Source: a virus
DNA: 45,475 nucleotides
Reading direction: 5' to 3' (one strand)
Virus record (IMG/VR): IMGVR_UViG_3300027733_001739
Span: 1-45,475 of that record
Of this stretch, positions 1-45,475 are shown one piece after another (positions within the stretch are counted from its first letter, which is position 1; each line of letters begins with the position of its first letter). The notes beneath the pieces are model-generated. The model saw only the letters and a program-made list of their open reading frames with translations. It ran no database searches and was not told the DNA's origin. The position numbers and the translations under genes were made by a program.

Positions 1-6395: not shown

Positions 6396-7059
6396 AAAAG
6401 TATCATCGTGGTCTGTAACAGATTTTAATTTATTTTTTAATCATGCATTTGATAATGTACAGCAGGAACCTCGATATATTTGGGACATAACTGTAACCGG
6501 TACTTTTTTGTGGAATGATAAAACTTGCATATTTTTTCAATCCGATGGAAAAATATTTAAACTCACTCGGAATTGGACAGATTATGATTGGATAGTACAT
6601 TGCAATTTATACGAACAACTATTAAAATGCAATATTCGAATAGATTTGCCAGTACACCGAGAATTTATTTTTTACAATAATATTAAATGGATGTACTCAA
6701 TAATTTATCGTCCTGGGAACGAAATAGGTTATTCTATTTTTGAATATTCGATGAATAACACTATTAGCACTGATTATTTCTTACACGAAGTTGACCAGGT
6801 ATCTTTATTATTATCTCAATTTGAAATATTAGTTCAAAAATTTCAATGTAAACTACCTGCAGTAGGACCAAAATTATTATCTGATTCTTTAGGATTTTTT
6901 TGGGGTGATATTAAGCACTGTAGGTTAACCATCGACGAGTTTAAAAATAAAAGATTATCATTTTTATATTACTCCATGATTACACTTGAATCATTTAAAC
7001 AAATAAAAATTAATAAACGAATAGTTATCGACTCTGCAAAAGAACAATGGAAAATCTAA
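6376..7059 (+). CDS. Unknown protein coupled to the glycosyltransferase
   Basis: I do not recognise this 227-residue protein. It has no signal peptide or membrane segment and is rich in Ile, Phe, Tyr and Trp. A C-terminal LGFFWGDIKHCRLT stretch is faintly like the catalytic loop of small-molecule kinases (H/G-D-x-K/H), but no Gly-rich loop or DFG-type motif supports this. The start at 6376 overlaps the glycosyltransferase by 20 bases and its end overlaps the next gene by 13, so the three genes 5715-7295 form one coupled unit. A role in glycan transfer is an inference from place only. Confidence 0.65.
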   Translation: MINRLIEKVSSWSVTDFNLFFNHAFDNVQQEPRYIWDITVTGTFLWNDKTCIFFQSDGKIFKLTRNWTDYDWIVHCNLYEQLLKCNIRIDLPVHREFIFYNNIKWMYSIIYRPGNEIGYSIFEYSMNNTISTDYFLHEVDQVSLLLSQFEILVQKFQCKLPAVGPKLLSDSLGFFWGDIKHCRLTIDEFKNKRLSFLYYSMITLESFKQIKINKRIVIDSAKEQWKI

Positions 7060-7295
7060 TTAAATTTCAAATTTTTAAAGACAATAAAATAGTGCATTCT
7101 GGATCATGTCTTGCTAACATTTTTATAAACGTAATCCCAATAATAAATCGCAACATTTACGATTTTATTGAAATAGAATATCGCAATAACACTTTCATCC
7201 TTAAAGATATCGATCGTACATATAAAGAAAACTTAGAAATTTCAAAAGAAGAACATGAGCAGTTATTATCAATGATCAATCAACTTAAACATTAA
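7047..7295 (+). CDS. Small unknown protein
   Basis: This 82-residue protein has no motif I recognise. It begins MENLIKFQIFKDNK, a beta-rich N-terminal half, and ends with a charged helix (EISKEEHEQLLSMINQLKH) that could pair or oligomerise. It overlaps the gene before it by 13 bases and is the last gene of the unit starting with the glycosyltransferase. A sigma70 promoter starts 20 bases after its stop. It is probably real, because overlap and codon use match its neighbours. Confidence 0.6.
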   Translation: MENLIKFQIFKDNKIVHSGSCLANIFINVIPIINRNIYDFIEIEYRNNTFILKDIDRTYKENLEISKEEHEQLLSMINQLKH

Positions 7296-7314
7296 CAGTA
7301 TAATTGAAAATAGA

Positions 7315-7343
7315 TTGACAATCATTAATAATAACTGTATAAT
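7315..7343 (+). promoter_or_regulatory. Consensus sigma70 promoter for the tRNA-like RNA
   Basis: TTGACA (7315-7320) and TATAAT (7338-7343) match the consensus at all twelve positions with a 17-bp spacer. The expected start point, 6-10 bases after the -10 box, falls at or next to the 5' end of the tRNA-like gene (7353). Confidence 0.9.
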
Positions 7344-7352
7344 TATTACACT

Positions 7353-7446
7353 GTAGACGTGAGCGGAACTGGTATACCTCCTCCCTTCGGGGAGGGACTG
7401 TTTTTATTAAAAACTTTTGGAGGTTCAAATCCTCCCGTCTATACCA
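7353..7446 (+). tRNA. Class-II tRNA-like RNA with an abnormal anticodon arm
   Basis: Acceptor strands GTAGACG (7353-7359) and CGTCTAT (7436-7442) pair over 7 bp, followed by an A discriminator and an encoded CCA. The T arm is canonical (GGAGG, loop TTCAAAT, CCTCC; 7419-7435). A variable arm GTTTTT-ATT-AAAAAC (7400-7414) and a GGAACTGGTATAC D loop resemble tRNA-Leu. The anticodon arm is odd: the best fold is CTCCC-TTCG-GGGAG (7381-7394), a UUCG tetraloop leaving no anticodon. A 7-base loop CTTCGGG (anticodon TCG, Arg) is possible only with a C-A mismatch in the stem. It may be a tRNA mimic rather than a decoding tRNA. Confidence 0.7.
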
Positions 7447-7474
7447 CATTAATTAGGCACTAGAAGGCACATTT

Positions 7475-7801
7475 ATGAGATTAGTTTTAACTGCAGTTTT
7501 ATTAACCTGTTCTTTATCAGTAGTTGCAGATGAATCACCGTATGATAAATTTTCAGCTAAAAATAATTTCACTAATGGCACAAAAGTAACATGGATACAA
7601 GTTGATAATATTTTAAAATCTTGTAATGCAGAAAATGTAAGACGACGATTACCACAGTACAATGTACCAATTGACGGTTGTTCATTTTGGGACAAATCAT
7701 TGTTTGGCAACACCTGTGTAATTTTTACACCTAAGAATACTGATTACTGGACAATGGGACACGAACTTCGCCATTGCTTTCAAGGCCAATTTCATGAATA
7801 G
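7475..7801 (+). CDS. Small exported protein with an HExxH metal motif
   Basis: The 108-residue product starts with a typical signal peptide, MRLVLTAVLLTCSLSVVA, cut before DESPYDKF. Near the C-terminus is GHELRHCFQGQFHE, which contains HELRH, the HExxH signature of zinc metallopeptidases; a third ligand could be the His of QFHE, or the metal site may be incomplete. Four Cys in the mature part could form disulfides, in line with export. A mature chain of about 90 residues is very short for a peptidase. Possible roles are envelope remodelling during lysis or blocking other phages; neither is shown. It is the first coding gene after the tRNA-like RNA and overlaps the next gene by 8 bases. Confidence 0.7.
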   Translation: MRLVLTAVLLTCSLSVVADESPYDKFSAKNNFTNGTKVTWIQVDNILKSCNAENVRRRLPQYNVPIDGCSFWDKSLFGNTCVIFTPKNTDYWTMGHELRHCFQGQFHE

Positions 7802-8285
7802 CAGTATACTACCTTTAAGTACAAGTAACCAACGACGTATACCATTAGATGCTACTCATAGACAACAAGAAATATGGGAGCAACGAGATGCTTTTAAACT
7901 AGAAAGAGACAAGAGATTTAATGACCCTATGAATCAAAAAAACGATTTAGAATATGAACTGCGTACTACTAATTGGATTTTACAAAAAGTTCGAAACTCT
8001 GAAATCTACGCACAGAATTTATATGCAGCAATGTGTAATAATGAATTTGTAAGAATTGACGATGTATGGAACATCCTTAAAGAAGAATACTGGGGAGTAA
8101 GTTGGAGAACTGCAGGCGGAATAATTGCAGACATGCGAGAAGAAGGTGACTACATGGATTGGTATTGCTCGGGTATTAGCCAACCTATCACAGGTAATGT
8201 AAGCGAAAGTGTAGTAACACAAGAAATTAAAGACGACTTAAGACAACTAGGATGGACAGTGATATATGATAACGAAACATTATAA
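7794..8285 (+). CDS. Conserved phage protein of unknown function
   Basis: This 163-residue soluble protein has a charged N-terminal half (EIWEQRDAFKLERDKRFND), followed by YAQNLYAAMCNNEFV and WGVSWRTAGGIIADMREEGDYMDWYCSG. I associate the second half with hypothetical proteins of large marine T4-like phages, but know no function. That part could be a winged-helix-like segment (DVWNILKEEYWGVSWRTAGG). It overlaps the exported HExxH protein gene by 8 bases and the small AbrB-like gene by 20, so it belongs to one coupled early unit that runs from 7475 to 8650. Confidence 0.72.
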   Translation: MNSSILPLSTSNQRRIPLDATHRQQEIWEQRDAFKLERDKRFNDPMNQKNDLEYELRTTNWILQKVRNSEIYAQNLYAAMCNNEFVRIDDVWNILKEEYWGVSWRTAGGIIADMREEGDYMDWYCSGISQPITGNVSESVVTQEIKDDLRQLGWTVIYDNETL

Positions 8286-8439
8286 ATACGAAGAACTATT
8301 TTTTGAAAACCTCGATGATCCTAGCACTGTGTTATTTCAAATACCTCAAGACATGCTTGATAAATATGGGTGGGTACCAGGGGATGAAGTAACCGTAACA
8401 ACAACAGATGAGAGATTAATAATTAAAAAGCATGAGTAA
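8266..8439 (+). CDS. Small AbrB/MazE-like DNA-binding protein
   Basis: A 57-residue frame opens with ATG at 8266 and overlaps both neighbours (20 bases upstream, 8 downstream). After an N-terminal KYEELFFENLDD segment it has IPQDMLDKYGWVPGDEVTV, then a final strand DERLIIKK. This order (proline-led strand, short helix, GW-x-x-GD turn, two strands) is the swapped-hairpin pattern of AbrB and MazE antitoxin DNA-binding domains. It could bind phage or host promoters as a dimer. No toxin gene is next to it, so an antitoxin role is not supported. Function is inferred from pattern only. Confidence 0.6.
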   Translation: MITKHYKYEELFFENLDDPSTVLFQIPQDMLDKYGWVPGDEVTVTTTDERLIIKKHE

Positions 8440-8650
8440 AGAAGATGTGATCGAAATGACAGGTAAAGTCATTGATGTTTTACCGGGAAATATGTTTAAA
8501 ATCGTAGTCGATGATACTGCACACACTTTAATTTGTTACTTAGGTGGAAAACTTAAACAACACAAAATACGAGTCATTACAGGCGACCATGTCAAATTAG
8601 AAGTTAGTCCTTACGATCTTAACAAAGGTAGAGTTACTTACCGTCTTTAA
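8432..8650 (+). CDS. infA: Translation initiation factor IF-1
   Basis: At 72 residues it has the length of E. coli IF-1 and matches it along the whole chain: [20 protein letters not shown] against [40 protein letters not shown] against [20 protein letters not shown]. IF-1 is a single S1/OB-fold domain that sits in the A site of the 30S subunit during initiation. A phage copy could favour phage mRNAs or replace host factor lost after infection. It overlaps the AbrB-like gene by 8 bases and lies in the unit that begins with the tRNA-like RNA, which would group translation functions. A cold-shock or S1-type RNA-binding role is less likely, given the full-length match. Confidence 0.95.
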   Translation: [72 protein letters not shown]

Positions 8651-8652
8651 GG

Positions 8653-8681
8653 TTGACATCTTAGTTAGTTTAATATACAAT
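8653..8681 (+). promoter_or_regulatory. sigma70 promoter
   Basis: TTGACA (8653-8658) and TACAAT (8676-8681) with a 17-bp spacer begin 3 bases after the IF-1 stop. It should drive the run of overlapping genes from 8710 to 11556. Confidence 0.85.
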
Positions 8682-8709
8682 AACAACAATTAAATTAACT
8701 GAGACTACA

Positions 8710-9387
8710 ATGGCATCAAACACAGAATACTCGACTAAAGGATTATTGCATCTTGCATGTGCTGCATATCGTGTAAACGGAAAATACATTTCTGATCGCT
8801 CAGCATATGAAGACAGTACACTAGTTAGTAATCGAGATCTTATTTTATATTCGCTAGGCGAAAAAGAATGGTTTGGCCCTACTCAAGATCGGCCACCATT
8901 ATTGCATGTTACCCAAGAAGATAAAGACTTAGCAGAAAAAGTATTAGCATACAGTAAAAAATTGCTGTTTTCGGTAATTGATGGTACTAATCAATTTGAA
9001 ATTGATTTGCACAAATCATTGTCTACTGACACTAGCACAATAAGCAAACTAGGTTTTATTGCATGTTCTCCAAATTCTTATATCAAACACGCAACTACTC
9101 GCACCCTTACTAAAAGTATTAGAGACTGCGAAGATGAGTACATTGGTGAAATTGGAAGCCAGCTGTACGATAGAGATTCCGAAATAGTAAGTGTAACCAA
9201 ATCTACTAACTATGATGCATTTAATGTAATTGCCGTTGTTGAAAACAAAATGGTATCGTGGATGACTTCAAAAATACCTAATACAGGTCCTGCTGTAATT
9301 ATTTCTGCAAACATTAAAGATTTTAGTACACTCTATATGCACGGAACAAAAGTAACACGTTTAAATTACGTAAAGGTAGCCCAATGA
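8710..9387 (+). CDS. Unknown early protein
   Basis: I do not recognise this 225-residue soluble protein. It starts MASNTEYSTKGLLHLACAAY, has no membrane segment, and its middle holds DKDLAEKVLAYSKKLLFSVI and a mixed alpha/beta pattern. The C-terminal FNVIAVVENKMVSWMTSKIP and PAVIISANIKDF look like core beta strands. Conserved proteins of this kind sit in the replication and nucleotide region of large marine phages; that memory is not firm. It is first in the operon from the promoter at 8653 and its stop overlaps the phosphoesterase start by 4 bases (ATGA). Confidence 0.7.
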   Translation: MASNTEYSTKGLLHLACAAYRVNGKYISDRSAYEDSTLVSNRDLILYSLGEKEWFGPTQDRPPLLHVTQEDKDLAEKVLAYSKKLLFSVIDGTNQFEIDLHKSLSTDTSTISKLGFIACSPNSYIKHATTRTLTKSIRDCEDEYIGEIGSQLYDRDSEIVSVTKSTNYDAFNVIAVVENKMVSWMTSKIPNTGPAVIISANIKDFSTLYMHGTKVTRLNYVKVAQ

Positions 9388-10220
9388 AAATAACTGTAGT
9401 CAGCGATTTACATTTAGAATTTAGTCCGTTAACATTAACTAACACCCAATGTGCAGATGTGTTAATTCTTTCTGGAGACATTTTAATGATTGAATGTCTT
9501 TATGATTTTCCTGCTGACTTAACTATGGTGACCCATTCAAGACGTCAACTACAAGCATGGCGGTTCCGTGAATTTTTAAAAGACTGCAGTGAAACATTTA
9601 AGCATGTAATTTATGTTGCAGGCAATCATGAATTTTATCAAGGTAAATTCTTTAAAAGTTTAGAAGTAATCAAACAAGAATGCCAGGCATACCACAATAT
9701 TCATTTCTTAGAAAATAATTCTGTGACTATCGACGATATAATTTTTATCGGTGCAACACTTTGGACAGACTGCCATAAAGGTGATCCGTTGACTATGTAT
9801 CAATTACCGCGTATACTAAACGATTATCGGTTAATTACATATGACAAAACAATTTTCAGAAAGTTAAATACTAAAGATACAGTTCATAGGCATCACCAAA
9901 GTTTAGACTTTATTAAAAATGCAGTTGCCAATGTACCCTGTGATAAAAAAATCGTAGTTTGCACACATCATACACCTAGCTACCAAAGTATAGGTCCGAA
10001 GTATGCAGATGATTATGCAATGAACGGTGGCTATCATAGTGATCTCAGTGAGTACATTTTAGACAATCCGCAAATTTTATTATGGACACACGGACACACG
10101 CATGAAGTTTTAGACTATGTGCTAGGACAAACACGAATTGTATGTAACCCGCGTGGATACGAAGGTGATAGCTACAGTGAAAACACAGGGTGGAATCCAA
10201 ATGTGTTAATTGAAATATAA
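9384..10220 (+). CDS. Calcineurin-like metallophosphoesterase
   Basis: This 278-residue enzyme has all metallophosphoesterase motifs in order: VVSDLHLEF (residues 5-13), LSGDIL, GNHEFYQG, THHTPS and HGHTHE. They build a two-metal site for phosphate ester cleavage. The length and the GNHEFY form suggest the group of phage and bacterial serine/threonine phosphatase-like or nucleotide phosphoesterases; the substrate is unknown. It is different from the shorter enzyme at 2822, with only the motifs in common. It overlaps the gene before it by 4 bases (ATGA), so expression should follow the 8653 promoter. Confidence 0.85.
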   Translation: MKITVVSDLHLEFSPLTLTNTQCADVLILSGDILMIECLYDFPADLTMVTHSRRQLQAWRFREFLKDCSETFKHVIYVAGNHEFYQGKFFKSLEVIKQECQAYHNIHFLENNSVTIDDIIFIGATLWTDCHKGDPLTMYQLPRILNDYRLITYDKTIFRKLNTKDTVHRHHQSLDFIKNAVANVPCDKKIVVCTHHTPSYQSIGPKYADDYAMNGGYHSDLSEYILDNPQILLWTHGHTHEVLDYVLGQTRIVCNPRGYEGDSYSENTGWNPNVLIEI

Positions 10221-10229
10221 GGAATGATT

Positions 10230-10412
10230 ATGACCGATACACAACAATTATCAGTAAACGAAATGTTTAGACAATCAATAGGTAACAATGCCGATTTTTT
10301 AACGCACGTTGCAAACTACATTGATAGTCTTGAACATACTATAGAGGTGCTACGAAAAGAAGTAGCCGATCTTCAATCACTAAATGACAACGACATCGAT
10401 GACGGGAAATAG
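10230..10412 (+). CDS. Small coiled-coil protein
   Basis: The 60-residue product (MTDTQQLSVNEMF...) has a C-terminal helix with heptad-like spacing, IDSLEHTIEVLRKEVADLQS, that should form a coiled coil. No function is known. I prefer the ATG at 10230 over the one at 10224, because AAGGA at 10219-10223 would directly touch the earlier codon. It follows the phosphoesterase by 9 bases and overlaps the glycosylase-like gene by 29 bases. It may be an adaptor or a small regulator. Confidence 0.6.
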   Translation: MTDTQQLSVNEMFRQSIGNNADFLTHVANYIDSLEHTIEVLRKEVADLQSLNDNDIDDGK

Positions 10413-10830
10413 ATTGACAAATTTAATACCATTGCGCAACGACCTAATGGTGCAACAACAGATTAAAAATTCCTGGGAGCATATGGTAGGTGTTATTATG
10501 CTCAATCAAACTGGACGGAAACCAGTAAAGTTTATTCTACCTAAGTTTCTTTATTGGTTTCCAACACCACAGGATCTTATAAATGCAGAAGAAGTATTTG
10601 TTAAAGTAATCATTGCACCGTTAGGTATGTCAAATGTACGATATAAAAGACTCGTAAAAATGAGTCAAGACTATTTGACATGGGACGGCAATGATGCTAC
10701 AATGCTTTATGGAATTGGAAAATATGGTAGCGATAGTTACGAAATATTTTTTAAACATAATTTTACTGTTACTCCAACTGACAAAGAATTGAAACGATAT
10801 CTACAAGAGGAAATTGAATGCCAAATTTAG
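10384..10830 (+). CDS. MBD4-like HhH DNA glycosylase
   Basis: This 148-residue protein fits the catalytic domain of the mammalian and plant mismatch glycosylase MBD4. Matching blocks are [18 protein letters not shown] (39-56), an [21 protein letters not shown] segment (72-92), the helix-hairpin-helix [15 protein letters not shown] (108-122; MBD4 has LHGIGKYGNDSYRIF) and [12 protein letters not shown] (129-140). Asp133 lines up with the catalytic Asp of MBD4. MBD4 removes T or U opposite G. Here it may repair deaminated bases or act on modified phage or host DNA. There is no methyl-binding domain and no iron-sulfur cluster Cys set. The start is uncertain: 10384 overlaps the previous gene, and ATGs at 10399 and 10447 are possible. 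Confidence 0.8.
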
Positions 10831-11405
10831 TACCAATGGTTGTTGAATCAGAAGCAAAAGGTGAGCGTAGTTATGATATTTACAGTCGACTGCTTAAAGA
10901 CCGAATTGTAATGTTAGATACCGATGTTAACGAGCATTCTGCTAGTTTAATTGTTGCACAGTTGTTATTTTTAGAAAGTCAAGGTAATGAAGATATTAAC
11001 TTTTTTATTAATAGCCCAGGTGGGGTAGTTACTGCAGGGCTTGCAATATACGATACAATGCAATTTATCAAACCTGATATTGTTACAATTGTCATGGGTC
11101 AAGCATGCAGCATGGGCTCATTGTTAGCAACTGCAGGTGCACTAGGTAAGCGTAAGATGTTACCAAATGCACGACACATGTGTCACCAGCCCAGCGGAGG
11201 CGCACGTGGTCAAGCCACTGACATGTTAATTCAAGTTGAAGAAATCTTAAAGATGAAAAAATCTCTAACACAGATTTACGTTGATCATAATAGTAAAGGC
11301 AAAACGTTTGACGAATTTTCAACTATGATGGAACGTGACACATTTATGTCCGCTACAGAGGCTTTAGAATATGGACTTATTGATGAAATTATTACTCGTC
11401 GCTAG
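10818..11405 (+). CDS. clpP: ClpP-type serine protease
   Basis: The 195-residue product is a full ClpP subunit. The catalytic triad is Ser98 (GQACSMGS), His123 (MCHQPSGG) and Asp174 (MERDTFMSA), in the same order and nearly the same positions as in E. coli ClpP (Ser97, His122, Asp171). The start of helix [21 protein letters not shown], is standard. ClpP forms a 14-mer that degrades proteins fed by a Clp ATPase; none lies in this window, so it probably works with host ClpX or ClpA, or as a phage-only ring. Possible roles are turnover of host proteins or processing of virion proteins. It overlaps the glycosylase gene by 13 bases and the lipoprotein gene by 35. Confidence 0.95.
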
Positions 11406-11556
11406 TATATTTTTAGCGGCATATTTAACTACAGGCTGTGTCGAACAGCCTGTACATCGTGAGTATTTACGTGATGGTAACTTTGATCACTACTACGAGC
11501 GACACTACAAACATCCAGGACATCATCTTCCTTTAGAACATCACAAAGAAAGATAA
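11371..11556 (+). CDS. Small lipoprotein
   Basis: The 61-residue product has a lipoprotein signal: hydrophobic [17 protein letters not shown], with a lipobox ending at Cys (LTTGC). The mature part is about 38 residues, rich in His, Tyr, Glu and Arg ([21 protein letters not shown]). It should be anchored in the bacterial envelope, where it might bind metal, block further infection or take part in lysis like an Rz1 spanin; the sequence does not decide. The start at 11371, inside clpP, follows AGAGG (11357-11361); the ATG at 11383 also gives a good signal peptide. Confidence 0.65.
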
Positions 11557-11614
11557 ATTCAAAATTTCTAAAACAAGACTTATCTGCTTAATAAATATTA
11601 ATAGTTAAGTACTT

Positions 11615-11648
11615 CAAGAAAGGGGACTTAGGTCCCCTTTCTTGTCTA
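11615..11648 (+). terminator. Strong terminator after the clpP unit
   Basis: A perfect 13-bp stem (11615-11627 with 11632-11644) has a TTAG loop. The stem ends in CTTTCTTG, so the U tract is interrupted, but the GC core GGGGAC/GTCCCC is strong. It can work on both strands. Confidence 0.75.
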
Positions 11649-11660
11649 AGGGGGAAAAGT

Positions 11661-11753
11661 ATGGCTAACATAGCAGACGAGTTTGGAGTTTTTATGGTTG
11701 CGGTTATCTCAACAATTATAGTGTTAATGGCTTTATTCGAATGTGACGAATAA
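11661..11753 (+). CDS. 30-residue membrane peptide
   Basis: An ATG at 11661 with AAGGGGGA (11649-11656) in front opens a 30-codon frame. It encodes MANIADEFGVFM followed by one hydrophobic helix (VAVISTIIVLMAL) and the acidic end FECDE. It would be a single-pass inner-membrane peptide. Nothing more can be said; such peptides in phages can affect host membranes or lysis timing. It lies alone between a terminator and the ligase promoter, so its transcription must come from read-through. Confidence 0.5.
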   Translation: MANIADEFGVFMVAVISTIIVLMALFECDE

Positions 11754-11757
11754 CTAG

Positions 11758-11786
11758 TTGACATCTTGTATTAACTAATGTATAAT
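11758..11786 (+). promoter_or_regulatory. Consensus sigma70 promoter for DNA ligase
   Basis: TTGACA (11758-11763), 17 bp, TATAAT (11781-11786): perfect match. It precedes the ligase start codon by 29 bases, with AGGAG at 11805-11809 as the Shine-Dalgarno. Confidence 0.9.
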
Positions 11787-11815
11787 AGTATTTTTAATAA
11801 TTACTAGGAGTACAC

Positions 11816-13174
11816 ATGATCACTGCAATTTTAGAAGAGTTAGCTAACGAACCTAAAACTAATGCTAAACTTGAAATCCTTAAACGCAATAGTACTAACA
11901 CGTTACTAGCAGAAATTTGTTTTTGTGCTACTAATAAACTACTTCCGTTTAATATCAAAAAAATTCCTGATTATACTCCTAATACAGGCACACCAACAAT
12001 GCAGCTCGATGAGGCTGTTATTCATTTGCAGTCTTTGGCTAATCGCACTTACACTGGTCATGCTGGCATCGAACATCTTAAAAATATTTTAGAATCTGTA
12101 AGTGAACGTGATGCACAAGTAGTTATTAAAATTGTAAATAAAGACTTACGTTGCGGTATACAATCTGCTACCGTAAACAAAGCATGGAAAGGTTTAATTC
12201 CAGAGTTTCCATATCAACGCTGTTCATTACCTAAACATGTTAAACTTGATACATGGCCATGGTCTAAAGGTGTGTTTTCACAGTTAAAAGCAGATGGTAT
12301 GTATATCAACGCTAACTTCTATGATGACTTAACTATTGAGTTATTAAGTAGAAATGGCAATCCAATGCCATTAGATCAGTTTAGTAACATTATTGATTAC
12401 ATGCAACGTAAAATGCATTGTAATACACAAACACATGGTGAACTTGTTGTAAAGCGTGATGGTGTTATTTTACCACGTGAAATAGGCAATGGTATCTTAA
12501 ACAGTATAGCAGATGGCGGTTCATTTGCTGAAAATGAAGAACCTTTATTTTTAATATGGGATCAAATTCCATTATCAACTGCTGTACCAAAAGGTAAAGG
12601 CACTGTAGAATATGCTGATAGATACTATAAATTAAAGAATCAAGTTGCATCGCAAGCAGTAACTGATCCGCAACATGTACAAATGATTGAAACTAAGTTA
12701 GTGTTTTCATGGGATGAAGCATTTAAACATTATCTTGAACTAATTGAACAAGGACTTGAAGGTACTATTATTAAACGCCCAGATGCCAAATGGCGTGACG
12801 GTACGAGCAAAGACCAAGTTAAACTTAAACTTGAAGTAGATGTTGATTTAGAAATTGTAGCGTTTACAGAAGGTAATGGTAAAAATGCTGCATTGTTTGG
12901 GTCTATTACTTGTAGAACATCTGATCAATTGTTAGAAGTTAATGTATCAGGATTTAGTGACGAGTTACGTAATGACATCTTTAATCGTAAAGATGAGTTA
13001 TATGGCACAATTATGGCAGTTAGATCTAACAATATTATGCCGCCTACAACAAGCAATGGACTTTACAGTTTGTTCTTACCAAGATTTGTAGAGTTTAGAA
13101 AAGATAAAACAACAGCTGATTCATTACAACAAGTTAAAGATCAGTTTGATAGCGCAATGGGAAAGACTAAATGA
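11816..13174 (+). CDS. ATP-dependent DNA ligase, T4 gp30 type
   Basis: This 452-residue protein is a T4-type ligase (T4 gp30 is 487 aa). The nucleotidyl-accepting Lys158 lies in motif I, QLKADG (T4 has Lys159 in the same context). Motif III is HGELVV, motif IV EGTIIKRP and motif V VKLKLE. The N-terminal domain (1-140), adenylation domain and a C-terminal OB fold (from about 350) are all present. It seals nicks in phage DNA during replication, repair and recombination, using ATP. It has its own strong promoter and overlaps the next small gene by 4 bases (ATGA). Confidence 0.95.
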   Translation: MITAILEELANEPKTNAKLEILKRNSTNTLLAEICFCATNKLLPFNIKKIPDYTPNTGTPTMQLDEAVIHLQSLANRTYTGHAGIEHLKNILESVSERDAQVVIKIVNKDLRCGIQSATVNKAWKGLIPEFPYQRCSLPKHVKLDTWPWSKGVFSQLKADGMYINANFYDDLTIELLSRNGNPMPLDQFSNIIDYMQRKMHCNTQTHGELVVKRDGVILPREIGNGILNSIADGGSFAENEEPLFLIWDQIPLSTAVPKGKGTVEYADRYYKLKNQVASQAVTDPQHVQMIETKLVFSWDEAFKHYLELIEQGLEGTIIKRPDAKWRDGTSKDQVKLKLEVDVDLEIVAFTEGNGKNAALFGSITCRTSDQLLEVNVSGFSDELRNDIFNRKDELYGTIMAVRSNNIMPPTTSNGLYSLFLPRFVEFRKDKTTADSLQQVKDQFDSAMGKTK

Positions 13175-13356
13175 CTACACAGTCATATGAAGCAGTAACA
13201 GGAAACCTGTGTCCACAATGTGGCGCAGGTATGTTGATTATTACATCTAGAGAAATGTTTATATGCGTAGATTGTCATATCGAATTTATTAAGAAACCAT
13301 ATATTCGACCTAAACCAACCGGATGCGTTACGGTTGTTACCACCTTGGATACTTAG
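13171..13356 (+). CDS. Small zinc-ribbon protein
   Basis: The 61-residue product has two Cys pairs, CPQCG (residues 14-18) and CVDC (32-35), with a beta-rich link, as in a zinc ribbon. It probably binds one zinc ion and could contact nucleic acid, ligase or RNA polymerase. It overlaps the ligase stop by 4 bases, so it is translated with it. Its last 20 bases overlap the 3' end of the reverse-strand gene at 13337-13891. Confidence 0.7.
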   Translation: MTTQSYEAVTGNLCPQCGAGMLIITSREMFICVDCHIEFIKKPYIRPKPTGCVTVVTTLDT

Positions 13357-13891
13357 CTAAATCTGTTAAAAAATTTGAAACATTTAATTTCCAAAAAGTT
13401 TGGAGGTGTCCGCGGTATTCGAGATCAATCGATTTGGTCAAAATTCCGTGTTTTTCAAGAGTAGGACAATAGATGTTATGCACTAGCCGTTGAGTACCAA
13501 CATTACTAGGGTGGCTTGAAATATACATATTACTAGTTTTACCGCACCAGTCGATTGCAGCAGGGATAAAAAATTGAGCTGTTAAATTTTGATGTTCAAG
13601 GATCAATCTATTAATTGTAATTAGTGCGCGACTCGGTCTTGCTTCTGCAAATGAGCAGGTCCTTGCGCATATTCTATAAGAGGTCGAACCTAAAATATCT
13701 AAACTATGTGCTGCCACGCTTCCTACTGCATGGTCGTTTTGATACAGTATCCAAATCTTAGCTAGTCTTTCGTTATCAAAACAATTTACCATTGCAGATT
13801 GACTAGCATTATTATCAAACCCACGTTGTTCTGCTTTTTTATAAAATTCAGATAAATCTAAATTCGATGACCATTCTATTAATTTATACAT
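13337..13891 (-). CDS. Unknown phage protein, possibly GNAT-like
   Basis: This 184-residue protein has an acetyltransferase-like layout: an N-terminal helix pair, then ERLAKIWILYQNDHAVGSVAAHSL (two strands with a turn), RICARTCSF and YISSHPSNVGTQRLVHNIYCPTLEKHG, and it ends in FLTDLAKYPRW. The strand 'VGSVAAH' recalls GNAT strand beta 4, but a clear acetyl-CoA loop (Q/RxxGxG/A) is not seen. I recall related proteins in marine T4-like phages, without a known function. It is on the opposite strand to its neighbours and overlaps the zinc-ribbon gene tail to tail by 20 bases. No promoter was recognised upstream of 13891. Confidence 0.6.
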   Translation of the reverse strand: MYKLIEWSSNLDLSEFYKKAEQRGFDNNASQSAMVNCFDNERLAKIWILYQNDHAVGSVAAHSLDILGSTSYRICARTCSFAEARPSRALITINRLILEHQNLTAQFFIPAAIDWCGKTSNMYISSHPSNVGTQRLVHNIYCPTLEKHGILTKSIDLEYRGHLQTFWKLNVSNFLTDLAKYPRW

Positions 13892-13930
13892 GCTAATATT
13901 TAACGTAAGGTAGTATCATAATCTTTACTC

Positions 13931-13959
13931 TTGACATTCTTTAATTTTTAATATATAAT
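13931..13959 (+). promoter_or_regulatory. Consensus sigma70 promoter
   Basis: TTGACA (13931-13936), 17 bp, TATAAT (13954-13959): perfect match, 28 bases before the start at 13988. It should drive the genes up to MazG and perhaps further. Confidence 0.9.
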
Positions 13960-13987
13960 ACTACTACACTATATAACACACCTAATT

Positions 13988-14254
13988 ATGATCAATGAAG
14001 ACGATTTAAACGATCCACTTTACACACAAATTCAAAAAGAAATTGACAGGGATATCAAGAACGCGCTAACAGTCGAAGCGCATATTGAACTCGGCTACAC
14101 GAAGTTGTTAATCGAAACTAACGATGAAATGGAATCATGGGCTAAAGAAAACTGTAAAGGAAAGTTTTTTGTTAGCTGCGATACATGGGCCTTTGAAAAT
14201 GAAAAAGACATGACCTGGTTCATTTTGCGCTGGTCAGATGACACATTAAATTAA
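13988..14254 (+). CDS. Small acidic protein of unknown function
   Basis: This 88-residue acidic protein (MINEDDLNDPLYTQI...) has an N-terminal helical half and a C-terminal part with GKFFVSCDTWAFENEKDMTWFILRW, which looks like two or three beta strands. I do not recognise it. It is first after a perfect sigma70 promoter, so it is probably made early and in quantity, like many host-takeover proteins; that is inference. No clear Shine-Dalgarno was seen near the start codon, which is surprising with so strong a promoter. Confidence 0.62.
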   Translation: MINEDDLNDPLYTQIQKEIDRDIKNALTVEAHIELGYTKLLIETNDEMESWAKENCKGKFFVSCDTWAFENEKDMTWFILRWSDDTLN

Positions 14255-14276
14255 ATATCAAACAAGAGGAAATGTA

Positions 14277-14426
14277 ATGGAAATTTTATTATTTGTAGTT
14301 GTACCATACTACATAACAGGTGCAACGTTTGCAACGTTATCGTTTGGTAATGATGAAGATGCCGGTAGTATAGTGTCTTGGACAAATCGCATGGTTTTTT
14401 GGCCAATTAAAATGTGGAGTGTGTAA
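14277..14426 (+). CDS. Small membrane protein
   Basis: ATG at 14277 opens 49 codons. The first 23 residues (MEILLFVVVPYYITGATFAT) are hydrophobic and should form one membrane helix. A short acidic loop (NDEDAG) and an amphipathic tail with four Trp/Phe follow. GAGGAA at 14266-14271 is a fitting Shine-Dalgarno. Its stop overlaps the MazG start in a TAATG. Function is unknown. Confidence 0.6.
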   Translation: MEILLFVVVPYYITGATFATLSFGNDEDAGSIVSWTNRMVFWPIKMWSV

Positions 14427-14800
14427 TGACAAACGTATTTAAAGACCAAGAAAAATTTATGATTGCTGGCGATCAAACAGTTGACGCATACAACGACTCA
14501 CAGTATAATATGTACTTAGACTTAATCAAAGAAGAAGTTGACGAACTGTCTGTTGCATTTGATCAAGATGATAAAATTGAACAACTCGATGCACTAATTG
14601 ACATTTTAGTTGTAACAGTTGGTGCTATTCATTCTTTAGGTGCAGACGGTGAAGGCGCATGGAATGAAGTAATGGCAACTAACTTTGCTAAGATTGACGC
14701 AGAGACAGGTAAAGTACGTAAACGTGAAGACGGGAAGATTCTAAAACCAGAAGGGTGGAAAGCTCCTGAACTTGAACAATTTTTAATTAAACAAGGATAA
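14426..14800 (+). CDS. MazG-like NTP pyrophosphohydrolase
   Basis: The 124-residue product is an all-alpha NTP-PPase. It has the metal-binding IKEEVDEL and, 20 residues later, LDALIDILVV, which gives the E-x-x-E...D-x-x-D set. The C-terminal segment (NFAKID, KVRKREDGKILKPEGW) is typical of phage and cyanobacterial relatives. Such enzymes hydrolyse (d)NTPs to monophosphates and PPi; phage MazG has been proposed to tune the nucleotide pool or to sanitise modified nucleotides, and a link to ppGpp was suggested but is disputed. I prefer the ATG at 14426 (overlapping TAATG) to the in-frame ATG at 14414, which would add four residues inside the gene before. Confidence 0.88.
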   Translation: MTNVFKDQEKFMIAGDQTVDAYNDSQYNMYLDLIKEEVDELSVAFDQDDKIEQLDALIDILVVTVGAIHSLGADGEGAWNEVMATNFAKIDAETGKVRKREDGKILKPEGWKAPELEQFLIKQG

Positions 14801-14807
14801 CAAACAA

Positions 14808-15635
14808 ATGAGAAGTAACTATTGGTCATGCAGTGAGTTTGCGGATTGGATCCGCGGTACTACGTATCCCGAATTTGAAACTGGCCCAGGGTGGAAAGCA
14901 ATCAAGGAACTTGCAAAGACTAACCACCCGCTTCGATATTGGATCGCAGACAATGCCCTTGATACTGCACAAAATATTATAATGTTCATACCAGATAAAC
15001 TCTATAATGTGAAATATTACATTAACAACAGATGGGTAACAAAAACACATGCGCTAACTGCACATTCGAGAGATATTAAGCCCGGTGATTGGTGCGATGT
15101 AGGATACAGATTTTTACCTTGCTTGTTTAACCAGCTTGTTGATTTTGTCGAAACTGAACTAGCACAGAACCATGTCCGGTGGAACGAATCTGAAAGCCAA
15201 AAGTACAATGCACCTTCGAGCTGGTTGTTTAGTCGTACCCGCGAGTGGCGCTGTAAACAAGCCGGACTTGGTTACTTAGATTGGGCAAGAAGTTTGACCT
15301 ATGACCCAAGCTGGGGAGTCGAAGAGGATGACGAGAACTATGGTAAATTAACTCCTCAAGCAATTGCAGCTCAGGAAGTATTAGACTTATATACCTGGTG
15401 GACTGTAGAATATCCAAATCGTTCAGAGCCCATGGAAGAATCAGGTCTAAGTGCATATTACGATCGCATGCGTGAAAACCATGGTGACATCTTAGCACAT
15501 GACGAAACCGAAGAAGAACGCGCAGAAGCAAAACCACTGAGAGATCTTTCGGCTGAAATTGAAGAGTTTCATGAAACACAAGACGAAGAAATGATGATTA
15601 GACTTATTAAAGTTCGCAATTACCTTTGGACTTAG
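14808..15635 (+). CDS. Conserved phage protein of unknown function
   Basis: This 275-residue soluble protein is rich in Trp, Tyr and acidic residues. It has FADWIRGTTYPEFETGPGWK near the start, a central AHSRDIKPGDWCDVGYRFLPCLF, LGYLDWARSL and a highly acidic C-terminal third (HDETEEERAEAKPLRDLSAE). I recall similar proteins in large phages but no function. It follows MazG by 7 bases and is followed after one base by the sulfotransferase-like pair, so it lies at the border between nucleotide genes and the glycan cassette. Confidence 0.7.
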   Translation: MRSNYWSCSEFADWIRGTTYPEFETGPGWKAIKELAKTNHPLRYWIADNALDTAQNIIMFIPDKLYNVKYYINNRWVTKTHALTAHSRDIKPGDWCDVGYRFLPCLFNQLVDFVETELAQNHVRWNESESQKYNAPSSWLFSRTREWRCKQAGLGYLDWARSLTYDPSWGVEEDDENYGKLTPQAIAAQEVLDLYTWWTVEYPNRSEPMEESGLSAYYDRMRENHGDILAHDETEEERAEAKPLRDLSAEIEEFHETQDEEMMIRLIKVRNYLWT

Positions 15636-15636
15636 T

Positions 15637-16281
15637 ATGTCAACTACTTACAAAACTGATGATTCATTCTTTACAATTATTGCACCTCAGATGAGTGTAT
15701 ATTACGCATGGCCGCTACATGAATGGTTAACTAAAAACGAAGTTGCAAGATTGAGACTAATACAAGATTACGAAATTGAAAGCGGAAGGTTAAATCTTAA
15801 GGAAGTTCATGAACTGTATCCTGGAATTTCAACCATTGGTGTTGTAATGAATCCATGGGCTCGATTTATTTATAGGTATATTAAAATATTAGAATATGAC
15901 CCTGACACCCTGTCGTCTATTGATATAAGTATTAAAGAAACAATCGAAACAGGCAAAGTTGCACGTAATTTAAATAGATTGTTAGCTAAAATTAGCGAAG
16001 ATCAAAACTGGTGTTTTTGTGATTTTTTAAAACCACAAATGAATTGGTTAAGTTATAATTTCAATAACGGATGCAGAACTCAAGTTGAATACATAGTTCG
16101 CGGCGAGTATGCAGCCGAAGATACTCAACCATTAATTGATTATTTTTGTCTAACAGATCACGAGCCTTTTAATTTTAATTTTCCAACTTTAGATTATTAT
16201 CCGTATTACACAGATGAAATTAAAAATTTTGTCGCTAAGTTACATGCCACTGACATAAAAACATTTGGATATAAATTTTAA
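15637..16281 (+). CDS. Sulfotransferase-like protein, copy 1
   Basis: The 214-residue product is similar to its neighbour 16309-16956 over its whole length (shared TYKTDDS, YYAWPLHEWL, MIQDYEIE/LIQDYEIE, STIGVVMNPWARFIY, QMNWLSY, KTFGYKF). The block VVMNPWARFIYRYIKI resembles the 3'-phosphate-binding R-x-P-x-x-R-x-x-S-x-Y of sulfotransferases, with Arg replaced by Met, and the later QMNWLSY..IVRGEYAAEDTQPL fits the middle of that family. The N-terminal PAPS loop is not clear. It may transfer sulfate to a glycan or may have lost that activity. It starts one base after the preceding stop. Confidence 0.55.
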   Translation: MSTTYKTDDSFFTIIAPQMSVYYAWPLHEWLTKNEVARLRLIQDYEIESGRLNLKEVHELYPGISTIGVVMNPWARFIYRYIKILEYDPDTLSSIDISIKETIETGKVARNLNRLLAKISEDQNWCFCDFLKPQMNWLSYNFNNGCRTQVEYIVRGEYAAEDTQPLIDYFCLTDHEPFNFNFPTLDYYPYYTDEIKNFVAKLHATDIKTFGYKF

Positions 16282-16308
16282 AATAAATAATACTATCTTT
16301 AAATCATA

Positions 16309-16956
16309 ATGAAAAAAACTTACAAAACTGACGATTCGCGTTTTACAATTATCGTACCGCAGATGTGTGCATATTACGCATGGCCTCTACATGAATGGTT
16401 TCTTAATCAAAAAATTTCAGCATTACGGATGATACAAGATTATGAAATTGAAGATAACAGATTAAGTCTTAAAGAAGTTCATGCACTTTATCCAGAAATA
16501 TCAACAATCGGTATTGTGATGAATCCATGGGCAAGATTTATATATAAAATTAAAAACGTACTTGACGCAGACATAGATACGTTGCCGGATATAGTTCGAG
16601 AATTTAGAAAGACCATCGAAACGGGCAAAGTTACTAATACAGTGAACAAATTTGTAAAAGATATTAATTCTAACAGAATACACACCCACTATCACACGCT
16701 TACACCTCAAATGAATTGGTTAAGTTATATATCATCAACCGGGTATCAACAAGCAACTTATATTATTAGGGGTGAGCATGCAGCAATTGATATTAAACCG
16801 TTAATGGAATATTTTTGCTTGGATGATACTAATACTAGTCCGTTTCGATTTGATATATCAGAAACAGAATACCGTTCATATTATTCCGACGAAACTAAAA
16901 ATCTTATAGCAGAACTACATTATATTGATATTAAAACATTTGGGTATAACTTTTAA
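16309..16956 (+). CDS. Sulfotransferase-like protein, copy 2
   Basis: This 215-residue protein is a tandem duplicate of 15637-16281; by eye more than half of the positions agree, most strongly in the first 75 residues. It keeps VMNPWARFIYKIKN, PQMNWLSYISSTGYQ and YIIRGEHAAIDIKPL. The region between differs most, which suggests divergence of the acceptor site. An AATAAATA motif at 16282-16289, 19 bases ahead of the start, is similar to the late promoter motif. As in copy 1, the usual PAPS-binding loop is not evident, so the activity is uncertain. Confidence 0.55.
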   Translation: MKKTYKTDDSRFTIIVPQMCAYYAWPLHEWFLNQKISALRMIQDYEIEDNRLSLKEVHALYPEISTIGIVMNPWARFIYKIKNVLDADIDTLPDIVREFRKTIETGKVTNTVNKFVKDINSNRIHTHYHTLTPQMNWLSYISSTGYQQATYIIRGEHAAIDIKPLMEYFCLDDTNTSPFRFDISETEYRSYYSDETKNLIAELHYIDIKTFGYNF

Positions 16957-16977
16957 ATGGGGGGTGCAAGGACAATA

Positions 16978-18225
16978 ATGACAGAAAAAATTAACTTATA
17001 CTTTGAGAACAATGGTATTCATGCCTCAATTTTTAACAGGCAACCGTATTTAAATGCAATTCCGGCCGATTTAGTACCACAGGTAATTGTTGAATGTACA
17101 AATAATTGCCATACTGATGCATATTTCGGTGGACAAGGATCACAATTTTTTAAAAGATTTGTAGTTAACACTGCTATACCTGAAGGGAAAAAATTTTACT
17201 ATCCTATAATCTTTAGCCTTACTCAACTATTAGATCACGTTGACAGTCTTTTTATTCCATTTAATATTCTTTCGGCAATCGAAACAGGAACGTGCAAAGT
17301 GCTAATAGTATGCACGTACGAAGGGTGGTGTTGGCCAACATACGAACGTTTAGTTGAATCAATAGCAGCTAACAACCACATAACTGTTGATAAATTTGTA
17401 ATCATGTCTGCTAACTATACCAATCATTATAGGTACAATACTGTATATTTTAATCACTGGGAGATAGCTTCTAGACACCGAGATACCGATAACGATAGAA
17501 AGATTGCACACGATACTATTTTTAATCAAAGTCCACGTACATATAAGTTTATTTGTTTAAATCGCCGTGCAACATACTTTAGATTTGCAGTACTTACTAA
17601 ATTATTTCCGTATCGCAATCAGGGATTACTTAGCTTTTGGTTAACAGGCTTTTGCGACGATGACAAGCCGCCAAGGTTATTGTACTTTGATGTACAAAAA
17701 AGATTATTCAGAAAAAAATTCCCTGACATACATAAAGAGTGGGGAAATTTAAAAATTAGAGAATCGTTACCATTAGTTTTACCTACAGAACTTGATCCGT
17801 ACGATTTTCTCGAAGCGAATCCTACTACCGATTTGTACTCTGAAAAATTTTATAAATGTTATTTGCATATTGTTTGCGAAACTAAAGTAGCAAATACGGG
17901 GTTTTTTAGCGAAAAAATATTTAAACCTTTTATTTATTTCCAACCGTTTGTTCTTATAGGCCAATATCAAGGATTAGCTAGACTTCGGCAGTTAGGCTAT
18001 AAAACATTTTCAGATGTTATTGACGAAAGCTACGATGATGAAATTGACAATGAGCTTAGGGTAGAAAAAGCAACAAATGCAGCTATTGATTTTTTAAACA
18101 GAAATGACTTGCATGAAGTAATGCAACACCTTTGGCCAATACTTGATCATAATCATTCGCTGCTTGTTCGGCGATTTGATTTGATATTTGACCAATTATC
18201 TTTAGATTTAAAAAATTTATTATAA
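16978..18225 (+). CDS. Glycosyltransferase-like protein, paralogue A
   Basis: The 415-residue product is closely related to the gene at 20413 and more distantly to the one at 25202 (reverse strand). Shared blocks are INLYFENNG, YKFICLNRRATYFRFAVLTK, LFPYRNQGLLSF and, near the C-terminus, FFSEKIFKPFIYFQPFVLIG with LGYKTFSDVIDESYDDE. The last segment recalls the nucleotide-sugar-binding end of GT-B enzymes of the fucosyltransferase/exostosin type (SEK-x-F-x-P...G...LR..G), hence the call; the family is not certain. Start at 16978 is preferred: AAGGA lies at 16968-16972 and INLYFENNG then starts as in the paralogue; an ATG at 16957 gives an unrelated 7-residue extension. Confidence 0.6.
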   Translation: MTEKINLYFENNGIHASIFNRQPYLNAIPADLVPQVIVECTNNCHTDAYFGGQGSQFFKRFVVNTAIPEGKKFYYPIIFSLTQLLDHVDSLFIPFNILSAIETGTCKVLIVCTYEGWCWPTYERLVESIAANNHITVDKFVIMSANYTNHYRYNTVYFNHWEIASRHRDTDNDRKIAHDTIFNQSPRTYKFICLNRRATYFRFAVLTKLFPYRNQGLLSFWLTGFCDDDKPPRLLYFDVQKRLFRKKFPDIHKEWGNLKIRESLPLVLPTELDPYDFLEANPTTDLYSEKFYKCYLHIVCETKVANTGFFSEKIFKPFIYFQPFVLIGQYQGLARLRQLGYKTFSDVIDESYDDEIDNELRVEKATNAAIDFLNRNDLHEVMQHLWPILDHNHSLLVRRFDLIFDQLSLDLKNLL

Positions 18226-18259
18226 TTATTATATAGAAATTTAATTTAACAGGAACTCA

Positions 18260-19666
18260 ATGATCGACGAGCAAACACAATTTTTTTCAACACGGGTTAC
18301 CGAACTTGATAACATAGGTCCTACATTTTGTGCAGCTAAATGGCTGCAAACGACACTGTACTTGCAAACAGGATGGAATCATAGTTGTCACCATCCTGCT
18401 CCTCATAAAATACCGCTTGACGAATTAGAAAAGGATCATACTGCGCTACATAACACACAATTTAAAAAGAAACAGATGCAGGAAATGTTAGATGGTAACC
18501 GACCAGCCGAATGTGATTATTGTTGGAAGGCAGAAGATCTTGGTGGGACTTATAGCGATCGGTATTATAAAACAACTGAACCGTGGGCGTGGAAACATAT
18601 TCCGTTGATATTAGAAACAAAAACAGAAAATATTAATCCGTCATATTTAGAAATTAGTTTTTCAAATGTTTGTAATTTTAAATGTGCATATTGTAGTCCC
18701 GATGTTAGTAGTAGATGGGTCGAAGAAATAACCTCGCATGGGCCGTATCCCACAAGTTGGAATACTGGTAATTTAGATTATTTAAAACAAATAAATCGGT
18801 TTCCGTATCACCACAAAGAAGAAAATCCCTACGTTACTGCATTTTGGAAATGGTGGCCTGAACTATCTAAAAATTTAGAGAATTTACGATTGACAGGGGG
18901 TGAGCCATTATTAAGTAAAGATGTATGGGACCTTCTTGAAAAATTAGAAAACGATCCAAATTTAAATCCTAATTTAATATTAGGTATTAACACAAATTTA
19001 AATGTGCCTGTTAATTTAATTCAACGATTGATTAAATATATTAACAATATTGCTCCTCGGATTAAACAAATTCAATTGTTTACTAGTAACGAGTCTACTG
19101 GTGCACAAGCAGAATATATTCGGTATGGATTAAATTATCAAGAATGGCATAATAATTTAGAAAATTTAATTGAAAATCTTCCAAGCAATGCATTTGTTGG
19201 AATAATGTCAACTGTAAATATTTGTTCGTTAAGTACATTAGATGAGTTCTTAGAAGAAATTTTAAATCTAAGAAAAAAATACTATAAATCATATTCTGAA
19301 AATACAATCATTCTTAGCATTAACTATTTAAGATGGCCACCATACTTACATTTAAATTTAGCGCCTACTGAGTTAAAATCTAATACTATTTTAAAATTAA
19401 AAAAATTAGTAGAAAAATATAAAGATAGTAATTTTTTACAAACTGGCCATTATGCAATGCTGTACGAAAGTGACATCCATAGAATAGATTTAATCTGTAA
19501 TTTACTAGAAGAAGAACCTGATCAAGCCACGTGGGATCAAAATTGTATAGATTTTTATAAGTTTGTCACTGAGTATGACATTCGAAAAAACACAAATTTT
19601 AATCAAACATTCCCTGAGTTAATCGAATTTAAAAATTATTGTAAAAGGTTAGCAACCCATGCATGA
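18260..19666 (+). CDS. Radical SAM enzyme with extra Cys cluster (twitch type)
   Basis: This 468-residue protein has the radical SAM cluster C138-x3-C142-x2-C145 in FSNVCNFKCAYCSP, followed by ENLRLTGGEPLL, the SAM-binding GGE motif. N-terminal Cys43, Cys85 and Cys88 (SCHHPAPHK, ECDYCWKAED) may hold an auxiliary cluster, as in proteins named 'twitch domain-containing radical SAM'. These use a 5'-deoxyadenosyl radical for difficult C-H chemistry. Its place among sugar genes suggests sugar or peptide-backbone modification, but no substrate can be named. It follows paralogue A and overlaps the SGNH hydrolase gene by 8 bases. Confidence 0.85.
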   Translation: MIDEQTQFFSTRVTELDNIGPTFCAAKWLQTTLYLQTGWNHSCHHPAPHKIPLDELEKDHTALHNTQFKKKQMQEMLDGNRPAECDYCWKAEDLGGTYSDRYYKTTEPWAWKHIPLILETKTENINPSYLEISFSNVCNFKCAYCSPDVSSRWVEEITSHGPYPTSWNTGNLDYLKQINRFPYHHKEENPYVTAFWKWWPELSKNLENLRLTGGEPLLSKDVWDLLEKLENDPNLNPNLILGINTNLNVPVNLIQRLIKYINNIAPRIKQIQLFTSNESTGAQAEYIRYGLNYQEWHNNLENLIENLPSNAFVGIMSTVNICSLSTLDEFLEEILNLRKKYYKSYSENTIILSINYLRWPPYLHLNLAPTELKSNTILKLKKLVEKYKDSNFLQTGHYAMLYESDIHRIDLICNLLEEEPDQATWDQNCIDFYKFVTEYDIRKNTNFNQTFPELIEFKNYCKRLATHA

Positions 19667-20429
19667 CATAAAACGAATTGTAGTATTCGGTGATTCAAAT
19701 ACATTTGGCCAAGGGTTATCCGATAATATAAAAAAATTAGAAAACCACATTGATTATAATTTCCCTAGTAACCTTGCATGGCCTGCATTGCTAGGAAAAC
19801 AGTTTAACGTTCCTGTTAAAAACTTAGCAATTCCAGGATGCAGCAACGCTACTATATTTAGGTTAGTTTGCAATTACTTATTAAATATCGAATCACCTGA
19901 TACTGTAACAGAAGCACACGAGCGAATGAATGCATCTTACTGCGACGGTGATTTAATTTTAATAGGGTTGACGGAAGCGATACGAAAAGAATTCTATGAT
20001 AATCGATTTATGAGATATTTTCACATTACTGCGCATCACTTTCCTGAATTTCATGATTCTACTATTGATAACTCATTAAAACGTATAATGACATTACAAA
20101 CCGACGACAGTATTTTTTTAGAAACAATGCATCAGGTATACGCAATTAAATCATTAATAGGAGCAAAGACTAAAAATTATTTATTATTTCATATGCTACC
20201 GGTTGTAGGTAACAAATATATGCCGTTTATAGATCCAGACTATTGGCATATTGGCATTGTTAAAAAGTATGAAGAAGAGTGGAGAAGATTGCTAGATAAT
20301 AATTATATTTCTAATTCAGTTCACACTATTGCAAGCAATGACGTATTTAAATGCGGTCACCCTAATGCAGTCGGCCACTTACTAATTTCGAAATTTTTAA
20401 TAGGAAAACTAAATGACATCCAAAATTAA
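19659..20429 (+). CDS. SGNH/GDSL-type hydrolase 1
   Basis: The 256-residue product has the family blocks in order: VVFGDSNTFGQG (block I with the nucleophile Ser), a Gly-containing NLAIPGCSNATIF (block II and the Asn region) and CGHPNAVGHLLISKFL at the end, where a His would complete the catalytic set. SGNH enzymes deacetylate or de-esterify sugars and lipids; within glycan clusters they often act on O-acetyl groups. There is no signal peptide, so it acts in the cytoplasm. It overlaps the genes on both sides (8 and 17 bases), which ties it to the radical SAM gene and to paralogue B. Confidence 0.78.
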   Translation: MHDIKRIVVFGDSNTFGQGLSDNIKKLENHIDYNFPSNLAWPALLGKQFNVPVKNLAIPGCSNATIFRLVCNYLLNIESPDTVTEAHERMNASYCDGDLILIGLTEAIRKEFYDNRFMRYFHITAHHFPEFHDSTIDNSLKRIMTLQTDDSIFLETMHQVYAIKSLIGAKTKNYLLFHMLPVVGNKYMPFIDPDYWHIGIVKKYEEEWRRLLDNNYISNSVHTIASNDVFKCGHPNAVGHLLISKFLIGKLNDIQN

Positions 20430-21666
20430 CTTATTTTTTGAAAACAACGGCAAGAACTTTTATATTTTAAATAGATCTCCGTTTCAAAACGCAACTCCGC
20501 GATCTGTTATTTGCAAGCACGGAATTATTAATTCTCTTTCGCCCGGTGCTTTTTTAGGAGTCGATAACGACTATGAAAGAATATTTAACACACACACTAC
20601 AATTCCAAAAGACGTTAAATTTTATTATCCGATAATGTATGATTTTGCGCAATTGAGAGAATATGTTGATGTATTAGGTATTCCTGCTAGCATAATACAA
20701 TCAATCAAAAACGGCATGTGTAAAATACTAATAGCTAGTCCGTGGGAAGGATGGCAGTTAGAATGGTACGACGACATTGTCGAACCGTTAAAGGTCCGAT
20801 ACGACTTATCGTATGCAAATTTTGTAGTAATGTGCGGCAATATGACTCCTTCTCCGAACTATGCAATACTATATTATAATATTTGGGAAATGCATACAAG
20901 ATGGCGCAACATTGACGATGACCGGAAAAAAGGGTATGCTGCAATCTTTGAAAATGGGCCTCGTAAATTTAAGTTTATTTGTTTAAATAGACGATCGCAT
21001 GCTCACAGATTTGCAATATTTACTAAATTATTTCCGTACCGAGATCAAGGATTATTAAGTCTCTCAAAAACAGGATCTTCAGCAGACGACAATGCACCGA
21101 TATTTAGATATTACAATACGCAAAAAACTGCATTTGAATGTTATTATCCTGAAATTTATCAAGAATGGGTCCATCTTAATATTGAAAATGAAATTCCATA
21201 TCATTTACCAGTTGAAATTGACCCGGTTGATTGGGAAAGCAGCCAAATTCCAAATCCAACTGAAGATGCGAATTCTGAAAAATTTTATAGCAGTTATCTA
21301 CATGTTGTAGCAGAAACATTTGTTGATATTAAAGGGTTTTACAGTGAAAAAATTTTTAAACCAATAATATTTTTTCAGCCGTTTGTGCTTATCGGATCCC
21401 ATCTTGGATTAGAAACGTTTAGAACATTAGGTTTCAAAACATTTTCTGAAGTAATTGACGAAAGTTATGATTTAGAACCTGATAAAAATATACGTCTGCA
21501 AAAAGCAACCGCTGCTATTGTAGAATTTATTTCAAGAGACGATTTAGAAGAAGTATTGAAGCAAATATGGCCAATATTAAAATACAATCATGACTTGTTT
21601 ATTGAACGCCAACGCATGTCGATTGATTTATTATCGAACAAATTACACGATTTATTAGAGGATTAA
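20413..21666 (+). CDS. Glycosyltransferase-like protein, paralogue B
   Basis: This 417-residue protein is the near copy of paralogue A. It has INLFFENNG, FYYPIMYDFAQLREYVD, SPWEGWQLEWYDDIV, FKFICLNRRSHAHRFAIFTK, LFPYRDQGLLSL, YSEKIFKPIIFFQPFVLIG and LGFKTFSEVIDESYD, each with a counterpart in A. The region around 255-285 differs. It probably transfers a different sugar or to a different acceptor. As with A, the glycosyltransferase call rests on the C-terminal EKIFKP...G motif and on the context, and is not secure. It starts 17 bases before the end of the SGNH gene. Confidence 0.6.
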   Translation: MTSKINLFFENNGKNFYILNRSPFQNATPRSVICKHGIINSLSPGAFLGVDNDYERIFNTHTTIPKDVKFYYPIMYDFAQLREYVDVLGIPASIIQSIKNGMCKILIASPWEGWQLEWYDDIVEPLKVRYDLSYANFVVMCGNMTPSPNYAILYYNIWEMHTRWRNIDDDRKKGYAAIFENGPRKFKFICLNRRSHAHRFAIFTKLFPYRDQGLLSLSKTGSSADDNAPIFRYYNTQKTAFECYYPEIYQEWVHLNIENEIPYHLPVEIDPVDWESSQIPNPTEDANSEKFYSSYLHVVAETFVDIKGFYSEKIFKPIIFFQPFVLIGSHLGLETFRTLGFKTFSEVIDESYDLEPDKNIRLQKATAAIVEFISRDDLEEVLKQIWPILKYNHDLFIERQRMSIDLLSNKLHDLLED

Positions 21667-21667
21667 A

Positions 21668-22486
21668 ATGATTACACACTTAGTTACATCGGGCTGTAGT
21701 TTTTCAGATAACTACGAAAAACGGTGGCCGCATTTTCTCGCAGAAAGATTGAATGCAGGTTTATACAATCGGGGTCAAGGATCTTGCGGAAATTCATGGA
21801 TTGCAAAAACTGCGATCTTTCAAACACAAACATTAATCGACAACGGCGTAGATCCAAAAAATATTTTAGTTGCAGTGATGTGGTCCGGAATAGACAGAAA
21901 AGATTTATTTATTTCACCCGAGTTGCCTGACTTTGCAACATTACACAATCCAGAAGAATGGGTATCAAATCCTGTAAATTTTATCGATACTAAAGAAAAC
22001 GAAAGCTGCAGTATGTACCCGAAAGACGGATATCTTAGTGGCTCGATGCACGACAGTTTTACAAATCAACATATTTCAAGATTTAATAGACATTTAATAT
22101 CTAAGTTCTATTGTAATGAAAACCTTGCTATCCAGTCGTACGAAAATATGTTACGGTTACAATGGTACTGTGCAAGCATGGGCATTAAATTGATAAACCA
22201 AACATATATGGACATAATGCACTATCCAGCATGTTTAGATATCCTTAACCGATGGGTGCATCATGAACCTATGACTTACGATATTTACAGAAATGTTAAA
22301 TATTTATATGACATGATAAATTTTAAAGATTGGGTATTTTGGAAAGAAAGTAGTGGGTTATACGAATACTGTAAAGATCAAGATTTAACTTTTTATGATG
22401 ATCACGTCCATCCTTCAGTTGACTCGCATGAATATTACGTTGATAATTTCTTATTATCGCAATTAAAAGGAAAAGGAAAAATATAA
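21668..22486 (+). CDS. SGNH-type hydrolase 2
   Basis: This 272-residue protein has LVTSGCSFSDNYEKRWPHFL, in which SGCSFS replaces the GDS of block I, then YNRGQGSCGNSWI (block II/III with GN) and FYDDHVHPSVDSHEYYVDNF with the D-x-x-H pair near the C-terminus. It belongs to the SGNH-like proteins common in phage and bacterial glycan clusters. The reaction is probably ester hydrolysis or transfer; the substrate is unknown. Only one base separates it from paralogue B's stop, and the next SGNH gene starts one base after its end, so all three are co-translated. Confidence 0.68.
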   Translation: MITHLVTSGCSFSDNYEKRWPHFLAERLNAGLYNRGQGSCGNSWIAKTAIFQTQTLIDNGVDPKNILVAVMWSGIDRKDLFISPELPDFATLHNPEEWVSNPVNFIDTKENESCSMYPKDGYLSGSMHDSFTNQHISRFNRHLISKFYCNENLAIQSYENMLRLQWYCASMGIKLINQTYMDIMHYPACLDILNRWVHHEPMTYDIYRNVKYLYDMINFKDWVFWKESSGLYEYCKDQDLTFYDDHVHPSVDSHEYYVDNFLLSQLKGKGKI

Positions 22487-22487
22487 C

Positions 22488-23183
22488 ATGCATATATCTA
22501 CTAAAAAAACAATATTGGCAATGGGCGATAGCCATTCATCGACTAGTTACGGCGAAAGCTGGCCTTATTTTTTAGCAACAGCCTGGGATATGGACCTAAT
22601 TAGGGCATCAAGTTGCGGAGCAGGCAATAGTTTTTATATTGAAAAACTACACTACGCACTTAGTAATAATAATGTCGATGTGGTTGTTATCCAATTGACA
22701 GAACCTTCAAGAGTTGTAACTGGTTTTTCTGCCTTTGAAAACAAGTCACAAAACAACGATGTTTCGCTGTGTGACGGCCATCGAATTAATGATATCGGAT
22801 GTTATACATGGAACATAGTAAATAACCAAGATAATTTTGCATCGTTTATAAATGAAACAACAAAAATCGACAATGTGTGGGTACCACAAGTTGCAATGAG
22901 TAAATGGATAAATTATAAAGTTATGCAAGATATAATTACACTTCAATACCTGTGTGACAGTTTTAACGTGCCATGTATTTTTTGGTCTTGGTTTGTGCCA
23001 ATGCAGGATTTATTTATCGAGCCGTATCAATGGCTAGCTAAAAAAGTTAATTGGATACCTGACAACGGGTATCAGTGGTTACAACACAACCACATTAAAC
23101 CCTTGCCTAATTTTCATTATGTTTCAGCTGACCATAGTCGATTAACCCTCGAATGGTTAGTGCCTAACCTTAAAATGTTTTAA
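22488..23183 (+). CDS. SGNH-type hydrolase 3
   Basis: The 231-residue product begins TILAMGDSHSSTSYGESWPY, a clear GDSHS nucleophile block, followed by RASSCGAGNSFYIEKL (oxyanion Gly and Asn) and, at the end, YVSADHSRLTLEWLVPNL, with D-x-x-H reduced to DHSR. It is the third member of the family in this cassette and differs much from the other two. It may remove or add an O-acyl group. It is the last gene of the tight run 16978-23183; a 53-base gap without a clear terminator follows. Confidence 0.68.
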   Translation: MHISTKKTILAMGDSHSSTSYGESWPYFLATAWDMDLIRASSCGAGNSFYIEKLHYALSNNNVDVVVIQLTEPSRVVTGFSAFENKSQNNDVSLCDGHRINDIGCYTWNIVNNQDNFASFINETTKIDNVWVPQVAMSKWINYKVMQDIITLQYLCDSFNVPCIFWSWFVPMQDLFIEPYQWLAKKVNWIPDNGYQWLQHNHIKPLPNFHYVSADHSRLTLEWLVPNLKMF

Positions 23184-23236
23184 ACAATGTCTGTTATACA
23201 CAATAATATAAACACAAAACAAATAATAGGATATTT

Positions 23237-24460
23237 ATGAAAATTTTAATGATAGGATGCGGAAAATTGGGATTGCCGTGTGCAGAAGTAATGGCAGAAA
23301 AATACGATGTGGTAGGGTATGATATAGTTAAAGATCCTGCTGCTCGTATTCTAATAATGGATTCTATTAGCGCAGCAGTATTAGACAGAGATATAATATT
23401 TGTTGCAGTACCGACGCCACACGATCCGAGATACGGTGGTAGTAGTCCTATTTCGAATTTACCGGCAAAAGATTTTGACTATAGTATTGTTCAACAAGTT
23501 CTTAACGAGATTAATCAGTATGTTACACCGGATCAACTAGTAGTATTAATCTCAACTGTATTACCCGGAACAGTCAGAGCGCATTTAAAACCGTTAATTA
23601 CTAATTCTCGCTTTGTATACAACCCTTATCTAATTGCAATGGGCAGTGTCAAGTGGGATATGATTAATCCAGAGTGTATAATTATCGGAACAGAAGATGG
23701 ATCTTGCACAGGTGATGCAAAATTATTAGTTGATTTTTATAAACCGCTAATGCAAAACGATCCAACGATAAATATCGGAACTTGGGACGAAGCTGAAGCA
23801 ATTAAAGTTTTTTATAACACCTTTATTTCTGCAAAAATTGGATTAGTAAATATGATTCAAGATGTTGCAGAAAAAAATGGAAATATTAATGTTGATGTGG
23901 TTACCGACGCCCTTAAAAACGCTACGCAACGAATCACCGGTCCGCGATACCTAACTGCAGGTCTAGGTGATGCAGGAGCATGCCACCCGAGAGATAACAT
24001 TGCATTAAGGTTTTTAGCTGAAAAACTTGAATTAGGATACGACTTATTTCAAACAATAATGCAGAGTAGAGATCAACAGGCTAAACATATGGCACTTAAA
24101 CTTGTAGATCTATCTAAACAATATAACTTACCTGTAATTATTCACGGCCGAGCTTACAAACCGTATGTTGAATACACTATCGGCAGCTACAGCGAATTAG
24201 TAGGGCATTTTATAGAAGCAGAAGGTATAAGAGTGTCGTATGCCGACCCGTTGACTGGTGATATTGCAGGTGGCAGGGCCGTAATATTAATGGCACACAA
24301 TCCAGTAATTTCATATTTTGGCACAGGGGTCGAAATAAAACCAGATCAGTTTTACTTTTATATTGAACCGGGAAGTGTTATTCTAGACCCGTGGCGAACA
24401 ATTACGTGTGTTCCGGGATCAACAGTAATACACTACGGCAATACTAGAATAATTAACTAA
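23237..24460 (+). CDS. UDP-glucose/GDP-mannose dehydrogenase family protein
   Basis: This 407-residue protein has a Rossmann fingerprint MIGCGKLGLPCAEVMA (Gly7, Gly9, Gly12), FVAVPTPHDP, LISTVLPGTVR and a central GLGDAGACHPRDN, which holds the catalytic Cys of the family (usually G-x-x-C-x-P-x-D). Such enzymes oxidise the C6 alcohol of a nucleotide sugar to a uronic acid with NAD. The C-terminal third is divergent from typical UDP-glucose dehydrogenases, so the sugar may differ. The phosphomannomutase at 31384 would fit a GDP-mannose route, but UDP-sugars are equally possible. The next gene follows after 17 bases. Confidence 0.85.
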   Translation: MKILMIGCGKLGLPCAEVMAEKYDVVGYDIVKDPAARILIMDSISAAVLDRDIIFVAVPTPHDPRYGGSSPISNLPAKDFDYSIVQQVLNEINQYVTPDQLVVLISTVLPGTVRAHLKPLITNSRFVYNPYLIAMGSVKWDMINPECIIIGTEDGSCTGDAKLLVDFYKPLMQNDPTINIGTWDEAEAIKVFYNTFISAKIGLVNMIQDVAEKNGNINVDVVTDALKNATQRITGPRYLTAGLGDAGACHPRDNIALRFLAEKLELGYDLFQTIMQSRDQQAKHMALKLVDLSKQYNLPVIIHGRAYKPYVEYTIGSYSELVGHFIEAEGIRVSYADPLTGDIAGGRAVILMAHNPVISYFGTGVEIKPDQFYFYIEPGSVILDPWRTITCVPGSTVIHYGNTRIIN

Positions 24461-24477
24461 TAGAGAGATTACATTAA

Positions 24478-25218
24478 ATGAGAGTAGTGTTAGTTACCGG
24501 AGGGTTTGATCCTTTACACAGTGGACATATTGAATATTTTAAAGCAGCTAAACAATTAGGGGATCGATTAGTTGTTGGCGTGAACAGTGACGATTGGTTG
24601 ATTCGAAAAAAAGGTAGGACATTTATGTTAATCGGTGAGAGATTGCATATTATTTCACATCTTAAATCTGTAGACCATTGTATTCAATTTTATGATGACA
24701 GCGATCATGCAGTCGATGCAATTAAACAAGTTCAAATGTTATATCCAAATGATCGTATTATCTTTGCAAACGGGGGCGATAGAACTTCTGATAACATTCC
24801 AGAAATGGCTATCGCAGGAGTAGACTTTGTATTTGGTGTAGGAGGTAGCACTAAACAAAATTCAAGTAGTCGGTTATTAGATGAATGGAAAGCACCTAAA
24901 ACCGATCGACCGTGGGGACATTATAGAGTTCTACACGAAGTTGTAGGTACTAAAGTAAAAGAACTAACTATTCTACCTGGAAAAAGTCTTAGTATGCAAA
25001 AACACGAGTATCGATCCGAATACTGGCACGTTAGTGAAGGAGAATGTATGATTGAATTTGAAGATAATTCTTCAAAACGACTATCTGCACATTCTAACTT
25101 TTGCATTCCTAATAACACTTGGCACAAGTTAGCAAATCCGTATAACACTCCATGCAAAATTATAGAAATACAACACGGGACTGCATGCAGCGAATCTGAT
25201 ATTATTCGAGATGATTAA
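24478..25218 (+). CDS. Nucleotidyltransferase fused to a phosphomannose-isomerase-type cupin
   Basis: Residues 1-140 form a TagD/RfaE-type nucleotidyltransferase with HSGH (14-17) in TGGFDPLHSGHIEY, SSSR near its end, and NGGDRTSD in the middle. From about 143 a cupin follows: RPWGHYRVLHE, ILPGKSLSMQKHEYRSEYWH with its metal His/Glu set, IPNNTWHKLANP and IEIQHG, typical of type II mannose-6-phosphate isomerases. The fusion would link sugar isomerisation and nucleotide activation in one 246-residue protein. The usual partner of such a cupin is a GDP-mannose pyrophosphorylase, not an HxGH enzyme. The gene's last 17 bases overlap the convergent gene at 25202. Confidence 0.85.
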   Translation: MRVVLVTGGFDPLHSGHIEYFKAAKQLGDRLVVGVNSDDWLIRKKGRTFMLIGERLHIISHLKSVDHCIQFYDDSDHAVDAIKQVQMLYPNDRIIFANGGDRTSDNIPEMAIAGVDFVFGVGGSTKQNSSSRLLDEWKAPKTDRPWGHYRVLHEVVGTKVKELTILPGKSLSMQKHEYRSEYWHVSEGECMIEFEDNSSKRLSAHSNFCIPNNTWHKLANPYNTPCKIIEIQHGTACSESDIIRDD

Positions 25219-26380
25219 TAGAATACATATTAGTTCGAAGATGTCGGAGATTTTTGTAATTGTGCTCTAGTACAGGTTGCATTTCGTTTAGCATCTGTAC
25301 TAACTCTTGATTATCTTTTTTTAGAATTGTTTCAACTATATCATAAATTGCTTCTAGACGTTTATGATTATCAATTATCAAATCGTAACTTTCGTCCCAC
25401 CATTGATCAAAAGTTTTAAATTTAAGATTTTTAAGTAATGCAATAGTCCCTGCAGGTGCAATCATAATAAATGGTCGGTGTGCAACAATTGGTTTTAGTG
25501 TTTTTTCTCCAATATTTGGCATTGGATAATAATAACTTGTTTCTGTTACTAGACTTAAGAAGCTGTTAACGACTGCAGGCATTACATCGCTATATTCAAA
25601 ATATTTAATATCAATTTTTTGATCAAACGCAATATCCCACTCTAACTTAACATTATTGTTGTTAAAAAATTCAGTAGTTTCTAATATTTTTTTCGTAATG
25701 TCAGGTCTAAACTTGTTAACTGGCAGTTGCTGATTATCAATAACTTCGCCGACTGTAAAATGATTACCTAAGGTTAAAATAACACACGGTGATCCATATA
25801 ACAACGCAACTATATAGAATCTAATAATATCTTTTCTTAGATTAAAACAAGATATCTTAAAATCAAATACCGAAGTAAATTGATACGCCATCCATTTATT
25901 TACAGGTATAGATGCAGAAAATATATCAAAATAATTAATTGTTAGATTATATTTTTTTTCAAAAAAACTCGAATTGTACTCATTATGATAAATTTCATAT
26001 TCAACTGCTGTTTGATTTAAAATTTGAGAAATAATTTCTAACTCTCCTGCGATAACTTCTGTCGGGTATCGATTAATTAGTGACCTATCTATACAATCAG
26101 CAGGTTTGTTCGGCAACGAAAGTCTAAACACATCTTCGACAAAGAAATATAATTTTGAAAAGCGGCACTCGTTAATGTAATCAACAATTTTATTAATTTC
26201 AGACATGTCTGTGTACATTACTACTAGTACAAGTGCCTCGGTAGGCTGCATCTTATATTTCATTCTCAAAAAAAGACGCGTCTCTGTATATTGCGACATC
26301 GTACTTCGATAATCATTGCGGACAAATGTTTTTTCAGTTCGCACCTGATCAATAGATTCAATTAAAAGATATCCGTCCAT
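25202..26380 (-). CDS. Glycosyltransferase-like protein, divergent paralogue C
   Basis: This 392-residue protein shares with paralogues A and B the C-terminal block GEKTLKPIVAHRPFIMIAP, LKFKTFDQWWDESYDLI and the helical end LVQMLNEMQPVLEHNYKNL. The N-terminal half is different. A start at 26380 is chosen because TAAGGAAAA lies just upstream on the reverse strand; a longer frame would begin inside the aminotransferase gene. It overlaps that gene by 23 bases and the nucleotidyltransferase-cupin gene, tail to tail, by 17. The glycosyltransferase role is inferred from the C-terminal motif and the context. Confidence 0.58.
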   Translation of the reverse strand: MDGYLLIESIDQVRTEKTFVRNDYRSTMSQYTETRLFLRMKYKMQPTEALVLVVMYTDMSEINKIVDYINECRFSKLYFFVEDVFRLSLPNKPADCIDRSLINRYPTEVIAGELEIISQILNQTAVEYEIYHNEYNSSFFEKKYNLTINYFDIFSASIPVNKWMAYQFTSVFDFKISCFNLRKDIIRFYIVALLYGSPCVILTLGNHFTVGEVIDNQQLPVNKFRPDITKKILETTEFFNNNNVKLEWDIAFDQKIDIKYFEYSDVMPAVVNSFLSLVTETSYYYPMPNIGEKTLKPIVAHRPFIMIAPAGTIALLKNLKFKTFDQWWDESYDLIIDNHKRLEAIYDIVETILKKDNQELVQMLNEMQPVLEHNYKNLRHLRTNMYSINHLE

Positions 26381-26975
26381 TATTATTTTCCTTAAAAATT
26401 TGCATATTTGATAAATTCGGGTAGTCACTTGACGACCACAGTTTTGGTATTTTTTCTTTTGCTAAATTTAATTTAGAAATACCAAGTTGCGCAGTTTCTG
26501 GTGTCATATAGTAATGATACCCGACTGTACTAATGTCTTGTTCTGCCCATGATAAATTTCGACTTCGACCATCGTAACTCATTCTTATTAATTTTTCATA
26601 TGCTATTTTGTTGTCTAATAGTATCATTCCGCCTCGACCTAATGATAAGTGCTTTTTAAATTGAAAACTTAAACACATAAATGTAGCAGGAATATACGAA
26701 TTTTCTTTCCACAATACAGCAGCATCGACTATATGTGTGTTTCCTATAAAATAATAATCCTTCCACCTATCATTGCTAAATGACCATGATAAATTTAACT
26801 TGTTAAATGTATGCGGAATTGAAATATAGGTATGGTTAGGACACGTTACATTATTTGCAGCAGTTAGCCGTAAACACAATTCAATTGCGTGCGTACAACA
26901 ATCTGTGCTAACTGCATACGGTGCTCCGTAAAATTCTGCAATTATCTTTTCAAATTTGTCTATAGTATCAAACAT
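26358..26975 (-). CDS. Short DegT/DnrJ/EryC1-type aminotransferase-like protein
   Basis: The 205-residue product looks like the large domain of PLP sugar aminotransferases. FYGAPYAVSTDCCTHAIELCLRL is the N-terminal cofactor-loop region, NVTCPNHTYISIPH the next strand, then HIVDAAVLW (the Asp that contacts the pyridine N) and LSFQFKKHLSLGRGGMILLD with the PLP Lys. Normal members have about 370 residues; this one stops after YHYYMTPETAQLGISKL and a short tail. It may work as a compact form, with a partner, or be truncated. If active, it would make an amino sugar for the glycan. It overlaps both reverse-strand neighbours. Confidence 0.72.
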   Translation of the reverse strand: MFDTIDKFEKIIAEFYGAPYAVSTDCCTHAIELCLRLTAANNVTCPNHTYISIPHTFNKLNLSWSFSNDRWKDYYFIGNTHIVDAAVLWKENSYIPATFMCLSFQFKKHLSLGRGGMILLDNKIAYEKLIRMSYDGRSRNLSWAEQDISTVGYHYYMTPETAQLGISKLNLAKEKIPKLWSSSDYPNLSNMQIFKENNNGRISFN

Positions 26976-27468
26976 TCGTGAACGTAATCTGTGCAGTATA
27001 GCGCGGGACTAATCCTAAATTTGCAGCCATGTGCGGAGTATCATAGTTCCATAACACATAATCACCTGCGTGCCACTGCGATATAGATTTCCCATTAATT
27101 TCTAAAATATGGCCAGGTTGCCAATCTTCTAAAAACACAACAGCTCTTGAAATTTTAGAAGGATCTAATATTTTATTAATCTGAATATATTTTTTAAACA
27201 AGTCAGCGTGATACGGAAGAGCTGTATTTGTTTTCATTCTCATAAAACTTAGTGTTATATGATTTCCATTAAAGGAACGAAAAAACGATTCGGCCCATTT
27301 AGGTGTAGGATTACTCATGTCATATAGATCAAATATTAAATTTTCTTGATTAAATCCGCTAGTTAACCACATGTTAACATCATTTTGATTTTTAAACTCT
27401 GTCGGAATATATGCAAGTGTAGTATGCTGAGTATTCCAAAAATTTTGAATTGTTCCTTGAGTATACAT
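26968..27468 (-). CDS. 2OG-Fe(II) oxygenase-like protein
   Basis: This 166-residue protein has the double-stranded beta-helix signature: TALPYHADLFKKY with the H-x-D ligands, VVFLEDWQPGHILEINGKSI, WHAGDYVLWNYDTPHMAANL with the distal His, and PRYTAQITF with the Arg that should hold 2-oxoglutarate. All four key residues are present, so it is likely active, unlike the copy at 5155-5655. The target may be a protein side chain or a sugar. The start is the ATG at 27468; an ACTAAATA motif lies 6 bases upstream and no clear Shine-Dalgarno is seen. It is first in the three-gene reverse-strand unit 27468-25202. Confidence 0.72.
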   Translation of the reverse strand: MYTQGTIQNFWNTQHTTLAYIPTEFKNQNDVNMWLTSGFNQENLIFDLYDMSNPTPKWAESFFRSFNGNHITLSFMRMKTNTALPYHADLFKKYIQINKILDPSKISRAVVFLEDWQPGHILEINGKSISQWHAGDYVLWNYDTPHMAANLGLVPRYTAQITFTNV

Positions 27469-27565
27469 CAAGATATTTAGTAAAATAGTATTTGACAGAT
27501 AAGTAGAATGACCAGCTAGCTCCGACTTATGAAATAATTAATAATATATGGCAAGAATTAAATAG

Positions 27566-27594
27566 TTGACAACACCCGTTTTTTATTATATAAT
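27566..27594 (+). promoter_or_regulatory. Consensus sigma70 promoter
   Basis: TTGACA (27566-27571), 17 bp, TATAAT (27589-27594): perfect match, with the start codon of the next gene 31 bases downstream. The 97 bases between it and the divergent gene at 27468 hold no other clear signal. Confidence 0.9.
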
Positions 27595-27625
27595 AACAAC
27601 AATTTTTACATTACTGAGAATTTAT

Positions 27626-28864
27626 ATGGCAACAATAAAAGTAGCAGGCTCAACCGCAAAACCAAAAAAAGCAAAACCTAAAATTTCTTCAGTTACAATA
27701 CGAGAAAATGCGAAGAAAGACACAAGTCCAACTTGGGACGGCTGGGAAGAATTATCGACTAAAGATTATAGTAGAAAATGGCACAACGCTATGCATTATT
27801 ATAATTTACAATTTAGTAGTAAAGATTTAAAACCTGCAGTACTTAAATGGATGATGCAAAATGACTTCACAACTAAAGAAATCTCCGATTACAAAGCTAC
27901 TAAAGATTGGAGAACAAGTACTACTATGGGTTCTATTGCTAGTTGTTTACTTCGTGGTATGCCACCAGCTCACCCTGAATTTAACGGTAGAAGAGATGCT
28001 ACGGTATGGTTAAGAACAGCAGTTGCTGCAACCATCGACGCTGGTCTTAACGACATTGACCCAGAGGATGACGAAGTTAAAAAGCCGGCTCCTGTGATCA
28101 GCATCCAAACACGGGTTAAAGATGCAGCCGTTAACATGACTGCAGATATCGAAGAGGCGGTCGAGAGTTGGATTACAGATGCAGATGCGTTTGATCCAAA
28201 AGCAATTAAAATTTTAAATTTACTCAAAGGAAAAGAAGCAAAAGCTGCACATGCCCGTGTTATAAAAGATATGTACGCGCCTGCGCTTGCTGAGTTAGAA
28301 GAACTTGCCGCTGGTAAACCCGCAGATGCAGAATTGCACGATGTGTACGAGCAGTTGCAAGAAGCATATTCACATCGCAGTAAAAAACAAATTCGTTCTT
28401 TAATTACATTTTATAAAGAAGTCGAATCTGCATGTGTAATGCTTGCAGAAGAAGCTAAAATTAATAAAAAGCCAAGAACAGTTAAAGCAGTGCCTAAAGA
28501 TAAACTTGTTTTAAAACTAAAATTCTTAAAAACATTTGAACCGTTAAAACTTGTTTCTATTAATCCTACTGAGATTGTTAGTGCTAAAGAACTATGGGTG
28601 TACAACACTAAGAATAGAAAACTTGGCAAATACGTTGCAGACGAAATGACAGGTCCGCTAACTGTAAAAGGATCAAGTATTGTAGGTTTTGACGAACATA
28701 AAAGTATTCAAAAAACAATACGCAAACCGGATGAAAAACTCAAAGAATTTAAATCAGCAAGTAAAGTTGCACTACGCAGATTCCTAGATGATATTACTGC
28801 AACTGACACTAAATTAAACGGTCGAATAAACGAAGAAACAATTCTGCTTAAAGCCGCATCGTAG
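27626..28864 (+). CDS. Lysine- and alanine-rich protein of unknown function
   Basis: I do not recognise this 412-residue protein. It has a basic, disordered N-terminus (KVAGSTAKPKKAKPKISS), a middle of helices with many Ala, Glu and Lys (about 180-300; ARVIKDMYAPALAELEELAA), and a C-terminal part with beta strands (VSAKELWVYNTKNRKLGKYV, TGPLTVKGSSIVGFDEHKS). ATG 27626 is chosen because it follows the promoter and a TGAGAA sequence; an earlier frame start would lie inside the promoter. A strong, perfect sigma70 promoter suggests early, abundant expression, perhaps as a DNA- or RNA-binding protein. No membrane segment is seen. Confidence 0.68.
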   Translation: MATIKVAGSTAKPKKAKPKISSVTIRENAKKDTSPTWDGWEELSTKDYSRKWHNAMHYYNLQFSSKDLKPAVLKWMMQNDFTTKEISDYKATKDWRTSTTMGSIASCLLRGMPPAHPEFNGRRDATVWLRTAVAATIDAGLNDIDPEDDEVKKPAPVISIQTRVKDAAVNMTADIEEAVESWITDADAFDPKAIKILNLLKGKEAKAAHARVIKDMYAPALAELEELAAGKPADAELHDVYEQLQEAYSHRSKKQIRSLITFYKEVESACVMLAEEAKINKKPRTVKAVPKDKLVLKLKFLKTFEPLKLVSINPTEIVSAKELWVYNTKNRKLGKYVADEMTGPLTVKGSSIVGFDEHKSIQKTIRKPDEKLKEFKSASKVALRRFLDDITATDTKLNGRINEETILLKAAS

Positions 28865-28887
28865 TTTGAAATCAATTAGGTTTCTTG

Positions 28888-28895
28888 GATAAATA
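28888..28895 (+). promoter_or_regulatory. Possible late promoter (GATAAATA)
   Basis: This T4-late-like octamer ends 18 bases before the start codon of the fibre gene at 28914. Together with 5681-5688 and 33401-33408 it suggests a common late class, but one short motif in AT-rich DNA is weak alone. Confidence 0.5.
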
Positions 28896-28913
28896 TAGAA
28901 AAGAGACCAAATT

Positions 28914-30395
28914 ATGACTCAAATATTCAACATTCAAAACGATAAAGTTGTTATCGATAAACTGATTCTTTCGACGTTGGAAGGACCAGTAGCATTACCA
29001 AATACATTAGACATTAACGGAAGTATTAACCTCAACGGTGATCTAACAGTATCAAGCACAATTATTGCACAAACTATTCAAGTTGATAATCTAATTACTA
29101 AACACGGTGTCGCAGCCGAGTTAGGAAATTGGGTTACTAACTCAGAAGAAGAACTCGTAGGAAAAGGATTTTCATGGGCGTGGGGCAACGGTAATATTCA
29201 ATTAATATATCGCAATGGAAATAGACTATGGACTAACGGTGATTTTGATCTTATTGCAGAAGCAGCATATAAAATTGATAACATTCCTGTTCTAACAGTT
29301 AACAGCCTGGGTACTACTATTACAAACAGTAATCTTAGAAAAGTAGGACCATTAAACTCATTAACAGTAACCGGTGACGCTAATATTGGTGAATTTGCAT
29401 TCTTTAATACAAGTTATAATCGATTAGGTTTAGGAACTGAAGATCCAAATGCATCAATTAGTATTATCGATAACGATGTCGAAATTGCACTAGGTAGTCC
29501 GAAAGTTGGGTTAGCAACAGTAGGTACATATTCAAACCATGATTTTGCAATCACTAGTGACAACATTCCTCGCATTACTGTTAAACACAACGGTGAAGTC
29601 CATATTAGCGACGAAATAAGTAAATCAGGTGTATTGCGAGTGTTTGGATCGATTTATGCATCAAATATCGAAGCAGATACAAGAATTGAACGTACCAGTT
29701 CTTTAGAATTTAAAGGGTCACAGCATGATCCGATATACAATAAAGGGTTAGTATGGCTTGATTCTGATTGCCAACGGTCGTTTGTCCTTGTTAACAATCC
29801 AGATAGGTTAAAAACTCAAGTATCAATCGAAATCGGTGCAGAGCAAGCATATTACATTAACGGTAATCCTGTAATTTATGATTCAAAACTCGGCGACTGT
29901 ATTCGAAGCTCAAATCTTACATCTGTTGGTCAACTTACTTCGCTAGTTGTCGCAGGAGAAGCAGCAATCGCAGATTTATCTACAGATAATCTTAAATCGA
30001 CATTAGGCACGCATTCATTAACTATAACTGGTCCGGAAGTTACTGCAAGCTCGTACCTTGCATTGAATATTGCAAACCAAAATATACTTTTTGCAGATAG
30101 CAGCGAAACTATAATAGGAAACATTAATTTACCTAGACGTCCAGTTAAAGTATTTGGATCATTATCTGTCGGTGTTAATAATCCAGATCCAACTGTTAGT
30201 TTATCAGTAAACGGTAACGTTAGTTTTAATAATAAAAAGTTTGTCACAGGTATAATGCCACCGAATGAGGGTGTGTTTTACAAAGGTGATATCTGTTGGA
30301 ATCAAAATCCAACAATTACCGGATATGTAGGTTGGATTTGTTTAGTTGACGGTCAACCCGGTGAATGGGAACCGTTCGGTGCAATCGGGCGATGA
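28914..30395 (+). CDS. Tail fibre-like structural protein
   Basis: The 493-residue product has repeated beta patterns: NGSINLNGDLTVSS, LGTTITNSNLRKVGPLNSL, VTGDANIGEFAFFNTSYNRL and again SSNLTSVGQLTSLVVAGEAA. This is the make-up of fibre shafts with 'layered' short beta repeats. The end, FYKGDICWNQNPTITGYVGW and LVDGQPGEWEPFGAIGR, is a cap that I associate with fibre proteins of marine myoviruses. It should be part of the virion tail. A late-type promoter precedes it. The last 4 bases overlap the start of the two-TM protein gene (ATGA). Confidence 0.78.
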   Translation: MTQIFNIQNDKVVIDKLILSTLEGPVALPNTLDINGSINLNGDLTVSSTIIAQTIQVDNLITKHGVAAELGNWVTNSEEELVGKGFSWAWGNGNIQLIYRNGNRLWTNGDFDLIAEAAYKIDNIPVLTVNSLGTTITNSNLRKVGPLNSLTVTGDANIGEFAFFNTSYNRLGLGTEDPNASISIIDNDVEIALGSPKVGLATVGTYSNHDFAITSDNIPRITVKHNGEVHISDEISKSGVLRVFGSIYASNIEADTRIERTSSLEFKGSQHDPIYNKGLVWLDSDCQRSFVLVNNPDRLKTQVSIEIGAEQAYYINGNPVIYDSKLGDCIRSSNLTSVGQLTSLVVAGEAAIADLSTDNLKSTLGTHSLTITGPEVTASSYLALNIANQNILFADSSETIIGNINLPRRPVKVFGSLSVGVNNPDPTVSLSVNGNVSFNNKKFVTGIMPPNEGVFYKGDICWNQNPTITGYVGWICLVDGQPGEWEPFGAIGR

Positions 30396-30790
30396 AGGAA
30401 CGACTGGCTAAGTTGCTTTCTCAGAATGATGCCGACCTTAATGAAATTAACAATCAACGACGGTATTGGCTGTTAGCTAGTAGTGTCGTTTTTATTAGTA
30501 TAGTTATCTTAATATTCTCATGGGATTGGATTACTAATACCCGCCAACAAAGTTTGTGGTGGGTTTTTATTTCGATTCTTCTTATTGTTTCAGTTAACTG
30601 GTGGTATTGGACTATGCAGTCACTAACAACTCTTATTAATCGTACTAAAGATGAATTTACGATTTTATCAGATGTTGTAGATGAACTTGCAGATGTAAAA
30701 GTAATATTGCACTGTAAACAACCAGTTACTGGCGAAGTATGCGATAATTGCCCTAGCATTGCCACCTGTCGATCTTCTAAAACTGATTGA
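30392..30790 (+). CDS. Protein with two membrane helices
   Basis: The 132-residue product has a charged N-terminus (MKERLAKLLSQNDADLNEIN), two hydrophobic helices (about 25-43 and 53-73: YWLLASSVVFISIVILIF and WWVFISILLIVSVNWWYW) joined by a short loop, and a C-terminal soluble part ending with three Cys (HCKQPVTGEVCDNCPSIATC). The start at 30392 overlaps the fibre stop and gives a standard ATGA coupling. Two helices with a charged tail fit some holins, but the Cys-rich end is unusual. Function unknown. Confidence 0.65.
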   Translation: MKERLAKLLSQNDADLNEINNQRRYWLLASSVVFISIVILIFSWDWITNTRQQSLWWVFISILLIVSVNWWYWTMQSLTTLINRTKDEFTILSDVVDELADVKVILHCKQPVTGEVCDNCPSIATCRSSKTD

Positions 30791-30815
30791 CTTCTCATCA
30801 TAATGACTATATAAT
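30787..30815 (+). promoter_or_regulatory. sigma70 promoter of the queD unit
   Basis: TTGACT (30787-30792), 17 bp, TATAAT (30810-30815). The -35 box overlaps the stop codon of the gene before. It precedes queD by 26 bases, with AAGGA at 30832-30836 as Shine-Dalgarno. Confidence 0.85.
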
Positions 30816-30841
30816 ATAACTTTTAACTAATAAGGATTAGT

Positions 30842-31387
30842 ATGGCTTGGATTATTGATAAGACTTTTGAATTTTGTTACGGCCACAGAGTTCACACACA
30901 AACACTTAATGGAAAATATGCTGCGGATTTAAAATGTGCTTGTCGACATTTGCACGGGCATGAAGGTAAAATGCAAGTGTTTTTAACCGCAGATAAACTC
31001 GATGCAACCGGCATGATAACTGATTTTAGACATTTAGAATGGCTTAAGAAATGGATTAATACATATATCGATCATCAATTTATTATTGATAAAAATGACC
31101 CGCTTTACGATAAAATGATCGGTGAAAAAGAGTTAGTCAGTGTATGCGTACCTGATACAGATTATGTAGCAGGTTGGTACATAGATCCTGCAGAATATCA
31201 AGATTCAGCTGAATCCGAGTGCGAGTACTATGAAGGATTTTTCATTGTTAATTTTGTACCTACTAGCGAGAATCTTAGCAAATGGATGGCTGATTTAGTT
31301 GAAGAAAAAATGCAACATCTTGGCGTTAAGGTTCATCACATTGATTGGTGGGAAACTCCTAAATCAAGAAGCGTTTACTATAGATGA
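30842..31387 (+). CDS. queD: QueD/6-pyruvoyl-tetrahydropterin synthase family enzyme
   Basis: This 181-residue protein has FEFCYGHRVH near the N-terminus and CACRHLHGHEGKMQVFL, giving the zinc His residues (H in YGH, and RHLHGH) and the catalytic Cys of the family. GMITDFRHLEWLKKWI and IDHQFIIDKNDPLY are also standard. QueD makes 6-carboxy-tetrahydropterin from 7,8-dihydroneopterin triphosphate, the second step to 7-deazaguanines (preQ0). In phages these are used to modify DNA guanines against restriction. No other pathway genes (folE, queC, queE, dpdA) are in the window. It overlaps the next gene by 4 bases. Confidence 0.9.
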   Translation: MAWIIDKTFEFCYGHRVHTQTLNGKYAADLKCACRHLHGHEGKMQVFLTADKLDATGMITDFRHLEWLKKWINTYIDHQFIIDKNDPLYDKMIGEKELVSVCVPDTDYVAGWYIDPAEYQDSAESECEYYEGFFIVNFVPTSENLSKWMADLVEEKMQHLGVKVHHIDWWETPKSRSVYYR

Positions 31388-32076
31388 TATATCTTTTTGA
31401 TGTTGACGGAACGTTGACCCTGTCAAGATTAGCAATGGACGTTGAGTTTAAGCACTGGTTTAAATCATTTATGACCACTCACAGAGTTATGCTAGTTACC
31501 GGTAGTGATATTTCAAAAACAATAGAGCAGCTCGGAGAAGACATTGTTAACAATGTTAGCTACTCTTTTAACTCTGCCGGGAACGAAATTTACACGCACG
31601 GAAAATTATTATATAGGAGTGATTGGACTAGCCCGGAAGATTTACATATTTTTTTAAATGCTAAATTAGATGAAACTAAATATCCTAAATTTGGAAATCA
31701 TTTTGAAGACAGACCAGGTATGCTAAATTTTTCATATGTCGGACAACATGCAACTAGAGAACAGCGTATTAAATATGCAGGATGGGATATTATATCTCAG
31801 CAGCGACACTACCTTACTAAAGAAATTAATGCTAACTGGCCAAATCTGCATGCAGTAATAGGAGGGCAGATTAGCATTGATATTTTTCAAAAAGGGTTTG
31901 ATAAATCTCAAATATTAAATTTTTTAGTAGATCAAGAAATTACGTTCTTTGGGGATAGGATTGACCCGTGCGGGAACGATTACACATTGGCAAAACGAAT
32001 CATTGACGATGCATGCGGTCAATGCTATAATGTTAAAAACTGGCAACATACCTGGAGTATATTAACATCACTATGA
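31384..32076 (+). CDS. Eukaryote-type phosphomannomutase (HAD fold)
   Basis: The 230-residue product closely resembles human and plant PMM (about 246-262 aa). Motif I is LFDVDGTLT with Asp6 and Asp8; then MLVTGSDISKTIEQLG, NSAGNEIYTHGKLLYR, RPGMLNFSYVG (PMM: RNGMLNVSPIG), GGQISIDIFQKGFDKS (PMM: GGQISFDVFPDGWDKR) and FFGDRIDPCGNDY (PMM: FFGDKT..GGNDH). It interconverts mannose-6-P and mannose-1-P, the precursor of GDP-mannose. This class is usual in eukaryotes and rare in bacteria, which use the alpha-phosphohexomutase type. It would feed the sugar cassette at 16-27 kb. It overlaps queD and the UV endonuclease gene by 4 bases each. Confidence 0.9.
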   Translation: MIYLFDVDGTLTLSRLAMDVEFKHWFKSFMTTHRVMLVTGSDISKTIEQLGEDIVNNVSYSFNSAGNEIYTHGKLLYRSDWTSPEDLHIFLNAKLDETKYPKFGNHFEDRPGMLNFSYVGQHATREQRIKYAGWDIISQQRHYLTKEINANWPNLHAVIGGQISIDIFQKGFDKSQILNFLVDQEITFFGDRIDPCGNDYTLAKRIIDDACGQCYNVKNWQHTWSILTSL

Positions 32077-33101
32077 CAAACAAAATTGGTTTTGCGTGTA
32101 AGTGGATTGACAATCCTAATCAAGTAAACGGTATTAAATCTACCGATGCTTGCAAAAAATATAATGTTGGCACTACTACCGTTGCCTGGCTTAATCGTCA
32201 ATCACGTGAAGTAGCAGAACAAAAATTATGGGAGTTAATGATTGCCAATATTAATTCCGTTTACAACTTGGTTGAAAAGGTAGGAACACTTAATGAGCAA
32301 CTCAGAATGGTACGTATTGGCAGTGATGTGTTGCCTGTATATACTCACACTTTGTTTTCTGAATTTTATCGCAGACCGGATGTTAGAGACTACGCAGAAA
32401 AACATTTTGTTCAAATTGGGGATGTTGCCCGTGATCGTAACGTTAGGCTTAGTTTTCATCCTGGACAGTTTTGCGTCTTGGCAAGCGATCGTCCGGAGGT
32501 AGTCGAACGCAGCATTGAAGAATTTGAATATCATGCAGACATGGCTCGCTGGATGGGTTACGGCAAACAGTTTCAAGATATGAAAATTAACGTACACATT
32601 GCAGGCAGACTTGGCCCTGCAGGATTCTTAAAAGCATACGACCGCCTTAGTCCTGAGGCACGCAACTGTATTACTATAGAAAACGAGGAAATTACACATG
32701 GACTTAATGACTGCCTTACTATTTGCGACAGGGTTCCCGTCGTTCTTGATATTCACCATCATTTTATCAAATCTGGAGAGTATATCAAACCCGATGACAG
32801 CAGAGTCAATCAAGTTATTGACAGTTGGCGCGGCGTTAGGCCTACTCTTCATTATTCTGTTTCTCGTGAAGATGTTTTACCCAATCATGACATTCATACC
32901 GCACCAGTTCTTGATGTACTCCTAGAAGCCGGCTACAAAAAAGGCAAACTTAGAGCGCACAGTGATTTTTATTGGAACACTGCTGTTAATGCATGGGCAT
33001 TAACATTTTGGGACAAATTTGATATCATGTGTGAAAGCAAAGGCAAGAACTTAGCAAGTTTTGCACTATACGAACAGGCTAAAACTGATCTAGTGTCTTA
33101 A
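32073..33101 (+). CDS. uvsE: UV damage endonuclease (UVDE)
   Basis: This 342-residue TIM-barrel protein has the UVDE marks: start KIGFACKW, LSFHPGQFCVLAS, KINVHIAGRLGP, ITIENEEITHGLNDC (a Glu metal ligand), VVLDIHHHFIKSGEY (His cluster) and TLHYSVSRED. It nicks DNA 5' to UV photoproducts with a three-metal centre and starts an excision repair path, useful for phages in sunlit water. It is the last gene from the 30787 promoter. Its 3' end overlaps the reverse-strand zinc-finger gene by 23 bases, with no terminator between them. Confidence 0.93.
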   Translation: MTNKIGFACKWIDNPNQVNGIKSTDACKKYNVGTTTVAWLNRQSREVAEQKLWELMIANINSVYNLVEKVGTLNEQLRMVRIGSDVLPVYTHTLFSEFYRRPDVRDYAEKHFVQIGDVARDRNVRLSFHPGQFCVLASDRPEVVERSIEEFEYHADMARWMGYGKQFQDMKINVHIAGRLGPAGFLKAYDRLSPEARNCITIENEEITHGLNDCLTICDRVPVVLDIHHHFIKSGEYIKPDDSRVNQVIDSWRGVRPTLHYSVSREDVLPNHDIHTAPVLDVLLEAGYKKGKLRAHSDFYWNTAVNAWALTFWDKFDIMCESKGKNLASFALYEQAKTDLVS

Positions 33102-33366
33102 GACTACTGACTGGCATATCCCAAACTTTACGAATTTCAACTCCTTTTTCCTGAGCGAATTTCTTAGCATCACAGTTACTGCAAACATGGTAATAATTGT
33201 TACTTAATCGCTTAGGATCCATTTTTCCTCTTTCTCTAACAAACAGCTCACCGCAACTGTCGCATTTAAATGTAATAACTTCTTTTTTTCGAACATACGA
33301 ATGCTCTTGTTTTAATTTACTTTGCCGAATAAATGAAGTTAAGACATATTCTGATTTTATAAACAT
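33079..33366 (-). CDS. Small zinc-finger protein
   Basis: The 95-residue product has two Cys pairs, CDSC in ITFKCDSCGELFV and CSNC in HVCSNCDAKKF, separated by about 25 residues with basic groups (RERGKMDPKRLSNN). This is a single zinc-binding module, as found in phage transcription regulators and near HNH nucleases; HNH residues are not visible. I chose the ATG at 33366; a frame opening at 33474 would add 36 residues across the giant fibre start and its promoter, and these look non-coding. The tail overlaps uvsE. Confidence 0.62.
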   Translation of the reverse strand: MFIKSEYVLTSFIRQSKLKQEHSYVRKKEVITFKCDSCGELFVRERGKMDPKRLSNNYYHVCSNCDAKKFAQEKGVEIRKVWDMPVSSLKTLDQF

Positions 33367-33400
33367 TATATTATTTACATTAAGGTTACAAAAACTGTTT

Positions 33401-33408
33401 GATAAATA
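33401..33408 (+). promoter_or_regulatory. Possible late promoter (GATAAATA)
   Basis: This T4-late-like octamer ends 33 bases before the giant fibre start codon, leaving space for a leader with the GAGGAAA Shine-Dalgarno at 33427-33433. Position and gene class fit a late promoter. Confidence 0.55.
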
Positions 33409-33441
33409 CCATATAGACAACTCCAATGAGGAAAATTCAAT

Positions 33442-36400
33442 ATGGCAAAACAAATAATCGACATCGGCGTACAAGGTAACGACGGAACCGGTGATAGTAT
33501 TCGAGAATCATTTCGCAAAGTTAATGAAAATTTTGATCAATTATACGCAGTAGTTGGTGCAAGCGGTACAATTAAATTTGAAAACCTTGATGACGGCAGC
33601 ACGTATGATCAAAATCAAATTATCATGGCAACGCCGGAAGGTGACACATTATCAGCAAGAGATATTATCGGTGGCAGTGGTATAACAGTTGATCTTTCAG
33701 ACCCGTTAAAACTTACAATTAATGCAGATGTTGCAAATTTAGCAGGTGATTTATTTCCGCAAATTGGTGCAGCATTTAATGCAAATAATTTAGCCATCGG
33801 ACGAGTACCTAACCCAAGTCAAGCGTTAGTTGATGCATTTAATAGCCTGTGGCAAAGTAAAGGGTATACTACTACAATTAACGAGTTAGCTCTTAATGTA
33901 GGATATGCAAACGCTAATTATGTTCGATTAACTACTGATAGAATTGTAGGTACTGAAATTAACGGTCTAGTAGTTCCTGGACCGTTACGGCTACGTGATG
34001 AGCCATACTCTGCTCAGTCGGGTGTAGTAGGTTACGATGCAACATTAACCGGTAACTATTTGTCAAACGAAGCAGTTCCTCGTAAGAATGTAGTATTACG
34101 CACAGGTGATTCGATGACAGGTGAATTATTATTAAACGATCACCCAATTCCGATGACTGGTGCAGGTACACCAAATGGTGTTGCTGATTTGCAAGCTGCT
34201 ACTAAATTTTACGTTGATAATAGTACGTTTTCAAGTAATGTTAATTTATATGTTTCGGCTACTAGCGGTGACAATCTTCAAACTAAAACACCTGTCGGTA
34301 AAGAAGGAAGATTTTGGCAATATGCATATAAAACAATTTCACAGGCAGCACAGCAAGCTGAAAGCTTAATTACGTTAGCAAGCCAAGAACCCGGGCCATA
34401 TCGTCAGCGCATTACATATACTAGCGGCGTTGATCAAGTATATTCAACTATTCAATCAGTTACCTTAATAAACGGAAATACCGGAAAAGTCGGCCACGTT
34501 GCAGCATACGATTTGTTACAAGCAAACCGTGCATTTATCCAATCAGAAACGATTGCATATATCAATAAGAAATATGTGAACTCGTTTTCGTATGATGCAG
34601 GAAAATGTTCACGAGACGTAAAGTTAATCTTAGACGGAATTGGCTACGATTTAGTACTGAATACTACCTATAATACTAAACGCGCAGCAAACGGCTATTT
34701 TAATTCGATTTCTTCAAAGGTGCTAAGTGATCAATTAATTCAAACAGTTGATGCGATAAAATTTGCAAGAGATCAGATTATTAATTTTTCGTATAGCACT
34801 GCCTACTTAGACACTTACATTCAAGATGTCATTGATGCAATTTGCTACGATCTAGTTTTTCAAACAAATTATCAATCAATGCAGGTTGCACTTGCATTTT
34901 CATCTGCACAAACTGATTTAAGTAATGAGCAAATTGCCGATTTGCTAAGCCTTAACCCGTATGCGGTCAGTGAAGGACACGGCAGCGGCAGCATAATGAC
35001 GTTAGTGTTATCGTCTGCATTAACTAATGCATACCCTGTAGGTAGCTCAATTCTAGTTGCAGGAATGACACCGTCATCGTTAAACGGTGTTAAAATTGTA
35101 ACTGCATCAACGACTGCATCGGTATCATTTGCAAGTAATGTAATCGGTGCATCTACTGTCAACGGTACAGTTGACCGGTATAATTTATTAAACACGATTT
35201 TAGAAATTTCACAAGTTAAAATAACACCAACTGCAGTATCTTTTATTAAAACACTAGCAACTACAATAACAAATATAGTGTTATATAATAAAATGCCAAC
35301 AGTGGCCTTTCCAAATCTAGCAAGCACTCCGATTGGAAAAGAAAATGCTAAGATATTATTATTAGAAAATGTTAAATTTATTCAAGCTGAAATTATTTCA
35401 TATTTAACTGCATCCTTTCCAGACGTGTCATTTAATAAAAGCACCTGCAAACGTGATATAGAATTTATAATCCGAGGACTTATTTACGATTTTATGTACA
35501 GCGGAAACAGCCAAAGTGTGTATGCAGGTCGTCGATATTGGATTTTTTCAACATTGCAGATTGCAGATTTTGAACTTAGTGCAACCCTTGCTGCAATTGC
35601 CCGTATTAATACGTTAGTTCAGGCTGTCATTGTTAACGGATCAATTCCTACAATATACCAACAGACTATTAACCAATACAGAAACGACACGTTAACCGGA
35701 GGATCAACTGTATCGCTATCAATTTCGACAAATTTAGCAACTATTGCTGACATTATTGAAAATAATACATCGCCGACAGTTGTATTACCTGATTACACAG
35801 GTGGTGTACTGACATTAAGGAATGTTAAAGACGCAATTGTTGCTGACACAACTGATTTAATTGCAACCCTGCCATCATATATTAATTACTACTTTCCTGT
35901 AATTAATAATAGTGTTATCACTGGTACTATTACTGATTTATTTGGAATTATTATTGATTCGCTAGAACTAGGTTTCGGCACGATTGGCTTACCGACTTAT
36001 GTCAGCAAAGCAGGAACTGCACCTGGTATAACTCATGCAAGAGAGGCAATATTAGCTAACTTAGAATTTATTGCCGAAGAATCAGTTGCATATATTGCTG
36101 CAAACATTTCAACCTATCCGGGATTAGTATATAATGCAAATAGTTGCAAACGAGATATAAAATATATATTAGCAGGTGTTTGCTATGATTTAACCTACGG
36201 CGGAAATGCTGCAAGTTTTGATGTTGCTAACGCTTATCGCAGCGCCAGTGATAATCAATTAATTCTAAATATTAGTTCAAATGAACTAGCAGCAACAATC
36301 GACGCAATTGGTCATGCGCAATCTGTTGCACAGGATGTTGCCCGTAATCAAGTAGTTACTCCGGTCTATTCGTCAGCTTCCCAGACACGAAACTCGTTGT

Positions 36401-39400
36401 GGGCAGACGGCACTGCTGCTACTGCTACCCTTGACACTTTATTTAATTTAATTAAAGATATTGTCGAAAATGGCGAACCAACTGATGACCCGGTTACTGC
36501 ATTAATATATCCGACTACAATCGGTTACGACAGTGACGATATAGCAGCACGCAATATTATTGTTACTAATAAAAATAAAATTGCTGCAGATACAATTACA
36601 TTTATTAATACAACATTTAAAGGTGGGTTTAATTACGACGAGTCGATATGTAAACGAGATGTTGGGTTAATTATTGATGCGATGTCAATTGATCTACTTA
36701 CAAGCTATACTGATGTAAATCCGACTAACTCATTAATGGCAAACTACCAAACAGTTAATGCGGGCAAAAGCTATTTTAAAAATGCCAGTGCTAAATCTGT
36801 TGCTATAGGATCGCAATATAGCGAAACAGTTGATGGTATTAACTTTGCAAAAGAACTAAGCATCCAGGTACTAAACCTTAGCACTCGAACTAGATATCAA
36901 ACTGCAATTTTACAGCAAACAACATTGTCTGCACAATACACACTACTAACATTACCTAGTGCGTTAATAAATGTCACTGGCGGTACATTAACACCTGTTG
37001 CAAGCGCAAGTGCAATTTCCGAATTCACTAACAACATGAATACGTTATTGAGTATTATTGCACAAGGGTACGGTAGTGCACCTGCAGTATCCTACGGGAG
37101 CGGTATATGGAACATTGCTATTTCGAACGGTGGCATTGCAGTTGATCAAGGTTCGGAAACGAATAACGATATTATTCCTGCAAAAGTTTTAGTAGGTGTT
37201 TCGTCTGCTGCGTATGCAACTATCGTAAAATATTTGCGAGGTAGCGGTGCAGGGGTCGACACTATACAAGTTCGATCATCTAAACCTGGATTCTTTGCGG
37301 TCGGCGAACAAATTGAATTCGGCGAAACTGTTAAAGATTTAAACATTACAATTTTTGTAGAAAGTGGTATTTACTACGAAGATTTGCCTATTCGATTACC
37401 GGCAAACTGTTCGATAAAAGGAGACGATTTCCGTAGAGCAATTATTCGTCCTCGTGATAGGATAAGCCAAAGCCCGTGGGTTACGCTATTCTTTTATCGT
37501 GATGCTATCATTGATGCGTTAGAGATAGGGTTAATTAATTATACAGGTACAAATTATGCAACTTCAGTTGGTATTAGTTTAGGTGCTGCAAGTAGTGGGG
37601 ATGTTGCAATTACGTTAGACTCGGGGCAGGCACCGTCGAGCTGGATAGGCAAAGTGTTAGTTGATAACTATCTAACTTTTGGTAATGCAAAACGAGGAAA
37701 AGCTATTGTTAATTCAGTAAGTGGTAATATTTTAAATTGTTCAATAATATACCCATTCACTAGTACAACTTACTCGTCAGGATCGTGGTTTTTGTATACT
37801 ACAACGAACTACGGTCGACATTATTTAACTAATCCTTTAGACGTAACTAGTACACCTAAAAACAACAAAGACATCGACGTATTTTTGTGTAACGATGCAA
37901 CTCGAATAACCGATGTAACCTTCCAAGGCCACGGCGGATTTGCAATGGTACTCGATCCAGCTGGCCAAATTAAAACAAAATCTCCATACGGTCAAGTCTG
38001 TTCAAGTTTCTCACAGAGTAATAACCAAAAACGTTTTGCAGGTGGGCAATTTGCCGACGGATTTGCCGGGCGTGTATTTGGTACAATCATTGCAATTAAT
38101 GATTATGGCATAACAATTACAGTAACTGGTGGTGCAAACAGCGGTCTCGATGTTCGTCCGCCGCAACCACCTTGTGCATTTTACGTTCAAGGATATCGTT
38201 ATCAAATTAACGATGTTGTAAGTTGGTCGCAAACTATCGATCCGGGTACAGGTGCTGTTACTGGCGGAACTGCTGTATTAACATTAGATACTGCTACGCC
38301 GTACTTGTACACAACTGCCGGGTTATTATCGTACAACGATACAAAGTGCGCACGCGATGTTGGATTAATATTAGATGCAGTGGGCTTTGACATTGTATTA
38401 GGATCAAATTTCCAATCTATTAAAGCCGGATTATCTTATTTGCGGTCTTACTCCAGTGTTGTTACTGCAAACCAAAAAGTATTAACTATTGCCGGCATTA
38501 ATAAAGCAAAAGACTTGGCATTAGCGACTATTAGCAACTCAACCGCACAGTCTCGACTTATTGCGAACATGGCAATTATTGCTAATATCATCGACCAAGG
38601 ACTAACAGGACTATCGGCAATAACGTTCCCTAATCCTGTCGGAGTATCCGATACAGATGACATTGCAAAAGCAAGAACGATTATACAGGCAAATAGAACA
38701 TTTATTCAAAATGAAATTTCTGCATACATTGCATCAAATTTTGTAATTAAATCGATTCCGTTTTACAATTCAGTTACATGTCAACGAGACGTTGGATATA
38801 TTGTTGATGCTATGACTTATGACATGTTCTACGGCGGAGTTGCGCAAGCATCAAACAGCCAGATTAAAGACACTGCCGAAGCATATTACAGACTCACTGC
38901 AAGTTACATTGTCGGCGAAGAAACATATCACGTGGCTGCATTTACTCGACTAAAATACATTCTTCCGTTTATTGTTCAAGGATCAACAGGTTGGACTAAA
39001 TCAACTGGGAACTATGAAACACAAATAACGACGTTGGCACCGACTGCATATAGTACGTATGCTACATCACTTGCTAGATTATGCGATATTTTGATTGATT
39101 ATGTTGCAGACGGTGATTACGATACTACTACAACAACAGTAAATCCTGTAATTTCTGGGCAGCCGGCTGCATTGATAGCCGACAGGTCTTCGATCCAAAC
39201 TTCGAAAACAACTATTCAAAATTCGGTAATTAGTTTCTTAAATACCGGTGGCGGGTTAGCAATTAACATCGAAATGGGCGGCAATAAATCAATGCTTGCA
39301 AATGACTTTGCAATGATTAATGATTTAGGTTATGCGATTGTTTGTACAAACGGAGCAGTATCAGAACAAGTATCAACATTCTCATATTATTGTTGGACGC

Positions 39401-42400
39401 ATTACTGGTCTAATAATGGTGGACAAATTCGATCAGTTGGCGGTTCAAATTCTCATGGACATTTTGGCTTACGCTCATCCGGGTACGATGTAACTGAACA
39501 ACCTGATCAAGTTAAGCTTTCGCACAATTTAGTCCAAACAATGCATGTTTACAAACAAGGTACTACGATCAACGAAATGGTACCTACTTCGGCTATTAGG
39601 GCATTGTCGATATGGGTTTACAATTACGAATACATACCGACAAATACTTCTGAAGTTGAAATTGATCATTCAGTTAATGGCGGTGAGAATACTCGATACC
39701 AAGTTAGCTCAATTGAGCATACATCTATAAGCTTCAACGGACAAAATGTGCTTCGCCTTAATTTAAGCACTGCAGGTAGTAACGGAACATCATCAACTGG
39801 ATTAACTACTGCACTATACGATGGCCAAATCATTGCAGTAAGAGCACTGCAGAATTTTAAATTCACTGATATTGCAAATGTAAAACCAACTCGACCGTCT
39901 ACTGCATTACAGTTTGCTGACAACTTATCAGACGTTTATCGAGTTATTGCTTACAATTTAACATTATCAACCGGCGAAACATTACCTGCAAACGCATCTG
40001 TTTTACAAATCGATACTTCGTACAGTTATTATAAATTCTTTGTTGATCCGCTACATGTTTCTACTGTCGACCCGAATGATGTAAGTAAAACCCAAGGTTC
40101 GAAGATCGGTGATACAAAGATTGCAGTAGAACCAGTTGAGGTTAAGTCAACAATCGATCAAATTAATAAAGGAACCTATATAGGAACGTGGCATGGCAGA
40201 ACGCACCGAGTTATTCGATATGTTGCTGCTAAAACAATTGCAACCGGTACTTATGTTAGTTGGACTAGTGCAACTAGTACGCTAATAATTAGCAACTTGT
40301 CACCGCGTCTTTTAGTTGCAGGTGACATTATTTCTGGAATAGGATTTACAACGCAAACAGTCGTATCTTCAACATACAGCGAAGTTACACAATATACAAC
40401 AGTAATTGTTAGTACATCAGTAGGTGTTGGCACTCCTAGTGGTACGATTTCGTTTGGTGTTTCTGCAAATGCATATCTTGTAATTGATCAAACACCGATT
40501 GCAAATAATTCAGCAGACGGCACGGTGGTAAACGCATTAACTTTTAAAAGTTCAGTTGCTCAAATAGGTAATTCAACTTCTAGAATTATAACATTTGACG
40601 TTCCATATTCGAAAGATGCACAACTACCGGCAGTTGATAGCTTTATTACAATTGCAAATAACGGATTTGTAAACTATAATAAACCAGTTCAAGTAGTAGC
40701 GGTGTTAAACACCACAAAAATCACAGTTGCAACAACTATTGGTCTAAATCCTGGTATGATTATTTCAAGTGTAACATCCGGGTCATATTTTGCAGCTGGT
40801 ACATACACAATTATTCAATCAGTTGATAGTAACACTCAGTTTACTGTAAGTCCGGCATGTTGGATTCCGTCAGGTGCTACAGTTAGTGCAACTGCTGCAT
40901 CGGTGTTAGCATCGATAACAAAAATTGATACCGGTTTAGGGTATATTGCAGCTCCTATTATTACAATTATAGGCGGTGGCGCATCGAGCAATGCAGTCGC
41001 AACGTGTACTATTACTGCATTGGGAGCAATTGATGTTATTACTATTGTAGATCCAGGGTTCGGATATACCTCAACACCGGACATACTTATTCAAGACATC
41101 TATCGTACACGCACTGCGTCATTGGCTGCAGTATTAACAACTTCACCGACTGTAACCGTTACTGCAAGTGCAGGAGAATCGACTACAACATTATCTGCGT
41201 TATATTCAACTGATCCCGGTGTTCTTGGTTCTATTTCAGCAACTACTAACGCTACTGCAACAATGCTAACTTCTGGCATAACTGGAACAACGTTAACAGT
41301 CGGTACCGTATCTGCAGGAACAGTTGCAGTCGGGATGTATTTAACCGGTGGAACAATACCCGCTGGGACGTACATTGTTGCGAATCTTACAGGGACTGGA
41401 ACAAGTGCAGGTAGTACTTGGACAGTTAGTCAGACTGTTTCACAATCAAGTACAACGCTTACTGGTACAAACAATTTAATAACTATTAACACAACTACTG
41501 GATTATCTGTTGGTAATCAAATTATTTTTACATTACCTACATCAACCGGTGCAACATTTGGCGGAATTACTATCGGTACAACCTATTACATTACGGAGGT
41601 ATGTAGTGCAGTTAACGGTATTTCAGTTAGCACTGCGTTAGGAGGTTCAAATCTAACAGTATCAACTGCATCCGGCACACTGATATCGTATGTTACTCGA
41701 TTCTCGTTTGGTACATCAATAACTGCTAGCAGTTTTACTAATAAAATAATATATAAAGCAGGTAAAACAGGTGCATTTGTAATAAGTGGTGTTGCTATTA
41801 CCGGAACCGCTGGTCAATTTTCATGCACTGCAACCAGTACTACATTAGTAGTAGGCCAAACTGTGACAATCAGTGGCAATTTAACAGGCGGTGGTAGTAT
41901 TTCGACCTACGCTAACCCGACAATGTATTATATAATGACTACTAACGGGTCAACTACCTTTACATTAACTGCAACTTTAGGCGGAGTAACTGGCATCACT
42001 ACTACTGCAGGTACAACTACAGGATGGACATTTACAGCCGGTCCTGCATCCGATACGGTAACTAATTTCGAACCGTATTTGGCAACATTTGCATTTAGTA
42101 CAACCACTGCGCCTACAGTCGGTGCATACTATAAAGTTGCTGCAGGTTCTACTAATCCATTATATAACGGCACGTGGGTGTGTTTTGCTAGTACCGCTAC
42201 GTCGATAACATTAGTATACCCTGGTAACCCAGGAACATGGGCGTCAGCTACTACTACATTTACCAAAGAAACTACTAATTCATCAGCTTCGACCCTTGGC
42301 ATAAGTAGAGCATTTAGTACAACTATCGGTTACACCCTGAGATTTGGCTATCAAGGCGGGGTTACTGCGCAGGTTACTACACGTATTAGTACATGCCGCG

Positions 42401-45475: not shown

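Follow-up and report, generated by a model that had tools for sequence, protein, structure and literature searches.

The locus described here raises the question of what use a phage could make of an RNA that has the body of a transfer RNA and lacks an anticodon with which to decode. The analysed record is an IMG/VR contig of 45,475 bases, the whole of which we refer to as the window, and the RNA lies on its + strand. A first-pass annotation had placed a class-II tRNA body without a usable anticodon at 7353–7446, under a promoter of its own; its coordinates, strand and anatomy agree with ours, and the elements are as follows.

7315–7343, + strand: sigma-70 promoter, TTGACA-N17-TATAAT, 12 of 12 positions matched, 17 nt spacer
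7353–7446, + strand: anticodon-less leucine-type tRNA mimic, 94 nt, 89 bits with covariance model R1
7353–7359, + strand: 5' strand of the acceptor stem, GUAGACG, partner 7436–7442; both-side changes in five of seven pairs
7362–7379, + strand: D arm, with A10-U25, G11-C24, one bulged pyrimidine and G12-C23; A14, A15, G18, G19 and A20a in the loop
7380–7395, + strand: hairpin replacing the anticodon arm, CCUCCC-UUCG-GGGAGG; stem co-varies, 7 nt loop in 0/98 sequences
7396–7418, + strand: variable arm, helix GUUUUU/AAAAAC in the window, co-varying among relatives; last base U48 (98/98)
7419–7435, + strand: T arm, GGAGG-UUCAAAU-CCUCC; U54, U55, C56 and A58 invariant
7436–7446, + strand: 3' strand of the acceptor stem (CGUCUAU), A73 (98/98) and CCA (encoded in 95/98)

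Whether such an RNA might decode after all depends on the arm in the anticodon position. In the window RNA the UUCG hairpin is predicted at −12.0 kcal/mol, against +0.8 kcal/mol for the register with a 7 nt anticodon loop, and the register that would expose UCG requires one U.G pair and one C.A mismatch. ARAGORN nevertheless calls the RNA tRNA-Arg(TCG), and in one relative (L039) the sequence CUUAGGG at the same place is called Leu(tag), both of which would suit an ordinary tRNA, either tRNA-Arg(UCG) or tRNA-Leu(UAG) in decay. We regard an ordinary tRNA as extremely unlikely: the hairpin is favoured over the anticodon register by 13 kcal/mol, the hairpins of the relatives hold no anticodon, and decay is excluded by the strong conservation across relatives. 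With the Rfam tRNA model the window RNA scores 25.4 bits, below the 29-bit cut-off. Its single-sequence minimum free energy is only mildly unusual (z −1.8), and it is the comparison of 98 distinct relatives, not that value, which places the RNA beyond chance.

The relatives were first collected with a pattern made up of the D arm and CUUCGGG; later patterns dropped the hairpin, and were then anchored only on the promoter and the acceptor, bringing in many more. The size of the family is a lower bound, and IMG/VR contigs are mostly fragments. Model R1, built from 23 sequences, gives a single match per source, at 56.7 to 117 bits, in at least 151 IMG/VR sources including the window (at least 150 other contigs), compared with 47 bits or less for ordinary phage tRNAs on the searched contigs and loci; as far as they can be identified, the best matches other than mimics are tRNA-Leu. 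Contigs of 191, 259 and 400 kb each carry the mimic once, and its carriers make up a large uncultivated group of phages, many of them of very large size. One pattern found no bacterial or archaeal copy in 84,980 species genomes, the five matches of a looser pattern not being mimic RNA. Among cultured phages, four family members gave no full-length blastn match, and R1 reached at best 46 bits, the level of ordinary tRNA-Leu, on eight cultured-phage records picked through other shared genes.

Across the 98 distinct sequences, 97.4% of stem cells are paired and 20 of 29 pairs have changed on both sides, with a covariation score of 0.406; shuffling gave 0.143 (0/500), and slid controls did not exceed 0.071. 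The RNAs are 94–117 nt long with a helical D arm (the third D-stem pair is unbulged, a C-G variant, in L149 and L169), and with acceptor, D and T arms, G18G19, the UUCRA loop and a CCA end they have the make-up of tRNAs; three of the 98 end in CCG, and L250 and L262 have no encoded CCA. The stem of the replacing hairpin co-varies as well, one pair occurring as UA, CG, GU, AU and GC, and its apical loop has 3–6 or 8–10 nt and never 7. The claim that no usable anticodon is present was thereby borne out: none of the 98 distinct relatives has an intact 7 nt loop, and compensation of the C-A mismatch fails as an alternative, since the 6 bp UUCG-type hairpin is either kept or exchanged for unrelated hairpins of varied length (for example CCUCC-UAGUAGCUUCGGCGAAC-GGAGG, CCCCUGUGGUGUAACGAACGGCCACAGGGG and CCGGCAUGCCGG). 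With no anticodon, the RNA as folded here can read no codon, nor can it be cut in the anticodon.

Other functions for the hairpin were considered and rejected. Mimicry of the anti-Shine–Dalgarno or Shine–Dalgarno sequence (ACCUCCU and GGAGG strands) is at odds with the joint change of both strands in L024, L052, L100 and L103. The window hairpin is followed by CTGTTTTT, as in an intrinsic terminator, but relatives have no T run there. An intron in the anticodon arm would leave nothing to splice to in L043, whose arm is only CCGG-CAUG-CCGG. As a separate observation, AGUA ... GAA recurs in internal loops of these hairpins (L042, L030, L143, L155 and others) and resembles the bulged-G (loop E) motif, and the loop GUAACRAAC recurs in the anticodon-arm hairpins of another clade; the hairpins may have been taken from elsewhere as structured modules.

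What remains constant in the body points to leucine. U8, A14, A15, G18, G19, A20a, A21, U48, U54, U55, C56, A58 and A73 are invariant in 98 of 98 sequences, and positions 16, 17, 20 and 20b of the D loop vary freely. Some determinant positions had been fixed in the early search patterns, and the count was redone on sequences from scans that did not fix them, among which the positions read by leucyl-tRNA synthetase (LeuRS) are again invariant (69/69). Among the tRNAs of these phages the leucine-type pattern is present in 14 of 14 tRNA-Leu and in 12 of 120 others, and the D arm of the mimic is nearest to that of tRNA-Leu. The U2-A71 pair of the mimic differs from the C2-G71 pair that is usual in tRNA-Leu. 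In Escherichia coli, leucylation depends on A73, A15-U48, G18G19, A20a and contacts between the D and T loops; neither anticodon nor long arm serves as a LeuRS determinant, variants without the anticodon arm stay active, and the arm matters for LeuRS editing (PMC9976931). By these rules, which are those of E. coli and may not be those of the host, all 98 sequences would be LeuRS substrates, having A73, A14, A15-U48, G18G19, A20a and the D/T contacts. Since every known E. coli LeuRS determinant is kept, we infer that the host LeuRS probably charges the mimic with leucine, and the earlier suggestion that such an RNA could in principle be processed and aminoacylated gains support from these predictions. 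Judged by comparative sequence analysis, then, the window RNA is one of a family of structured RNAs, conserved and present as single copies, that have a tRNA-Leu body and a promoter of their own but no anticodon.

The perfect promoter of the mimic is accompanied in the window by three others of the sigma-70 type, at 11758, 13931 and 27566. All 42 distinct loci have a promoter in the same place upstream of the mimic, matching at 10–12 of 12 positions, and the −10 box precedes the first acceptor base by exactly 6 nt in 40 of them. The gap in the window is 9 nt, compared with the usual 6, and the start point there may therefore lie about 3 nt upstream of G1; the promoter proposed in the first-pass annotation stands, with its 12/12 match, and only the exact placing of the start may need this small shift. 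A consensus sigma-70 promoter makes it probable that the RNA is abundant and early. In the first sets of loci, a co-oriented ORF begins 16–63 nt after the CCA (42/42 distinct loci), and with a promoter upstream and an ORF close downstream an operon transcript would normally begin with the mimic. The genes that follow it in the window are these.

7475–7801, + strand: first ORF, 108 aa, ATG 28 nt after the CCA; cluster c1, present in 33 loci; probably co-transcribed with the mimic
7794–8285, + strand: second ORF, 163 aa; cluster c0, present in 35 loci
8432–8650, + strand: translation initiation factor IF-1 (Pfam PF01176, 1.9e-19)

Such an arrangement could mean that the RNA acts in cis, as the leader of an operon mRNA that shields its 5' end, sets its maturation through cleavage by tRNA enzymes or lets LeuRS binding control the downstream genes. 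The close co-oriented ORF, the lack of an obvious terminator between it and the mimic, and a transcription start at the first base of the RNA are all in keeping with a leader, yet we consider this role unlikely. In L248 and L260 the promoter and RNA lie inside a tRNA array, and the next gene, after a few bases, is not an ORF but tRNA-Ser. The genes that follow also vary by lineage: in that of the window they encode a small secreted-type protein, a protein of no assigned function (c0) and IF-1, in another an MSTTVEQ protein and a protein reading as ThyX, and in L035 a kinase resembling polynucleotide kinase (PNK). A single copy per genome is ill-suited to a general leader, and A15-U48, A20a and A73 are not required for stability alone. 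IF-1 itself is encoded in 19 of 24 mimic contigs searched (18 of 23 besides the window).

Some neighbouring genes deserve mention in their own right. The 7475–7801 protein, the first after the mimic in one lineage, has an N-terminal signal-like stretch and, with its cluster, a conserved C-terminal GHE.(R/M)HC..G..H motif (GHE.RHC in the window); it is metalloprotease-like by eye and belongs to no Pfam family. Between 23237 and 33101 the window encodes a UDP-glucose dehydrogenase, a QueD-like protein and a UvsE-type UV endonuclease, that is, host-takeover and repair genes. In L052 (399,796 bases), genes reading as hydroxymethylbilane synthase and uroporphyrinogen decarboxylase lie directly upstream of the mimic, which is unusual for a phage record.

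The single copy, the tRNA-Ser that follows the mimic in L248 and L260 and the kept charging determinants make a role in trans likelier than a leader role, and we consider action in trans probable. It is further supported by the differing downstream genes of the lineages and by the one strong match per source, which holds for the 259- and 400-kb contigs as well; counting against it is the ORF close downstream in all 42 distinct loci from the first sets, which also fits a role in cis. Our current working hypothesis, to which we give a little less than an even chance as a whole, is that the RNA is a non-decoding tRNA-Leu mimic serving in trans as a decoy for host proteins. RNA polymerase would start at, or within a few nucleotides of, the first acceptor base, directed by the consensus sigma-70 promoter. 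Host tRNA enzymes would trim the 3' end and add CCA where it is not encoded, and the body folds as a class-II tRNA with the elbow between D and T loops intact, as the covariation and the invariant bases show. Once charged with leucine by the host LeuRS, the mimic would form a stable decoy occupying host proteins that seize tRNAs by the acceptor, the elbow or the aminoacyl end. The likeliest targets would be defence or stress effectors that attack tRNAs, and the real tRNA pool would thereby be spared.

The kept LeuRS determinants and the intact elbow would equally be expected of a competitor, which would tie up LeuRS or EF-Tu, lower host translation or stress signalling and favour the phage tRNAs. 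The strong promoter, and the tRNA sets and IF-1 that these phages carry, are consistent with competition, but phage translation would be slowed too and phage tRNA-Leu need the same LeuRS, so that we think it improbable. Retention of all LeuRS determinants together with loss of the anticodon might alternatively indicate a leucine donor, the charged mimic feeding a non-ribosomal reaction, such as the transfer of leucine to protein N termini by Aat, free of ribosomal competition. The window has a ClpP gene 3.4 kb downstream (ORF 10818–11405, assigned by eye), with homologues in several loci; no Aat gene was found in 16 mimic contigs, though the host Aat could serve, and real Leu-tRNA would do equally well. 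We judge a donor role to be improbable as well.

Returning to the decoy, an RNA directed against tRNA-attacking host proteins is a possibility to which we would give rather less than an even chance, and the genes near the mimic in several loci (L007, L024, L035 and others), for PNK-like kinase, phosphoesterase, RNA-ligase-like and Ro60-like proteins, are consistent with a setting of conflict. The L007 genes run Ro60-like, phosphatase, phosphoesterase, RNA-ligase-like (phrog_562, 4e-52), polynucleotide-kinase-related kinase, mimic; L035 has the RNA flanked by the Ro60-like and PNK-like genes; and about 250 nt separate the end of the ligase-like gene of L024 from the mimic downstream of it, with an HD-type hydrolase nearby. 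In the window, Ro60-like, kinase and phosphoesterase genes lie 4–6.6 kb upstream, and no ligase-like gene was seen. A gene setting of this RNA-repair type has been described for jumbo phages (PMC7824862). An RNA-ligase-like gene was present in only five of 27 mimic contigs searched, many of them fragments, and we therefore take the setting as context and not as proof. The L024 hydrolase, seen in passing, is an HD_4 protein (−2029 to −1516 from the mimic, Pfam 1.2e-13) of a kind related to alarmone hydrolases, and could be relevant to toxins that modify the CCA end of tRNAs.

The phage tRNAs published as defeating such defences do so by replacing host tRNAs, a task for which the anticodon is needed (PMC11555353; PMC10264068); indeed, a phage tRNA-Tyr with a changed anticodon no longer gave rescue from retron-Eco7 (PMC11555353). 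A decoy without an anticodon therefore has no direct precedent among them and, if real, would work in a different way. More broadly, and tentatively, we propose that these RNAs may represent a widespread and hitherto undescribed class of phage RNA, a leucylated, anticodon-less and thus uncuttable decoy for immune proteins that seize or modify tRNAs at the elbow, acceptor or aminoacyl end.

In the window a Ro60-like gene lies 5 kb upstream of the mimic, and this, together with the tRNA mimicry, had suggested a Y RNA of the YrlA kind that might pair up with the Ro60-like protein. We consider this very unlikely. The mimic does not have the YrlA order of arms, the window contains no Rfam YrlA match even at an E value of 1, and a separate YrlA-like RNA stands beside the Ro60-like gene of G010, nearly the same phage. 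There, immediately 5' of that gene, lies a weak YrlA match, 34.4 bits against a cut-off of 69, with a T arm and then a D arm within AGGAUAC/GUAUCCU; it maps a few dozen bases beyond the left edge of the window. Linkage to a Ro60-like gene is also not general: of the 24 mimic contigs searched, 14 showed no such gene, the 400-kb one among them, though most of these contigs are fragments; it occurs in the other 10, often fragments too, and adjoins the mimic only in L035. The first-pass annotation is thus supported as to the tRNA mimic, its missing anticodon and its own promoter, and not as to the YrlA/Ro60 link; its idea of a primer finds neither support nor objection here, its idea of a decoy is the function that we prefer, and it had missed the leucine identity and the family.

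The Ro60-like gene itself (753–2153 in the window) has a probable Y RNA cluster 5' of it, seen in window positions 1–750 and in L124 (G010:31000–36000). The YrlA-like RNA lies at about −144 to −33 relative to the window, and further elements, near 376–466, 476–641 and 692–741, share AGG..ACAGCAA or similar sequences and closing helices; the Rfam match covers the first element only, and the window is not enriched in ACAGCAA by itself. In Cronobacter phage S13 (L136, 3396–3638), a tRNA-Ser of 121 nt and a tRNA-OTHER of 113 nt are annotated just after the Ro60-like gene, and these two long 'tRNAs' may be misannotated Y RNAs.

Other imitators of tRNA have been described, namely tmRNA, Y RNAs, a few pseudo-tRNAs of bacteria and the RNAs of certain plant viruses, and it is interesting to set the present family beside them. 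The literature covered, from which subscription journals were largely absent, did not yield any account of RNAs from DNA phages that form a family with full aminoacylation identity and no anticodon arm. The family bears on the old question of what purpose, besides supplying codons, tRNA-type genes serve in phages. Its 98 natural variants, a single tRNA body with interchangeable anticodon arms, offer a clean test set, and the decoy reading, if true, would point to host defences that recognize tRNAs outside the anticodon.

With canonical class-II tRNA-Leu the mimic shares A73, A14, A15-U48, G18G19, A20a, U54-A58, the elbow and a long variable arm; it differs in the unrelated hairpins in place of the anticodon arm, a bulged D-stem base, a variable arm of up to about 30 nt and the inability to read codons. 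The tRNA-like domain of tmRNA is likewise a chargeable tRNA body without an anticodon, but tmRNA has no D-arm helix, is charged with alanine and includes an mRNA-like part; ARAGORN finds no tmRNA in the window. The tRNA-like ends of plant virus RNAs are also viral mimics of a chargeable tRNA, and differ in being the 3' ends of genomic RNAs, whereas the mimic is a stand-alone or 5'-located RNA of DNA phages. YrlA is another small non-coding RNA that imitates tRNA, and the same phages carry a Ro60-like gene; it has a T arm followed by a D arm within a separate closing helix, in contrast to the normal tRNA order, acceptor stem and CCA of the mimic. The tRNA-Other of Bacillus cereus resembles the mimic as a tRNA-like RNA with a role outside translation, but it is bacterial, still has a Trp anticodon, accepts lysine only poorly and resides within a larger RNA (PMC3399842). 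Phage tRNAs that escape anticodon nucleases are similar in being phage RNAs with a strong promoter and a plausible counter-defence role; unlike the mimic, which without an anticodon can replace none, they stand in for cut host tRNAs (PMC10264068; PMC11555353). The mimic would be a natural RNA in which charging is separated from decoding.
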